Shown here: positions 1 through 64,000 of the stretch, piece by piece
How positions within the stretch are numbered: the stretch's first letter is position 1
Layout: each line of letters begins with the position of its first letter
Origin: an uncultured Paracoccaceae bacterium
GTDB lineage: Bacteria; Pseudomonadota; Alphaproteobacteria; Rhodobacterales; Rhodobacteraceae
Assembly: GCA_947500135.1 (NCBI GenBank)
Contig: CANMQX010000005.1
Span: 372,001-436,000, forward strand
Direction of reading: 5' to 3'
DNA length: 64,000 nt
Program-made: the position numbers and the translations under genes
Notes under the pieces: model-generated
Told to the model about the DNA's origin: nothing
The model's database searches: none
What the model saw: the letters and a program-made list of their open reading frames with translations, nothing else

Positions 1-631
1 CTCCATGGGCCGCGGGTTGGTCCGTGACGATGTGAATGTCGTTATGTTTGACGAACCATTGACTGTCATCGACCCCCATCTGAAGTGGAAGCTGCGATCC
101 AAGCTGAAAGAGCTGCACCAAAAGGTGCGAGCGACCATGATCTATGTGACCCATGACCAGACAGAGGCGCTGACATTCGCCGATCAGGTCGTTGTCATGC
201 AGGAAGGCGAAATCGTGCAGATCGGGACACCGGTGGAGCTGTTCGAACGGCCCGCCCACACCTTTGTTGGCCATTTCATCGGCTCCCCCGGGATGAACGT
301 GCTGCCTTGCGAGGTGCGCGATGGTGGGGCATTTTTCGGCGACAACCTGATCACGCTGGAAGGCGCGATTGAACAGGGGGCCGGCACGGCAGAGATCGGC
401 GTGCGGCCTGAATTTGTGACGCTTGGCGATACGGGCTTGCCTGCCGTCGTTCACAAAGTGTCCGATGTTGGCCGCCATGCCGTGGTTGAGGCGAAAGTCG
501 GCGACATATCTGTCAAAGCTGTTCTTGAGAGCGAAGCGCCCGCGCAGGGTGCTTCGACACATCTGTCATTCGACGCCACAAAAACCCGACTTTACCGGGA
601 CGGTTGGATCGCCACGAGGACCGCACCATGA
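1..631 (+). CDS. glpT: Glycerol-type ABC transporter ATP-binding protein (GlpT-like), 5' truncated by window edge
   Basis: C-terminal half of an ABC ATPase: Walker B-like VVMFDEPLTVIDPHLKW, H-loop YVTHDQTEALTFAD, TOBE-like C-terminus; followed by two permeases and a DUF2160-like protein as in glpSTPQ-U operons. Confidence 0.8.
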   Translation, partial: SMGRGLVRDDVNVVMFDEPLTVIDPHLKWKLRSKLKELHQKVRATMIYVTHDQTEALTFADQVVVMQEGEIVQIGTPVELFERPAHTFVGHFIGSPGMNVLPCEVRDGGAFFGDNLITLEGAIEQGAGTAEIGVRPEFVTLGDTGLPAVVHKVSDVGRHAVVEAKVGDISVKAVLESEAPAQGASTHLSFDATKTRLYRDGWIATRTAP

Positions 632-684
632 GCAGGATACCCGCCCCGGACCTGATCTGGGGCCTTGTCCCCATCAACCATGAG

Positions 685-705
685 GTCCCGGGTCAAGCCC
701 GGGAC
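685..705. repeat. Short palindromic REP-like element GTCCCGGG-TCAAG-CCCGGGAC
   Basis: Perfect stem; the 29-nt segment 681-709 recurs as its exact reverse complement at 62726-62754. Confidence 0.75.
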
Positions 706-722
706 GGGCAAAGGAGCCGCAG

Positions 723-1586
723 ATGAAAACCCAAAATCAAAAAGCGTGGTTCTTTGTGCTGCCGGTCCTGCTGCTGGTCGCGTTCAACGCGCTGATCCCG
801 ATGATGACCGTGGTCAATTATTCGGTGCAGGAAACCTTTGGTAACAACATCTTTTTCTGGGAAGGCGTCCGCTGGTTCGAAGAATTGCTGAACTCTGACC
901 GCTTTCATGCAGCCCTTGGTCGTCAGTTCCTGTTTACCGGCATCATTCTGGCCATTGAAATCCCGCTGGGCATCGCCATTGCGCTGGCCATGCCGCGCAG
1001 CGGGCCCTGGGTACCTGTTTGTCTGGTCTTGATGGCATTGCCGATGCTGATCCCTTGGAATGTTGTGGGGGCGATGTGGAACATCTTTGCCCTGCCGGAC
1101 ATTGGATTGCTGGGCTATTTCATGAACACCACGCTGGGCATCGATTATGACATGACCCAGAACCCATTTGCCGCTTGGGCCACGATCATCACGATGGATG
1201 TCTGGCACTGGACCTCGCTTGTGGTGCTGCTGTCCTATGCGGGGCTCGTGTCAATCCCGGACGCCTATTATCAGGCGGCGAAGATCGACGGGGCATCCAG
1301 CTGGTCTGTCTTTCGCTATATCCAACTGCCCAAGATGAAACAGGTACTAACCATCGCGATCCTGTTGCGGTTCATGGACAGTTTCAACATCTACACAGAG
1401 GTATTTGTGATGACCGGTGGCGGCCCGGGCAATTCGACAACCTTCCTGTCGATTGATCTGGTGAAAATCGCGCTTGGGCAGTTTGACCTGGGACCAGCGG
1501 CGGCCATGTCACTGATCTATTTCGCGATCACGCTGCTGGTGTCCTGGCTGTTCTACACATTGATGACGAAGGATGACGCGAAATGA
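723..1586 (+). CDS. glpP: ABC transporter permease, MalF/UgpA type (glycerol GlpP-like)
   Basis: Multi-TM protein with EAA-like loop YYQAAKIDGASSWSVFRYIQLP; operon position. Confidence 0.8.
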   Translation: MKTQNQKAWFFVLPVLLLVAFNALIPMMTVVNYSVQETFGNNIFFWEGVRWFEELLNSDRFHAALGRQFLFTGIILAIEIPLGIAIALAMPRSGPWVPVCLVLMALPMLIPWNVVGAMWNIFALPDIGLLGYFMNTTLGIDYDMTQNPFAAWATIITMDVWHWTSLVVLLSYAGLVSIPDAYYQAAKIDGASSWSVFRYIQLPKMKQVLTIAILLRFMDSFNIYTEVFVMTGGGPGNSTTFLSIDLVKIALGQFDLGPAAAMSLIYFAITLLVSWLFYTLMTKDDAK

Positions 1587-2380
1587 GAAAACGCAATCTG
1601 ATCCCGATCATCTATATCCTGTTCCTGATGCTGCCGATCTACTGGCTGGTCGCAATGAGCTTCAAGACAACCAATGAAATCCTGTCAGGCTTCTCGCTAT
1701 TCCCGCAGACTTTCACTTGGGACAACTACGTCACGATCTTCACCGATCCGTCATGGTATCTGACCTATGTCAATTCGATCCTATATGTGTCGATCAACAC
1801 GGTGATCTCGATCTGTGTGGCCCTGCCTGCCGCTTACGCGTTTTCGCGCTACCGGTTTTTGGGTGACAAGACGCTGTTCTTCTGGCTGCTGACCAATCGG
1901 ATGGCCCCTGCGGCAGTGTTCGTTTTGCCGTTCTTCCAGCTTTATTCGGCTGTCGGTCTGTTTGATACGCATATCGCCGTGGCGCTGGCGCATTGCCTGT
2001 TCAATATCCCGCTGGCGGTCTGGATTTTGGAAGGGTTCATGTCCGGCGTGCCAAAGGAATTGGATGAAACGGCCTATGTCGATGGCTATTCCTTCCCCCG
2101 CTTTTTCACCACGATTTTTCTGCCATCGATCAAGGCGGGCGTCGGGGTCGCCGCGTTCTTCTGCTTCATGTTCTCTTGGGTGGAACTGCTGCTGGCCAAA
2201 AACCTGACGGCGGTCGAGGCCAAACCAATCGCTGCCGCTATGACCAAAACCGCATCAAGTGCGGGGTATGAATTGGGGTTGCTGGCAGCAGCGGGTACGC
2301 TGACCATCATTCCGGGCGCCATCGTTGTCTATTTCGTTCGAAACTACATTGCCAAGGGCTTTGCCCTGGGGAGGGTCTGA
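1583..2380 (+). CDS. glpQ: ABC transporter permease, MalG type (glycerol GlpQ-like)
   Basis: Multi-TM protein, EAA loop ELDETAYVDGYSFPRFFTTIFLP; ATGA overlap with upstream permease. Confidence 0.8.
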   Translation: MRKRNLIPIIYILFLMLPIYWLVAMSFKTTNEILSGFSLFPQTFTWDNYVTIFTDPSWYLTYVNSILYVSINTVISICVALPAAYAFSRYRFLGDKTLFFWLLTNRMAPAAVFVLPFFQLYSAVGLFDTHIAVALAHCLFNIPLAVWILEGFMSGVPKELDETAYVDGYSFPRFFTTIFLPSIKAGVGVAAFFCFMFSWVELLLAKNLTAVEAKPIAAAMTKTASSAGYELGLLAAAGTLTIIPGAIVVYFVRNYIAKGFALGRV

Positions 2381-2658
2381 TGCTGTCATGGATGGCCTGG
2401 ACATGGCCAACAGGCCTGTTTTTCATCGCACTTTTTGCCGCGATGGGCGTGATCACCTTTATCGAAATCCGCTATCCCGGCACCAGCGAACGCAAGGGCG
2501 TGCTAGGCCTGACCACTACACGGGGTGACCGGCTGTTTCTGGGGCTTCTTGGGTCGGCCTACATCATGCTGGGCTGGTTGGGCCTTTTTGGCACACCGTT
2601 ATGGGTTCCACTTGGCCTGGCGATTGCATGGCTCATCTTTTGCTTTTGGAAAGTCTGA
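2380..2658 (+). CDS. DUF2160-like small membrane protein of glycerol ABC operon
   Basis: 92 aa, 3 TM-like segments, overlaps the permease stop; sequence resembles DUF2160 proteins of glp ABC operons. Confidence 0.7.
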   Translation: MLSWMAWTWPTGLFFIALFAAMGVITFIEIRYPGTSERKGVLGLTTTRGDRLFLGLLGSAYIMLGWLGLFGTPLWVPLGLAIAWLIFCFWKV

Positions 2659-2744
2659 TGCTCAAATCCCTTGGAAAAACGAAGGGTTTCGTATTTAGTC
2701 CTGAACTGGAGGGGCGAGCAGGCCAAACCACGACGGGACCAAAA

Positions 2745-3140
2745 ATGCGGCAGAAAAAGCGTAACGAGTTTTTGACAGAAGTCGAACTTGAGTTCATGAC
2801 CGAACTTTGGACGCTTGGAAAAGGCAGTGTGCGCCACGTGCTTGCACAGCTGAACCCTGACCGCAATCTGGCCTACACATCTGCAGCAACAATCCTGCGG
2901 ATCATGGAACAGAAGGGTTTCGTCAGCAGCGAAAAGAAGGGCAAGACCTTCATCTATTCGCCGGTTTTGGCAAAGGACGCCTATCAATCGCGCACCTTGC
3001 GTGATTTGTCCGAAAAACTGTTCGACGGCACGCCCGCGTCGCTTGTGGCGCGACTTGTCACTGATGACGGCATGTCCGAAGAGGCCCTCAAAGAGATACA
3101 GGCATTGTTGGAGCAGAGGTTGACCGATGATTCCCCTTGA
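2745..3140 (+). CDS. BlaI/MecI/CopY-family transcriptional regulator
   Basis: Winged-helix pattern LTEVELEFMTELWTLGKGSVRHVLAQL...YTSAATILRIMEQKGFV; start chosen at ATG 2745 (MRQKKRNEF) rather than 2601; overlaps downstream M56 gene. Confidence 0.85.
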   Translation: MRQKKRNEFLTEVELEFMTELWTLGKGSVRHVLAQLNPDRNLAYTSAATILRIMEQKGFVSSEKKGKTFIYSPVLAKDAYQSRTLRDLSEKLFDGTPASLVARLVTDDGMSEEALKEIQALLEQRLTDDSP

Positions 3141-4227
3141 TGCCTTTCTAAACGCCTATATCGACGCGAATATCCTTCTGGCCCTCGCAGCCATTCTTTG
3201 GGTTCTGACCCGATCCACCTTGACCCGAACGCGGTTGCGCACCGCGTTTACAACGCAACTGCGGCTTATCTACGGTTTGCTGATCGTTATTGCATGCACC
3301 CCGTTGCTGGTTGCAGGGATTGCGACCTTGGGCAACCCTGTTGCGGTGAACCTGTCCGATATTGCGGTCGCGCAATATCTTGATGGCCGCTTTGCGATGG
3401 CACCGACCCAGTTTGAACAATTGCTGATGACACGCGATATCATCGTGAACGAGGTCGTGACGCTCAGCAGCCCAACCGGGCAGTTGATTGCGGCCATTCT
3501 GGTCACGGGCATCGGCCTTGCCCTGCTGCGGCTCCTGACAAGTGCCAGCAATTTGCGCCGCCTGATCAACAACAGCTATGCTTGGCGGCGGGTTGGCAAT
3601 CTGCATATTCGGCTGACTGATGCCACGCATGTGCCCTTTTCCACGGCGACACTGCGCCGGCGTTACATCATCCTGCCATCAGGAATGTTGTCCCAACCAA
3701 CCGACCTGAAGATCGCACTGGCCCATGAATTGCAACATATCCGTCAAGGCGACCTACATTGGGAATTACTGCTGGAAATGCTGCGCCCGATCTTTGTCTT
3801 CAACCCGGCCATGTCACTGTTCAAACGCGATGTGGAACGGCTGCGCGAACTGGCCTGCGACCAACAAGTGCTGCAACGCTCCGGGTTGAACCCGCTGGAT
3901 TACGGCACCTGCCTTTTGCGTGTCTGCCGCAATGCGTTGCGACAGGATAAGCAGCGCCAAATCGCATTACCAACCGTCGCGTTGTTGCAGATTACCGGCG
4001 GCGGTACAGCCGAACGTTTCCTGCGTCAGCGGGTCACAGAGATGGTCCATGCCCGCCGGGCTGCGAACCCGGGTTGGATGATCCCTGCGCTGTTGCTGCC
4101 ACTGGCCCTGATGATGGCTCTTGGTGCCGTTTCGATCCAGCGATCAGGCGATTGGTCACAGGATCGGCTGATGCTCTCGACCATTGTCAATCTGGAACGG
4201 CTGAACCAGCGCAACGGCATGAACTAA
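3127..4227 (+). CDS. BlaR1/MecR1-type M56 family metallopeptidase without sensor domain
   Basis: N-terminal TM segments, HELQH zinc motif (ALAHELQHIRQGDLHWE), ends after a TM with no penicillin-binding domain. Confidence 0.85.
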   Translation: MIPLDAFLNAYIDANILLALAAILWVLTRSTLTRTRLRTAFTTQLRLIYGLLIVIACTPLLVAGIATLGNPVAVNLSDIAVAQYLDGRFAMAPTQFEQLLMTRDIIVNEVVTLSSPTGQLIAAILVTGIGLALLRLLTSASNLRRLINNSYAWRRVGNLHIRLTDATHVPFSTATLRRRYIILPSGMLSQPTDLKIALAHELQHIRQGDLHWELLLEMLRPIFVFNPAMSLFKRDVERLRELACDQQVLQRSGLNPLDYGTCLLRVCRNALRQDKQRQIALPTVALLQITGGGTAERFLRQRVTEMVHARRAANPGWMIPALLLPLALMMALGAVSIQRSGDWSQDRLMLSTIVNLERLNQRNGMN

Positions 4228-4269
4228 CCGCTGTTCACGGTTGAGCCGGGCGCGCTGCCGCAGTAAGCC

Positions 4270-5010
4270 ATGATGATGACCCAGCATGGCACAGATCCCG
4301 AATTCCGGCCCCTTGGGGTGGATGGTATCCTTGTCCGGTTTTCTAAGGTGCTGACGGATCAGGCCAATGCTGCCGCGCTCGCCTTTCGCGATGTCGTGCA
4401 GCAACAAGGACTTGATGGCGTGACAGAGGTCGCGTCATCGCTCACCTCGATCCGTGTGGTTTTTGACCCCGCCGTGACCAATAGGGCCGTCCTACAAACG
4501 CAATTGCAGGATCTGGTCCACGAGCATGCCACCGACACCCCGGCGGCGAAACGGCTGTGGCATATCCCCGTCGCATTCGGCCCCGCCCACGCCCCGCAAT
4601 TGGGCGAGGCAGCAAAACTGGCAGGCGCGACCGAGGCGCAGGCCATCGCCGACCTTACCGATCAAACCATGCGGGTCATCGCAATCGGCTTTGCCCCCGG
4701 CCAGCCTTACCTTGGCATGCTGCCCGCCCATTGGGACATTCCCCGGCAGACGACCCTGACAGAAAGGCTACCGCGCGGGGCGTTGATCACCGCTGTGCGC
4801 CAGTTGATCATCTGGGCCGCCGAAGCGCCCACCGGCTGGCGCCATATCGGGCAGACAGCCTTCGACGTTTACCGGCCCGATGCCGATCAGCCGTTTGCCT
4901 TTGCCCCCGGCGACACCGTTCGATTTGTGCATGTGCCAGACAATGAGATGGCCGATCTGCTGGCCACTGCCGATGCTGATGGCGGCGCCCGATGCGAGGT
5001 CTTGCAATGA
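4270..5010 (+). CDS. pxpB: 5-oxoprolinase subunit PxpB (KipI/AHS1 family)
   Basis: AHS1 motifs IGFAPGQPYLGMLP, PRGALITAV, GWRHIGQTAF; next to pxpC and pxpA. Confidence 0.9.
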   Translation: MMMTQHGTDPEFRPLGVDGILVRFSKVLTDQANAAALAFRDVVQQQGLDGVTEVASSLTSIRVVFDPAVTNRAVLQTQLQDLVHEHATDTPAAKRLWHIPVAFGPAHAPQLGEAAKLAGATEAQAIADLTDQTMRVIAIGFAPGQPYLGMLPAHWDIPRQTTLTERLPRGALITAVRQLIIWAAEAPTGWRHIGQTAFDVYRPDADQPFAFAPGDTVRFVHVPDNEMADLLATADADGGARCEVLQ

Positions 5011-6023
5011 TGCTGACCGTGCATGATATCGGCCCCGGCGTCACGATCCAGGACCTCGGCCGCCCCGGCTGGACCGCGCGCGGTCTTTCGCAAGGCGGCG
5101 CGGTTGATCGATTGGCGCTGTTGGAAGCGGCGGCCCTTCTGGGCGCCGATCCCGGGCAGGCTGTGCTTGAAATGATGGGCTTTGGCGGCAGCTTCAGCCC
5201 CGATCAGGACACGCGCATCGCCCTGACCGGTGCTGTGATGCAGGCCAGTATCGATGGGGCGCCCGTTGCGCCCAATACCAGCCAATTGCTGCGCGCCGGT
5301 CAGCGGCTGACCATCGGCGGTGCCCGGCAAGGTGTCTACGGTTATCTGGCACTTGCCGGTGGCATGCAAACCCCGCAGATCATGGATAGCCGTGCCGCCC
5401 ATCTGACAGCCGGGATCAACGGTCTGGTGCAGGCGGGTGACACGATCCCGGTGGGCCCGGATCATGACTTTCTGGCCGGACCGGTGACCTTGCCCGTTGA
5501 TGACCGGCTCAGCGGCGGTGCCATCCGCATCATGCCCGGACCGCAGACGGATTACTTTGCCCCCGAGACACTTGAACGCTTTGCCAATACCCCGTTTCGA
5601 CGCAGCCCGCGTGGCAATCGGCAGGGCGCGCGGCTTGACTGCGACGGACCGGGTTTCACGATGGCGGGCGCAACCAATATCGCCTCTGATCTGGTGCTGC
5701 CCGGCGATTTGCAAATGACCGGTGACGGGGTACCCTATGTCCTGCTGGCGGAATGCCAGACCATCGGGGGCTATCCCCGGATCGGGACCGTGATCCCGGC
5801 TGATCTGCCAAAGGTCGCACAGGCGATGCCGGGTGCGCATTTGCAATTTACATGGCTGGATGTTGCGGATGCGGATGCGACGAACCAGCCCGAGCGGGTT
5901 ATCCTTCAAACGCTGCGCCATGCATGCACGGCCATGCGGCGCGATCCGCATGAGATTGCGGATTTGCTCAGCTATCAACTGATCAGCGGCATGACCCCCG
6001 GTGATGATTTGGAAAGACCTTGA
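5007..6023 (+). CDS. pxpC: 5-oxoprolinase subunit PxpC (KipA/AHS2 family)
   Basis: GPGVTIQDLGRPGWTARGLSQGGAVD, YLALAGGM; ATGA overlap with pxpB. Confidence 0.9.
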   Translation: MMLTVHDIGPGVTIQDLGRPGWTARGLSQGGAVDRLALLEAAALLGADPGQAVLEMMGFGGSFSPDQDTRIALTGAVMQASIDGAPVAPNTSQLLRAGQRLTIGGARQGVYGYLALAGGMQTPQIMDSRAAHLTAGINGLVQAGDTIPVGPDHDFLAGPVTLPVDDRLSGGAIRIMPGPQTDYFAPETLERFANTPFRRSPRGNRQGARLDCDGPGFTMAGATNIASDLVLPGDLQMTGDGVPYVLLAECQTIGGYPRIGTVIPADLPKVAQAMPGAHLQFTWLDVADADATNQPERVILQTLRHACTAMRRDPHEIADLLSYQLISGMTPGDDLERP

Positions 6024-6024
6024 T

Positions 6025-6783
6025 ATGACACGTAAAATCGATCTGAATTCAGATATGGGCGAAGGCTTTGGCCCTTGGAAAATGGGTGATGACGCCGCCC
6101 TTTTGGATGTCGTGACATCGGCCAATATCGCCTGCGGTTTTCATGCAGGTGACCCCGATGTGATGGCCCAAACGATGGCGATTGCGGTCGAAAACGGTGT
6201 TGGGATCGGGGCACATCCGGGCTTTGCCGACCTCAAGGGGTTTGGGCGCAGACGGCTGCCAATACCCCATGATGAACTGGCCAACGCGGTTGCCTATCAG
6301 CTAGGTGCGTCCCAAGCGATGGCGCGGCGCGCGGGCGGGCGTGTCCGCCACCTGAAACTGCACGGGGCACTGGCCAATATGGCATCCGAGGATCAGGCGC
6401 TGGCGACGGCCTGTTATCGGGGGGCGCTGGACGTGGACCCGGATATCGTGATCATGGTTCTGGCCGCCACCGCCCAAGAAAAGGCGGTGCATGCGTTGGG
6501 GTGCAACTATGCCGGTGAAATCTTTGCTGACCGGGCTTACGAGGATGACGCGACGTTGGTGGATCGCAGCAAGCCGGGCGCGGTTTTGCATGACCCAAAA
6601 GAAGCCGCCACACGCATTCTGGGCATGCTAGAGGCCGGGGCAATAATTGCCGAAAGCGGCAAACACATCCCTTGCCGGATCGATACGATCTGCCTGCATG
6701 GTGATACGCCTGCTGCGGTGGCCATGGCGCAAGCCGTGCGCGCGCATCTGACGGAAGCAGGGGTGACGCTTGCGCCGCTTTAG
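6025..6783 (+). CDS. pxpA: 5-oxoprolinase subunit PxpA (LamB/YcsF family)
   Basis: IDLNSDMGEGFGPW..., ANIACGFHAGDPDVM, HPGFADLKGFGRR, VRHLKLHGAL. Confidence 0.93.
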   Translation: MTRKIDLNSDMGEGFGPWKMGDDAALLDVVTSANIACGFHAGDPDVMAQTMAIAVENGVGIGAHPGFADLKGFGRRRLPIPHDELANAVAYQLGASQAMARRAGGRVRHLKLHGALANMASEDQALATACYRGALDVDPDIVIMVLAATAQEKAVHALGCNYAGEIFADRAYEDDATLVDRSKPGAVLHDPKEAATRILGMLEAGAIIAESGKHIPCRIDTICLHGDTPAAVAMAQAVRAHLTEAGVTLAPL

Positions 6784-6921
6784 GCGGCATCTGCATTTGG
6801 ATCGTATCACCGGCGCGCGCGCATCTTCAAATTTTTCCGAAGGCTCCTGCGGGGGCGCGGTTGGTTCTTTCCAACAGGTCCGCGCTGGGCTCTAATGGCG
6901 GGGTATAAACCGGAGCATCCC

Positions 6922-7743
6922 ATGCCCAAATCCTCCTATTACGCGCCAACAGGCGGCCTGCCGCCACAAACCCATCTGCTGACAGATCGGGCTATGTTTA
7001 CAACGGCTTATGCCGTTATTCCCAAGGGAACGATGACCGATATCGTCACCAGTAATCTGCCCTTTTGGGACCAGACCCGCGCCTGGGTTCTGGCCCGCCC
7101 CCTGTCAGGATTTGCCGAGACATTCAGCCAATACATCATGGAGGTTAGCCCCGGTGGTGGCAGCACAAATCCCGAAACTGACCCGGACGCCCAAGGCGTC
7201 ATTTTTGTGGTCGATGGTGCGGTGACGCTGACCATTGCCGGTGTGGCATATGAGATGGCTTCGGGAGGCTATGCGTATCTGCCGCCCGGCTGTGACTGGC
7301 AGCTACAAAACAACAGCGATGTGACAGCGCGGTTCCATTGGGTTCGCAAACGATATCAGGCAGTTAACGGCATTGCGAAACCCGTGGCCTTTGTCTCTGA
7401 CGAAGGCGCTGCGACCACTGTTGCGATGCCCGGAACGGATGATAAATGGCAGACTACCCGCTTTGTCGATCCCGGCGATATGCGCCACGATATGCATGTG
7501 AATATCGTGACATTCCAGCCCGGTGCAGTGATCCCCTTTGCGGAAACGCATGTCATGGAACACGGGCTTTATGTGCTTGAGGGCAAAGCGGTTTATCGGC
7601 TCAATCAGGACTGGGTCGAGGTTGAGGCGGGCGATTTCATGTGGCTGCGCGCGTTCTGCCCGCAAGCCTGTTATGCCGGTGGTCCGGGGCCGTTCCGCTA
7701 TCTGCTTTACAAGGACGTAAACCGGCATATGCCGCTGGGGTGA
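6922..7743 (+). CDS. (S)-ureidoglycine aminohydrolase-like bicupin protein
   Basis: Two cupin domains; C-terminal HVMEHGLYVLEGKAVYRLNQDWVEVEAGDFMWLRAFCPQACYAGGPGPFRYLLYKDVNRH typical of the AllE/UGHY family. Confidence 0.8.
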   Translation: MPKSSYYAPTGGLPPQTHLLTDRAMFTTAYAVIPKGTMTDIVTSNLPFWDQTRAWVLARPLSGFAETFSQYIMEVSPGGGSTNPETDPDAQGVIFVVDGAVTLTIAGVAYEMASGGYAYLPPGCDWQLQNNSDVTARFHWVRKRYQAVNGIAKPVAFVSDEGAATTVAMPGTDDKWQTTRFVDPGDMRHDMHVNIVTFQPGAVIPFAETHVMEHGLYVLEGKAVYRLNQDWVEVEAGDFMWLRAFCPQACYAGGPGPFRYLLYKDVNRHMPLG

Positions 7744-7831
7744 TGCAACGTTCGGTGGAGGTGCGTACGGTGCCATGCGCCAATTTTTGCCGAATCATAG
7801 GTTAACGCCAGTGTTTGTTGGTAAATCATCG

Positions 7832-7875
7832 GTCGGCAAAGCGTCGGCGGCACGTCGGCAAAACGTCGGACCCCT
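7832..7875. repeat. About 3.5 copies of an 11-bp iteron-like repeat, GTCGGCAAARC-type
   Basis: GTCGGCAAAGC / GTCGGCGGCAC / GTCGGCAAAAC / GTCGGACCCCT in phase, in a 400-bp intergenic region. Confidence 0.6.
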
Positions 7876-8144
7876 TTGCGTAGTATTGCGGGTTTACGTA
7901 TGCGTGCGGTGGAAGTGTTAACACGACGTTAGGGTTTGCAACTATCCGCGTCGTACCACAGGTAGTTGCATTGAAACGACAGGCCGAGAACGCTCATCTA
8001 AATGTCGGCTTTGAGCCCAATTTGACCGATGCTACGCGATGTAGCGAAGTCCGCTTTTAGCCTGGCCTTGCTCTGAAAGACGATTGCCCTGTTGCAACTC
8101 AGAGTTTTCGGCGGCAGCTTGTTGATTGCGTCCGAGAAAGCAGG

Positions 8145-8846
8145 ATGGCCATGAAGCGAATACCTATTGCACTGCTAATGATGTTTGTCGGGAGTGCCGC
8201 ATCAGCACAGGCCTGTGGGCCATACACCGGCGATGCAACAGACTATGTATCGTTGCATTCGCAAACTTATCCTGCCGCCGAGAAGGTCGCAGAGCGTATT
8301 GCGGCGATACAAGATCCATTTGAGGCCCTTGTGCCGCTCAAGGCATACGGTGATTTTGCGCAAATGGGGGTCGTCGATCTGGTGTTGCCCATGGTCGCAC
8401 TGAGTTGCAGTTATGAGAAGTTCGATGCCAACCGTTGTGATGGAAGTTTCCTTTTGCCTAGCAATGTCGAAATTGCGTCATTGGCGGAGGAAAGCTTGCG
8501 TTTTGCCACGAGAAACCCCGAAACTGGTGCGGTTATGGAGGTAGTGCACAAAAGCCGGTCATTTGACCGCTCGGTCGTGACGATTGCTGGCGTAGTGAGC
8601 ATATGGAACCGTTCTGCTAACGGCACCGAGACTTTCCTGAGTGTTGCTGAAAACGAAGATGAAACGCACTATACCGAATACGCTGATTGCTCTGGTCAAG
8701 GACACGTCATTCGCCACAACGAGGCGGGCTTACTGACGACGAACCACTTTTCATGGACAGCCGCGACGGAGGATAGCATGACATTCCGGTACAAGATATG
8801 CCGCCATCAGGAGCCCAACCCTGGCTGTCATGAAGGACAGATTTGA
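8145..8846 (+). CDS. Hypothetical exported protein
   Basis: 233 aa, N-terminal signal peptide MAMKRIPIALLMMFVGSAASAQA, Cys residues; no family recognised. Confidence 0.65.
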   Translation: MAMKRIPIALLMMFVGSAASAQACGPYTGDATDYVSLHSQTYPAAEKVAERIAAIQDPFEALVPLKAYGDFAQMGVVDLVLPMVALSCSYEKFDANRCDGSFLLPSNVEIASLAEESLRFATRNPETGAVMEVVHKSRSFDRSVVTIAGVVSIWNRSANGTETFLSVAENEDETHYTEYADCSGQGHVIRHNEAGLLTTNHFSWTAATEDSMTFRYKICRHQEPNPGCHEGQI

Positions 8847-8847
8847 T

Positions 8848-10461
8848 TTAGCTGAATACGGTGCAGGTAATGTCGGGAAGCTCTTTGGCTAGAAAGTTCT
8901 TGAACGCATCTGGTAGTGACAACACCACCGCACAAGGGTCGTCCCGCCCTACATCAACATAGGCCAGCGAAAGGCCAAAGCGCGCAAGATGCGCCGCATA
9001 GAGCTCGAACTGATCGTGCACCGACGCGTTGTACATCGCTTCATCTGCATAGAGATCATCTTCGGTCGGAAGTGCCAAAAAGCACCGCGAGGCTTCAATC
9101 ACAGCCGATGCCGATATCCGGTCTTCGCGATCGAGTGTCAGTATCGGGGAGTGTTCACCGGGCTGCATCTGTATGTCGATGAACGCTTGTAGAATAGACG
9201 AACCATCTCGCATTTCGGCTGTTTTTGCCATCGAAATGACCGGTGCGATACTTGACTCAAAACTGCGGGTGGGCACAAAAGGGGCAACGAAGTTGGCAAA
9301 TATCTTGACCACCTCAATGCGGTGCTTTTGCTCCACGAACCGCTTCTTTGCCAGTTCTCTTTCGACAGCTGCGTCAGGATCTTGATCAAGTACTTGCCGG
9401 ATGCTCTTTGATACTGGGTCGTCGCCATCTTTCAGTAAAGGCTTCAGTTGTTCAGTAAGGTCGGCCTCCGACATGCCCAGTGCGCGGCAAGATCGCGCAT
9501 AGTAGGGAACAGCAAGTCCGCGCTCTCGATCAATAACACCCTCATCTGTAATCAATCTGTAGAGCAGATCGGTCGCGAGGGCGCGCTGTTCATCAGACCT
9601 TCCAAGCAAATCACGAACACTGCGTAGCAGTCGCCAACCACTGGAGTCGAAGTTTTCCGCAAAGACCAACATTGGACCGGTAGCCCAAGCAAATACGGAG
9701 TTCATGAACTCCGGTGCAAATGTGTTGTGACTCAAGAAATTCTCTACAAGGTCATAGAGAATTTTGCCCGTATCGGAGTCCGGCCCAGGATCACTACTCA
9801 GATCAGAACCATAGGCATCCTGACAGCGAGAGAGGATTTTCTGATCGTAAGCCACGCCGCATGCGTACATTATGTTCAGTGCCTTTCCGACGTTTCGCGC
9901 ATGTTCTGGTGGCACAGTAGCGAGAAGATCATCGAAAAAGGCAATCTGCTCCCGCGATTCTGCCAAATTAGCCATCCCGTCCCAGATCATGCTCTGATCC
10001 ACCGAACGCAAGCCTTCTTCGTTATCCAAAAATGTCTGCGCCAACACTAGCAGCGAAAGGTCATCCGAACCTTCGTTTTTCGCCAATAGGGTACTAAGAG
10101 CGCGGTGGCGTACTGTTTGATCCTTGTCGTTCTGAAGCACCCCCTCAAGGAACGTCCGGGTATCTGTGCCGTAATCCACATCAACTGAAAGCGCCGCATA
10201 GCGCTCGTCGGCTTTCTTACATCTCAGCAAACGATCTGTACGGATCATGTGCCAGTCGAGGCGTGGTCCGCTCACAACGTCGAGGTCTCTGACTTGGTTG
10301 TAGACGCTGCCGTTCGTCTCAACAGCAAGCTGCTTCGCAACCTCTGCAACAACGCCATCCTCGGTCGAATATCCGATGATCAAGCGGCGATAGGTCTCTA
10401 TCTTTTCTGGCGCAGGACCTTTTTTGATCTTTTGCAACAGGTCTTTGCAGGTGTCTTCCAC
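8848..10461 (-). CDS. Hypothetical protein, probably all-alpha, HEAT/ARM-like
   Basis: 537 aa open frame; helical repeat-like pattern (VRHRALSTLLAKNEGSDDLSLLVLAQTFL...); GTG start with no clear SD so 5' end is uncertain; stop is 1 nt from the converging gene. Confidence 0.6.
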   Translation of the reverse strand: MEDTCKDLLQKIKKGPAPEKIETYRRLIIGYSTEDGVVAEVAKQLAVETNGSVYNQVRDLDVVSGPRLDWHMIRTDRLLRCKKADERYAALSVDVDYGTDTRTFLEGVLQNDKDQTVRHRALSTLLAKNEGSDDLSLLVLAQTFLDNEEGLRSVDQSMIWDGMANLAESREQIAFFDDLLATVPPEHARNVGKALNIMYACGVAYDQKILSRCQDAYGSDLSSDPGPDSDTGKILYDLVENFLSHNTFAPEFMNSVFAWATGPMLVFAENFDSSGWRLLRSVRDLLGRSDEQRALATDLLYRLITDEGVIDRERGLAVPYYARSCRALGMSEADLTEQLKPLLKDGDDPVSKSIRQVLDQDPDAAVERELAKKRFVEQKHRIEVVKIFANFVAPFVPTRSFESSIAPVISMAKTAEMRDGSSILQAFIDIQMQPGEHSPILTLDREDRISASAVIEASRCFLALPTEDDLYADEAMYNASVHDQFELYAAHLARFGLSLAYVDVGRDDPCAVVLSLPDAFKNFLAKELPDITCTVFS

Positions 10462-10697
10462 GATGTTTGCCCATCAGTCTTGGCATTATTGGCCGCTATC
10501 ATCACAGAATACAGGAAAGAGACAATACTCTGCCTTCGCAAGCGATGTTGACCTGCCCAGTCGGCTAAAACTGACCTTGGCGCAGCCGCTGCGAAAGCGC
10601 ACTTTGTCCCGCCAGAACCCTCATTTAGTCAGTAGTGCTTGACGCTGGGTAGAGCCATCCACTTGAGACGGGTTCGACCGGCCGGTGTCAATTCGTT

Positions 10698-12272
10698 CTA
10701 GTATCCAATCGCACAGCCATCTTTGCGCGGGTCGCTCCCGGCCTCCAGAACCCCGTCATCATGGATCATGATCGCCTGCGCCCCGCCGATGGCGGTTTCG
10801 GGCGTTTGTACGTTATGCCCCAGATCGCTAAGCTTGGCCCGCACGTCGTCGTCATAGCTGGTTTCCACGTTCAGCACGTCCCCTTCGGCAAAGCAGCGTG
10901 GCGCGTCGATGGCCGCCTGTGGGCTGAGCCCAAAATCGGTGATGTTGGTCACAAACCGCGCGTGCCCGGTGGATTGGTATTGCCCGCCCATCACGCCGAA
11001 GGGCATCAGCGCCTTGTCATCTTTTTGCAGCATGGCAGGGATGATCGTGTGCATCGGGCGTTTGCCGGGACCAACCGCGTTCGCGTGGCCGGGGTCAAGC
11101 GTAAAGCCCGCGCCCCGGTTCTGGAACAGCACACCGAATTTGTCTGACGCGATGCCAGACCCGAAGGAATGGAAGACCGAGTAGATCAGCGAGACACACA
11201 TCCGGTCCTTATCGACCACGGTGATGTAGATCGTATCTTTATGCACCGCCTCGGCCGCTGGTACATTCCCCGGCATGGTCTTGGCCGGATCGATCAGGGC
11301 GGCCAGCGCCGCAGCCGTGTCGGGCGATGTCATGTGATCCAGCCGTGTCATGTGATCGGGGTCAGCCACGAACCGGTTACGCGCATCATAGGCGAGCTTG
11401 GTCGCCTCGGCCTCGATATGTGCGCGTTCTGCACCCCATGGGTCCATGCCCCCGATATCGAAATGTTTGAGGATATTCAGGAGCAGGATCGCTGTCGCCC
11501 CCTGCCCGTTTGGCGGATGTTCATAAAGGTCCAGCCCGCCATAGCCGCCCATGATCGGGTTGGTATAGTCGCAGGCGGTGTTTGCAAAATCATCCAGTGT
11601 GTGGCTGCCGCCCAAGGCACGCAGGCTGTTGACCATATCCTCCGCGATTTCGCCCTCGTAAAAGGCTTCACGACCTTCCATTGCGATCTCTCGCAGAACC
11701 TTGGCCTGGCCGGGCGCGCGGAATACTTGACCCGGTGCAGGGGCCGCGCCGTTCATCAGGAACAGGTTGCGGGCATGGCCCGACAGGTTATCCACCGCCT
11801 GCGCCCAATCGGACGCGACCCGTTCGGCCACGGGGATGCCAGCTTCGGCATAGTGGATTGCGGGGGCGAGCGTGGCCTTTAGCCCGATCTTGCCCCAGTC
11901 CTTTGACAACCGGCAGAACGCATCCACCGCGCCCGGTATCGTGACTGCGTCAGCGGTGTAAGGGGAGATGACATTCCCCTTTGCCCGCAAGCCATCAGCG
12001 TCGATCCCGGCGGGCGCACGGCCTGATCCGTTCAGCGCCTTGACCTCATCCGATCCGGGCGGATTGAACAGCACAAAGCAATCACCGCCGATCCCGGTCA
12101 TCTGTGGTTCGCAAAATCCCAGCAAAACAGCCCCTGCAATGGCCGCATCCATTGCGTTACCGCCTGCTTCCATGATCTGCACCGCGACCTTGGCCGCCAG
12201 CGGATGCGATGTAGCACAGATGCCGTTGGTTGCATAAACCGCCGAGCGTCCGGGTTTGTGAAAGTCGCGCAT
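10698..12272 (-). CDS. Gamma-glutamyltransferase family protein
   Basis: ATSHPLAAKVAVQIMEAGGNAMDAAIAGAVLLGFCEPQMTGIGGDCF, putative nucleophile Thr in KDTIYITVVD, C-terminal PRKDGCAIGY; start at MRDFHKPGR. Confidence 0.9.
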   Translation of the reverse strand: MRDFHKPGRSAVYATNGICATSHPLAAKVAVQIMEAGGNAMDAAIAGAVLLGFCEPQMTGIGGDCFVLFNPPGSDEVKALNGSGRAPAGIDADGLRAKGNVISPYTADAVTIPGAVDAFCRLSKDWGKIGLKATLAPAIHYAEAGIPVAERVASDWAQAVDNLSGHARNLFLMNGAAPAPGQVFRAPGQAKVLREIAMEGREAFYEGEIAEDMVNSLRALGGSHTLDDFANTACDYTNPIMGGYGGLDLYEHPPNGQGATAILLLNILKHFDIGGMDPWGAERAHIEAEATKLAYDARNRFVADPDHMTRLDHMTSPDTAAALAALIDPAKTMPGNVPAAEAVHKDTIYITVVDKDRMCVSLIYSVFHSFGSGIASDKFGVLFQNRGAGFTLDPGHANAVGPGKRPMHTIIPAMLQKDDKALMPFGVMGGQYQSTGHARFVTNITDFGLSPQAAIDAPRCFAEGDVLNVETSYDDDVRAKLSDLGHNVQTPETAIGGAQAIMIHDDGVLEAGSDPRKDGCAIGY

Positions 12273-12444
12273 GAGGTTCTCCCGTAATTTGGGGGAGCCT
12301 ACGGGATGCAGCCGCCGGTGCAACGATGATTTGGCAGTGATTTTTTGCGCACCCCCGGAATGAATTGGACCCTCCGCGCGTAAGCATTGCGACGGCAGAT
12401 CAAACAGGCCGTCAATTTGTTTAAGTGTATCAAGGAGATGATTG

Positions 12445-12969
12445 ATGACCCAGGTTCATCACAAAGTACAATTACGGTATCTTTTGAATTCAGGTCCGAT
12501 CGGGATTGGCGAGGCTCACACCCAGCCTGATGCGAGAGAATTTATCGAACACCTGATTGACCTTGGAATTGTTAAGCGACTGTTTGTCGAGTACCCAACC
12601 GGATGGCAACCGCGGATGAATAATCTAAAGACTGCGATCACAGCGACCCCACCAAATAATAATTTGGCGACGCAAATCGTACAAAACTTTGTCTATAGCC
12701 AGCAGTTCTTTTGCCAGACTTATCCCTTACCAGTATTGTTTGCATACGCATTGTCAAAAGGTGTCGACGTCTGGTGTGCGGATCACTGGGTCGGTGGCGG
12801 CGCGGCAAGGTTTCGGACCCGTCATCAAATGGTGCAGGCCACGTTTCAGCGTGAAACACAAAACGACGGTCCTGAGGGGAGTATCATCCTGTTTGGCAGC
12901 CATCACTTTGACGATGTCAACAACCCGCTGGAAAACTACATCCCAGGCTTGCAGTACTACAATTTCTGA
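12445..12969 (+). CDS. Small TraB/Tiki/ChaN/EreA-like fold protein (putative)
   Basis: IGIGEAHTQPDAREFIEHL, LFVEYP, GVDVWCADHW, SIILFGSHHF: ordered GExH...E...GxHH pattern; SD AAGGAG upstream of ATG 12445. Confidence 0.5.
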   Translation: MTQVHHKVQLRYLLNSGPIGIGEAHTQPDAREFIEHLIDLGIVKRLFVEYPTGWQPRMNNLKTAITATPPNNNLATQIVQNFVYSQQFFCQTYPLPVLFAYALSKGVDVWCADHWVGGGAARFRTRHQMVQATFQRETQNDGPEGSIILFGSHHFDDVNNPLENYIPGLQYYNF

Positions 12970-13200
12970 GAGACCCATTCCGCGCTGTGAGATCAGGGCT
13001 CCGATCCGGGAAAATGTGCCCCGATGCCGCCATCATGGGTGGGGGCTGTAATCAGACGACATCGGGGCAAGCCGTTTGGCTATGCAGATAGGTATGCCCC
13101 TTGATAAGGGCGCAAGCGTGATCGGATTTGGGCGGTTTGAGGGCTTTCCCTTCGGTGATTGTGGCCATAACGTCAGGGCTGAACCAAGGGGAGAGCCGAT

Positions 13201-14352
13201 ATGCGAGACGTTATGATCACCGGTGCCGCCCGCACCCCAATGGGCGGGTTTCAGGGCGTGTTTGCCGATGTGGATGCCCCCAATCTGGGTGCTGCCGCGA
13301 TCCGGGCGGCGATGCAAGGTGCAGACATCACAACCGCAGATGAGCTGTTGATGGGCTGCGTTTTGCCTGCGGGGCAAGGTCAGGCCCCCGCCAGACAAGC
13401 CGGGTTTCTGGCAGGTTTGGGCGAAGATGTTCCCGCCACGACCCTGAACAAGATGTGCGGATCGGGGATGAAAACCACGATGATGGCTTTTGATCAGATC
13501 GCCCTTGGTTGTGCCGATGTGGTGATTGCTGGCGGGATGGAGAGCATGACCAATGCCCCATATCTGATGCCCAAGATGCGTGCCGGTGCCCGCATCGGCC
13601 ACCAGCAGGTGCAGGATTCGATGTTTCTGGATGGGCTGGAAGATGCTTATGACAAGGGCCGGCTGATGGGCACCTTTGCCGAGGATTGCGCCGAGAAGTT
13701 CCAGTTCACGCGCGAGGCGCAGGATCATTATGCGCTGGCATCCCTGTCCAATGCGCTGGAGGCAGAACGATCCGGCGCGTTTGATGCAGAGATTGCCGCC
13801 GTCACCGTGCATGCCCGCACCGGCGAAGAGGTGATCACCCGCGATGAGCAGCCCGGCAAAGCTCGCCCCGAGAAGATCCCGACCCTGAAACCTGCCTTTC
13901 GCAAGGATGGTACGGTCACGGCGGCCAATGCATCCAGCATTTCCGATGGTGCGGCAGCACTGGTGCTGGCCACCAGTGGCCCCGCCCGCGCCCGCATTCT
14001 GGGCCATGCCAGCCATGCCCAGGCCCCCGGCTGGTTCACCACCGCCCCCGTCCCCGCCGCACAAAAACTGCTGAACAAGATCGGCTGGTCGGTTGATGAC
14101 GTGGATCTGTGGGAGGTGAACGAGGCCTTTGCCGTGGTGCCCATGGCATTCATGCATGAAATGGGTATCGCCCGCGACAAGGTGAATGTGAATGGCGGGG
14201 CTTGTGCATTGGGTCATCCGATTGGCGCATCCGGCACAAGGATCATTGTGACCTTGTTGAATGCGCTTGAAACACGCGGTTTGCAGCGTGGCGTCGCCGC
14301 GATTTGCATTGGCGGCGGTGAAGGCACCGCGATTGCGATTGAGCGGGTTTAG
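13201..14352 (+). CDS. Acetyl-CoA C-acyltransferase (thiolase)
   Basis: LNKMCGSGMKTTMMA active site Cys, NVNGGACALGHPIGASGTRI, CIGGGEGTAIAIERV. Confidence 0.95.
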   Translation: MRDVMITGAARTPMGGFQGVFADVDAPNLGAAAIRAAMQGADITTADELLMGCVLPAGQGQAPARQAGFLAGLGEDVPATTLNKMCGSGMKTTMMAFDQIALGCADVVIAGGMESMTNAPYLMPKMRAGARIGHQQVQDSMFLDGLEDAYDKGRLMGTFAEDCAEKFQFTREAQDHYALASLSNALEAERSGAFDAEIAAVTVHARTGEEVITRDEQPGKARPEKIPTLKPAFRKDGTVTAANASSISDGAAALVLATSGPARARILGHASHAQAPGWFTTAPVPAAQKLLNKIGWSVDDVDLWEVNEAFAVVPMAFMHEMGIARDKVNVNGGACALGHPIGASGTRIIVTLLNALETRGLQRGVAAICIGGGEGTAIAIERV

Positions 14353-14400
14353 CCCCTGGTATGCATTGTCATGCTGCCCCGGTTTGAATAGCTAGGGCGC

Positions 14401-16059
14401 ATGCAAATCATGCCAATCACAGCCTCTCCGGTTCGGAAAATCATCCAGGTGATTCTGGGCCTGACGGTTTGCGTCGTCGTGTTCTTTTGCGCCCTACCCT
14501 ACCTGGCTGTTTTAGCGGCTGCGATTACCGGGTCCACCGACACGCTGAGCCATTTGGCAGAGACGGTTTTGTGGCGTTATTCCCGTGACACGATGGTGTT
14601 GGTCGCCCTTGTGACCGTGGGAAGTGCGCTGTTGGGAACCGGTGCGGCATGGCTGGTGACAATGACCGACTTTCCCGGCCGCCGCTGGATGGAAATCGCG
14701 CTGGCGCTGCCCCTAGCCTTTCCCGCTTATGTGCTGGCCTATGCCTATACCCATCTGCTGGATCATCCCGGCATCGTGCAGACGACGTTGCGCGATATCA
14801 CCGGATGGGGGCCGCGCGAGTATTGGTTTCCTGAGGTCCGGTCCATCGGTGGCGCTGCTGTGATGCTGACGCTGGTGCTGTACCCTTATGTGTATCTATT
14901 GGCCCGCGCTGCGTTTTCCACCCAAAGCGGATCAGCCTTTCTGGCGGCTCGCGTTTTGGGCAAATCCCCCTTGCAAGCCTGCATTCTGGTGTCGCTTCCC
15001 ATGGCCCGCCCGGCCATTGCGGCGGGCGTTCTGCTGGTCGCGATGGAGACGATCGCCGATTTCGGCACGGTCGCATATTTTGGTGTGCAGACCTTTTCGG
15101 TGGGCATCTACACAAGCTGGTTTTCTATGGCTGACAGGGCGGCAGCGGCGCAGCTGTCGCTTGGCCTGCTGGTTTTTGCCCTGCTGCTGGCATTCATGGA
15201 ACGCTACAGCCGTGGCAATGCCGCCTATACTGATGCCCAGCGCAAGCCACCGATGCAGCGGATCAGGCTGCAATCGTTTGCCGGGACAGCCGCGATGATC
15301 GCCTGTTTGGTTCCGATTGTTCTGGGTGTGGCGATCCCGGTGGTTGCGCTGACCACAATGGCCATCGGGTCCGAGCAGAACCTGCTGAGCGCGCGCTACC
15401 TTGGTTTTATTCAAAACTCGATCACGCTTGCGGCGATTGCCGCATTGGTCACGGTGTTCGCCGCCGTGCTTTTGGGGACGCTGAACCGGGTGCGTGGCAG
15501 CCGCATCGCCGCCATATCGCTGTATCTGGGCCGATTGGGCTATGCCGTGCCGGGCGGGGTGATTGCGGTTGGTCTGCTGGTGCCCTTTGCGGTGTTTGAC
15601 AACAGTCTTGATGCCTGGATGCGGGCCAATATGGGCATATCGACCGGCCTTTTGTTCACCGGATCGATCTGGTTGCTGATTGCCGCCTATATGATCCGGT
15701 TTCTGGCCGCTGCCATTGGGGCCTATGAGGGAGGTATGTCGTCGGTTGGCACCAATATCGATGCCGCCGCCCGCACGCTGGGCGCGGATATCCCCGGCCT
15801 TGTTCGGCGGGTGCATATGCCGATTGTCAGCGCGAGCCTGTTCACTGCCGGACTGATCGTTTTTGTCGATGTGATGAAGGAACTGCCCGCGACGTTGATC
15901 ATGCGCCCGTTCAACTATGACACGCTGGCCGTGCAGGCCTACCGGCTTGCGTCCGATGAGCGGCTGGACGGTGCGGCGGTGCCCAGTCTGGTGATTGCGG
16001 CGGTCGGATTGCTGCCGGTTATCTTGCTATGCCGTCGGATGCGGCGGGGTGTCGCCTAA
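14401..16059 (+). CDS. Fe(3+)-type ABC transporter permease (FbpB/AfuB-like, duplicated permease domain)
   Basis: 552 aa, about 12 TM segments, two EAA-like loops (AARVLGKSPLQACILVSLPMARPAI; AARTLGADIPGLVRRVHMPIV). Confidence 0.85.
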   Translation: MQIMPITASPVRKIIQVILGLTVCVVVFFCALPYLAVLAAAITGSTDTLSHLAETVLWRYSRDTMVLVALVTVGSALLGTGAAWLVTMTDFPGRRWMEIALALPLAFPAYVLAYAYTHLLDHPGIVQTTLRDITGWGPREYWFPEVRSIGGAAVMLTLVLYPYVYLLARAAFSTQSGSAFLAARVLGKSPLQACILVSLPMARPAIAAGVLLVAMETIADFGTVAYFGVQTFSVGIYTSWFSMADRAAAAQLSLGLLVFALLLAFMERYSRGNAAYTDAQRKPPMQRIRLQSFAGTAAMIACLVPIVLGVAIPVVALTTMAIGSEQNLLSARYLGFIQNSITLAAIAALVTVFAAVLLGTLNRVRGSRIAAISLYLGRLGYAVPGGVIAVGLLVPFAVFDNSLDAWMRANMGISTGLLFTGSIWLLIAAYMIRFLAAAIGAYEGGMSSVGTNIDAAARTLGADIPGLVRRVHMPIVSASLFTAGLIVFVDVMKELPATLIMRPFNYDTLAVQAYRLASDERLDGAAVPSLVIAAVGLLPVILLCRRMRRGVA

Positions 16060-16062
16060 AAA

Positions 16063-16094
16063 GAAAGGGGCAAGACCAATGGTCCGCCCCCTTC
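16063..16094. terminator. Hairpin between convergent permease and binding-protein genes
   Basis: GGGGC-aaGACCaatGGTCc-GCCCC stem between the two stops. Confidence 0.55.
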
Positions 16095-16126
16095 AATCAA
16101 GATAAGTGGAAGCCGTTCGGAGGCGG

Positions 16127-17152
16127 TTACTCCCAACCTACCTCGTTAAAAATCGCCTGTGCGGCGGGTACGTTTTTGGCCACTTTGCTGAGGTCCACAG
16201 CGTCCGGACGGAAAAGCCCAAGTGCGGCGACAGAAGGTGACAGGCCAACACCGGGCACTGCCGGATATTCATCGTTACCGGCGCTGAAATATTGCTGCGC
16301 CGGATCAGAGGCGAGGTACTCCATGAACTTGATCGCGTTTTCCTTGTTGGGCGCATTGGCGGCCACACCGCCACCCGACAGGTTCATATGCGCGCCTTCG
16401 GCGTTTTGCGCAGGGAAAACCCAGCCGATGTTATCCATTGCGTCCTGATCCAACCCATCAACATCTTTCCGGATTGCGCGGGCGAAGTAATAGGTGTTCG
16501 AGATCGAGATATCGCATTCGCCGGATACCAGGCCGCGCAGCTGATCGGTGTCACCACCCTGAGGTGCGCGTGCGAAGTTATCGACAACGCCCTGCGCCCA
16601 ACCTTTGGCCGCTTCAGCACCGTGGTTTTCGATCACAGCTGACAGCAATGTCTGGGAATAGACGTTGGAGGAGGAGCGGTGGCAAACCTGTCCTTTATAG
16701 GCCGGATCGGCGAGTGAAACATAATCCAAGGGCGGGTTCGTCACATCGGTTTTGTCGTAAAAGATGATCCGGGCGCGCTGGCTGAAGCCGAACCATTGGT
16801 TGTCTGCATCCTGCAGGGCGCTTGGCACGCGGGATTCCAGAACATCGCTATCGATGGATTGCAAAACACCGGCATCCTTTGCCCGTTCCAACCGGGATGT
16901 ATCGACCGTCAAAAGGATGTCTGCGGGCGAATTTGCGCCTTCGGCTTCCATCCGGGCGATCAGCTCATCCGCTTTGCCTTCGATCCGGTTGATGGTGATT
17001 CCCGTGAGGTCAGTAAAGTCAGAATAAAGCCGTTCATCAGTGTCATAGTGGCGTGATGAATAGAGGTTCAATTCACCTTCGGCGACGGCACCCGTTGCCA
17101 CGGCAGCGACGATCGCGGCCAGGATCATCCGGGTTTTAGTAGTGTTTTGCAT
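16127..17152 (-). CDS. Fe(3+) ABC transporter substrate-binding protein (FbpA/FutA-like)
   Basis: Signal peptide; ELNLYSSRHYDTDERLYSDFTDLTGI..., GGGVAANAPNKENAIKFMEYLASDPAQQYFS. Confidence 0.9.
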   Translation of the reverse strand: MQNTTKTRMILAAIVAAVATGAVAEGELNLYSSRHYDTDERLYSDFTDLTGITINRIEGKADELIARMEAEGANSPADILLTVDTSRLERAKDAGVLQSIDSDVLESRVPSALQDADNQWFGFSQRARIIFYDKTDVTNPPLDYVSLADPAYKGQVCHRSSSNVYSQTLLSAVIENHGAEAAKGWAQGVVDNFARAPQGGDTDQLRGLVSGECDISISNTYYFARAIRKDVDGLDQDAMDNIGWVFPAQNAEGAHMNLSGGGVAANAPNKENAIKFMEYLASDPAQQYFSAGNDEYPAVPGVGLSPSVAALGLFRPDAVDLSKVAKNVPAAQAIFNEVGWE

Positions 17153-17169
17153 AGTCCAATCCCTTTTTG

Positions 17170-17184
17170 TGAGTATTTCACTCA
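17170..17184. promoter_or_regulatory. Iron-responsive operator-like site 1, TGA-GTATTTCAC-TCA
   Basis: Exact match to the alphaproteobacterial IRO/RirA-type motif TGA-N9-TCA; in the divergent promoter of the Fe3+ binding-protein gene and the hemP operon. Confidence 0.6.
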
Positions 17185-17252
17185 GGAAAAGGTTCTAACG
17201 TCTTTTCTGGCGGTGTCTAGGTACCTGATTAAAATTGTCGGATTGACATAGC

Positions 17253-17267
17253 TGATTATTTCACTCA
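17253..17267. promoter_or_regulatory. Iron-responsive operator-like site 2, TGA-TTATTTCAC-TCA
   Basis: Second TGA-N9-TCA match; TGANTATTTCACTCAGG shared with site 1 (16/17 identical). Confidence 0.6.
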
Positions 17268-17345
17268 GGTTTAGAGAAAGTCTCTAGCCACCCCACCATT
17301 TACGATGGGGAAGCCCGAACATCGCCAGATTGAAAGGACTTCCCA

Positions 17346-17516
17346 ATGCGACAGCCTTCCAAAGACATGAAAGCCGCACAAACCGATGATGCACCCGTTG
17401 TGCCCAGCAGATCCGAAATACTCGCCGCCCTTCAAAGCGATCAAGGGCGCGCAGGGCTACAGTTGGAATGGGTCCTTGACCGTTGCGATACAGCGCATGG
17501 AGCTGACAAATGGTAG
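17346..17516 (+). CDS. Possible 56-aa leader ORF upstream of hemP
   Basis: MRQPSKDMKAAQTDDAPVVPSRSEILAALQSDQGRAGLQLEWVLDRCDTAHGADKW; SD-like GAAAGGAC upstream; 3' end overlaps hemP start. Confidence 0.4.
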   Translation: MRQPSKDMKAAQTDDAPVVPSRSEILAALQSDQGRAGLQLEWVLDRCDTAHGADKW

Positions 17517-17677
17517 TTCAGATGATGCCCCAAGCCGCCAAGCCTGCAGCACCAAAACTGCCCACTTACGATGCACAGGAGCTGACCCGCGATGGCGATC
17601 AGGCCCATATCGTACTGGGCGATCAGACCTATGTGCTGCGCATCACGCGTGCAGGCAAACTGATCCTGACAAAATGA
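17510..17677 (+). CDS. hemP: Hemin uptake protein HemP (55 aa; below the ORF-track cut-off)
   Basis: MVVQMMPQAAKPAAPKLPTYDAQELTRDGDQAHIVLGDQTYVLRITRAGKLILTK; typical HemP C-terminus YxLRxTRxGKLILTK. Confidence 0.85.
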   Translation: MVVQMMPQAAKPAAPKLPTYDAQELTRDGDQAHIVLGDQTYVLRITRAGKLILTK

Positions 17678-18153
17678 CCAGCGCAGTTGAAAAACGTGGC
17701 GGCGCGCCGGTGGGCATGTTGACCGATCTGGACAGTGTCGCGGCGGCATCCGTCATATACCTGCGCATGTGGTGCAACGGCCCGGAGACGCAGGTTGATG
17801 TCTGGAATGATCTGGCCAAAGCGCTGGGATCGCAACGCGGTCGCAAGGCGCTTGAGACATTCGAAGACCTTTGCGGGTTATGCGCCCGCCATGGTCGCCG
17901 CCCCCTGATGCGCCATTCGGTCCAGTGCAAATGCATCGGTGCTGATGAGGCCTGTTTCGCCAATTTCATCGCCACCGCCGCAGATGGTGAACGCGACGAC
18001 GCCATGCTGATGGCCACATTGCTGGTGCGTGCGGATGTCGCCCCGATCATCGCGTCATTAGCCACCGATTTTGGCCTGGCCTTGAAACAGATGAACCTTG
18101 CCGCACCGCGCGAGGTGGCATTGCAACACCCCAACCACACGACACTTCACTAA
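17674..18153 (+). CDS. Cys-rich hypothetical protein in hemP operon
   Basis: 159 aa from ATG 17674 overlapping the hemP stop (ATGA); EDLCGLCARH and QCKCIGADEAC motifs. Confidence 0.75.
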   Translation: MTSAVEKRGGAPVGMLTDLDSVAAASVIYLRMWCNGPETQVDVWNDLAKALGSQRGRKALETFEDLCGLCARHGRRPLMRHSVQCKCIGADEACFANFIATAADGERDDAMLMATLLVRADVAPIIASLATDFGLALKQMNLAAPREVALQHPNHTTLH

Positions 18154-18168
18154 CAGGAACCAAACCTT

Positions 18169-19431
18169 ATGAAACTAAAATTTCTTGCGTCAACAGCACT
18201 CTGCCTGGCACTTGCGACGCCCAGCTTTGCATTGGAAAAGACCGATGTTCTGGACAATTATGCCAATATCGCAGCGGCAAAATATGCCGATAGCCTGACA
18301 ACGGCCCAGACATTGCAAGCGGCGGTGAATGCCCTTGTTGCCGACCCGTCGGCGGAAAACCTGCAAGCTGCGAAAGAGGCATGGTTGGCCGCCCGCGTGC
18401 CGTATCAGCAGACCGAAGTGTACCGTTTCGGCAATGCCATCGTCGATGATTGGGAAGGCAAGGTGAACGCCTGGCCACTGGATGAAGGTTTGATTGATTA
18501 TGTCGATCCGTCCTATGGTGGTGCCACGGATGAAAATGCCTTTGCTGCGTTGAATGTCGTGGCCAACCCCAGCTTTAAGCTGTCAGGTGCGGACATCGAC
18601 GCCGCATCAATCACCCCGATCCTGCTGGCCGAAACGCTGCACGAGGCTGACGGCATCGAATCGAATGTCGCCACCGGTTATCATGCGATTGAATTTCTGC
18701 TGTGGGGTCAGGATCTGAACGGTCATGGCGATGGTGCTGGCAACCGTCCATGGACCGATTTTGCATCTGGCGATGCATGTACCGGTGGCAATTGTGACCG
18801 TCGGGCGGAATATCTGACCGCCGCCACTGATCTGCTGGTGTCTGATCTGGAATGGATGGCCGCCCAATGGGTTGACGGGGGCGCTGCCCGTGCTGAGCTG
18901 ACCTCAGATGCTGATGCCGGGATCGCCGCCATCCTGACCGGTATGGGATCGCTTTCATATGGTGAGCAGGCCGGTGAGCGCATGCGCCTTGGTCTGATGT
19001 TGAATGATCCCGAAGAAGAGCATGATTGCTTTTCCGACAACACCCATAACAGCCATTACTATGATGGTCTGGGTGTCCAGAACGTCTATCTGGGTGAATA
19101 TGTCCGGGTTGACGGCAGTCTGGTTTCCGGCCCCTCCCTGTCGGATATGGTTGCTGAGGCGAGCTCCGCACTGGACGCGGAAATGCAGATCAAGCTGTCG
19201 ACCACAATGATGGCCTTGGGGCGGATCAAGACCGCCGCAGAAGCCGGGTTCAGCTATGATCAGATGCTGGAACGCGGCAATGATGCGGGCGAAGCGCTGG
19301 TGATGGGTGGCGTCAACGGGTTGGTTGACCAGACAAAATCCATTGAACGTGTGGTTGCCGCCCTGGGCGTTGATCAGATCGCCTTTGAAGGGTCCGATAG
19401 CCTGGATGATCCAGAGGCCGTCTTTCAATAA
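18169..19431 (+). CDS. Imelysin family protein (peptidase M75/IrpA-like)
   Basis: Signal peptide; GYHAIEFLLWG carries the GxHxxE imelysin motif; VDPSYGGATDENAFAALNVVANP. Confidence 0.92.
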   Translation: MKLKFLASTALCLALATPSFALEKTDVLDNYANIAAAKYADSLTTAQTLQAAVNALVADPSAENLQAAKEAWLAARVPYQQTEVYRFGNAIVDDWEGKVNAWPLDEGLIDYVDPSYGGATDENAFAALNVVANPSFKLSGADIDAASITPILLAETLHEADGIESNVATGYHAIEFLLWGQDLNGHGDGAGNRPWTDFASGDACTGGNCDRRAEYLTAATDLLVSDLEWMAAQWVDGGAARAELTSDADAGIAAILTGMGSLSYGEQAGERMRLGLMLNDPEEEHDCFSDNTHNSHYYDGLGVQNVYLGEYVRVDGSLVSGPSLSDMVAEASSALDAEMQIKLSTTMMALGRIKTAAEAGFSYDQMLERGNDAGEALVMGGVNGLVDQTKSIERVVAALGVDQIAFEGSDSLDDPEAVFQ

Positions 19432-19452
19432 CCTACTGCAAATCCTAGATAT

Positions 19453-19480
19453 AAAAGGCAGCCCCACGGGGCTGCCTTTT
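19453..19480 (+). terminator. Rho-independent-type terminator after imelysin gene
   Basis: AAAAGGCAGCCCC-AC-GGGGCTGCCTTTT. Confidence 0.8.
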
Positions 19481-19493
19481 CCATGGAGATCTG

Positions 19494-19745
19494 ATGCCCA
19501 AGACCCCCAGCCCTTGTATTGATGTTTGCAAATACAAACGCCAAGGACATTGCATCGGTTGTTCGATGACCAAGGCGCAGAAGTCGCTTTTCAAACAGTT
19601 GAAAAAGAACAGCCATCGCGAAGGTTTCATCGAAATGCTGATTGCGCAACAGGCCCAGTTGGGAAAATTCGGCGGCTGGCCATCGGCCTATGCCAAGAAG
19701 CTGAAAAAGAAAGGCGCATCGCTGCCTTTCGATCTGTCCCCCTGA
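19494..19745 (+). CDS. DUF1289 family protein
   Basis: SPCIDVCKYKRQGHCIGCSMTKAQK four-Cys motif; 83 aa. Confidence 0.85.
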   Translation: MPKTPSPCIDVCKYKRQGHCIGCSMTKAQKSLFKQLKKNSHREGFIEMLIAQQAQLGKFGGWPSAYAKKLKKKGASLPFDLSP

Positions 19746-19753
19746 AACGAAAA

Positions 19754-19776
19754 ACCCCGGCAAAGCCGGGGTGTTT
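19754..19776. terminator. Bidirectional terminator between DUF1289 and dps genes
   Basis: ACCCCGGC-AAA-GCCGGGGT flanked by A-run and T-run. Confidence 0.7.
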
Positions 19777-19796
19777 ACGTTTGCCTTGTGACGCGA

Positions 19797-20267
19797 TCAG
19801 CCGAGATGCGACCGCAGGAACCAGGCGAATTTCTCGTGCTCTTGACCGCGCGCGATGCACAGATCCTCGGTCAGGGTGTCGCCATGTTCCGCCGCCAGCT
19901 CACCGCAGCCTGCCAGTGTCGCCGCCAGCGTTTCCTGTGCGTCCTGCATCATCTTGATCATCTCTTTATCCGTCGCGTGGCCGTCATGTTCGGACACTTT
20001 GGATCGCTTGATCATCCCGGCCAGCGTGCCTTCAGCATGTGCGTCGATGGCCCGAATGCGTTCGGCCAGATCGTCCTGCGCGACAAAGTGATCTTCGTAA
20101 ATTTTCTGGAACAGATCGTGCAACGGGCCGAATGCCATACCTTTCACGTTCCAATGAAAATTCTGCGCGAGCATCGTTGTGACCGCCGTTTCGGCCACGG
20201 ATTGGTTCAGCGCCTCGGCAATTGCGGTTTTCGCATCTGTATTCAAAGACATGGCTGTCTGGGTCAT
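19797..20267 (-). CDS. dps: Dps family DNA-binding ferritin-like protein
   Basis: NFHWNVKGMAFGPLHDLFQKIYEDHFVAQDDLAERIRAID ferroxidase-site pattern. Confidence 0.92.
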   Translation of the reverse strand: MTQTAMSLNTDAKTAIAEALNQSVAETAVTTMLAQNFHWNVKGMAFGPLHDLFQKIYEDHFVAQDDLAERIRAIDAHAEGTLAGMIKRSKVSEHDGHATDKEMIKMMQDAQETLAATLAGCGELAAEHGDTLTEDLCIARGQEHEKFAWFLRSHLG

Positions 20268-20366
20268 TCCAACTCTCCGGTTTGTTCAAATTCTCACTGG
20301 CTGGCTGGCGTCAGGCTGGCTTGCTGCATAGCTAAATAAGCCACTGCGACCGGTAGGCAAGCCTTT

Positions 20367-20383
20367 TTTAGAATTATTCTAAA
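20367..20383. promoter_or_regulatory. Irr control element (ICE box)-like palindrome TTTAGAA-TTA-TTCTAAA upstream of dps
   Basis: Exact match to TTTAGAA-N3-TTCTAAA; on the minus strand it lies just upstream of a plausible promoter TTGCCT-N16-TATTTA for dps. Confidence 0.7.
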
Positions 20384-20816
20384 CCTGACGAAACTGCTCG
20401 GATATGCCCTTGATCAGGAATGCGATGTTGCGTTGGTGTAGTTTCGGCACCCGCGACCGGATGAGAAAGGAAAAACTGTCCTGATCCCTGCTGGCAATAG
20501 CCATGATCGCACGCATCAACCAAGCCTCGTCAAACGAAACCTCTGCCACGCCGGGCCGGTAGAAGACGGGCTGATCACTGACCGCCTGACGCAGGCATTT
20601 CAGCAATGCCTGCGCATGCGCATCCCTTGCCCTGTCCTGCTTGGTCGAAAGCAGGGCGCAGGCCTTGAAAAGGTCGGTATACGCAGCGCTGCGGCATTGC
20701 AGGGCAATCATGCGCAGCTGGTTCAGGCAGCCCCGCCATTCCGCCGGGATGTGATCCGCAGCTGGGCGGCTGGATGGGCTGGCAAATGCCATATGTCGGA
20801 CTGCTGATGACGCCAT
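20379..20816 (-). CDS. Conserved-looking hypothetical protein
   Basis: 145 aa open frame, no family recognised; not antisense to another gene. Confidence 0.55.
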   Translation of the reverse strand: MASSAVRHMAFASPSSRPAADHIPAEWRGCLNQLRMIALQCRSAAYTDLFKACALLSTKQDRARDAHAQALLKCLRQAVSDQPVFYRPGVAEVSFDEAWLMRAIMAIASRDQDSFSFLIRSRVPKLHQRNIAFLIKGISEQFRQV

Positions 20817-20912
20817 ATCGTATCTTTCATCAAATGTTGCAGCGATAGAATCTGTGCTGTTTTCTTTTCCTGACTATAATTATAAGAATTAGAAAAGAAT
20901 GAAAGGTAGAAC

Positions 20913-22433
20913 GTGCGCAGACCGTCAAAATTCGTTGCAATCGTGATCATTTGCATCGCGACTGAGTCGTCGGCAGACCCGTTGGGTGACCCCCATTTGG
21001 ATGTCATTGCCCGCACTGATGCTGAGGCCGCCCGCATTGCCGATGTCACTGCCCCCACAACCGATTTCACCCAAGCCCACAAGTTCGAAGAACGACAGGC
21101 CGGCGCCGCAACCGTGCGCGCCCGCAACAATGCCGATGCGTTTTCGCAGCCTTCGGGCAATATCGCGTTTGAGGATGAACTGACCTTTAAGGTTGGTAAC
21201 GGCCTGTTCCGCAAATTATGGGTGTCGTCGCCTTCCTCAACACTCGCCTCGGACGGGCTTGGCCCCTTGTTCAATGCCCGATCCTGTCAGCGCTGCCATA
21301 TCAAGGATGGTCGTGGCCACCCGCCTGCCCCGGATGATGACAATGCCATTTCGATGTTCTTGCGGGTGTCGATCCCCGGCAATTACGAGGATGGTATCAA
21401 AGAGATCGAAGACTACATCGCCACCCTGCCCGACCCGACCTACGGCACACAGTTGCAGGATTTTTCGGTGCAGGGTCACGCCGCTGAATATCGGCTTGGT
21501 ATCACCTATACTGAGGAAGAGGTCGCCCTGTCTGACGGTGAGACAGCCAGCCTGCGTCGCCCGACCTACGCGGCGGAGGATCTGGGCTATGGTCCCTTGC
21601 ATCCTGAGGCCATGCTCAGCCCCCGGATCGCCAACCAGATGATCGGCCTTGGCCTGTTGGAGGCCGTTCCTGCCGCCGATATTTTGGCCGCAACCGACCC
21701 CGGCGATGCTGATGACGATGGTATTTCGGGTCGTGCGAATATCGTCTGGTCTGCGGAGTTTGATCAACCTATGCTGGGCCGGTTTGGTCATAAAGCGGGC
21801 AACCCCACGATCAGGCAGCAATCGGCAAGCGCATTTGCGGGTGATATCGGTATCGCCTCACCCATGTTTCCGAACCCGGCTGGCGAATGCACCCAAGCGC
21901 AGACCGCCTGCCAGAACGCACCACATGGCGATGGAGATGATCGCGTGTTTGAGATTGATGATGAAATCCTCGACCTTGTCACTTTCTATAGTCGCAACCT
22001 GGCAGTCCCCGCCCGTCGCGATGTTGATGACGCCCAAGTGCTGCGCGGCAAGGAGGTGTTTTACAGCACCGGCTGCACCTCTTGTCATACACCCAGTTTT
22101 GTCACCCATCGCCTGAAGGATCAGCCGGAACAAAGCTTTCAACTGATCTGGCCCTATACCGATATGCTGCTGCATGACATGGGCGAAGGCCTGGCTGACA
22201 ACCGCCCTGAATCCCGGGCGACAGGGCGTGAATGGCGCACCGCCCCTTTGTGGGGCATTGGCCTGACCGAACAGGTCAGCGGGCACAGCTATTTCCTGCA
22301 TGACGGGCGCGCCCGGTCCTTGTTGGAGGCGATCCTGTGGCATGGTGGTGAGGCGGAGCCGCAGCGTGATGCGGTTGTTGAGATGCCCAAAGCCGACCGT
22401 GACGCCCTGATCAGATTTCTGGAAAGCCTATGA
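20913..22433 (+). CDS. Di-heme c-type protein, DUF1111 (thiol oxidoreductase-like)
   Basis: Two CxxCH motifs (RSCQRCHIKDGRG, TGCTSCHTP), LWGIGLTEQVSGHSYFLHDGRARSLLEAILWHGGEA; GTG start with upstream SD. Confidence 0.88.
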   Translation: MRRPSKFVAIVIICIATESSADPLGDPHLDVIARTDAEAARIADVTAPTTDFTQAHKFEERQAGAATVRARNNADAFSQPSGNIAFEDELTFKVGNGLFRKLWVSSPSSTLASDGLGPLFNARSCQRCHIKDGRGHPPAPDDDNAISMFLRVSIPGNYEDGIKEIEDYIATLPDPTYGTQLQDFSVQGHAAEYRLGITYTEEEVALSDGETASLRRPTYAAEDLGYGPLHPEAMLSPRIANQMIGLGLLEAVPAADILAATDPGDADDDGISGRANIVWSAEFDQPMLGRFGHKAGNPTIRQQSASAFAGDIGIASPMFPNPAGECTQAQTACQNAPHGDGDDRVFEIDDEILDLVTFYSRNLAVPARRDVDDAQVLRGKEVFYSTGCTSCHTPSFVTHRLKDQPEQSFQLIWPYTDMLLHDMGEGLADNRPESRATGREWRTAPLWGIGLTEQVSGHSYFLHDGRARSLLEAILWHGGEAEPQRDAVVEMPKADRDALIRFLESL

Positions 22434-23413
22434 AACAGCTTATCGCCACCCTTGCCCTTGTTTGCCTGCCGCTGACCGGCGCGGCGCAGACCGCCGATAT
22501 CGTGGCCCAGCATATTCTGCCGGGTTTTGACCGTCTGGCCCAGCGCAGTGCAGTGTTGGCTGAAACCGCCGCGACCGATTGCATCCCCACATCACCCCCG
22601 TTGCGCGCGGCCTATCATGATGCGTTTGATGCTTGGGTTGCGGTCAGCCATCTGCGCTTTGGCCCGACAGAGGTTGATGACCGCGCCTTCGCCCTTGCTT
22701 TTTGGCCGGACAGCCGGGGGGCGACGCCCAAAGCCTTGTCCGCGCTGATCCGGGATGAGGATGATATCGCCGCCAGTGCGGCAGCCTATGCCGATATGTC
22801 CATCGCCGCGCGTGGTTTCTATGCGATGGAATTTTTGTTGTATGACGATGCGATCACATCCATGGACAGTGACACCTATCGCTGCCAATTGGTGCAGACC
22901 GTCGCCGCCGATATTGCGGCTGTTGCGGCGGCCGTCGATGCGGATTGGAATGACGGTTATGCCGACCGCTTGCTGTCCCCATCTGATACATATCGGACCA
23001 ATGCCGAGGCCGTGCAGGAATTATTCAAGGCATTGACCACGGGGTTGCAGTTTACGTCTGAAACCCGGTTGGGTCGTCCGCTTGGCACGTTTGACAAGCC
23101 CCGCCCCTTGCGCGCGGAAGCGCGGCGATCGGAACGCTCCGCCCGCCATGTGCTGATTTCGCTGACAGCGTTGCGTGATTTGGCGAGGCTTTTGTCTGAG
23201 AACGACGCGGCACTCCTAGACGCGTTCGACCGGGCTTTGGCCCGGCTGGAGGTGCTTGACGATCCGGCTTTTGCCGGTGTCGATGCACCGCAATCGCGCC
23301 TGCATGTTGAGATCATTCAGCAGGCCGTTGATGATATTCGTGCCGTCGCTGCCACTGAACTGGGGCCGCGCCTGGGCGTTGCGTCAGGTTTCAATGCGCT
23401 GGACGGCGATTGA
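22430..23413 (+). CDS. Imelysin family protein, second copy
   Basis: Signal peptide; ARGFYAMEFLLYDD aligns with the imelysin motif but His is Tyr; ATGA overlap with upstream gene. Confidence 0.85.
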   Translation: MKQLIATLALVCLPLTGAAQTADIVAQHILPGFDRLAQRSAVLAETAATDCIPTSPPLRAAYHDAFDAWVAVSHLRFGPTEVDDRAFALAFWPDSRGATPKALSALIRDEDDIAASAAAYADMSIAARGFYAMEFLLYDDAITSMDSDTYRCQLVQTVAADIAAVAAAVDADWNDGYADRLLSPSDTYRTNAEAVQELFKALTTGLQFTSETRLGRPLGTFDKPRPLRAEARRSERSARHVLISLTALRDLARLLSENDAALLDAFDRALARLEVLDDPAFAGVDAPQSRLHVEIIQQAVDDIRAVAATELGPRLGVASGFNALDGD

Positions 23414-24501
23414 TGACCAGCCGTCGGGCATTTCTGGCAGGGTTATTGGCGGCGGGCGCAGCCCCAGCCGCGACATGGGCAGAGGCTGGCGGGCCCGCCT
23501 TTCTGACGGCGGCGGCGCGCAATGATGGTAGTTTTGTTCTATGTGGCATCAGCGCCCAGCGCGACATCCTGTTTGAAATCCCGCTGCCTGCCCGTGGCCA
23601 TGCGGCGGCGGCGCACCCGCAGCGCCCCGAGGCTGTCGCCTTTGCCCGCCGTCCCGGCACATATGCCATGGTCATTGATTGTGTGACTGGTCAGCCGCGC
23701 AAGGTGCTGGAGGCCCCTGCCTGTCGTCATTTTTACGGCCATGGCACATTCAGCCGCGATGGCACATGGCTGTTTACGACCGAGAATGACTATGAAAACG
23801 GTGAAGGTCGCATTGGTGTTTGGGATGCTGCCCATGGATATGTCCGCGCCGCCGAGTTCAGCAGCGGCGGGATTGGCCCGCATGACCTGAAACGGCTGCC
23901 GGGCACCGATACGCTGGTCATTGCCAATGGTGGCATTGATACGCATCCTGAGAGTGGCCGGGCCAAACTGAATATCCCGACGATGCGCCCCAATCTGGCC
24001 TATGTCGTGGATGACATGGTGGTTGAGACCGCCGCGATGGCACCCGAGTGGCATAAGAATTCGATCCGGCATCTGGCCGTTGCCCGTAACGGCCGTGTGG
24101 CCATCGGGATGCAGTGGCAGGGTGATACCGATCCGCCCGCATTGGTTGGTTTGCATGAGCGTGGGCGCGCCGTGACCCTGTTGACCGCGCCTGATCTGCG
24201 CCCGATGCAGGGCTATGTTGGCAGCGTGGCGTTTACGCAGGATGAGCAACAGATCATCGCGACATCGCCACGCGGCGGGCTGATCCAGCATTATGATGTC
24301 AGCACCGGTGCCTTGGCTTTTGAAACGGCGTTTGCCGACGCCTGTGGTGCCGCATCGGCGGCAGGTGGTGCATTGGTGACAACGGGTCAGGGGCAGCTTG
24401 TGCGTGTTACGGGGCAAGCCACCGACGCGCGCCCGACACCGGGGTTGCAATGGGACAACCACCTTGTCAGTTTGCGCAATATTGATCAGCCGATTGGTTG
24501 A
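23410..24501 (+). CDS. DUF1513 domain-containing protein, Tat-type signal
   Basis: N-terminal MTSRRAFLAGLLAAGAAPAATWA; beta-propeller-like; follows imelysin with ATGA overlap. Confidence 0.8.
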   Translation: MMTSRRAFLAGLLAAGAAPAATWAEAGGPAFLTAAARNDGSFVLCGISAQRDILFEIPLPARGHAAAAHPQRPEAVAFARRPGTYAMVIDCVTGQPRKVLEAPACRHFYGHGTFSRDGTWLFTTENDYENGEGRIGVWDAAHGYVRAAEFSSGGIGPHDLKRLPGTDTLVIANGGIDTHPESGRAKLNIPTMRPNLAYVVDDMVVETAAMAPEWHKNSIRHLAVARNGRVAIGMQWQGDTDPPALVGLHERGRAVTLLTAPDLRPMQGYVGSVAFTQDEQQIIATSPRGGLIQHYDVSTGALAFETAFADACGAASAAGGALVTTGQGQLVRVTGQATDARPTPGLQWDNHLVSLRNIDQPIG

Positions 24502-24534
24502 TCGATTGCATTTGTTGAGATGGAGAGGCCTGAC

Positions 24535-24990
24535 ATGACGCGCGTGCATTATGACGCATTGGCAAAAACAGTAGCCGCCCTGACTGATGGTGAGGAGGAT
24601 GTTATCGCGCTGATGGCCACGCTTGCCTGCGAAGTGCATCACAGTGATGATCGGTTTGATTGGACCGGGTTTTACCGCGTCGTCGCGCCTGAATTGATGA
24701 AGATCGGCCCGTATCAAGGTGGGCATGGCTGTTTGGTGATCCCGTTTTCGCGGGGCGTTTGCGGAGCGGCCGCCCGGAGCGGCGAGGTCCAGTTGGTTGC
24801 CGATGTGGAGGCGTTTGAAGGCCATATTGCCTGTGCATCATCCACCCGGTCAGAGATTGTTTTACCCGTATGGGATAAGGCCGGAACTCTGATTGCCGTG
24901 TTTGATATCGACAGCAATCAGCCGGATGCCTTTGATGATACGGATGCCGCTGCGCTGACCGGAATTTTGCAATCTGTGTTTGCTCAATAA
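24535..24990 (+). CDS. GAF domain free methionine-(R)-sulfoxide reductase-like protein
   Basis: FDWTGFYRV, GHGCLVIPFSRGVCGAAARSGE, GHIACASSTRSEIVLPV conserved Cys residues. Confidence 0.85.
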   Translation: MTRVHYDALAKTVAALTDGEEDVIALMATLACEVHHSDDRFDWTGFYRVVAPELMKIGPYQGGHGCLVIPFSRGVCGAAARSGEVQLVADVEAFEGHIACASSTRSEIVLPVWDKAGTLIAVFDIDSNQPDAFDDTDAAALTGILQSVFAQ

Positions 24991-25092
24991 GGCGAATTTC
25001 ATTTCAGCACCCTCATCGATGAAAAAGTGCTTTGGAATTTCATGGAATCGTGCTTTCTGTGAAAAAGGGAGTGTTTTTTTCATCAGGTTGCC

Positions 25093-25662
25093 ATGCTGCA
25101 CGACATGCCAAAAGAGTTGCGGACGCTGGGGGCGGATATACGCGCGCTGCGCAAGGCGCGCGGGCTGACGCTGGTTGATCTGGCGGCGTCGCTGGGTCGG
25201 TCGGTTGGTTGGCTGAGCCAGATTGAACGCGATATTTCTTCTCCCAGTGTGGATGATCTGCGCGATCTGGCGCAGGTTTTGGACGTATCAGTATCCAGCC
25301 TTTTCCGTGTGGCCGCAGCCGCTGGCGAAGAAGGCCGTATTGTGCGCCGTGATGCCCGCCGCCCGTTGGGGTCGCGCAAAGCCGGGCTGGTCGAGGCGCT
25401 GCTGTCGCCGGATCTGACCGATGATTTCGAGATGGTGCATTCCACGTTTGAGGCCGGTGCGACCCTGCCCGAAACGGTCACCCGTCCGACCCAAGAAGTT
25501 GCCTATATCCTGTCGGGTCGTCTGGATGTCTGGATCGGCGGCACTTGCTATCACCTGCGGCCCGGTGACAGTTTCCGCATCAAGGGCGAGCCTTACCGTT
25601 GGGCTAACCCCTATTCCACCACTTGCGAGGCGATCTGGGTGATCGCGCCGCCGGTCTATTGA
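25093..25662 (+). CDS. XRE-family regulator with C-terminal cupin
   Basis: HTH IRALRKARGLTLVDLAASLGRSVGWLSQIERDISSPSVDDL; cupin EVAYILSGRLDVWIGGTCYHLRPGDSFRI. Confidence 0.9.
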   Translation: MLHDMPKELRTLGADIRALRKARGLTLVDLAASLGRSVGWLSQIERDISSPSVDDLRDLAQVLDVSVSSLFRVAAAAGEEGRIVRRDARRPLGSRKAGLVEALLSPDLTDDFEMVHSTFEAGATLPETVTRPTQEVAYILSGRLDVWIGGTCYHLRPGDSFRIKGEPYRWANPYSTTCEAIWVIAPPVY

Positions 25663-25673
25663 AGGGGGCTGTC

Positions 25674-26057
25674 ATGCATACCGGCCAATGTGAATGCGGT
25701 GCTGTCGCGTTTGAGGTCAAGAACCTGCGCTCTGCTGTTACCTTTTGCCATTGCGGGCAATGTCGCCGTACCAGCGGGCATCATTGGGCGGCCACCAATG
25801 CCCCCTTTGCCGATCTGACCTTTACCCGCGATGACGGGCTGCGTTGGTACACATCTTCCGACTGGGCCAAACGCGGTTTTTGCCAGCACTGCGGATCAAG
25901 CCTGTTCTACCGGATGAATGACGAAGACGGGATCGGCATTGCGGCGGGCTGCATTGACACGCCGCATGATCTGAAGCCCGGCAAGCACATCTTTTGCGCC
26001 GATAAAGGCACTTACTACAACATTGCGGACGACGCGCCGCATATCGACAAATACTAG
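25674..26057 (+). CDS. GFA family (glutathione-dependent formaldehyde-activating-like) protein
   Basis: GQCECGAVAFEV, FCHCGQCRRTSG, FCQHCGSSLFYR zinc Cys motifs. Confidence 0.9.
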   Translation: MHTGQCECGAVAFEVKNLRSAVTFCHCGQCRRTSGHHWAATNAPFADLTFTRDDGLRWYTSSDWAKRGFCQHCGSSLFYRMNDEDGIGIAAGCIDTPHDLKPGKHIFCADKGTYYNIADDAPHIDKY

Positions 26058-26066
26058 GGAGCATCC

Positions 26067-28535
26067 ATGTCTGATTTTCCAACATCGGCCCGCGTGGTCA
26101 TTATCGGCGGCGGTGTGGTCGGCGTATCCACCTTGTATCATCTGGCCAAGAAGGGCTGGACCGATTGTGTTCTTTTGGAAAAGAACGAATTGACCGCCGG
26201 GTCCACATGGCATGCCGCTGGCAATTGCCCGTCGTTCAGCACCTCATGGGCGGTGATGAATATGCAGCGTTATTCGCTGGGTCTGTATAAGGGCCTTGCC
26301 GAAGAGGTTGATTATCCGATGAACTACCACGTCACCGGATCGATCCGTCTTGCCCATTCCAAAGAGCGTATGCAGGAATTTTCCCGCGCCATGGGCATGG
26401 CGAATTATCAGGGTCTGAACCTGAAACTGATGACGCCTGATGAGGCGCAGGAGATGTATCCGTTTCTGGAAACCCATGATCTGGAAGGCACGCTATATGA
26501 CCCTGATGATGGTGATATCGACCCCGCCCAGCTGACCCAGGCCCTGGCCAAGGGTGCCCGCCAGATGGGTGCCAAGATTGAACGTTTCTGCCCGGCCACC
26601 GGTGTCACCCAACAGCCCAATGGCACCTGGATCGTGCATACGGAAAAGGGCGATATCGCCTGCGAAAAGGTGGTGAACGCTGCCGGGTATTATGCCCAGC
26701 GCGTGGGTGAGTGGTTCAAGCCTTATGGTGGCCGCACCGTCCCTATGGTCACCATGTCGCATCAGTATTTCCTGACCGATGAAATCCCCGAGCTGAAAGC
26801 ATGGACCGAGGCGAATGGCCAAAAAGTCCCGCTCCTGCGCGATGTCGACAGTTCCTACTATCTACGGCAGGACAAGAACGGCCTGAACCTTGGCCCCTAT
26901 GAGCGTAACTGCAAGGCCCATTGGGTTACCCCGGACGACCCCCAGCCTGACGATTTTTCCTTCCAGCTCTACCCCGACGATCTGGAGCGGTTGGAATGGT
27001 ATATCGAAGATGCCATGGCCCGCGTGCCCTTGTTGGGCACTGCTGGCGTTGGCCGTGTGATCAATGGCCCGATCCCCTATGCCCCTGACGGTCTGCCACT
27101 AGTGGGCCCGATGCCGGGTGTGAAGAACGCGTTTGAGGCTTGTGTCTTTACCTTTGGTATCACCCAAGGCGGCGGTGCCGGTAAGGTCGCCGCCGAATGG
27201 ATCGTCGATGGCCAGACTGAGTGGGATATGTGGGCCATCGATCCCCGCCGCTACACTGACTACACCGATTTCGATTATTGCCACGCCAAGGCTGTGGAGG
27301 TTTATGGCCACGAATACGCGATGCATTTCCCGCATCACGAATGGCCCGCCGGGCGCGACAAGAAACTGTCCCCCGTCGATGCCAAGGTCCGCGAGATGGG
27401 CGGGCAGATGGGTGCCTATAACGGTTGGGAGCGGGCGAATTGGTATGCCCAAGATGGTGATGATACGTCGCTTGAAGCGACGGAAACATGGGATCGTTCC
27501 GGCCCGTGGGAACCGCGCGTCCGCGCGGAATGCGAGGCGGTGCGCGATGCCGCTGGTATCCTCGATTTGCCCGGGTTTTCGCGTTACCGGTTGAAAGGCG
27601 AAGGTGCGGCAGAATTCCTGCGCGATCTGTGTACCGGTGGTATTCCCAAGGTGGGCCGGATTGGTCTGCTGTATTTTGCCGATGATCGGGGCCGCGTTCA
27701 GACGGAAATGTCGGCGATGCGGTTGGAGGATGATTTTTTCTTTCTGATCACCGCTGCCACCGCTCAATGGCATGATTTCGAATGGCTGCGCGATCATATG
27801 CCTGCGGATGCTCCCTTTGAACTGGAAGATGTCACAACCGCATTTTCCTGCCATATCCTGACCGGTCCGAAATCCCGCGACATTCTGGCCGATTGCTCCG
27901 ATGCCGACCTGACAAAGGGTTGGCTGACCCATCAATCCGCCCAGATTGATGGCACATGGGTGCAGTTGGTCCGCGTATCCTTTGCTGGCGAACTTGGTTG
28001 GGAAATTCACAGCCAAGTCGCCGATACGGCCAAGGTGTTCGACACCGTCCTGAAGGCCGGTGCGCCGCATGGGCTGAAACCATTTGGTATGTATGCGCTG
28101 AATTCGCTTCGGCTGGAAAAGGGGTATCGTGCTTGGAAGGGCGATCTGTCGACCGACTATTCGATGCTGCAAGGCGGGCTGGACCGGTTCATCAAGCTTG
28201 ATAAGCCGCAGGATTTTCCCGGCAAAACCGCGATCATGTCCGAAATGCAGCAAGGTGTGACCAAACGCTTTGTCACGCTGACGCTAGATGCGCCGGGTGA
28301 TGCCGACGCGCCCTACATGTCCCCAATTTGGGCCGGTGAGGATGTTGTCGGCGAAACCACGTCTGGCGGTTGGGGGTATCGGGTGAATAAATCCATCGCC
28401 CTTGGCATGGTGCGCGCCGATCTGGCCACGCCCGGCACCCAGCTTGCCGTTGATATCTATGGCACCCGTTATCAGGCGACTGTGCAAGAAGATCAGCCAT
28501 TGTGGGATCCTGAAAATGCACGGATCCGAGCCTGA
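26067..28535 (+). CDS. FAD-dependent oxidoreductase with GcvT C-terminal domains (dimethylglycine/sarcosine dehydrogenase-like), paralogue A
   Basis: VVIIGGGVVGVSTLYHLAKKGW dinucleotide fold, TAGSTWHAAG, C-terminal aminomethyltransferase-like region. Confidence 0.88.
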   Translation: MSDFPTSARVVIIGGGVVGVSTLYHLAKKGWTDCVLLEKNELTAGSTWHAAGNCPSFSTSWAVMNMQRYSLGLYKGLAEEVDYPMNYHVTGSIRLAHSKERMQEFSRAMGMANYQGLNLKLMTPDEAQEMYPFLETHDLEGTLYDPDDGDIDPAQLTQALAKGARQMGAKIERFCPATGVTQQPNGTWIVHTEKGDIACEKVVNAAGYYAQRVGEWFKPYGGRTVPMVTMSHQYFLTDEIPELKAWTEANGQKVPLLRDVDSSYYLRQDKNGLNLGPYERNCKAHWVTPDDPQPDDFSFQLYPDDLERLEWYIEDAMARVPLLGTAGVGRVINGPIPYAPDGLPLVGPMPGVKNAFEACVFTFGITQGGGAGKVAAEWIVDGQTEWDMWAIDPRRYTDYTDFDYCHAKAVEVYGHEYAMHFPHHEWPAGRDKKLSPVDAKVREMGGQMGAYNGWERANWYAQDGDDTSLEATETWDRSGPWEPRVRAECEAVRDAAGILDLPGFSRYRLKGEGAAEFLRDLCTGGIPKVGRIGLLYFADDRGRVQTEMSAMRLEDDFFFLITAATAQWHDFEWLRDHMPADAPFELEDVTTAFSCHILTGPKSRDILADCSDADLTKGWLTHQSAQIDGTWVQLVRVSFAGELGWEIHSQVADTAKVFDTVLKAGAPHGLKPFGMYALNSLRLEKGYRAWKGDLSTDYSMLQGGLDRFIKLDKPQDFPGKTAIMSEMQQGVTKRFVTLTLDAPGDADAPYMSPIWAGEDVVGETTSGGWGYRVNKSIALGMVRADLATPGTQLAVDIYGTRYQATVQEDQPLWDPENARIRA

Positions 28536-28990
28536 TGCTGAGCGCCGAAATGAAAGACCTGATCGCCACGTTCCCCATGGGGTTCGTGGCGACGGTCACG
28601 CCGGATGGCGCGCCTGCGGTATCGCCCAAGGGCACGTTTCTGGTGCTGGATGACCAGACCATTGCCTATAGCGATATCCGGTCGCCCGGCACCCGCCATA
28701 ACCTGACGGCCAACCCGGCGGTTGAGGTGAACTTCATCGATCCGTTTCGCCGGATTGCCGTCCGTGCAGCAGGGTCAGCGGTTTTACATTCTAAAGGGTC
28801 GGATTGGTTTATTGCGCATCATCCGCAATGGTTGGACGCCTTTGGTGATCTTGCCAAACGTATTCGCAGTTTGGTCGAGATCACGTTGCATCATGCGCAG
28901 ATGATCTGGACCCCGCCCTATGATGACGGCGTGACAGAAGATGAGATGATTGCCACCTATAAAACCAAATTTGCAGGAATTTACCCGTGA
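28535..28990 (+). CDS. Pyridoxamine 5'-phosphate oxidase-like flavin-binding protein
   Basis: FVATVTPDGAPAVSPKGTFLVLDDQTIAYSDIRSPGTRHNLTANPAVEVNFID; overlaps upstream stop. Confidence 0.8.
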   Translation: MLSAEMKDLIATFPMGFVATVTPDGAPAVSPKGTFLVLDDQTIAYSDIRSPGTRHNLTANPAVEVNFIDPFRRIAVRAAGSAVLHSKGSDWFIAHHPQWLDAFGDLAKRIRSLVEITLHHAQMIWTPPYDDGVTEDEMIATYKTKFAGIYP

Positions 28991-29862
28991 CAGATATCAC
29001 GTTGCTGGATGGCGGGATGGGGCAGGAATTGATCCATCGCGCGGGTGACCGGCCAACGCCGCTTTGGTCCACCCAAGTGATGGTGGACCATCCGGGGATG
29101 GTGGCCGCTGTGCATGCCGATTACCGCGATGCGGGGGCAACCGTACATACCACCAACAGCTATGCCATTCACCATGACCGCCTTGCAGGCACCCCGCTGG
29201 AAGGTCAGTTCGCCGCATTATACGCCCGCGCGCTGCACGAGGTTTCAGGGTTTTCGCGAGTGGCGGGCGCGATTGGTCCGTTGGCCGCGTCATACCGGCC
29301 TGACCTACACCCCGATCATGAAACAGCGGTGCCGCTTTACGCGGAGGTCGCGAACGCCCTTGCACCCGGTTGCGACCTGATCATCTGCGAAACCGTGGCG
29401 TCACTGGCCCATGCCGATGCCATTCTGGATGGCGCTGCGGTCGCTGGCAAACCGATCTGGCTGGCACTGACGGTAGATGACACAGACGGCACAAAGTTGC
29501 GATCCGGCGAACTCTTGGCCGATGCCCTGCCGCTGGCGGCGGACCGGGCGGCGGCGGTTCTGGTCAATTGCTCGGCCCCGGAGGCGATAACTGCGTCGAT
29601 GGACGTGTTGGCTGATGGCGCGCTGCCCTTTGGTGCCTATGCCAATGCGTTTACCCAGATCACCAATGATTTCCTAAAGGACAAACCGACCGTCGATACC
29701 CTGACCGCCCGGCGCGATCTGGGGCCTGATGCTTATGCAAAGACAGCGCTTAGTTGGATTGCAAAAGGTGCCACGATAGTCGGCGGCTGTTGCGAGGTTG
29801 GTCCGAAACATATTGCCGCATTGGCGGATGCGATCCGCGCGGCTGGTCATAAGGTCGTTTGA
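28987..29862 (+). CDS. Homocysteine S-methyltransferase family protein (BHMT/MmuM-like)
   Basis: LLDGGMGQEL, LVNCSAPEAI, IVGGCCEVGPKHI zinc Cys motif; GTG start overlapping upstream gene. Confidence 0.88.
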   Translation: MTDITLLDGGMGQELIHRAGDRPTPLWSTQVMVDHPGMVAAVHADYRDAGATVHTTNSYAIHHDRLAGTPLEGQFAALYARALHEVSGFSRVAGAIGPLAASYRPDLHPDHETAVPLYAEVANALAPGCDLIICETVASLAHADAILDGAAVAGKPIWLALTVDDTDGTKLRSGELLADALPLAADRAAAVLVNCSAPEAITASMDVLADGALPFGAYANAFTQITNDFLKDKPTVDTLTARRDLGPDAYAKTALSWIAKGATIVGGCCEVGPKHIAALADAIRAAGHKVV

Positions 29863-29863
29863 C

Positions 29864-32311
29864 ATGAACATTCCAAACAAGGCTCGCGTGATTATTATTG
29901 GTGGCGGTGTCATCGGCTGTTCGGTGGCGTATCATCTGACGAAACTGGGTTGGAAAGATGTCGTGCTGCTGGAACGCAAGCAGCTGACATCGGGCACCAC
30001 ATGGCATGCCGCAGGCCTGATCGCGCAACTGCGGGCGACCGCGAATATGACGAAGCTCGCCAAGTACAGCCAGGAACTCTACGGCAATCTGGAAGCTGAG
30101 ACGGGCGTTGCAACCGGGTTCAAGCGCTGCGGTTCGATCACCGTCGCCCTGACCGAGGAGCGCCGCGAAGAGATTTACCGCCAGGCCGGGATGGCTCGTG
30201 CCTTTGGCGTCGAGGTGGAGGAGATTTCACCGCAGGAAGTGAAGAACCGTTATGAGCATCTGAATATTGATGGTGTGACTGCGGGTGTTTATCTGCCGCT
30301 GGATGGTCAGGGTGACCCGGCCAATATCGCGCTGGCGCTGGCCAAGGGTGCCCGCCAGAACGGGGCTGTCGTGGCAGAGCGCACCAAGGTCACAGGTATC
30401 AACCGCGACGGTCGCCGGGTGACGTCCGTGGATTGGCAAAGCGGTGAAGAGAGCGGTACGATTGATTGCGACATGATCGTGAATTGCGCTGGCATGTGGG
30501 GTCATGAGGTTGGCGGCATGGCGGGCGTGAACGTGCCCCTGCATGCTTGCGAGCATTTCTATATCGTCACCGAAGCCATCAAGGGCCTGACCCAGATGCC
30601 AGTACTGCGGGTGCCCGATGAATGCGCTTATTACAAGGAAGATGCGGGCAAGATGCTGTTGGGTGCCTTTGAACCCAATGCAAAACCCTGGGCGATGAAC
30701 GGTATCCCGGCCGATTTCGAATTTGACCAACTGCCCGAGGATTTCGACCATTTCGAACCGATCCTGGAGGCCGCGGTAGAGCGGTTGCCGATGCTGGCGG
30801 AGGCGGGGATTCACACGTTCTTTAATGGCCCCGAAAGTTTCACCCCCGACGATGCCTATCATCTGGGGCTGGCCCCCGAGATGGACAATGTCTGGGTCGC
30901 CGCTGGCTTTAACTCCATCGGGATTCAATCCGCGGGCGGGGCCGGTATGGCCTTATCGCAATGGATGGACGCAGGTGAAAAACCCTTTGATCTGGGCGAT
31001 GTGGATATCAGTCGCATGCAGCCGTTTCAGGGCAACAAGACCTATCTGTTTGAACGGTCCAAGGAAACGCTGGGCCTGCTTTATGCCGACCATTTCCCGT
31101 TCCGGCAAAAGGCGACGGCGCGCGGTATTCGCCGGACGCCGTTCCATCAGCATCTGCTGGATCAGGGCGCCGTCATGGGCGAACTGGCAGGCTGGGAACG
31201 TGCCAATTGGTTTGCCGATGCGGGCCAAACTCCGGAATATGAATATTCTTGGAAACGGCAGAACTTCTTTGGCAATGTCGCCGCAGAGGTCAACGCGATC
31301 CGCAGCAATGTCGGCATGTATGACATGTCATCATTTGGCAAGATTCGGGTCGAGGGTCGCGATGCGATGGCGTTCATGAACTACATTGGCGGTGGCGATT
31401 ATGACGTGCCGGTGGGCAAGATCGTCTATACCCAGTTTCTAAATAGCCGCGCGGGGATCGAGGCGGATGTCACCGTCACCCGCCTGTCCGAGACCTGCTA
31501 TCTTGTCGTTACCCCTGCCGCCACAAGGCTGGCCGATCAGACATGGATGCAGCGCCATCAGGGTGATTTCAATGTGGTGATTACAGATGTCACCGCCGGT
31601 GAAGCCGTGCTGGCAGTGATGGGGCCGAACAGTCGTGCGTTGCTGCAAAAAGTCTCGCCCGCTGATTTTTCAAACGCGGTGAACCCGTTTGGCACAGCAC
31701 AAGAAATAGAGATCGGCATGGGGCTGGCCCGTGTCCACCGGGTGACCTATGTCGGCGAGTTGGGATGGGAGGTTTACGTGTCCGCTGACATGGCTGCCCA
31801 TGTCTTTGAGGTGCTGTATGCCGCGGGGCAGGATATGGGGCTAAAGCTGTGTGGGATGCATATGATGGATGCGGCCCGGATGGAAAAAGGGTTCCGCCAT
31901 TTCGGCCATGATATCACGTCCGAAGATCATGTGCTTGAGGCAGGGCTGGGTTTTGCGGTGAAGACCGACAAACCGGATTTCATTGGCCGTGATGCTGTCT
32001 TACGCAAGCGCGAGGCCGGGTTGGCCCAACGGTTGGTCCAGTTCAAACTGACCGATCCGGAGCCGTTGCTGTACCACAACGAACCCGTCCTGCGGGACGG
32101 TGCGGTTGTAGGCTACCTGTCATCGGGTGGTTATGGGCATCATCTGGGGGCGGCCATTGGCATGGGTTACGTGCCATGCGCCCAAGCCGGTGAGCCCGTT
32201 GCCGATATGCTGGTCAGTACCTATGAAATCGACATCATGGGCACCCGTGTCCGGGCAGAGGCACAGCTGAAACCGTTTTACGATCCCAAGGGGGAGCGGA
32301 CGAAGGTCTGA
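29864..32311 (+). CDS. FAD-dependent oxidoreductase with GcvT C-terminal domains, paralogue B
   Basis: RVIIIGGGVIGCSVAYHLTKLGW, TSGTTWHAAGLIAQLR, C-terminal GcvT-like GELGWEVYVSADMA; start chosen at ATG 29864. Confidence 0.9.
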   Translation: MNIPNKARVIIIGGGVIGCSVAYHLTKLGWKDVVLLERKQLTSGTTWHAAGLIAQLRATANMTKLAKYSQELYGNLEAETGVATGFKRCGSITVALTEERREEIYRQAGMARAFGVEVEEISPQEVKNRYEHLNIDGVTAGVYLPLDGQGDPANIALALAKGARQNGAVVAERTKVTGINRDGRRVTSVDWQSGEESGTIDCDMIVNCAGMWGHEVGGMAGVNVPLHACEHFYIVTEAIKGLTQMPVLRVPDECAYYKEDAGKMLLGAFEPNAKPWAMNGIPADFEFDQLPEDFDHFEPILEAAVERLPMLAEAGIHTFFNGPESFTPDDAYHLGLAPEMDNVWVAAGFNSIGIQSAGGAGMALSQWMDAGEKPFDLGDVDISRMQPFQGNKTYLFERSKETLGLLYADHFPFRQKATARGIRRTPFHQHLLDQGAVMGELAGWERANWFADAGQTPEYEYSWKRQNFFGNVAAEVNAIRSNVGMYDMSSFGKIRVEGRDAMAFMNYIGGGDYDVPVGKIVYTQFLNSRAGIEADVTVTRLSETCYLVVTPAATRLADQTWMQRHQGDFNVVITDVTAGEAVLAVMGPNSRALLQKVSPADFSNAVNPFGTAQEIEIGMGLARVHRVTYVGELGWEVYVSADMAAHVFEVLYAAGQDMGLKLCGMHMMDAARMEKGFRHFGHDITSEDHVLEAGLGFAVKTDKPDFIGRDAVLRKREAGLAQRLVQFKLTDPEPLLYHNEPVLRDGAVVGYLSSGGYGHHLGAAIGMGYVPCAQAGEPVADMLVSTYEIDIMGTRVRAEAQLKPFYDPKGERTKV

Positions 32312-32325
32312 TATTTATCTGCTTT

Positions 32326-32348
32326 CGGGCGGCGCAATCCGCCGCCCG
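32326..32348. terminator. Bidirectional terminator between convergent genes
   Basis: CGGGCGGCG-caatc-CGCCGCCCG. Confidence 0.65.
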
Positions 32349-32355
32349 GAAAGTG

Positions 32356-33702
32356 TTATTGCTGCACCATGGCCGTTGGACCCAGCGCATTCAGCCCTTT
32401 GAGAATATCAATGGCATAGGCCAGTTGGTAATCGTCCTCGCGCAGTTGCGCTGCGGCTTCGGCGCGCGCCCGGTCTTCTTCGATCTGGCTGATTTCATCC
32501 TCTGTCAGGCTGTCATTATCAAGTGATCCACGCAGATCTGCCTCTGTGCGCTGGCGCGGCTGATCCTCATCTTCCTCGTCCGTAGCAGGGCGCGGGCGCG
32601 GCTGTTCCACGATGATATCGGGAGAGATGCCAAGCGCCTGAATGGACCGGCCCGAAGGCGTGTAATAGCGCGCCGTTGTCAGCCGCATCGCGCCGTCACC
32701 ACGCAGGGGCACCACGGTTTGCACCGATCCTTTACCGAATGAATTTGTCCCCACAACAATCGCCCGGCGGTGATCCTGCAAGGCACCGGCCACGATCTCG
32801 GACGCAGACGCAGAGCCGCCATTGATCAGAACAACGATTGGTTTGCCATCAGCCAGATCACCTTCCTCGGCATTCCAGCGTTCGCCATCACTGGCAGCGC
32901 GTCCCCGGGTCGATACAATCTCGCCCGCGTCCAGAAACGCGTCAGAAACGATAATCGCCTGATTCAGCAGCCCGCCGGGGTTGTTGCGCAGATCAAGGAC
33001 GATGCCGTCGATGTTGTCGATGCCGCCAGCCTCTTCGATCTGCTTTTCCATACCGTCGCGCAGGTTCGGGAAGGTCTGGTCATTAAAGGTGGTGATCCGC
33101 AGGACAACGGCATTGCCTTCGGTCCGGCTGCGCACCGCTGTCAATTTAATTGTGTCGCGGATGATCGACACGTCAAATGGCTCAACCTCGCCCTCACGCA
33201 CGATGGTGATGATAATTTCGGACCCGACAGGGCCGCGCATCATGTTGACCGCATCATCAAGGGTCAGGCCAAGCACGCTTTCCCCATCAACGGCGGTGAT
33301 GTAGTCCCCCGCGATCACACCCGCCGCATCTGCCGGTGTGCCGTCCATGGGCGACACCACCTTGACCCAGCCTTCTTCCTGCGTGACCTCGATCCCGAGA
33401 CCGCCAAATTCGCCGGATGTCTGCACCCGCATCCGGGCGGCATCATCGGCAGACAGGTAGCTGGAATGCGGATCAAGCGAGGTCAGCATGCCGTTGATCG
33501 CAGCCTCGATCAGTTCCTTGTCATTGACGTCTTCGACATAGCCAGTGCGGATGCGTTCAAAGATGTCGCCAAACAGATCAAGCTGTTCATAGACGCTTGC
33601 GTTATTCTCTGCCTCTTGCGCCAGCAGTGGGCCAGCAATCTGACTGGTGGCAACAAGTCCAAGAACCGCTCCGCCGACGGCGGCCATTATCAACTTTTTC
33701 AT
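32356..33702 (-). CDS. ctpA: S41 family carboxyl-terminal processing peptidase
   Basis: PDZ GLGIEVTQEEGWVKVVSPMDGTPADAAGVIAGDYI; catalytic region LINGGSASASEIVAGALQDHRRAIVVGTNSFGKGSVQT. Confidence 0.93.
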   Translation of the reverse strand: MKKLIMAAVGGAVLGLVATSQIAGPLLAQEAENNASVYEQLDLFGDIFERIRTGYVEDVNDKELIEAAINGMLTSLDPHSSYLSADDAARMRVQTSGEFGGLGIEVTQEEGWVKVVSPMDGTPADAAGVIAGDYITAVDGESVLGLTLDDAVNMMRGPVGSEIIITIVREGEVEPFDVSIIRDTIKLTAVRSRTEGNAVVLRITTFNDQTFPNLRDGMEKQIEEAGGIDNIDGIVLDLRNNPGGLLNQAIIVSDAFLDAGEIVSTRGRAASDGERWNAEEGDLADGKPIVVLINGGSASASEIVAGALQDHRRAIVVGTNSFGKGSVQTVVPLRGDGAMRLTTARYYTPSGRSIQALGISPDIIVEQPRPRPATDEEDEDQPRQRTEADLRGSLDNDSLTEDEISQIEEDRARAEAAAQLREDDYQLAYAIDILKGLNALGPTAMVQQ

Positions 33703-33716
33703 CACGTATCCTGTTT

Positions 33717-34796
33717 CTATTCCAGCGCAAACCATGCGTCAGGGTTGGTCGGACTTTGCCCTTCTCGCACTTCAAGATAAAGGCTTTGCTGACGCTGCCC
33801 CCCCTCAAAGGCATTATTTTGGCTCACTTTGCCGTCATTTTCCATCAGATCGCCGCCCATCAGCCCAATTGGCGTCCCCGCAGGCAAGATTTGGCCTGCT
33901 GTCCCGAATGTTTGGTCCATACCTGTGATGATAAATAACACGTCTGCCGCCGGTTCAAGGATCACCACATGCCCGTCGTCCAAAAGTGGCCCTTGATAAA
34001 GCAGCGTCGCCGCGACCGGCGTCTTCACCAGTGCTTGTGGCGCGGTTGCGATCCACACACCGGGCCGCCCTTGCCCGTCATCGGGTAGAACATAGCCATC
34101 GGCAGGCAAGTCCAGATCTCCTGATGCAACTAATTCCGTCTGATTGGCCGGTAGCGTGCCTGCCAGCCCCGACGCAAAGGCATCCAGAGTTTCGGTACTG
34201 GCCTGCAAAAGTGCAACCTGCAACGGGTCCTGTTCAAAACGCTGGGGCAGATCGGTCCGTTCCGATATCGCCTGACCAAGTGCGGCGCGTGCGGTTTGCG
34301 CCTCTTGCAACCCATCATTCAAGGTTTGCGTCGCCGTCGCACGCAGATCGCGCAGCTGCGTCAGTGCCGTCAGTTGCGTGCGCAAATCGGTAACCTGGGT
34401 TTGCAGCGCCGGTGTCAGATCGGCCACGATGCCACCGGCCCGCGCGGCGGACAATGCCCCATCGGGATGGTCCTGCACCACTGGAATTGGTGTACGCCCG
34501 ATCCGCTGCAACGTGCCCAGGATCGTCTCTAGCGCAGCGCGGTTCTCGGTAATCTCTGCCAACAAGGCCGTTTCGCTGGCGGCAACCTGCCGCAGCCCAT
34601 CGCGTAGGGCGGCAAGCCCATCTTCGTAAGACTGCACCGTTTCGGTTAATGCCTGCACCCTGTCGCGCCGCGTTTGCGCGGTCGTCAACTGCGTTTGCGC
34701 CGCCGTCAACCGTTCCATCGCGGCCCCTGCTGCCGCTTCAGGGCTTTGCGCCTGTACGGGCAGCGCCAGACAGATGATCAGGGCGGCCAGCCTCAT
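33717..34796 (-). CDS. EnvC-like murein hydrolase activator (degenerate LytM)
   Basis: Signal peptide, coiled-coil, C-terminal LytM fold lacking the zinc-binding His (VVILEPAADVLFIITGMD). Confidence 0.82.
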   Translation of the reverse strand: MRLAALIICLALPVQAQSPEAAAGAAMERLTAAQTQLTTAQTRRDRVQALTETVQSYEDGLAALRDGLRQVAASETALLAEITENRAALETILGTLQRIGRTPIPVVQDHPDGALSAARAGGIVADLTPALQTQVTDLRTQLTALTQLRDLRATATQTLNDGLQEAQTARAALGQAISERTDLPQRFEQDPLQVALLQASTETLDAFASGLAGTLPANQTELVASGDLDLPADGYVLPDDGQGRPGVWIATAPQALVKTPVAATLLYQGPLLDDGHVVILEPAADVLFIITGMDQTFGTAGQILPAGTPIGLMGGDLMENDGKVSQNNAFEGGQRQQSLYLEVREGQSPTNPDAWFALE

Positions 34797-36304
34797 GAAA
34801 TCAGGCTTTTCCCGGTCATTTCGGGTGGCAGATCAAGGCCCATCAGATCAAGGATGGTCGGGGCCAGATCAGCCAACCGCCCGTCATGCAATTGTGCTCC
34901 CGCTGGGCCGCCGACAAGCGCCACAGGCACCGGATTGGTTGTGTGAGCCGTATGCGGCCCGCCGCTTTCCGGGTCCACCATGGTTTCGCAATTGCCATGA
35001 TCCGCCGTGACAATCATCGCGCCGCCCGCCTTTTCAAGTGCTTGGCATACTTGGCCCAGCCCGTGATCCACCGCCTCACACGCCTTGATCACCGCGTCCA
35101 GATCGCCTGTATGACCGACCATATCAGGATTGGCATAATTGGTGACGATCAGGTCATAGCCGTCTTTAATGGCCTTGACGAAATGTTCTGTCACTTCGGC
35201 AGCAGACATTTCGGGTTGCAGATCGTAAGTGGCGACCTTGGGGGATGCCGCCATGTAACGGTCTTCGCCCTTTTCCGGCGTCTCAATCCCGCCATTAAGG
35301 AAGAATGTCACGTGGGGGTATTTTTCCGTCTCGGCCAACCGGAACTGGCGCAACCCATGTTTGGCAACCCATGCCCCCAGGGTGTTCTGGATATCGCGTT
35401 TGGGAAAAACAGCATCGAACCACACATCATGTCTGTCGGAATAGCTGACCATGCCAAGCCGGGCGGCAAGCTGTGGCTGCGTCCGGGCAAAGCCGTCGAA
35501 ATCAGGGTCAGCGATGGCGGCAAGAATTTCGCGCGCGCGGTCAGAACGGAAGTTCAGACAAAAAAGCCCATCGCCTTGCGCAAGGCCCCCGTAGTCGCCG
35601 ATGACTGTGGCTGGGATGAACTCATCAGTCTTGCCGTTATCATAAGAGGTTTGGATCGCAGCAGCCGGGTTTTCAGCATGCGCGCCCTGCCCTTTGATCA
35701 TCGCATCATAGGCGGTTTCAACCCGTTCCCACCGGTTATCCCGGTCCATAGCGTAGTAACGCCCGATGACGGTGACGACTTTGGCTCCATCGGGCAGTTT
35801 CTTTTCAAGTTCGGCCATGAAGTCAGCAGCGGATGACGGGGCCACATCGCGCCCGTCAGTGATCGCATGAATGGCCACAGGGACACCGGCATCGGCGACG
35901 GCCTTCGCGGCCGCAACAACATGATCAATATGCCCATGCACGCCCCCATCTGAAACGACACCCATCAAATGAGCCGTGCCGCCGCTGTCTTGCATCCGGG
36001 CAATAAAAGCCCGAAGCGCGTCGGCCTTGAAGAATGATCCATCCTTGATTGCCAGTTCGATCTGACCCAGATCCATGGCAACGACCCGCCCGGCCCCGAT
36101 ATTGGTATGACCCACCTCGGAATTGCCCATCTGGCCTTTGGGCAACCCCGCGTCATTGCCATGGGTCAAAAGCTGGGCATGGGGGCCTCGCATTACGGTA
36201 TCAAAATTTGGGGTATGTGCCAGTTTGGGTCCGTTGGCGGTGCTGTCCTCGCGCAGACCCCAACCGTCAAGGATACACAAGACAACAGGTTTTGGTGCTG
36301 GCAT
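34793..36304 (-). CDS. gpmI: 2,3-bisphosphoglycerate-independent phosphoglycerate mutase
   Basis: PVVLCILDGWGLRED, GNSEVGHTNIGAGRVV, HGHIDHV, MIVTADHGNCE. Confidence 0.96.
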   Translation of the reverse strand: MPAPKPVVLCILDGWGLREDSTANGPKLAHTPNFDTVMRGPHAQLLTHGNDAGLPKGQMGNSEVGHTNIGAGRVVAMDLGQIELAIKDGSFFKADALRAFIARMQDSGGTAHLMGVVSDGGVHGHIDHVVAAAKAVADAGVPVAIHAITDGRDVAPSSAADFMAELEKKLPDGAKVVTVIGRYYAMDRDNRWERVETAYDAMIKGQGAHAENPAAAIQTSYDNGKTDEFIPATVIGDYGGLAQGDGLFCLNFRSDRAREILAAIADPDFDGFARTQPQLAARLGMVSYSDRHDVWFDAVFPKRDIQNTLGAWVAKHGLRQFRLAETEKYPHVTFFLNGGIETPEKGEDRYMAASPKVATYDLQPEMSAAEVTEHFVKAIKDGYDLIVTNYANPDMVGHTGDLDAVIKACEAVDHGLGQVCQALEKAGGAMIVTADHGNCETMVDPESGGPHTAHTTNPVPVALVGGPAGAQLHDGRLADLAPTILDLMGLDLPPEMTGKSLIS

Positions 36305-36407
36305 GACAGCCTCCTTTGTTTCTTATCCTGTCCATTAGCGCGACACAGGCAAAAACAAAACCAATTGCCTCATGACCTTGCCAAAAATACTCCCGCCGGA
36401 GGCGTCC

Positions 36408-36878
36408 CTAGGCGCGATGATAAGGACCACCAGAGAGGATTGATGCGGCACGGTAAAGCTGCTCTGCCAGCATCACCCGGACCAGCATATGTGGCCAGAC
36501 CATCTTGCCAAAGCTCAGTGATGCATCTGCCTGCCCGCGCAGACCCGGATCGATCCCATCCGCCCCGCCAATCACAAAGGCCACATCTTGCCGCCCCTGA
36601 TCGCGCCACGTGCCAAGTTGTTTGGCAAAATCCGGGGAGGACATCAGCTTACCGCGCTCATCCATCGTGCAGACCAGCGACCCATCGGGAATAGCGCGTC
36701 CCAAAAGCATCGCTTCGGCGGCCATGCCGCCGCCCTTTTTGTCTTCGACTTCGATAAGTTGCGCAGGGCCAAGGGCCAGTGCCCGCCCGGTGCGGTCGAA
36801 CCGGGTCAGGTAGTCATCATAAAGATCGCGCTCGGGGCCTTTGCGCAAACGGCCCACTGCACAGATATGAACCCGCAT
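36408..36878 (-). CDS. rlmH: 23S rRNA (pseudouridine(1915)-N(3))-methyltransferase RlmH
   Basis: MRVHICAVGRL..., DVAFVIGGADGIDPGLRGQADASLSFGKMVWPHMLVRVMLAEQLYRAASILSGGPYHRA. Confidence 0.95.
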   Translation of the reverse strand: MRVHICAVGRLRKGPERDLYDDYLTRFDRTGRALALGPAQLIEVEDKKGGGMAAEAMLLGRAIPDGSLVCTMDERGKLMSSPDFAKQLGTWRDQGRQDVAFVIGGADGIDPGLRGQADASLSFGKMVWPHMLVRVMLAEQLYRAASILSGGPYHRA

Positions 36879-37234
36879 CAGCCTGCTGCGGCTGCCCCGG
36901 ACTGCCACATTTTCTCAAGCTGGTAGAATTCACGCACTTCGGGGCGGAAGATATGAACGATGATATCGCCAGTATCGATCAACACCCAGTCGCCGGTGTT
37001 CTTGCCTTCAACCTTGGAGATCACGCCGAATTCCTGCTTAAGCCGGTCGGTCAGTTTTTCCGCCATGGCGGTGACCTGCCGGGTCGACCGACCGCTGGCG
37101 ATGACCATGTAATCGCCCATTTCAGACTTGCCGCGCAGATTGATCTGCACGATGTCTTCGCCTTTGTCATCTTCAAGAGATTTGAGAACGGCCTTCAAAA
37201 GCCCTTCGCTTGTCGCGGTTTTCGGGGCACTCAT
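36878..37234 (-). CDS. rsfS: Ribosome silencing factor RsfS
   Basis: MGDYMVIASGRSTRQVTAMAEKLTDRLKQ...GDWVLIDTGDIIVHIFRPEVREFYQLEKMW. Confidence 0.94.
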   Translation of the reverse strand: MSAPKTATSEGLLKAVLKSLEDDKGEDIVQINLRGKSEMGDYMVIASGRSTRQVTAMAEKLTDRLKQEFGVISKVEGKNTGDWVLIDTGDIIVHIFRPEVREFYQLEKMWQSGAAAAG

Positions 37235-37369
37235 GCTGTGCGCCCCGGGGGTGGCTGTTGTTCCAGCCGAGGTGGTAAGAGACAGTGCATTGTCCTCCTA
37301 GAAACGCGGCGAAATCTGCTCGCCGCCTTGCATGGGAATAAGGTAGCAACAGCGGCGCTGAATTTCAAT

Positions 37370-37389
37370 GAATGACGTCGCCGTCATTC
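37370..37389 (-). terminator. Hairpin downstream of caspase-like gene
   Basis: GAATGACG-TCGC-CGTCATTC perfect stem; no clear T-run. Confidence 0.4.
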
Positions 37390-37409
37390 GCAAAGATGCC
37401 TCGAGCAAT

Positions 37410-38591
37410 CTATTCACACCCGCCGCGCGCCCAGCTCTGTAGGTTTTGCTTGAAGGTCCCGCCATAAGGATGCTGTTTTCCCAAATTTTCTGATCCCGCA
37501 TCCGACAGATAGGTATTTGCCTGGTCACATAGGTTTGCACGCTGCCAGTCATGGCAATTGGAACATTCCTGATCTTTCCAATAGCTTTCCGGCAACCCTT
37601 CTACCGGGGGAAACAACGGATTACCCTTGATCAGTTCGGCAAGGGTCTGACCCACGATTTCCGGGTCACCATTCTGCAGCGGGACATCAAAGAACACTGC
37701 TGATGGTTCGACCGGTGTGACCGGTTCATCGACCGCAGGCTGTTGCGCCGCAGCCAGTTCAGTCGCCAGCAGCGCAACCAGCTTGGTTTTTGCAAGGTCG
37801 CTATGTCTGCCCGTTGGGTACGTTTCCAGAAAGTTCACAAAATCAGCTGAGACATCGCTGCTTTCAATCTGTTGCCAGGCCAGTGTTTCTGGGTCCCGCG
37901 ATGGCGCCTCTGACGGGTCAAGCGCGGAGCTGACGTAAAACGACTTGCTTGCCGCCAGTTCGATTGCCGCCAGATCCAGAAATGGATCTGCCTGCACCAT
38001 CACATCGGCCAATTGCCGTGCAAAGGTTATATCCTGTGCCGCTTCGCCACCCAGCGGGGCGGCAAACACAACAAGGTTGCCATCTGCCGCAAGCAATTCT
38101 GCCAGCCCGATTGAGGACACATTGGCAGGGTCACCCGCACAGCAATCGACAACAACGATTGATTTCTTTTCCTCATCCCAATCCAGCGGTGTCAGCAGCG
38201 TTGACATCGGAACGGATGCGACCGGCAAATCTGCGGCACTGTCCAAAACGACATCTGCGGGCAAAAGGTAATTTTCTGTTTCGGTGCCTGCGCCATGGCC
38301 AATATAATATATGAACCCGATGCTGCCCGGTTCGGCGTCTGCCAGGCGTTGCGTGTATTCAAAAATACCGGCCTGCATTTCGGCCCCAGTCGCATTTTCA
38401 AGGCGCTGAACATCGAACCCGATCTCAGTAAGACCTGATTCGATTACCTGCGCACCGTCGCGCGCATGCGCAACAGATGTGACATTTTGGTAATCCCCGT
38501 TACCAATCACCAAAGCGATCCGGTCTTGCGCGAGTGCCCCGGAAGGAGCAAATGATAGCGCCCCAAGGGCTGCTAAAATCCTGAAAAACAT
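37410..38591 (-). CDS. Exported caspase-like (metacaspase/C14) protein with C-terminal CxxCH region
   Basis: Signal peptide MFFRILAALGALSFAPSGALAQ; RIALVIGNGDYQN; His-Cys dyad YYIGHGAG / SIVVVDCCAG; C-terminal ECSNCHDWQRANLC...GKQHPYGG. Confidence 0.82.
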   Translation of the reverse strand: MFFRILAALGALSFAPSGALAQDRIALVIGNGDYQNVTSVAHARDGAQVIESGLTEIGFDVQRLENATGAEMQAGIFEYTQRLADAEPGSIGFIYYIGHGAGTETENYLLPADVVLDSAADLPVASVPMSTLLTPLDWDEEKKSIVVVDCCAGDPANVSSIGLAELLAADGNLVVFAAPLGGEAAQDITFARQLADVMVQADPFLDLAAIELAASKSFYVSSALDPSEAPSRDPETLAWQQIESSDVSADFVNFLETYPTGRHSDLAKTKLVALLATELAAAQQPAVDEPVTPVEPSAVFFDVPLQNGDPEIVGQTLAELIKGNPLFPPVEGLPESYWKDQECSNCHDWQRANLCDQANTYLSDAGSENLGKQHPYGGTFKQNLQSWARGGCE

Positions 38592-38845
38592 ATAAAACTC
38601 CAAAAAATACTAAACGGTGCCGTCAGTCCCACTTATACATATAATCGCATTGATCAATACTGTCGGGCAACCCTGAACTTTTATTTCCGTTTTCATAAAA
38701 TCGCCAGATTTAGCTGCGATTCGTTTTGAGAGAAGCACTGTTTCCGCTACAATTGGAACCTGTGTTGACAACCGTCATTCGTAAGATGCGGTCATTTTTC
38801 GACTGACCTGCATTATGTATAAATTTGTGATTGTGGAGTTAAGAC

Positions 38846-39934
38846 GTGCAAATATATCGGAAAACCCTATCGACTCATCTAAAGTATGCCGCATTGGCCA
38901 GCGCCATGTGCCTGAGCCCGCAGCTGGCTGTGGCCCAGGAAAATGTATTTTCCCCGGGCTGGGTGATGAACAACGAAGCCTCTGCCCTGCGGTTCCAGTC
39001 TGTGAAGAACGAAACCAAGGTCGAATCCAGCACCTTTGCCACCTATATCGGCTCCATCGATGAGGCTGGCCTGGCCACAGTGCGCATCCTTCTGGATTCC
39101 GTAGATACAAACGTGGACCTGCGCAACGTGCGCATGCGTTTCCTGATGTTCGAAACATTCCGCTTCCCCGAAGCCGTCGTCACCATGCAGATTGATCCGG
39201 AGTCCATTTCTGACCTGCAAGTTGTCCGCCGCAAGGTGATGACAGTTCCCTACACGCTTGTCCTGCATGGCGTCACATCAGAGCGCGAGGCCGAGATTGC
39301 CGTAACCTTGCTTGATGATGATCGGGTGTCGGTCACATCGGCGACGCCAATTTCGCTGCCGCTGGTCGATTTTGGTTTGATGGAAGGCATGAACAAGCTT
39401 GAAGAGGCCGCGAAGGTTGACATCATTCCATCGGCCACTGTGACCTTTGATTTCACATTTGATCGCGCTGAAACGCAGCAGACATTCACCAATGCAATGT
39501 TCGAAATGGCCGATGAATCTGGCCTGGGCGCACAGGCTGCACTGGAAGTTGATGGTGATTTTTCACTTGAGGCCTGCAAGGGTCGCCTTGAGATTCTGTC
39601 GCTGACCAATCGCATCAATTTTGGCACCAACAGTGCCGCGCTTGCCGAGGACAGTGCAGCGTTCCTCGATAGTATCGCCGAAATCATCAGCCGTTGCCCT
39701 GACTTGAACATTCAGGTTGCGGGTCACACCGACTCTGACGGTGACGCGCGTTACAACCAGACACTGTCTGAGGCCCGCGCGAATGCCGTGCTGTCCTATC
39801 TGGTCGGAACAGGCATTGAGGCCGAGCGGGTCCGTTCAGTGGGCTTCGGCGAAGCCACGCCACTTGCCCCCAACGACACAGCCGAGAACAAGCGGCGTAA
39901 CCGACGGATCGAGTTTTCTGTCACTGACGCCTGA
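38846..39934 (+). CDS. OmpA-family protein with N-terminal YceI-like domain
   Basis: Signal peptide; N-domain SSTFATYIGSIDEAGLATVRILLDSVDTNVDLRNVRMRFLMFET; OmpA C-domain QVAGHTDSDGDARYNQTLSEARANAVLSYLVGTGI...NRRIEFSV. Confidence 0.85.
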   Translation: MQIYRKTLSTHLKYAALASAMCLSPQLAVAQENVFSPGWVMNNEASALRFQSVKNETKVESSTFATYIGSIDEAGLATVRILLDSVDTNVDLRNVRMRFLMFETFRFPEAVVTMQIDPESISDLQVVRRKVMTVPYTLVLHGVTSEREAEIAVTLLDDDRVSVTSATPISLPLVDFGLMEGMNKLEEAAKVDIIPSATVTFDFTFDRAETQQTFTNAMFEMADESGLGAQAALEVDGDFSLEACKGRLEILSLTNRINFGTNSAALAEDSAAFLDSIAEIISRCPDLNIQVAGHTDSDGDARYNQTLSEARANAVLSYLVGTGIEAERVRSVGFGEATPLAPNDTAENKRRNRRIEFSVTDA

Positions 39935-39961
39935 TCATTCGGTCAGAATACGAACAACCTG

Positions 39962-39993
39962 CAAGGCAGCCCATCACGGCTGCCTTGTTTTTT
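39962..39993 (+). terminator. Rho-independent terminator after YceI-OmpA gene
   Basis: CAAGGCAGCC-CATCAC-GGCTGCCTTG-TTTTTT. Confidence 0.9.
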
Positions 39994-39996
39994 GCT

Positions 39997-40512
39997 TTAT
40001 GAGCACATGCCCATATTTTGAAGCTGATCGGGCGTCGCCACTGCCGACAAAGGCCCATTGCGGACCAACGGTAGGAAATTGCCACCTTCCTTTATCTGCA
40101 TCCCAATATCGACCCTTGCATCGTCAGCCGGTCCATCACCCTGTTTGCACGGGATCAGGGTCACACTGAGCGATCCTTGTGTTGCCGCATCATTCTCGGC
40201 CTCCCATTGGCGGGCTGTCGCCTGCAGATCGCGCAATTTCTGCAGGTCGGCTTCGGTCACCCGAAATACACTTCCCTCCTGCTCAAGTGCAAAATGCTCT
40301 GTCACCGCTTGATTGGTGTCGCTGCGACTGACCGCAAATGTCAGTGCAGCAGTTCCGGGCTGCACGTCCAAACCGGGCGGCAATGATAGATCAACTGCAA
40401 AATCGGCTGGGTCGGCTGTTGTTGGTGACACACCGTCAAGACGCATCAGGGTGGACGGCACGATGCTGCCACAGGCCGAGAGCAGCAGAGCAGATAGGAT
40501 GAGGGGGCGCAT
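39997..40512 (-). CDS. Hypothetical lipoprotein
   Basis: MRPLILSALLLSACGS lipobox-like N-terminus; 171 aa. Confidence 0.65.
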   Translation of the reverse strand: MRPLILSALLLSACGSIVPSTLMRLDGVSPTTADPADFAVDLSLPPGLDVQPGTAALTFAVSRSDTNQAVTEHFALEQEGSVFRVTEADLQKLRDLQATARQWEAENDAATQGSLSVTLIPCKQGDGPADDARVDIGMQIKEGGNFLPLVRNGPLSAVATPDQLQNMGMCS

Positions 40513-40522
40513 GGATTCTCCT

Positions 40523-40551
40523 TTGACAACATTAATTTATTGTTTTACATT
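40523..40551 (+). promoter_or_regulatory. Sigma70-type promoter for DUF2975/HTH operon
   Basis: TTGACA-N17-TACATT, about 26 nt upstream of ATG 40578. Confidence 0.55.
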
Positions 40552-40577
40552 AAATTTTAGAAAGAAAAAGGTGGAAA

Positions 40578-41105
40578 ATGTCTAAATTAGATGATGTTTC
40601 AAGATTAGCTGGCTTTTTGCGCGGCGTGACGATCGCGGCGATGGTTGTCGTGCCGCTGGCGATTGTGGGTGGTATGTTGAGCCTTCCTTTGACCCCTGAA
40701 GTGCTGAGCGTGAATATCGACGCGTCGCCAGATGCGACCCGCACGCAGTTGATGCTGGCGGCGGGGCTGAGCTTGCTGCGCCCGCTGATCCTGCTTTGGA
40801 CCTTGAACGAAATGCGCAAGCTGTTTGACGCATATGTTTCGCGTGACGTGTTGACGGATCATGCCGCCCGGCTGATCCAGCGGATCGGGCAGGGATTTGT
40901 GGCGATGGCCGTTGTCCCGTTTTTGGTGCGCCCCGTGCAGTCAGTTCTGCTGACGATAGCCAATCCGCCCGGTGCACGCAGTCTGGCGATTGGTCTGGAT
41001 AGCGAGATGATATTTTTCGCCCTGTCCGGTGGTCTGATCATCGTTATTGGGTGGGCCATGCGCGAAGCATCCGCTGCTGCAGCCGAAAACCGGGCCATCG
41101 TATGA
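40578..41105 (+). CDS. DUF2975 domain-containing membrane protein
   Basis: TM segments and C-terminal WAMREASAAAAENRAIV; paired with small HTH gene. Confidence 0.8.
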   Translation: MSKLDDVSRLAGFLRGVTIAAMVVVPLAIVGGMLSLPLTPEVLSVNIDASPDATRTQLMLAAGLSLLRPLILLWTLNEMRKLFDAYVSRDVLTDHAARLIQRIGQGFVAMAVVPFLVRPVQSVLLTIANPPGARSLAIGLDSEMIFFALSGGLIIVIGWAMREASAAAAENRAIV

Positions 41106-41329
41106 GCGATGTTTCTATTGTTGTGCGTCTTGATGTGATGTTGGCCATGCGCAAGATGAAGTCCCGCGATCTTGCCCATGCTGTCGGGATCACCGAACAG
41201 AACATCAGCTTGCTGAAGTCAGGCAAGGTCAAGGGGATCCGCTTTGAAACACTGGCCGGGATTTGCGCCGTGCTGGATTGCCAGCCCGGCGACTTGCTGG
41301 AAGCTGTGCACGATGCGGACCCTGCCTGA
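41102..41329 (+). CDS. Small XRE/YozG-like helix-turn-helix regulator
   Basis: VRLDVMLAMRKMKSRDLAHAVGITEQNISLLKSGKVKGIRFETLAGICAVLDCQPGDLLE; ATGA overlap with DUF2975. Confidence 0.88.
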   Translation: MSDVSIVVRLDVMLAMRKMKSRDLAHAVGITEQNISLLKSGKVKGIRFETLAGICAVLDCQPGDLLEAVHDADPA

Positions 41330-41330
41330 C

Positions 41331-42356
41331 CTATTTCCGAGGGTCGATGAATGCTTTCCCATCCGGTTTGGCCAGCACGTTGGGCAATTCTGTCATCGTG
41401 GCGGATAGCGGGACGATCCCGGCAACGTCAGTCATCCATTTGCCGGTCACAAACCGCTTTTGAATTTCGCTGAAGGCTTCTGGTATCCGTGCGGGGTCAG
41501 CCTGTTTCATCCAGCGGGTCAGCCAGAATCCTTCGATCACCTTGTTCTGAAAGATCATCTGCCCAAGCTGGCTGAGCGCTGGTGCGTCTGTTGACAGCTT
41601 GCCATAGTTCACCCAACGCGCATGGCTGGGCATCGCAAAGAACAGATCAGAGGTGAACTGATCCCCCACTGCGTCCAACAGGATACGCGGTTTGAGGGTT
41701 TTAAAGATCGCCTGCGCCTGTCCCAGCGGGTCGTCCTCACCGGTCACGATCACCTCTGCCGCCCCCAGATCACGCAATGCCTGCGCTTGTGCGCCCCGCC
41801 GTATCACGGCGATAGGTTTGATCCCGTAATCGCGCCCCAGACCAATCAGCAATTTGCCAAGTTGTGACCCAGCGGCATTCAATACGAAACTGTCTGCCCC
41901 GCTTTCCTTGACCAGATCGAACATGGCGATGGCCGTCAGCGGATTGACTAAAAGTCCGGCAGCATCCGGTTCTGCCAGATCGGCCCGGCAGGGCACCAGC
42001 CCCGTCGCATCTGTCATCGCATATTCCGCCCATGTGCCAGAGGCTGTGGCGAAAAAGCTGACACGCTGCCCGACCAGCGGCGTGTCACCGGCCACAACCT
42101 CGCCCACTGCCTCAAAACCAGCGGGCGCGCCATTGACCCGGGGTTGGCCGTATTCGCCCTTGATGAAGTGGATATCGGATGGGTTGACCGCGGCCAGATG
42201 CACCTTGATCACCACCTGCCCTGCGCCGGGTGATGGCACCGGCACATCCTGCAAATCCACGAAAGGGGTCATATCCGTGATGTTTGGCCCGGTCTGCGTG
42301 CCAGCATAACCATCATGTAACTGGATCAGGGCTTTCATCGTGTCGGGCAAGGTCAT
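41331..42356 (-). CDS. MDR-family zinc-type alcohol dehydrogenase / quinone oxidoreductase-like protein
   Basis: GAGQVVIKVHLAAVNPSDIHFIKGEYG, AGFEAVGEVV, SFVLNAAGSQLGKLLIGLGR. Confidence 0.88.
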   Translation of the reverse strand: MTLPDTMKALIQLHDGYAGTQTGPNITDMTPFVDLQDVPVPSPGAGQVVIKVHLAAVNPSDIHFIKGEYGQPRVNGAPAGFEAVGEVVAGDTPLVGQRVSFFATASGTWAEYAMTDATGLVPCRADLAEPDAAGLLVNPLTAIAMFDLVKESGADSFVLNAAGSQLGKLLIGLGRDYGIKPIAVIRRGAQAQALRDLGAAEVIVTGEDDPLGQAQAIFKTLKPRILLDAVGDQFTSDLFFAMPSHARWVNYGKLSTDAPALSQLGQMIFQNKVIEGFWLTRWMKQADPARIPEAFSEIQKRFVTGKWMTDVAGIVPLSATMTELPNVLAKPDGKAFIDPRK

Positions 42357-42365
42357 GGCGGTTTC

Positions 42366-43154
42366 CTAGATGTCAAAGGTCGCAAAAACGGGGGCGTGGT
42401 CGCTTGGCTTTTCCCAGCCCCGTGCGTCACGCAACACGCGGGACGAATGGGCGGCATTCTTGATATCCGGCGTGGCCCAGATGTGATCAAGGCGGCGCCC
42501 CTTGTCAGCCGCATCCCAATCCCGCGCGCGGTACGACCACCAGCTATAAAGCTGTCCGTCGGGGATATCCTTGCGGGTGACATCAGACCAGTTGCCCGCA
42601 TCCATCACCTGCCCGAAATGGTCGACCTCAATCGGGGTGTGGCTGACGACTTTCAGCAGTTGCTTGTGGCTCCAGACATCATCCTCGCGCGGGGCGATGT
42701 TCAGGTCACCCACCAGGATCGATTTTTCTGGCTTCGCTGCGTGATACGCATCGCGCATATCTGTCAGGTAATCGAGCTTGTTGCCAAATTTCTCGTTCAC
42801 CTCCCGATCCGCAACATCGCCGCCTGCGGGGACGTAATGGTTATGGATCGTCACGCCATTTTCCAGCTTTCCAGCGATATGGCGGGCATGACCCAATGCG
42901 GCATAATCCTCTGCCCCTGCCTCCTCCATCGGGATTTTGGAAAAGATCGCGACACCGTTATATCCCTTCTGCCCACGCGCAACCATGTGGGTGTAGCCCA
43001 GCCCCTGAAACTGTTCGAGCGGGATTTTGTCCACCGGGCTTTTGCATTCCTGCAGGCAGAGCACATCCGGCGCCTCTTCGCGCATCAGCCGCGCCACGAT
43101 ATCCTCGCGCAGACGGACCGAGTTGATGTTCCAGGTGGCAAGGGTAAAGGGCAT
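42366..43154 (-). CDS. xthA: Exodeoxyribonuclease III
   Basis: ATWNINSVRLR, DVLCLQECK, ILVGDLNIAPREDDVWS, RLDHIWATPDI, SDHAPVFATFDI; start at MPFTLATW. Confidence 0.95.
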   Translation of the reverse strand: MPFTLATWNINSVRLREDIVARLMREEAPDVLCLQECKSPVDKIPLEQFQGLGYTHMVARGQKGYNGVAIFSKIPMEEAGAEDYAALGHARHIAGKLENGVTIHNHYVPAGGDVADREVNEKFGNKLDYLTDMRDAYHAAKPEKSILVGDLNIAPREDDVWSHKQLLKVVSHTPIEVDHFGQVMDAGNWSDVTRKDIPDGQLYSWWSYRARDWDAADKGRRLDHIWATPDIKNAAHSSRVLRDARGWEKPSDHAPVFATFDI

Positions 43155-43224
43155 GGGTCCAGCTTTCTGTTGAGGGATGCGGGCAACGGTTCGCCGTCGT
43201 TTCTGCCTCGGGCGGCACGATTGA

Positions 43225-44433
43225 TCAACCGTTGCTGTTCTGTCCGACCAATATCCGCGAGTAATGCAGCATGCCCCAAGGGCAGAGTGCGTTTTCGACC
43301 TTCGCCCAAAGGCGCAATGCCTCGCGTTTATCCAAGGTCGTTTGATCGATGATATTGCCAACCGTACGGCGCCCATCAACTTGTGCCACCATGGCCGCAG
43401 CCTTGGCCGGGATTGTCAGGTTGATCCGTTCTGATCCGATACGCAGGGGTGGCAGTTTTTGCGCCTTGATCGCCTGCGCTAGCGCCTTGGCGGGGATCCC
43501 GTTGATATGCGGCACACGATCTTGCGGGTCGGGCCATGCCGGTGCGGCGTCATCCACCCGGCGCGCATATCCGACATGGGTTTTGATGGTGCCGCGCAGT
43601 TCCTCTGCTGATGTCATTTGCGCGATTGGGTCCCTATCATCGGGTGGTTGCGTGAATTGCCCCAAATCATAAAGCCCGGGTTGCGCAAATGACGAAAGCG
43701 CCCAACCGGTATTGGCCAACGCCGATGTCCATTCGGCTACGGTGAATGCCCGGTCCTGACTATGGATCAGAAGGTCGTAAAACCCTGCATCCGACTGCAT
43801 ATGATCGCCCAGATGTGGGTTGCGCTTCAGCGGGTGGGTGTCGGGTAGTTTAGCAAAGACCTGTTTGGCATGTTTCAGTCGCGACTTTGGTGGCAGATGG
43901 TCGTAAAGCCGGTTGAATGCGGCCTGCAAAGGATAGACACCGGTCCGCCCATAAGGCGCATAGACCATGAACCCCAAACCGCCATTGGGGGCCATTGCCG
44001 CGCGAAGCGCCTTCAACCCCGCCTCCGGGTCGGGCAGGTGATGCAGCACCCCACAGCAGTCGATATAGTCAAAAGCGCCTAAGGTGGGGGCATCCAGCAA
44101 CGACCCGGTCACAAAGCGGATATTGTCCAGCTGGCGTGCCGCCACCCGCGCCTCTGCGATTTTGCGCGATGCGGTGGACAGATCAAGATAGGTGATTTGA
44201 TAAGGCCTGTCTGCGTCCTTTAGCCGTTGCGCCAATTGCACCAGCCCGTCGCCCGTCCCGCCGCCCGCAACAAGCACCCGCAATTCCTGCGACCAGTCCC
44301 TTTGACCCGCCCAAAGGCAATGATCCATCTCAACCGGGAATGAAGGAGATCCGGTGATCAGCCGCTTTGCCTCATCCGCCGGATCGCGGGCGGGGTATGG
44401 GTAGGCTTCATACTGATCGCGGATGTCGGACAT
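43225..44433 (-). CDS. Class I SAM-dependent methyltransferase
   Basis: VLVAGGGTGDGLVQLA motif I, YLDLSTASRKIAE, FDYIDCCGVLHHLPDPEAGLKAL. Confidence 0.85.
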   Translation of the reverse strand: MSDIRDQYEAYPYPARDPADEAKRLITGSPSFPVEMDHCLWAGQRDWSQELRVLVAGGGTGDGLVQLAQRLKDADRPYQITYLDLSTASRKIAEARVAARQLDNIRFVTGSLLDAPTLGAFDYIDCCGVLHHLPDPEAGLKALRAAMAPNGGLGFMVYAPYGRTGVYPLQAAFNRLYDHLPPKSRLKHAKQVFAKLPDTHPLKRNPHLGDHMQSDAGFYDLLIHSQDRAFTVAEWTSALANTGWALSSFAQPGLYDLGQFTQPPDDRDPIAQMTSAEELRGTIKTHVGYARRVDDAAPAWPDPQDRVPHINGIPAKALAQAIKAQKLPPLRIGSERINLTIPAKAAAMVAQVDGRRTVGNIIDQTTLDKREALRLWAKVENALCPWGMLHYSRILVGQNSNG

Positions 44434-44436
44434 CGG

Positions 44437-45426
44437 TTATAGCAAGGCCTTGGCCGGTTGGATATGCCCGGTCACTGTTTTGCGCCAGTTTTGCACGGGC
44501 GGTGCCATACGCGCCTTGGCCGCAGGATGTTCTGGGTTCAGGACGCCCAGCTTGACCAATATCGCAGCGATGGCAGCCTCACTTGCCCTTGTGGCCCCGT
44601 CGGCGATCTTCAGGGCAACGCCCAGCCGTTTTTCGGGGATGATGGCGATGAACACGCCCTCCGCCCCGGTTTTGACGGCAACCTTGTGGTCCATCGCGCG
44701 CATCAGGTCAGTGCAGGCGCGGGTTTCACCAGCCACCAGTTCTGGATAGGTCGCCATGGCCGTTGTTAACCGGGCTGCAGCCTGACTGCGCGTATCCGCC
44801 CGGTCATCCGCGCTGGCAAAGAACGCCATCGCCCGCGCCAACCCATGCACCGTGCAAGCGTGGTTGGGGGCAGAGCAGCCATCGATCCCGAACATCGGGC
44901 TGGTTTCCTGCGTAACCTCCTCAAACGCGGCTTTGCAGGCCTGTTGCACCGGATGGTCGATCAGTTCGTAATCTGGCCCGGCGCGCAGATGTTTGGTCAG
45001 CGTCAGAAATCCTGCATGTTTGCCCGAGCAGTTATTGTGGATCTGGCAGGGTTTTTCATGGGCCCGGATCAAACCATATCGCGCATCCTTGTCAGCGGGC
45101 ATCTGTGGACCACAGCGAAAGGCGTCATCCGTCAGGTCAAGGTCATTCAGCCAAGCCTGCACCCGGTCCGTATGGATTGCCGCCCCGTTATGCGACGCGC
45201 AAGCCAATGCGAGCTGTTCATCGGTCAGATGCGCGCCCGCCCCGCTTTCCAGCAAGGGCAGTGCCTGCACCATTTTGCAGGACGAGCGGGGATAGATCGT
45301 TGCAGTCGGATCACCCCATGCATCAACGATCTGGCCCAAGTCATCACAGACGACGGCATGTCCCTGATGGACCGACTCCAACAGATCACCACGCAAAACT
45401 TCAACCAGATCAACGGGATTTGCCAT
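44437..45426 (-). CDS. Asparaginase (rhizobial-type L-asparaginase II family)
   Basis: SSCKMVQALPLLESGA, ACASHNGAAIHTDRVQAWL, NNCSGKHAGFL, GIDGCSAPNHACT; start at MANPVDLVEV. Confidence 0.88.
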   Translation of the reverse strand: MANPVDLVEVLRGDLLESVHQGHAVVCDDLGQIVDAWGDPTATIYPRSSCKMVQALPLLESGAGAHLTDEQLALACASHNGAAIHTDRVQAWLNDLDLTDDAFRCGPQMPADKDARYGLIRAHEKPCQIHNNCSGKHAGFLTLTKHLRAGPDYELIDHPVQQACKAAFEEVTQETSPMFGIDGCSAPNHACTVHGLARAMAFFASADDRADTRSQAAARLTTAMATYPELVAGETRACTDLMRAMDHKVAVKTGAEGVFIAIIPEKRLGVALKIADGATRASEAAIAAILVKLGVLNPEHPAAKARMAPPVQNWRKTVTGHIQPAKALL

Positions 45427-45621
45427 TTTTTCGCCTTTTTGGGTTGTATATGTCGTCTGCGTAGCTGTCGTCGCGTTTGGGGCTTTCCCCCGCTGGCGGT
45501 TTTTTGCTACGCTTATGGCTATCGAGTTGAAACAGTTCCTGCCAGTCGAAAAGGTGTACGTCAGATGCGCCGTGACGCAAACAGGGACATCCAGAGGCAA
45601 GGACAGCTTGGAGGCTGTGAC

Positions 45622-46152
45622 ATGATTTCAAATATTTTTCGCGCAATTGGCGTGACAGGTTTACTGGTCTGGGCAAGCACGGGTGCGGCGCAAGAGGTGA
45701 GTGACAGCCGGGTCGCCGCAAACACCGACTGGAGCGTTTTTGTCGAAAGCGACCCCAATGAATGCTGGGCCGTATCCGCGCCGAAGGAAACGGTGAACAG
45801 CCGCGACGGGGCGGCTGTGACCGTCCGCCGTGGTGATATCCGCCTGATCGTCTTTTACCGTCCCGCCGAAAATGTCACCGGTCAGGTGATGTTTGCTGGC
45901 GGTTATCCTTTCGCCAGTGGTTCCACTGTTGAGCTGACGGTGGGCGATACGAAGTTCCAGATGTTCACCGAAGGTGAAACAGCCTGGCCTGCCACTCCTG
46001 AAGATGACGCAAAATTCGTGGCCGCGATGAAGCGTGGTGCAAGCGCAGTGGCTGTTGGCCGCTCTGGCCGTGGCACCCGTACTGAGGATACGTTCAGCCT
46101 GTTGGGCTTTACCGCTGCTGTTGAAGAGGCCGCAAAGCGCTGCGCGGGCTAA
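45622..46152 (+). CDS. Invasion-associated locus B (IalB)-like exported protein
   Basis: Signal peptide MISNIFRAIGVTGLLVWASTGAAQ; WSVFVESDPNECWAVSAPKETVNSRDG; start chosen inside longer ORF 44845..46152. Confidence 0.75.
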   Translation: MISNIFRAIGVTGLLVWASTGAAQEVSDSRVAANTDWSVFVESDPNECWAVSAPKETVNSRDGAAVTVRRGDIRLIVFYRPAENVTGQVMFAGGYPFASGSTVELTVGDTKFQMFTEGETAWPATPEDDAKFVAAMKRGASAVAVGRSGRGTRTEDTFSLLGFTAAVEEAAKRCAG

Positions 46153-46174
46153 CCCAACTTATTCTTATACAAAT

Positions 46175-46206
46175 AGGGCCGGTTTTCTTGTGAAAACCGG
46201 CCCTTT
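46175..46206 (+). terminator. Rho-independent-type terminator
   Basis: AGGGCCGGTTTTC-TTGT-GAAAACCGGCCCT-TT. Confidence 0.8.
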
Positions 46207-46248
46207 CTCTTATATGCCCAGCTTGACCCCGCATAAAAGAGTATCCCG

Positions 46249-47424
46249 ATGGACGCCAAGGCCCCGATTACACAGGACGTGATGACCATTCCGCGCAAGC
46301 TGCCGGATGGTCCACAGAACCTTATTGGCTTGTCGCGCGACCAATTGCGTGACGCTTTGATTGCGGCAGGCACGTCTGAAAAGCAGGCCAAGATGCGGGC
46401 GAGCCAGATCTGGCAATGGATCTATCATTGGGGCGTGCGTGACTTTGCCCAGATGACCAATCTGGCCAAGGATTATCGCGCCATGTTGGCCGAAACATTT
46501 GTCATTGCCGTGCCCGAGGTCGTCACCCGCCAGATATCCGAAGATGGCACCCGCAAATATCTGTGCCGCATTGCAGGCGGACACGAGGTCGAGGTGGTGT
46601 ATATCCCCGAAACTGATCGCGGCACCTTGTGCATTTCCAGTCAGGTTGGTTGCACGCTAACCTGTTCATTCTGCCATACCGGCACCCAGAAACTGGTCCG
46701 CAATCTGACTGCGGCCGAGATTATCGGGCAGGTCATGCTGGCCCGTGACGATCTGGACGAATGGCCAGAGCCGGGCGCACCCACCAAGCAAAACCGCCTT
46801 TTGTCGAACATCGTGCTGATGGGCATGGGTGAGCCGCTTTATAATTTTGAAAGCGTGCGCGACGCGATGAAAATCGCGATGGACCCGCATGGCATTCAGC
46901 TGTCTCGCCGTCGCATCACGCTGTCCACATCCGGTGTGGTCCCCGAAATTGCGCGCACGGCAGAGGAAATCGGTTGTCAGCTGGCGGTTTCATTCCACGC
47001 CACCACTGATGAGGTTCGCGATCGGCTGGTGCCGATCAACAAGCGCTGGAATATTGAAACGCTTCTGGATGCGCTGCGTGTCTATCCCAAAGTGTCCAAT
47101 TCCGAACGAATCACATTTGAATACGTGATGCTGGACGGGATCAACGACAGCGATAATGACGCCCGCCGCCTGATCAAGCTGATCGATGGTATCCCCGCAA
47201 AGATCAACCTGATCCCGTTCAACGAATGGCCCGGCGCCCCCTATAAACGATCATCCAATAACCGTATCCGCGCCTTTGCTGACATCATTTATAACGCAGG
47301 ATATGCGTCACCCGTTCGCAAGCCCCGTGGCGAAGACATCATGGCCGCATGTGGTCAGTTGAAGTCCGCAACTGAACGCGCCAGAAAAAGCCGCGCAGAA
47401 ATCGCGGCAGATGCTGGACTTTAA
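46249..47424 (+). CDS. rlmN: 23S rRNA (adenine(2503)-C(2))-methyltransferase RlmN
   Basis: Radical [55 protein letters not shown]. Confidence 0.96.
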
Positions 47425-47458
47425 CAATTTCTTCACCTTAAGCCTCTGATATGGCGTC

Positions 47459-47863
47459 ATGAAACAAATAGTGCTGGGTCTGACCCCCGAATTAGCTGAC
47501 GCTTTGCAACATCTTGGTGGGCGTGATGAAATGACGATTGGCGATCTTGTGCGCGAGGCGCTGCACAATGACCTGCGCCGTCGAAAACATGCGCGCGGTT
47601 TGCGATTGGACAAAACGCTGGCACCGTTGCGCCAACATTTGGACGAAGATGTGCGCGACGCTGTGAACTGGCAGGATTTGCAGCGACGGGTCCGACGCAA
47701 AGGGTATCAGTTTGTGCGCCGTGGCGGTGGGCTGAGTTTGCATGACCTGAACGGCACGCATATTTGCAGCGCCGCTGATCTGGGCCATCGGCACGCCCGA
47801 TTGATGCGCCAATTCGGGGAGCCGATCGCAAATACAGGGCCAAAACTGCGCATGGTTGGGTAA
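47459..47863 (+). CDS. Hypothetical protein with RHH-like N-terminus
   Basis: 134 aa; VLGLTPELADALQHLGGRDEMTIGDLVREALHNDLRRR resembles ribbon-helix-helix; C-terminal KGYQFVRRGGGLSLHDLNGTHICSAADLGHRHARLMRQFG. Confidence 0.65.
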   Translation: MKQIVLGLTPELADALQHLGGRDEMTIGDLVREALHNDLRRRKHARGLRLDKTLAPLRQHLDEDVRDAVNWQDLQRRVRRKGYQFVRRGGGLSLHDLNGTHICSAADLGHRHARLMRQFGEPIANTGPKLRMVG

Positions 47864-47897
47864 CGTTGCCTTACCCGGCCGCGCCACTTAGCCTTGG

Positions 47898-49016
47898 TTA
47901 AGCCAGCAGCGCCCGCGCCTCTTCGGGTGACAGTGCCGCTGGTCGGTCACATGTCGTGGATAACTCGATAAACCGCTTCTCCTCGCCCGATTTCAGGATG
48001 CTTGTCATCACATCAACCGCATGGACCGCCAGATCGATGCTGCAACGATGCGGTCGCCCCTCGGCAATTGCAGCCGCCATATCAGCCAGACCCGCACAAC
48101 GATAATTGGCTTGTTCGCCTTCATTGACGATCCCAAACGGGTGATCCCATGCAGGCAGTGAAGTGATCTGTTGATCCTGACCGCCAATTTCGACCTCACC
48201 ACCAAAAAAATTCGGGTCCGGCACGAATAGCGATGCGTCTTCGCCGTAAAGTTCCATATTCGCATGCCGATTGGCCCAGACGTCCCAACTGGCCCCCAGC
48301 GTCACGGTGGCCCCGTTTGCAAATTCCAGCAATGCGTGGATGTTGGTCGGGGTATCAACCGGTACTTTTTCACCCTCCCGGTCACCATTTCCGATGACCC
48401 GTTCGGGGAAGGTCGTGCTTGCCAAAGCCGCGACGGATTTCACCGGTCCGATCAACTGCAACAGGTTCGTCACATAATATGGACCAATATCCAGAATTGG
48501 GCCTGCGCCTGGCTGGTAGAAGAAATCCGGGTTGGGGTGCCAGCTTTCCATTCCATGCCCCATGACATGGCATGTGCCGCCAATGATCTTGCCCACATCA
48601 CCCGCATCAATGGCCGCACGGGCCTGCTGGTGCGCCCCACCCAGGAAGGTGTCAGGCGCCGACCCAATGGACAGGTTTTTCGATGCGGCCAGTTCGCGCA
48701 GGGTTTCAGCCTCGGCCAATGTCAGGACCAGTGGTTTTTCGGAATAGGCGTGTTTACCGGCCTCCAGAATGCGTTTGGTAACGGCGAAATGCACCGCCGG
48801 GACCGTCAGGTTAACAACCACGTCAATGTCATCCGCCTTTAGCAGATCATTCACGGTGTCCGCCCGCAAACCAAATTCTGCCGCCCGCGCCCGTGCCGCA
48901 TCCATGTTGATATCCGCCACGGCCTTGACCGACAGTGATTTGAACATCGGGGCCAGCCTGCAATAGGCGGTCGAGATATTGCCGCATCCGATGATGCCAA
49001 CGCCAAGTTGTGTCAT
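47898..49016 (-). CDS. Gfo/Idh/MocA family oxidoreductase
   Basis: GVGIIGCGNISTAYCRLAPMF, NLTVPAVHFAVTKRILEAGKHAYSEKPLVLTLAEA. Confidence 0.93.
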   Translation of the reverse strand: MTQLGVGIIGCGNISTAYCRLAPMFKSLSVKAVADINMDAARARAAEFGLRADTVNDLLKADDIDVVVNLTVPAVHFAVTKRILEAGKHAYSEKPLVLTLAEAETLRELAASKNLSIGSAPDTFLGGAHQQARAAIDAGDVGKIIGGTCHVMGHGMESWHPNPDFFYQPGAGPILDIGPYYVTNLLQLIGPVKSVAALASTTFPERVIGNGDREGEKVPVDTPTNIHALLEFANGATVTLGASWDVWANRHANMELYGEDASLFVPDPNFFGGEVEIGGQDQQITSLPAWDHPFGIVNEGEQANYRCAGLADMAAAIAEGRPHRCSIDLAVHAVDVMTSILKSGEEKRFIELSTTCDRPAALSPEEARALLA

Positions 49017-49025
49017 GTGTTTTCC

Positions 49026-49772
49026 TTAGAAGTTTTGAACAGCGGCAAGGCTGCGGATCGCAAATCGGGTATCATCATTGGGGTTGTCATGTTCGATCAC
49101 GTAATGGGTACACTGCGCCGCCTGCAATGCGGCGTGAATAGCGGGCCATTTCATGATCCCATGACCAACATCCGCCCAGCCGTCTTCGTCCGTGCAAGTC
49201 CCATCTGGCGCGATATCCTTGATATGCACAGCACTAAGGCGGCCTGCGTATTTGTTGATCCAATCAACAGGGTCCAGCCCGGCGACCCGGACCCAACCCA
49301 GATCGAGTTCCAGCGCGAGGTCATCGGACGCGCCTGCGATAAGGTCAATCGGCAGCTCACCATTGTCTGTTGCGACAAATTCGAAGTCGTGATTATGCCA
49401 ACCAAACGCAACACCTGCATCATTCAGCGGGCGCCCCGCCTGCGCCAGCCTTTCGCCAAATGCCGTCCAGCCAGCCGCATCCGTCGGCCTTTGATCGGCG
49501 TCCAGATAGGGGATAAAGACCTTTTTTATTCCCAGCGTCTTGATGATGTTCAGCGTTCCGGGCAGATCATCCTCAACCATATCCAGCCCAAAATGGCTGC
49601 TTGTCATCTGCAGGCCTGCGGCATCCAGCCCGGCGCGCAGACCGTCCAGATCATCAAACAAGCCGCCATAGCCTTCGACATGGCTGTATCCCGCCTTCGC
49701 AAGCATCTGGAGCGTATCATCCAGCGGCGGAAAGTTCCGCGAACAATAAAGTTGGTAAGCAATCTGAGGCAT
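49026..49772 (-). CDS. Sugar phosphate isomerase/epimerase (xylose isomerase-like TIM barrel)
   Basis: VAFGWHNHDFEF, LALELDLGWVRVAGLDP, RLSAVHIKDIAPDG, YVIEHDNPNDD. Confidence 0.92.
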   Translation of the reverse strand: MPQIAYQLYCSRNFPPLDDTLQMLAKAGYSHVEGYGGLFDDLDGLRAGLDAAGLQMTSSHFGLDMVEDDLPGTLNIIKTLGIKKVFIPYLDADQRPTDAAGWTAFGERLAQAGRPLNDAGVAFGWHNHDFEFVATDNGELPIDLIAGASDDLALELDLGWVRVAGLDPVDWINKYAGRLSAVHIKDIAPDGTCTDEDGWADVGHGIMKWPAIHAALQAAQCTHYVIEHDNPNDDTRFAIRSLAAVQNF

Positions 49773-49790
49773 GATCTGTCCTTCGCAATG

Positions 49791-50102
49791 TTAGATATGC
49801 GTGACGCAACGCTGACAGCGCGGCGCGAAATCTGGGTTGGGAATGGGGCGCGGGAACGGGTGGGTCTCCTGCTTGGCGGCACCAGCAGCGATGGCGGAGT
49901 GAAACGCCGCGCTGTCGGTGTTATTTCCCACCCGCGCTGTGCCCGTGAGCGACACGCGGTCAGTCCTGCACGCGCATCTGCCACGCAGAACAATCCGGTT
50001 ATTCACCTTGGTGGTGAAATCGGTATCTCTACCTCGTAGGATCAGGTCCATACCGGCGTCTGTCAACGTAAAGTTGCGTGATATGGCCCATTGATCCGTC
50101 AC
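49791..50102 (-). CDS. Possible small ORF inside sugar operon
   Basis: 103 aa, GTG start overlapping the ATPase stop; composition atypical; may be spurious. Confidence 0.3.
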   Translation of the reverse strand: MTDQWAISRNFTLTDAGMDLILRGRDTDFTTKVNNRIVLRGRCACRTDRVSLTGTARVGNNTDSAAFHSAIAAGAAKQETHPFPRPIPNPDFAPRCQRCVTHI

Positions 50103-51178
50103 AGGCGGTCCTCGGTCGCGGTGTCGAACAAGGATGCGCGCGACGGGTCCACCCCGATTGAAATCGTCTCGCCAACCTTAACGCTGGCCTGCCCATCCAT
50201 CCGAATGCGGAACGGATGCTGGCCCAGCTTGGCATAGACCAGTGTGTCTGACCCCATCGGTTCAACCAGATCAACATCGACGGCAAACTGCAAAGGTGCA
50301 TTGGGGACGAGTTCGCCGGTAACCACATGTTCGGGTCGAATACCAATGGTTGCGGGGCGGTCGGCGGTCTGTGGCGCCGCAAACGCATAGCCGTCCATGG
50401 GCATGACCATATCATCCACCTTGAAACGGCCACCCTCCAAGTGCCCTTCGATAAAGTTCATCGAGGGTGAGCCGATGAAGTCAGCGACATAAAGGTTGCG
50501 CGGCTTGTTATAAATCTCATCCGGTGAGCCGAGCTGCATGATCGCCCCGCCCTTCATCACTGCGATCCGGTCGGCAAGTGTCATCGCTTCGACCTGATCA
50601 TGGGTCACATAGATCATCGTATTTTGCAGCTGATTATGCAGCCGCTTGAGTTCGACCCGCAGATCGACCCGCAGTTTTGCGTCAAGATTGGACAGCGGTT
50701 CATCGAAAAGAAACACATCCACGTCCCGCACCAGCGCCCGCCCGATGGCGACACGCTGGCGTTGCCCGCCGGACAACGCACCTGGCTTCCGGTCCAGCAG
50801 TGGCCCGATTTGTAGGATTTCAGCGGCCCGCGCGACCCGCTTTTCAATCTCGTTTTTCGGGATTTTCGCGTTCTTCAGACCAAAGGAAAGGTTCCCCTTT
50901 ACGGTCATCTGCGGGTACAGCGCATAGGACTGGAACACCATGCCGATCCCACGCTCAGAAGGTTCGGCCCAGGTGACGTTTTCACCCTTGATGAATATCT
51001 GGCCGTCCGTGATCTCCAACAGGCCCGCAATACAGTTTAGCAGGGTGGATTTTCCGCAGCCCGATGACCCCAGCAGGACAAGAAATTCGCCCTCGCTTAC
51101 ATTCAGGTCCAGCCCTTGCAAGACCTTTACCGCCCCAAATGCGAGGTCGAGTTGTTTGATTTCAACCGAATATGTCAT
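50099..51178 (-). CDS. Sugar ABC transporter ATP-binding protein (UgpC/MalK type)
   Basis: Walker A GSSGCGKSTLL, ALSGGQRQRVAIGRALVRDVDVFLFDEPLSNLDAKLR, YVTHDQVEAMTLADRIAVM. Confidence 0.95.
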   Translation of the reverse strand: MTYSVEIKQLDLAFGAVKVLQGLDLNVSEGEFLVLLGSSGCGKSTLLNCIAGLLEITDGQIFIKGENVTWAEPSERGIGMVFQSYALYPQMTVKGNLSFGLKNAKIPKNEIEKRVARAAEILQIGPLLDRKPGALSGGQRQRVAIGRALVRDVDVFLFDEPLSNLDAKLRVDLRVELKRLHNQLQNTMIYVTHDQVEAMTLADRIAVMKGGAIMQLGSPDEIYNKPRNLYVADFIGSPSMNFIEGHLEGGRFKVDDMVMPMDGYAFAAPQTADRPATIGIRPEHVVTGELVPNAPLQFAVDVDLVEPMGSDTLVYAKLGQHPFRIRMDGQASVKVGETISIGVDPSRASLFDTATEDRL

Positions 51179-52158
51179 CCTTTGACGGCTCCTGCTGCGA
51201 TGCCCCGGACGAAAAGTTTCCCCGATGCGAAGTAAATGACGAGTGGGACAAGCCCGGTAAGAAGGGTGGCGGCCATGTTGACGTTGTATTCCTTCACGCC
51301 CTGGACCGAGTTGACGATGTTATTAAGCTGCACCGTCATCGGATATGTTTCGGGCTTGGTGTAGATCACCCCGAACAGGAAATCGTTCCAGATCCCCGTG
51401 ATCTGCAAGATCATCGCGACAACGAAAATCGGCAGCGACATGGGCAGCATGATCCGGAAATAGATGCCCCAGAAACCGGCACCATCGACACGGGCGGCCT
51501 TGAACAGCTCTTCCGGGACGGAGGTGAAATAGTTACGGAACAACAGCGTCAGGATCGGCATGCCGAAAATCGTGTGGACGATCACCAGTCCTGACAGGCT
51601 GCCCATCAGGCGGAAGGTTTTGAACCCTTCAAATCCCATCGCCTCAAGCATCGGATTGAACGCCTTTAGCACCGCCGTTATCCCTTCGCCGCTTTCGCGC
51701 AGGAGGATCACGATGGGATAGATCATCACCTGATAGGGGATGAACGCCCCAAAGATCAGGATGGTGAAAAACACCTCCGACCCTTTGAAGCGCCAATTGG
51801 CAAGGGCGTAACCGCTGACCGATGCGATCGCGATTGAAATGATCACGGATGGCACAAGGATCCAGACAGAGTTCCAGAAACCCCGCGAAAGCCCCTCGCA
51901 ATTGATGCCGGTGCAGGCCTCTGACCAGGCTTTGACCCAAGGTTGGAACGTGACTTCGACAGGTGGCCCAAAGATGTTGCCAAGCCGGACTTCTGGCATG
52001 CCTTTCAGTGACGTGACGATCATCACATAAAGCGGCAGAAGGTAGTACATGCAGACCACGAAAAGCGTGCCGTAGATGATGATATTGGTGGATGACAGTG
52101 CCTTTTTAGGTTTTGGACCGCGTGGGCCCGACAGCGCATTTACAGTTGCATCAACCAT
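51175..52158 (-). CDS. Sugar ABC transporter permease (MalG type)
   Basis: EAA loop EELFKAARVDGAGFWGIYFRIMLPMS; start at MVDATVNAL, overlaps upstream permease. Confidence 0.9.
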   Translation of the reverse strand: MVDATVNALSGPRGPKPKKALSSTNIIIYGTLFVVCMYYLLPLYVMIVTSLKGMPEVRLGNIFGPPVEVTFQPWVKAWSEACTGINCEGLSRGFWNSVWILVPSVIISIAIASVSGYALANWRFKGSEVFFTILIFGAFIPYQVMIYPIVILLRESGEGITAVLKAFNPMLEAMGFEGFKTFRLMGSLSGLVIVHTIFGMPILTLLFRNYFTSVPEELFKAARVDGAGFWGIYFRIMLPMSLPIFVVAMILQITGIWNDFLFGVIYTKPETYPMTVQLNNIVNSVQGVKEYNVNMAATLLTGLVPLVIYFASGKLFVRGIAAGAVKG

Positions 52159-53074
52159 TTTTCTTGCCTCCGAATTCAAGGTAGGCCCATGGGATCAACA
52201 CCACCAGAACGCTGAGCAGCATCATGGTCGAGGCGGCAAAGCCAAGCCCGAGGTTCTGCGCCTGAAACATCTTTTCGATGACGTATTTTGCAGGCACCTC
52301 GGATGCGATGCCCGGTCCCCCGCTGGTTTGGGCCACGACAAGATCGTAAACCTTGATGATCCCCGCCGAAATGATCACCAATGCGGTAACAAACACAGGC
52401 CGCATCATCGGGATGACAATGAAGATATAAGTTTTCCAGGCGGGGATGCCTTCGACACGGGACGCTTTCCAGACATCCTCGTCAATGCCGCGCATCCCGG
52501 CAAGCAGCAGCACCATGACAAAGCCTGATCCTTGCCAAATGCCCGCAATCAGAACGCCGTAAATCACAATATCGGCGTTGTTGAGCGGATCAAAGGTAAA
52601 GCTTTCCCAACCGATGTTGCGCACCGTGTTTTGCAGACCCAGTTCAGGGTTCAGTATCCACTGCCACGCCAGACCGGTTACGACGAATGATAATGCAAAG
52701 GGGTATAGGATAATGGTGCGGATGGTGTTTTCGAACCTGATCTTGCGGTCCAGCAGCGCCGCGAGGACAAAGCCGATGGTCAGAGATAGAACCAGAGAGC
52801 ACAGGCCATAGATGGCAAGGTTCTCAATAGAAATCAGCCAGCGATTTTCGCCCCACAACCGTTCATAATTGTCCAGACCAACCCACTTGTCCGGGGCTGG
52901 CAACAGACGTGACCGGGTGAACGAATGGTAGATCGTCCAAAGCGTGCATCCGACGAACACGACCAGCGCCGTGAATATCATCGGGATCGCTGCGATCTTT
53001 GCCGCCATATTTTTGAACAGGCGAGAGGGCCGTTTCGCCCTGACCTTTGTCTGCCCGGTGTCTGTCACCGCCAT
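52151..53074 (-). CDS. Sugar ABC transporter permease (MalF type)
   Basis: Multi-TM protein; EDVWKASRVEGIPAWKTYIFIVIPMM EAA loop; start at MAVTDTGQ. Confidence 0.9.
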   Translation of the reverse strand: MAVTDTGQTKVRAKRPSRLFKNMAAKIAAIPMIFTALVVFVGCTLWTIYHSFTRSRLLPAPDKWVGLDNYERLWGENRWLISIENLAIYGLCSLVLSLTIGFVLAALLDRKIRFENTIRTIILYPFALSFVVTGLAWQWILNPELGLQNTVRNIGWESFTFDPLNNADIVIYGVLIAGIWQGSGFVMVLLLAGMRGIDEDVWKASRVEGIPAWKTYIFIVIPMMRPVFVTALVIISAGIIKVYDLVVAQTSGGPGIASEVPAKYVIEKMFQAQNLGLGFAASTMMLLSVLVVLIPWAYLEFGGKKNG

Positions 53075-53164
53075 GTTGTCCCCCGTCGTTGCTATCAGGT
53101 GGGTCAAAACACCCCGCCCGTTTGAGGTGCTTGGAACTGCCGTTTTCTATAGGTGCAAAAGCGA

Positions 53165-53188
53165 GGCCCGCAGCATATGCTACGGGCC
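53165..53188 (-). promoter_or_regulatory. Intercistronic stem-loop between binding-protein and permease genes
   Basis: GGCCCG-c-AGCATATGCT-a-CGGGCC hairpin, no T-run. Confidence 0.5.
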
Positions 53189-53204
53189 CCACCGAAAAGA
53201 TCGC

Positions 53205-54434
53205 TTAGTCAGCGCTTTCGATGATGCCGACGTAACGCGCCTGCGCATCTTCGACGGTGATGCTGGTATCGTTCCAGAACTCAACCATCAGGTCTTCCAG
53301 CTGACCAGCGGTGTCAGCGGAATAGGCGTTCACCCCATCTGGCAGCACATTGCCAGCTGCAAGGATCTCAAGCCCTTTTTTCATGCAGTCATTGGCGGCG
53401 GACAGATCCACGTCACCACGGATCGGCAGCGAACCCTTTTTGAGGTTGAAGGCAACCTGGACTTCGGGGCTGATCATCAGCGCAGCAAGCTCTTTCTGGG
53501 CCGCCTCGATCTCTGGATCGTCCTGCTTTGGGAAGTAAAACGCGTCACCGCCAGTTGCGATGATTTCGTTCACGCCCAGACCTGGCAGACAGGTGTAGTC
53601 TTCGCCCGCAACCTGTCCGGCAACCTGGAATTCGCCCTGCGCCCAGTCACCGTGAATCTGACCACCGGCCATACCCGTAATCACAAGGTTTGTGGCTTGG
53701 TTCCAGTCCTGAACATTGGATCCGTCGGACAAGGACCGCGCGTCAGCGTAAGCCTGAAAAACCTTCGTCATGTCTTCGCTTGCAGCAGCTTCGGCGTTCT
53801 TGTTTGTCAGAACGTCGATATACAGTTCTGTCCCGCCAACGGCGACCATGATCGCACCAAAGGCAAGGCTTGTCTGCCAGGCTTGCTGACCCATGGCGAG
53901 CGGGATCACGTCAGCGTCACGCAGCGCAGGTGCGGCCTCGACAAATGCGAACCAATCCGCAGGCACATCAACGCCAGCCTTTTCGAATGCGTCATGTGAC
54001 AGCCACAGCCACTGAGGCGAATGAATATTCACAGGCACACAGTAAATCTTGCCGTCCAATGTGCAGCCGTCCAACAGACGGCTTGGGTTCACAACATCTG
54101 CCCAGCCGCCGGCTTCAGCTACGTCTGTCAGATCCAGCATCAGACCGGCTTCGACCAGCTCTTCTGCTTGACGGCCGTGGTTCAGCTGGGTGGCGTGCAT
54201 CGGGTCGCCGCCAAGGATACGGGAAATGATGATCGGACGCGCCGTACCGCCGGAACCGGCAATCGCGCCGTCCAGCCATGTATGTTCTGTCGCGTCGAAT
54301 GCTTTTGCAAACTCTGACACGGCTGCGGCTTCACCGCCGGATGTCCACCAATGCGTCACTTCCAGTTCAACGGCCGATACTGACGATGCAGCGACCATTG
54401 CCGTTGCCGCCAGCAGTTTTGTTGTGAGTTTCAC
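53205..54434 (-). CDS. Sugar ABC transporter substrate-binding protein
   Basis: Signal peptide; LEVTHWWTSGGEAAAVSEFAKAF; DFYFPK-type extracellular solute-binding family 1 layout. Confidence 0.93.
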   Translation of the reverse strand: MKLTTKLLAATAMVAASSVSAVELEVTHWWTSGGEAAAVSEFAKAFDATEHTWLDGAIAGSGGTARPIIISRILGGDPMHATQLNHGRQAEELVEAGLMLDLTDVAEAGGWADVVNPSRLLDGCTLDGKIYCVPVNIHSPQWLWLSHDAFEKAGVDVPADWFAFVEAAPALRDADVIPLAMGQQAWQTSLAFGAIMVAVGGTELYIDVLTNKNAEAAASEDMTKVFQAYADARSLSDGSNVQDWNQATNLVITGMAGGQIHGDWAQGEFQVAGQVAGEDYTCLPGLGVNEIIATGGDAFYFPKQDDPEIEAAQKELAALMISPEVQVAFNLKKGSLPIRGDVDLSAANDCMKKGLEILAAGNVLPDGVNAYSADTAGQLEDLMVEFWNDTSITVEDAQARYVGIIESAD

Positions 54435-54453
54435 GATTATCTCCTCCCTGGTT

Positions 54454-54487
54454 CTAAATCGTTGTAGATGAGCCTATAACGATTTAG
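54454..54487. promoter_or_regulatory. Paired LacI-type operator-like sites upstream of the sugar operon
   Basis: CTAAATCGTTGTAG (54454-54467) and CTATAACGATTTAG (54474-54487), each CTANANCGNTNTAG with central CG; 13/14 identical when one is reverse-complemented; centres 20 bp apart. Confidence 0.65.
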
Positions 54488-54636
54488 ATTGACCTCGCAA
54501 GAATTATTAAGACAATATGAATGAAACAGATGAGGTCGCGCCCAAACCATTGCGAGCGTTATGCTTTTGCCTCGGCAGTACGGCACGCGCTGCACGAAAC
54601 TGCTACTTGCAGGGCGTGGATTGAGGGGAAATTCAC

Positions 54637-55674
54637 ATGTCGGACGACGAAAAAGACCCTTCGCAAGGGGCTCCGACATTGGGCCGGAAACAAAAACCAA
54701 CACTCAAGACGATTTCAAAGATCAGCGGTCTTGCCGTTCCGACTGTTTCGCGGGCTTTGAACGATGCGCCTGATATCGGCAACGACACGAAAAAGCTGAT
54801 TCGCAAGATCGCGGATGAAATCGGCTATGTGCCCAATCGCGCTGGTGTCCGCCTGCGCACGGGTCGCACCAACGTCATCAGCCTGGTGATGTCAACCGAA
54901 CATGACAACCACACGGCCCGTCTGATTTCATCGGTGGCAGGCGGTTTTGAGGGCACAAGTTTCCACCTGAATGTCATGCCCTATTCCCCAAGTGCCGATA
55001 TCATGAAACCGATCCGCTATATCTATGAAACGGGTTCGGCGGATGCGGTTATTCTGAACCAGATCGAACCCGAGGATGCGCGCATCGCCTACCTGATGGA
55101 GCGCAACTTTCCCTTCGCCACCCATGGCCGCAGCAACTGGTCGGACCAGCACCCATATTATGATTTCGACAACGAAACATATGGGCGGTTGGCGATCGAT
55201 ATGTTGCATGCGCGTGGCCGCAAACATGTGGCAGTTATCGCCCCGCCGCTGCGCCAAAGCTATGCATTGCATTTGGTGTCTGGCTTGCGCGAACGGGCCG
55301 CTGCAACTGGTCTGTCACTGTCCATCCTTGAATGTGTGACCAGCGACGACCAGACCCCCGATGTGGCAGAGGGAATCGCCGCCCATCTGGCCACCCATCC
55401 CGATACAGATGCGATTGTCACCGCATCGGCGGCATCGGCATTGGCCGCCTTTGCAACGGCAGAAAGCCGCGGTGTTACTGTTGGCAAGGAAATGGATATC
55501 TTCGCCAAAGAGGCATCACCGGTTCTAAAAATCGTCTGCAAGGATATTCTGACCATCGCAGAAGAGGTTGGATCAGCGGGCGAATTTCTGGCCAAGGCGG
55601 CGATTCAGGCCATCAAACAGCCGGAATTATCACCGATGCAGTTTTTGGAAATTCCGACTGCCGGACCAGCCTAG
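54637..55674 (+). CDS. LacI family transcriptional regulator
   Basis: TLKTISKISGLAVPTVSRALNDAPDIGNDTKKLIRKIADEIGYVPNRAGVRLRTGRTNVISLV. Confidence 0.95.
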   Translation: MSDDEKDPSQGAPTLGRKQKPTLKTISKISGLAVPTVSRALNDAPDIGNDTKKLIRKIADEIGYVPNRAGVRLRTGRTNVISLVMSTEHDNHTARLISSVAGGFEGTSFHLNVMPYSPSADIMKPIRYIYETGSADAVILNQIEPEDARIAYLMERNFPFATHGRSNWSDQHPYYDFDNETYGRLAIDMLHARGRKHVAVIAPPLRQSYALHLVSGLRERAAATGLSLSILECVTSDDQTPDVAEGIAAHLATHPDTDAIVTASAASALAAFATAESRGVTVGKEMDIFAKEASPVLKIVCKDILTIAEEVGSAGEFLAKAAIQAIKQPELSPMQFLEIPTAGPA

Positions 55675-55676
55675 GG

Positions 55677-56522
55677 TCAGCGCCCCGGGATCAACCCGCG
55701 TTTTTCGCCTTTACCATCCCAGTTATCCAAAGCTTCCACCGCCTCCTCCGCCGTTTCGACAAAGCGGAACAGTTTCAGATCCTCGGCAGAGATTGTGCCC
55801 GCATCAGACAGCGCATTCCAATTGATGATTTTTTCCCAGAAGGATTGTCCAAATAGCAGGAATGGCACCTGCGCCATGCGCCCGGTCTGGATCAGCGTCA
55901 GCGCCTCGAACATCTCATCCAACGTCCCGAACCCGCCCGGAAACACGCAAACCGCCGAGGCACGCATCAGGAAATGCATCTTGCGGATCGCAAAATAGTG
56001 GAAATTGAAGCACAGATCAGGCGTCACATATTCATTTGGCGCCTGTTCATGAGGCAGCACAATGTTCAGCCCGATGGATTGCCCGCCCGCATCCAGCGCG
56101 CCGCGATTGCCCGCCTCCATCACACCCGGCCCGCCACCGGTGACGATCACATCCTCGGTTCCGCCGGATTTCAGCGACCGTTCCGTCATCATCTGAGAAA
56201 AGCGCCGCGCCTCATCATAGTATTTCGACAAATCCGCAAGCGTCTGTGTCCGCGCGCTGTCCTTGTTCGCCGGTGCCGGGATCCGCGCGCCCCCAAACAG
56301 CACGATGGTTGAATTGATCCCCGCTTCGTTCATCAGCATTTCAGGCTTCAGCAATTCCAGTTGTAACCGCACGGGCCGCAGCTCGGGGCGACACATGAAA
56401 TCCTCATCCGCAAAGGCAAGCGCATAAGATGGCGCCCGGGTCTGCGGCGTGTCGGGGATATGCGTCGCGGCCTCGCGGTCCTGATGGCTGTCGCGAAACG
56501 GATGATGTCGGTTGTCTTGCAT
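55677..56522 (-). CDS. LOG/TIGR00730-type Rossmann-fold protein
   Basis: IVLFGGARIP, VIVTGGGPGVMEAGNRGA, VFPGGFGTLDEMFEALTLIQTGR; start at MQDNRHHPF. Confidence 0.92.
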   Translation of the reverse strand: MQDNRHHPFRDSHQDREAATHIPDTPQTRAPSYALAFADEDFMCRPELRPVRLQLELLKPEMLMNEAGINSTIVLFGGARIPAPANKDSARTQTLADLSKYYDEARRFSQMMTERSLKSGGTEDVIVTGGGPGVMEAGNRGALDAGGQSIGLNIVLPHEQAPNEYVTPDLCFNFHYFAIRKMHFLMRASAVCVFPGGFGTLDEMFEALTLIQTGRMAQVPFLLFGQSFWEKIINWNALSDAGTISAEDLKLFRFVETAEEAVEALDNWDGKGEKRGLIPGR

Positions 56523-56656
56523 ACGGATATCCTGTGTTATTTGTTCCCAGCGTTGCCTGCGCGCGCGCCAGATGCAATTGAAATACGCCACAGCACGCCG
56601 TTGATTGATCAGGTGAGCCGGGCTAGATACCCCCAAATCATGGATGGGAGACCAAT

Positions 56657-57484
56657 ATGTCCAATGCTGCCCTAGAGACCGCCATCGAAGCCGCGTGGGA
56701 TGCCCGCGATACGATTACCCCCGCAACCACCGGCGAGACCCGCGAGGCGATTGAGGATACATTGAACGCCCTTGATGGTGGCAAGTTGCGCGTTGCTGAA
56801 AAGCGGGATGATGGATCTTGGCATGTGAACCAATGGGCCAAAAAGGCCGTGCTGTTGGGCTTTCGGATCAAGGATATGGAACAGCAGGATGGCGGCCCGC
56901 AGGCTGGCGGCTGGTGGGACAAGGTCGACAGCAAGTTCAAAGGCTGGGGCGACAACCAATGGAAGGCCGCCGGGTTCCGCGCTGTGCCCAACTGCGTGGT
57001 CCGCAAATCCGCCTTTATCGCGCCCGGTGTTGTGCTGATGCCATCTTTTGTGAACCTTGGTGTCTATGTGGATGAAGGCACGATGGTCGATACATGGGCC
57101 ACGGTCGGGTCCTGCGCGCAGATCGGCAAGAACGTGCATCTGTCCGGCGGTGTTGGTATCGGCGGCGTGTTGGAACCGATGCAGGCAGGCCCGACGATTA
57201 TCGAGGATAACTGCTTTATTGGCGCGCGGTCAGAAGTGGTTGAGGGCTGTATCGTTCGTGAAGGTTCCGTCCTTGGCATGGGCGTCTTCATCGGCCAGTC
57301 AACCAAGATCGTGGACCGCGAAACCGGTGAGGTCATGTATGGCGAAGTGCCGCCCTATTCGGTGGTGGTCGCAGGCTCCATGCCGTCAAAGAACAATGTC
57401 AGCCTTTACTGTGCCGTGATCGTGAAACGGGTGGACGAACGGACCCGTTCCAAGACTGGCATCAACGAATTGCTGCGCGACTAG
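56657..57484 (+). CDS. dapD: 2,3,4,5-tetrahydropyridine-2,6-dicarboxylate N-succinyltransferase
   Basis: [68 protein letters not shown]. Confidence 0.97.
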
Positions 57485-57760
57485 GTGATCATCAGCCGGA
57501 CACTGGCGCGCAAGCGTATTGCGGCGGGCGAACGCCCGTCGTTCAAGGCAGCATGGCTGCCAGTGGCCGCTGACGTGCTGATCATCGCGCTGCTGCTTGC
57601 CGCCCTTTGGAACCCGGCACTGACCTTCATCTACCTGATGCAGCTTTCATTGTTCTGGCTGGTGCTGTTTCTGATGGCCGTGATCTATGCCCCGTTGCAA
57701 ATCGTGATTATCGTCTCGACAATCTGGGCAGTTCGATCCCGTTGGGAAGATAGGGAATGA
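57485..57760 (+). CDS. Hypothetical membrane protein
   Basis: 91 aa, GTG start directly after dapD stop, two TM-like segments. Confidence 0.6.
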   Translation: MIISRTLARKRIAAGERPSFKAAWLPVAADVLIIALLLAALWNPALTFIYLMQLSLFWLVLFLMAVIYAPLQIVIIVSTIWAVRSRWEDRE

Positions 57761-58101
57761 CGCAGGCAATGGCAGAAAAGAAATCCAGGCAAAAAGTCTA
57801 TACCCTGCTGGTTGAGGTTGGCCGAAACAAAGGTGACGGGCTGCCTGAAGGGGCCACAGGCGGCGCGCTGATGTGCTATGCCAGTGGCGTGGACGAGGCG
57901 GAAGCCGTACGCGAAACGGTCGCCATCCTCAAACAGGCTGATCTGGCGCCGCTGGATGTGTCAGGTTACGGCACGTTGGATGAACGGCTTGCTGAAGGGC
58001 ATGACATCTCGGACGATGAAAAGACGCTGATGCAGCGGGCGCTTGATGAAAACAGCGTAATTGTTGCCCAGATGACCCCGTTTTTTGATGAAAAAGACTG
58101 A
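57757..58101 (+). CDS. Conserved-looking hypothetical protein
   Basis: 114 aa, ATGA overlap with upstream gene. Confidence 0.65.
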   Translation: MTQAMAEKKSRQKVYTLLVEVGRNKGDGLPEGATGGALMCYASGVDEAEAVRETVAILKQADLAPLDVSGYGTLDERLAEGHDISDDEKTLMQRALDENSVIVAQMTPFFDEKD

Positions 58102-58118
58102 AATTTCACGCGACCTGC

Positions 58119-58161
58119 AAAATTCTTCCAAGGATTTTGGTCAGAAATTTGGAAATTTCTG
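58119..58161. repeat. Imperfect palindrome AAAATTCTTCCAAGGATTTT plus perfect hairpin CAGAAATTT-GG-AAATTTCTG
   Basis: Read directly; the first element is a diverged form of the 20-bp palindrome at 59951-59970. Confidence 0.6.
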
Positions 58162-58188
58162 GCGTATCGCGCGCGGGACCGTTTCGCT

Positions 58189-58710
58189 ATGAACATTACG
58201 CTTTCATTTGCGGCAGACATCCCCGACCCAGACGCATTTGAAGCGCTGCTTTGCCAGTATTACACGATTATGGCGGACAAATTGACTGAAATCGGTGGCC
58301 CCCAGCTGTCACCAAAAGGATTGGCCGCCGAAACCATGGCCCATGCAGATGAACTGCTCCCGCCTCGAAACAGATTGTTATTAGCCACAGCCGAGGATGG
58401 CACACTAATGGGCTGCGGTATGATCCGTATGGTTCGCAATGATGCCGCAGAGTTGAAGCGCATGTTTGTTAAGCCTGAAGCGCAGGGTTTGGGGCTTGGC
58501 CGCCAGCTGTTTGAGACGCGCATGGCAGAGGCCCGCCAGATGGGTTGCAAGGTGCTTTACGCCGATACGATCAAGGGTAACACACCGATGCTGACGATGT
58601 ATGAGCGTTACGGTTTCAAGCGCATTCCGCGCTATGCAGAGAATTTCAATGATCCCGCGCTGGACCCATATTTGGTTTATCTGGAACATCACGTGCCGCA
58701 GGCCAGCTGA
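58189..58710 (+). CDS. GNAT family N-acetyltransferase
   Basis: LKRMFVKPEAQGLGLGRQLFETRMAEARQMGCKVLYADTIKGNTPMLTMYERYGFKRI. Confidence 0.92.
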   Translation: MNITLSFAADIPDPDAFEALLCQYYTIMADKLTEIGGPQLSPKGLAAETMAHADELLPPRNRLLLATAEDGTLMGCGMIRMVRNDAAELKRMFVKPEAQGLGLGRQLFETRMAEARQMGCKVLYADTIKGNTPMLTMYERYGFKRIPRYAENFNDPALDPYLVYLEHHVPQAS

Positions 58711-58764
58711 CAGATTTGCATCCACGCCCCCATCCGGGTAGCCACGCCCTGAAAGGAGCCTTTC

Positions 58765-59910
58765 ATGACACCTGTTGATCCCGTCGCCCTGACTGCTGAT
58801 CTGGTGCGTTGCCCGTCCGTGACACCGGCCGAAGGGGGCGCGCTTGTGCTTTTGGAAAAACTGCTGTCGGACGGCGGTTTTGATTGCACACGTGTTGATC
58901 GCGGGGGTGTTCCGAACTTATATGCCCGTTGGGGGCGCAAGGGGGCCAACCGCACCTTTGGGTTCAACGGTCACACCGATGTCGTTCCGGTGGGCAATGA
59001 AAGTGACTGGTCGGTCTTTCCTTTCGGGGCAGCGATCAAAGACGGCTATCTTTATGGTCGCGGGTCCACCGATATGAAATCTGGCGTTGCGGCCTTTGCT
59101 GCCGCCGCAATTGATTTTGTGACCGAAACACCCCCTGATGGGGCGGTCGTGCTGGCGATTACTGGTGATGAGGAAGGCGAAGCATTGCATGGTACAACCG
59201 CGCTGCTGGACTGGATGCAAGCGCAGGGCGAGGCGATGAGCGTTTGCCTGGTCGGGGAGCCGACCTGCCCCGATGTCATGGGCGAGGCAATGAAAATCGG
59301 GCGGCGCGGGTCGCTGACCGCCTGGTTCACAGTGCGCGGGGTGCAAGGCCATTCCGCCTATCCGCACCGGGCGAAAAACCCGATCCCGGCCCTTGCGCGG
59401 CTTGTGGATCGGTTGTCGTCACATGTGCTGGACGAAGGGACGGCGCATTTTGATCCTTCAACCCTTGCAGTGGTAACCATCGATACCGGCAACCCGGCCA
59501 CCAATGTGATCCCGGCCCAATGCACCGCCGCAGTCAACGTCCGGTTTAACGACGCTCATTCCAGCCAGGCAATCGTTGATTGGATGGGCGAGGAGGCTGG
59601 TCACGTGACCGATGCATTTGACGTTGATGTTGATATCAAAGTGAAGGTTTCGGGCGAAAGCTTTCTGACTCCGCCGGGTGATTTGTCCGATTTGGTATCT
59701 GCTGCTGTGGCCGCCGAAACCAGTGTAACACCCGTGATGTCCACCTCTGGCGGTACGTCTGATGCCCGTTTTGTGAAGGATCATTGCCCGGTGGTTGAAT
59801 TCGGCCTTGTTGGCAAGACGATGCATCAGGTGGATGAATGTGTGTCGGTTGAACAGATTGGTCAGCTCAAGGCAATCTACAAGCGTATTCTCACTGATTA
59901 TTTCGCCTGA
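58765..59910 (+). CDS. dapE: Succinyl-diaminopimelate desuccinylase
   Basis: [80 protein letters not shown]. Confidence 0.95.
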
Positions 59911-59924
59911 CCATTGCGGCGCAC

Positions 59925-59994
59925 CCAGACTTTTTTGAAAAAGTCTGGACAAAATCCTTGCAAGGATTTTTCTCAATTCCTGTACCAGGAATTG
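59925..59994. repeat. Three consecutive perfect hairpins/palindromes between dapE and rnr
   Basis: CCAGACTTTTT-tg-AAAAAGTCTGG; AAAATCCTTGCAAGGATTTT; CAATTCCTG-TAC-CAGGAATTG. Confidence 0.8.
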
Positions 59995-60025
59995 GCTGGC
60001 CCGACAGGGCGTGCTAGGCGGGGGC

Positions 60026-62281
60026 ATGAACAGTATTCCTTCCAAGTCTGACATCCTGTCATGGATATCCGACAACCCCACCAAAACGGCCAAACGTGAC
60101 ATCGCCAAAGCCTTTGGCATCAAAGGTGCCGCACGGATCGACCTCAAGCGTCTACTGAAGGAGCTGCAGGACGAGGGCAAGCTCGCCAAGCGTCGCAACA
60201 GCTACCGCGATGCCGAAGAATTGCCCCCCGTGGCAGTGCTGGAAATCACGGGGGCTGATGCAGATGGCGATCTGTTTGCGCGCCCGCTGGAATGGAAGGG
60301 CAAAGGGCCTGTGCCCGTCATCCTGATGATGCTGCGATCCTCGGACCCGGCTTTGGGTGCGGGCGACCGGATCCTTGGCCGTCTGACGGTGGATGCCACC
60401 GAAACCCACAGCCACACCGCCCGCATGATCCGCCGGATTGGCACAAATCCGCAGCGTATCCTGGGCGTGTTTCGCGCCGGGTCCGACGGTGGACGCGTCT
60501 TGCCCATCGACAAAGGCAGCGACCGGCAATGGACGGTCGCTGCCGGTGCGACGGGTGGTGCGAAGGATGGCGAGTTGGTTGAGGCTGAACAATCTGGCCC
60601 CAAAAGCCGCCTTGGCCTGCCCAAGGCGCGCATTGTTGCCCGGCTTGGTGACCCGTCAGAGCCGCGCGCGGTGTCCCTTATTGCGATCCACCAGCACGGC
60701 ATCCCTGACCACTTCCCCGATCCGGTGATTGCAGAGGCCGATGCAGCCAAACCGGCAGAGCTGGCCGGGCGCACCGATTTGCGCGACATGCCCCTGATCA
60801 CCATCGATCCCTGGGATGCCCGTGATCATGACGACGCCTGCTATGTCGAAGCTGACCCAAACCCCAAGAACAAGGATGGGTTCATCATCTGGGTCGCCAT
60901 TGCCGATGTGGCCCATTACGTCACGCCCAATTCGGAGCTCGACCGCGAAGCGCGCAAGCGTGGCAATTCCACCTATTTCCCGGATCGGGTTGTCCCGATG
61001 CTGCCGGACAGGCTGTCCGGCGATCTGTGTTCTTTGCATGAAGGGGTCGAACGGGCCTGTATCGCTGTGTCGATGCGCATTGACGTCCAAGGCAATAAGA
61101 TCGACCACAGCTTTCACCGTGGCCTGATGAAATCAGCAGCCTCGCTGAATTATGAAGAGGTGCAAGCGGCAGTTGAAGGGCAACCAAATGATAAGGTTGC
61201 GCCGATGATGGATGACATCATCACCCCGCTTTATGCCGCCTTCGCTGCGCTGATGAAGGCGCGTGCCCGTCGTGAACCGTTGGAGTTGGACCTGCCAGAG
61301 CGGCAGATCGTTCTGGATGATGATGGCAAGGTCAAATCCGTCAATCAAAAGGAACGGCTGGATGCCCACCGCCTGATCGAGGAATTCATGGTTCTGGCCA
61401 ATGTGGCGGCTGCCGAAACCCTGATCGGTCGCAAATCCCCCTTGCTGTTTCGCGTGCATGAGGAACCAAGCCCCGAAAAACTGGAAGCCCTGCGCGAGGT
61501 TGCACAAGCCTCTGGCCTTGTTCTGGCAAAGGGGCAGGTCCTGAAAACGGCCCATCTGAACCGGCTGTTGACCGGGGCCGCAGACACCGAAAACGACGAA
61601 TTGATCAACATGGCCACGTTGCGATCCATGACGCAGGCCTATTACAGCCCCGACAATTTCGGCCATTTCGGGCTGGCCTTACGGGCTTACGCGCATTTCA
61701 CCTCGCCCATCCGTCGCTATGCCGACCTGATCGTGCATCGGGCGCTGATCGCGGCACATAGCTGGGGGGATGATGGGCTTAGCCCTTGGGATGTCGAACA
61801 TCTTGCCGCGACTGGCAAACAGATCAGCGATACGGAACGTCGATCAATGATGGCCGAACGTGACACGACAGACCGTTATCTGGCGGCTTTCCTTTCCGAC
61901 AGGGTTGGGACGGAACGGGGCGGCCGGATCAGCGGGATCGCGAAATTCGGTGTTTTTGTGCGCTTGGATGAAACCGGCGCAGACGGGATGATTCCCATCC
62001 GAACGCTGGGGCGCGAATATTTCCATTATGACGCTGACAGCCAGACCCTGATGGGGTCGGATACGGGCACCATCATCGGGCTGGGCCAACGGGTCACCGT
62101 CAAACTGGTTGAGGCTGCACCGGTGACGGGCGGTTTGATCGTGGAATTGCTGACATTGGATGAGCGTGTGATGCCGCGCGGCCCCAACCGTGGGCGTGGC
62201 AAACCGCCACGCCGCAAGATGGGATCAGCCCGGAAAAAGGCTGCCAAGACCGCGCGCAAGGTCAAACGGACGCGCAAGTAA
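60026..62281 (+). CDS. rnr: Ribonuclease R
   Basis: LITIDPWDARDHDDACYVE RNB motif, PMLPDRLSGDLCSL, HFTSPIRRYADLIVHRAL, S1 domain, basic C-terminal tail. Confidence 0.95.
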   Translation: MNSIPSKSDILSWISDNPTKTAKRDIAKAFGIKGAARIDLKRLLKELQDEGKLAKRRNSYRDAEELPPVAVLEITGADADGDLFARPLEWKGKGPVPVILMMLRSSDPALGAGDRILGRLTVDATETHSHTARMIRRIGTNPQRILGVFRAGSDGGRVLPIDKGSDRQWTVAAGATGGAKDGELVEAEQSGPKSRLGLPKARIVARLGDPSEPRAVSLIAIHQHGIPDHFPDPVIAEADAAKPAELAGRTDLRDMPLITIDPWDARDHDDACYVEADPNPKNKDGFIIWVAIADVAHYVTPNSELDREARKRGNSTYFPDRVVPMLPDRLSGDLCSLHEGVERACIAVSMRIDVQGNKIDHSFHRGLMKSAASLNYEEVQAAVEGQPNDKVAPMMDDIITPLYAAFAALMKARARREPLELDLPERQIVLDDDGKVKSVNQKERLDAHRLIEEFMVLANVAAAETLIGRKSPLLFRVHEEPSPEKLEALREVAQASGLVLAKGQVLKTAHLNRLLTGAADTENDELINMATLRSMTQAYYSPDNFGHFGLALRAYAHFTSPIRRYADLIVHRALIAAHSWGDDGLSPWDVEHLAATGKQISDTERRSMMAERDTTDRYLAAFLSDRVGTERGGRISGIAKFGVFVRLDETGADGMIPIRTLGREYFHYDADSQTLMGSDTGTIIGLGQRVTVKLVEAAPVTGGLIVELLTLDERVMPRGPNRGRGKPPRRKMGSARKKAAKTARKVKRTRK

Positions 62282-62473
62282 CGCTGCGCGGCCCTTGTCG
62301 CGTGATCCGCAACAATGCTGTCCCGTTATAAAAATTGTCATTTTATTAGGTGTTTAGGGCGTATTTACATGCCCAATGGCCGCAAACTTTGTCCAATTCA
62401 GTGCGAAGCGTGACACGGTTTAGCCGCAAAGCGGGGGAATATTGCCGATAGACGACCTGTGAAAGAGACCGCC

Positions 62474-62707
62474 ATGAACGCCCATGTTGATTTCGACCGC
62501 CACGAGCGCAAAGCGACCCTAAAGATGGTGGCGCAGCGTATCGTGCAGACGCAGACCAATACATCCTGGCTGGATGCGGTTGGTGGTTGCGATGATTGCA
62601 GCACCGTACCGTTTGATGTCGTCGCCGCAGGCCGGACCCGCACATTGGGGCTGGATGGTGACCAGCTTGTGATGCGTGACACCAGTTTCGGATCGATCTT
62701 GGATTGA
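62474..62707 (+). CDS. Small hypothetical protein
   Basis: 77 aa from ATG 62474 (MNAHVDFDRHERKATLK...); no family recognised. Confidence 0.5.
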   Translation: MNAHVDFDRHERKATLKMVAQRIVQTQTNTSWLDAVGGCDDCSTVPFDVVAAGRTRTLGLDGDQLVMRDTSFGSILD

Positions 62708-62725
62708 TTCTGGCCCGGCGAGAGA

Positions 62726-62754
62726 GCCCGTCCCGGGCTTGACCCGGGACCTCA
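62726..62754. repeat. REP-like palindromic element, copy 2
   Basis: GCCCGTCCCGGGCTTGACCCGGGACCTCA; exact reverse complement of 681-709. Confidence 0.75.
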
Positions 62755-62774
62755 ACGTCAGACCCGGCCTGCAA

Positions 62775-63179
62775 TCACCGTTTCAGATGATATGTCAGTG
62801 CGTGAAACACCAACAGGCGCAGCCTGTCCGGCACAATTTCTGACTGCGCATTGAAAATCACAGCACGATTGCCTTCGACCTTGTCGCAGCCCGGGAATGT
62901 TGCGGCATAAGTGCTGATGATATCCGTCGCACAATGGGCAAAGATGCCGCAGCCACCCTGTTTGGCCAACCCAATGCGCAAGGTCGATCCCGATTTGGTA
63001 TCAGGCGTCAGATAAGATGGCTGGCCCCAGCGCAGCGCCTCTTCCACCCGACCAACGGCTGGCGTTTCTGCTGCAACGCTAAAGATCAGCCCGCGCAACT
63101 GCATGGCAATCGCGCGCATGTCCGGCGGAAAGCCGTCATAAACGGCCTTTACAGCCGATTTTTCGAACGGGTGGGTCAC
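62775..63179 (-). CDS. DUF1801-like domain protein
   Basis: AVYDGFPPDMRAIAMQLRGLIFSVAAETPAVGRVEEALRWGQPSYLT. Confidence 0.8.
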   Translation of the reverse strand: MTHPFEKSAVKAVYDGFPPDMRAIAMQLRGLIFSVAAETPAVGRVEEALRWGQPSYLTPDTKSGSTLRIGLAKQGGCGIFAHCATDIISTYAATFPGCDKVEGNRAVIFNAQSEIVPDRLRLLVFHALTYHLKR

Positions 63180-63865
63180 GCGGCCATCCTATCTGCAACA
63201 CGACCTGCATATTCGGTCAAGACGTGATCATTGGCCACCCTTTCGCTAAGGCCAGTGGGCAGCGGACTTGCCGTGATTGCGCCCAACATCGCAGCGGCGC
63301 TGTAATCGGGCAGGCTGATCTGATCACCCATCAAGAATGGGGCATTGGCCAGTCGGGTTGCAATCGCCTGCAAATCAGGCTCGATCCGGCCTAAACGTTC
63401 TTTCGGGCTGAACCGCCCAAGACCTTGCGCCATCAGCCCTCGCAATGTCGCCTTGCGGATTGCACCGGTGACGGGACGCCGCAACAATGCGGGGACAGCC
63501 GCAAAATACTCTTCCCGGATGATCGGCCATATCTTTTCATTCCCCCAGCGATCCAGCACGACATGAAAATACATGTGCTCTTCCACCATGCGAATGAATG
63601 CATGACCAGTGGTCCGATCTGTTACTGACCCCCAGAAATCCGCACCCTGCCGTTCCAGATAGGCCTGAATATTGTGGCTATCCCCAATCACCCCTTCCGA
63701 TGTGCGAATGGCAGGCAGTTTGGCCTGTGGAAATTTGCGGGGATCATTGCAATCCTCGCGCTGCCAATCTGCGCCTGCGGCCTGCAAAAGCCACATGGCC
63801 TTGACGCAAAACGGGCTAAAGCTGGGTTGGCCAAAACCTTCTTGATAGGTGACGAGTGTGATCAT
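63176..63865 (-). CDS. Glutathione S-transferase family protein
   Basis: FSPFCVKAMWLLQAAG, PQAKLPAIRTSEGVIGDSHNIQAYLE; ATGA overlap with the DUF1801 gene. Confidence 0.9.
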   Translation of the reverse strand: MITLVTYQEGFGQPSFSPFCVKAMWLLQAAGADWQREDCNDPRKFPQAKLPAIRTSEGVIGDSHNIQAYLERQGADFWGSVTDRTTGHAFIRMVEEHMYFHVVLDRWGNEKIWPIIREEYFAAVPALLRRPVTGAIRKATLRGLMAQGLGRFSPKERLGRIEPDLQAIATRLANAPFLMGDQISLPDYSAAAMLGAITASPLPTGLSERVANDHVLTEYAGRVADRMAA

Positions 63866-63943
63866 TGTTCGGGTCTCCTGTTTGTTGCCCCCTTATGCAG
63901 GAAGGTACTGACAGTTTTTGGCAGCAATGCTAAACACCTCGTC

Positions 63944-64000
63944 ATGTCACGCACCGCCCGTCTGTTTCAACTGATGCAGTCCTTGCGCCGCCATGCGCCG
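63944..64000 (+). CDS. YafY/WYL-type HTH regulator, 3' truncated by window edge
   Basis: MSRTARLFQLMQSLRRHAP; typical N-terminus of YafY-like HTH proteins. Confidence 0.6.
   Translation, partial: MSRTARLFQLMQSLRRHAP

Follow-up and report, generated by a model that had tools for sequence, protein, structure and literature searches.

Does the gene at positions 37410..38591 of the window, the whole 64,000-nt stretch of an uncultured Paracoccaceae genome that was analysed, encode a protease wired directly to a haem sensor? An earlier note, made from the sequence alone, had proposed such a fusion. The gene lies on the minus strand, as do all of its features given below, with an ATG at 38591, a GGAG ribosome-binding site immediately 5′ of it and the stop codon at 37410-37412; its product is an exported caspase-fold protein of 393 aa with a C-terminal CxxCH domain. 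Export, as the note had claimed, is indicated by a predicted Sec-type signal peptide, read by inspection as MFFRILAALGALSFAPSGALA/Q (residues 1-21, ending ...SGALA/Q; 38529..38591). It is followed by a degenerate caspase p20-like domain (about residues 24-200; 37992..38522), in which Peptidase_C14 (Pfam PF00656) matched residues 24-168 with an E value of 1.4e-12. In agreement with this, a Foldseek search of the PDB with the AlphaFold2 model of the protein retrieved MALT1 and caspases (best E 6.9e-11, MALT1), which confirms the proposed fold. Against the NCBIfam model NF047832 (caspase EACC1-associated type) the protein scored 37 bits, below the curated cut-off of 140. A helical-repeat tether seen in the secondary structure of the model (about residues 234-282; 37746..37892) leads to the C-terminal domain (CTD), a candidate haem-c domain of ~95 aa delimited by alignments A1 and A3 and modelled with a pLDDT of 88.8 (residues 299-393; 37413..37697).

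The CTD represents an unnamed family of domains, and the exported caspase-like proteins that carry it are made by marine alphaproteobacteria. A scan across 84,980 species genomes yielded 94 loci, of which 80 were retained; they came overwhelmingly from Rhodobacterales, plus Roseibium, Labrenzia and Stappia, and a Mesorhizobium ciceri plasmid also carries the domain. It was present in 54 of the 395 genomes of an order sample (a count that omits G255, whose match, the 55th, is a weak broken fragment), in 1/385 genomes of a wider class sample and in 9/299 of a phylum sample, seven of these nine belonging to one other genus. A phage or mobile-virus origin was discarded, as no relatives were found among viral contigs. 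Most of the ~90 distinct members are proteins of ~500 aa with a signal peptide, an intact caspase (YYAGHG...ILDACR), helical repeats and the CTD. At least 11 distinct members are stand-alone proteins of roughly 170-237 aa that consist of a signal peptide, a tether and the CTD, without caspase; the helical-repeat tether is present in several of them and missing from others. Signal peptides were predicted on the CTD forms examined.

The CxxCH of the window copy, CSNCH, is encoded exactly where the note had placed it (37551..37565) and comprises two Cys and the candidate proximal ligand His347. Its conservation across genomes, on which the note had made its proposal depend, turned out to be complete: the CxxCH, the His of HPxGG, two further Cys, three Trp, a Tyr, a Gln, a Lys and other residues were invariant in 94/94 distinct CTDs, while the two residues inside the motif occurred in 13 combinations. 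Spacing was almost fixed, as CxxCH-x7-C-x17..19-HPxGG-x13-C. Shuffled versions of the 393-aa protein yielded a CxxCH in 0.09% of trials, and a chance origin of the motif is ruled out because it is invariant in all 94 of these distinct homologous domains. The HPxGG histidine is His374 in the window copy (GKQHPYGG; 37470..37472), the same later His that had been suggested as an axial ligand, and it is indeed a candidate for the distal position. The two further cysteines, Cys355 (37527..37529) and the C-terminal Cys392 (37416..37418), are candidate disulfide partners. Such a pattern would be expected of a bis-His c-type haem together with one disulfide.

The host genome encodes CcmH (E 9.1e-46) and therefore System I maturation. 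Searches of the CTD against Pfam and NCBIfam profiles gave no significant match to a known cytochrome family, and Foldseek matched its model to no cytochrome fold in the PDB. The sole PDB sequence match below 0.001 obtained by hmmsearch was set aside, since it amounted to one weak match in triplicate, inflated by a tandem repeat. Because neither profile nor fold searches tied the CTD to a known cytochrome, we infer covalent haem from the motif, and on that basis consider it likely. We also weighed a CTD that binds zinc, or is held together purely by disulfides, with a CxxCH that only coincidentally resembles a haem site. The four invariant Cys and the two His offer potential metal ligands, an XAF1 zinc-finger model matched 10/52 CTD members weakly (best E 9e-4), and such a structural domain would fit the lack of a known cytochrome fold. 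This explanation is nevertheless rather unlikely in an exported protein with a strict CxxCH, variable intervening residues and a System I host. Cys and His are usually interchangeable at zinc sites, and no Cys/His exchange was found among the 94 CTDs.

The caspase half has a different history in the lineage of the window. In alignment A2, its His99 (YYIGHGAG; codon 38295..38297) and Cys151 (the second Cys of VVVDCCAG; 38139..38141) align with the catalytic residues of the family, so the His/Cys dyad that had been reported is there. The domain around it is degenerate, however, and NNPF and QTPWDTSSL, the substrate-side motifs that follow the Cys in the family, were unrecognisable. A clean deletion of the p10-like region was considered and dropped, the alignment being ambiguous there; the region is better called degenerate. 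Among the 43 aligned members, the catalytic-position His was present in 41 and replaced by Gln in the orthologues L003 and L004, and the Cys was present in 42 and replaced by Tyr in L004. Thus Gln stands in place of the catalytic His in L003 (80% overall identity to the window copy), and neither dyad residue is left in L004 (72%); these two next orthologues kept 91-92% identity in the CTD. Within the window's clade, leaving out the near-identical pair of the window copy and L002, p20 domains were 64-73% identical and CTDs 89-92%. The reverse was found for canonical pairs, whose p20 averaged 69% identity when their CTDs were 50-60% identical. Between the window copy and canonical members, identity was 32% in p20 and 56% in the CTD.

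Estimates of dN/dS, which are rough on account of saturation at synonymous sites in distant pairs, were 0.06-0.15 for the caspase and, where computable, 0.01-0.04 for the CTD. Purifying selection acted on all regions (dN/dS 0.01-0.18, with the same saturation), which rules out a pseudogene: the gene in the window is not dead, because its dN/dS is low everywhere. Selection in this lineage favours the CTD while the caspase half wears away, and the caspase is probably not the working part there. In a tree of the YceI-OmpA proteins encoded beside the CTD genes, at least 3 changes on branches with good support were needed to explain the caspase-less state, and the degenerate clade of the window was sister to a caspase-less Yoonia clade, some long branches being unsure. 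The caspase is thus an optional part that has been lost repeatedly.

These results bear directly on the idea that a haem/redox sensor gates an active exported caspase, as a counterpart in bacteria to the coupling of cytochrome c and caspases. Most family members do carry an intact caspase on the same chain as the CTD, cleavage after Arg/Lys would be in keeping with the invariant Asp that precedes the Cys, judging from metacaspases, and the window copy retains both H99 and C151 and a low dN/dS in its caspase half. We nonetheless regard this gating as unlikely: the window clade shows the p20/CTD identities opposite to those of canonical pairs, the dyad has been lost in orthologues, the CTD and its partner persist without any caspase, and there was no sign of regulation. 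For canonical members a coupling of protease and haem is plausible. It is not supported for the window copy, since L003 lacks the catalytic His, L004 lacks both residues and sister loci carry the CTD without caspase. The note had been right on export, on the fold, on the motif and its conservation, and on the candidate ligand; a working protease-sensor fusion was premature for this particular protein, and both the partner gene and the link to type VI secretion had been missed. The domain family and its partner are the stronger finding.

That partner is the divergent gene at 38846..39934 on the plus strand, whose product combines a signal peptide, a YceI lipocalin-like domain (Pfam, 2.9e-8) and an OmpA peptidoglycan-binding domain (2e-23). 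Its sequence matched the PDB entries 3q34 and 2x32, and the X158 structures (2x32/2x34) match its YceI part. The intergenic region common to the two genes (38592..38845) could be aligned in the four closest loci only, and no regulatory motif was conserved in it across all seven loci compared. A gene of this YceI-OmpA family adjoins the CTD gene in 77/80 loci, mostly in divergent orientation; in Roseibium, Amylibacter and others the two genes abut or overlap on the same strand. In the 395-genome order sample, a close YceI homologue was found in 54/54 CTD genomes vs 1/341 others, counting related genomes as independent. Scores in CTD genomes were at least about 164-165 bits, followed by a gap down to 112 bits. 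The one exception, G398, has an in-frame TAG in its YceI-OmpA gene. Since the two genes go together in this way and the single exception is decayed, the CTD and YceI-OmpA are kept and lost together, and this near-obligate pair, rather than the caspase fusion, is the unit that persists.

In G398 (L162 3551-5566) decay is joint: after the TAG-bearing YceI-OmpA gene comes a caspase gene in which the dyad is lost (YYAGYG, DASR) and no CTD is present. In the Yoonia genome G002 (L156 16519-19028), a CTD-only gene and TssH have two adjacent YceI-OmpA paralogues as neighbours.

There is also a link between the pair and type VI secretion. TssC was detected in 50/54 CTD genomes and in 61/341 others (Fisher 2e-27, uncorrected for relatedness), and tssC lay at most 50 kb away at 30 of 55 CTD places, many of them at 5-12 kb. 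Annotated plasmids carry the order OmpA - caspase - DUF4384 - ExbD - ExbD - ExbB - TssA..., then a kinase, a phosphatase, an M15 peptidase and a second caspase, and the stand-alone CTD gene of the Yoonia genome with its two YceI-OmpA genes adjoins TssH. The system is not an invariable companion, however, as TssC is missing from four of the 54 CTD genomes. One of them, G227 (L163), is a single-contig genome that has a canonical caspase-CTD gene and YceI-OmpA, so the pair can exist without a T6SS.

In the window genome, the T6SS lies on another contig than the caspase-CTD gene and has its own pseudo-caspase. This second exported caspase-like protein, in which the His is replaced (YYAGRS), is encoded with an M23 peptidase on one side and a DUF1036 protein on the other (L155 10191-11804, contig C7, about 210 kb). 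An ExbB-ExbD-ExbD-TonB-like block sits inside the same locus (L155 12860-16146) and also accompanies the caspase-CTD gene at about 30 further loci. A standard T6SS does not include energised envelope genes of this sort; because the block occurs in the window genome's T6SS locus without a CTD, it belongs to the T6SS and not to the pair. Other features of these loci were a chemosensory set (CheA, CheW, CheB, CheD and a methyltransferase) adjoining the T6SS cluster on Parasedimentitalea plasmid pQS-2 (L161 23286-30199), and a second protein, which is very long (about 1000-1700 aa) and matches the T6SS sheath large subunit or bears that annotation (L141 39601-41473, continuing in L161 1181-4429, and many other genomes).

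The linkage with ExbB/ExbD, DUF4384, kinase/phosphatase and M15/M23 peptidase genes would suit a structural or regulatory T6SS accessory that senses peptidoglycan passage or envelope damage, with haem serving for stability only. Given the CTD genomes without TssC and the separate contigs in the window genome, we hold this to be doubtful. That the protein is a death effector directed at its own cell, or a toxin delivered by the T6SS, as the caspase family and the secretion-system neighbourhood might suggest, is highly improbable: a Sec-type signal peptide would direct the protein to the producer's own envelope, no immunity-like gene is paired with the caspase-CTD gene, and relatives tolerate catalytic loss.

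The reading that we favour, at a probability of roughly 55%, is that an exported haem-c domain and YceI-OmpA form a redox couple to which a caspase output was fused and from which it has been repeatedly lost. In such a couple, the Cys pair of CxxCH would hold the haem, with the adjacent His and the HPxGG His as axial ligands, and the remaining two cysteines of the CTD would form a disulfide. The domain would work as the obligate partner of the neighbouring YceI-OmpA protein, whose OmpA domain would anchor it to peptidoglycan and whose YceI barrel may carry an isoprenoid quinone or a lipid. We infer that electrons could pass between this ligand and the CTD haem, in the service of envelope antioxidant chemistry or of a redox reading of the envelope, with a caspase attached to the haem domain in most members to act as an output. 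The pair would probably serve or monitor the envelope work of the T6SS. An extended scheme, in which a widespread family of exported caspases has its proteolysis gated by the redox or ligand state of its own covalent haem, reads the state of the quinone in a peptidoglycan-anchored YceI-OmpA protein and acts in T6SS or envelope-stress control, so providing bacteria with a direct switch from haem to caspase, seems improbable to us.

Should the haem prove real, the CTD would represent a family of small c-type haem domains not described before, with a near one-to-one genetic partner, and the fused members would probably be the first proteins of the caspase family to bear covalent haem on their own chain. 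The family would also offer a simple laboratory system in which to ask whether a haem protein can control a caspase, and a lead on the function of unexplained caspase-like genes in alphaproteobacterial T6SS loci. CTD-only relatives are natural controls that separate haem function from protease function.

Searches of the open literature returned no precedent for a caspase-cytochrome or caspase-T6SS association. The caspase half resembles bacterial metacaspases/orthocaspases (PF00656) in its p20 fold, His/Cys dyad and Asp before the Cys, and dyad-less pseudo-variants of these are known in Alphaproteobacteria (PMC3501461, PMC6426788). The two surveys make no mention of cytochrome or haem, and the caspase-CTD family differs in being exported, bearing a CxxCH domain and being paired with YceI-OmpA. 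With the animal cytochrome c-apoptosome-caspase system it shares the company of a (putative) haem-c protein and a caspase; unlike in that system, the CTD has no detected cytochrome c homology, both parts lie in one polypeptide located in the envelope, and there is no sign of activation.

Closer parallels come from YceI lipocalins. These bind ubiquinone-8 and related lipids, ubiquinone-8 having been found in YceI barrels, and the YceI lipocalin BcnA works with LcoA, a cytochrome b561, against lipid peroxyl radicals (PMC9113575). Likewise, X158 is combined with small c-type domains in secreted proteins of cellulose degraders (Cbp2D/Cbp2E, TERTU_2913; X158, X183, X132; PMC10916295). A haem-c/YceI redox couple, held at the peptidoglycan by OmpA and with a caspase as an optional output, is the economical reading. 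As in BcnA-LcoA, for which ubiquinone-based redox chemistry has been proposed, a YceI lipocalin gene stands beside that of a (here putative) haem protein of the envelope; here, however, YceI is fused to OmpA, and its partner is a putative soluble exported c-type domain, often fused to a caspase, instead of a membrane cytochrome b561. The cellulose degraders' proteins are alike in their small exported domains with CxxCH and disulfides (presumed in the CTD) and an X158-like YceI; they are unlike in that our pair is encoded by separate genes, has no carbohydrate-binding modules and has another CTD sequence. Finally, the sCache_heme (DUF3365) sensors, exported domains defined by a conserved CxxCH (PMC12889525), have a Cache fold and signal-transduction fusions and neither a caspase nor a YceI partner, yet they resemble the CTD in being exported, in conserving the CxxCH and in occurring both as fused and as stand-alone modules.
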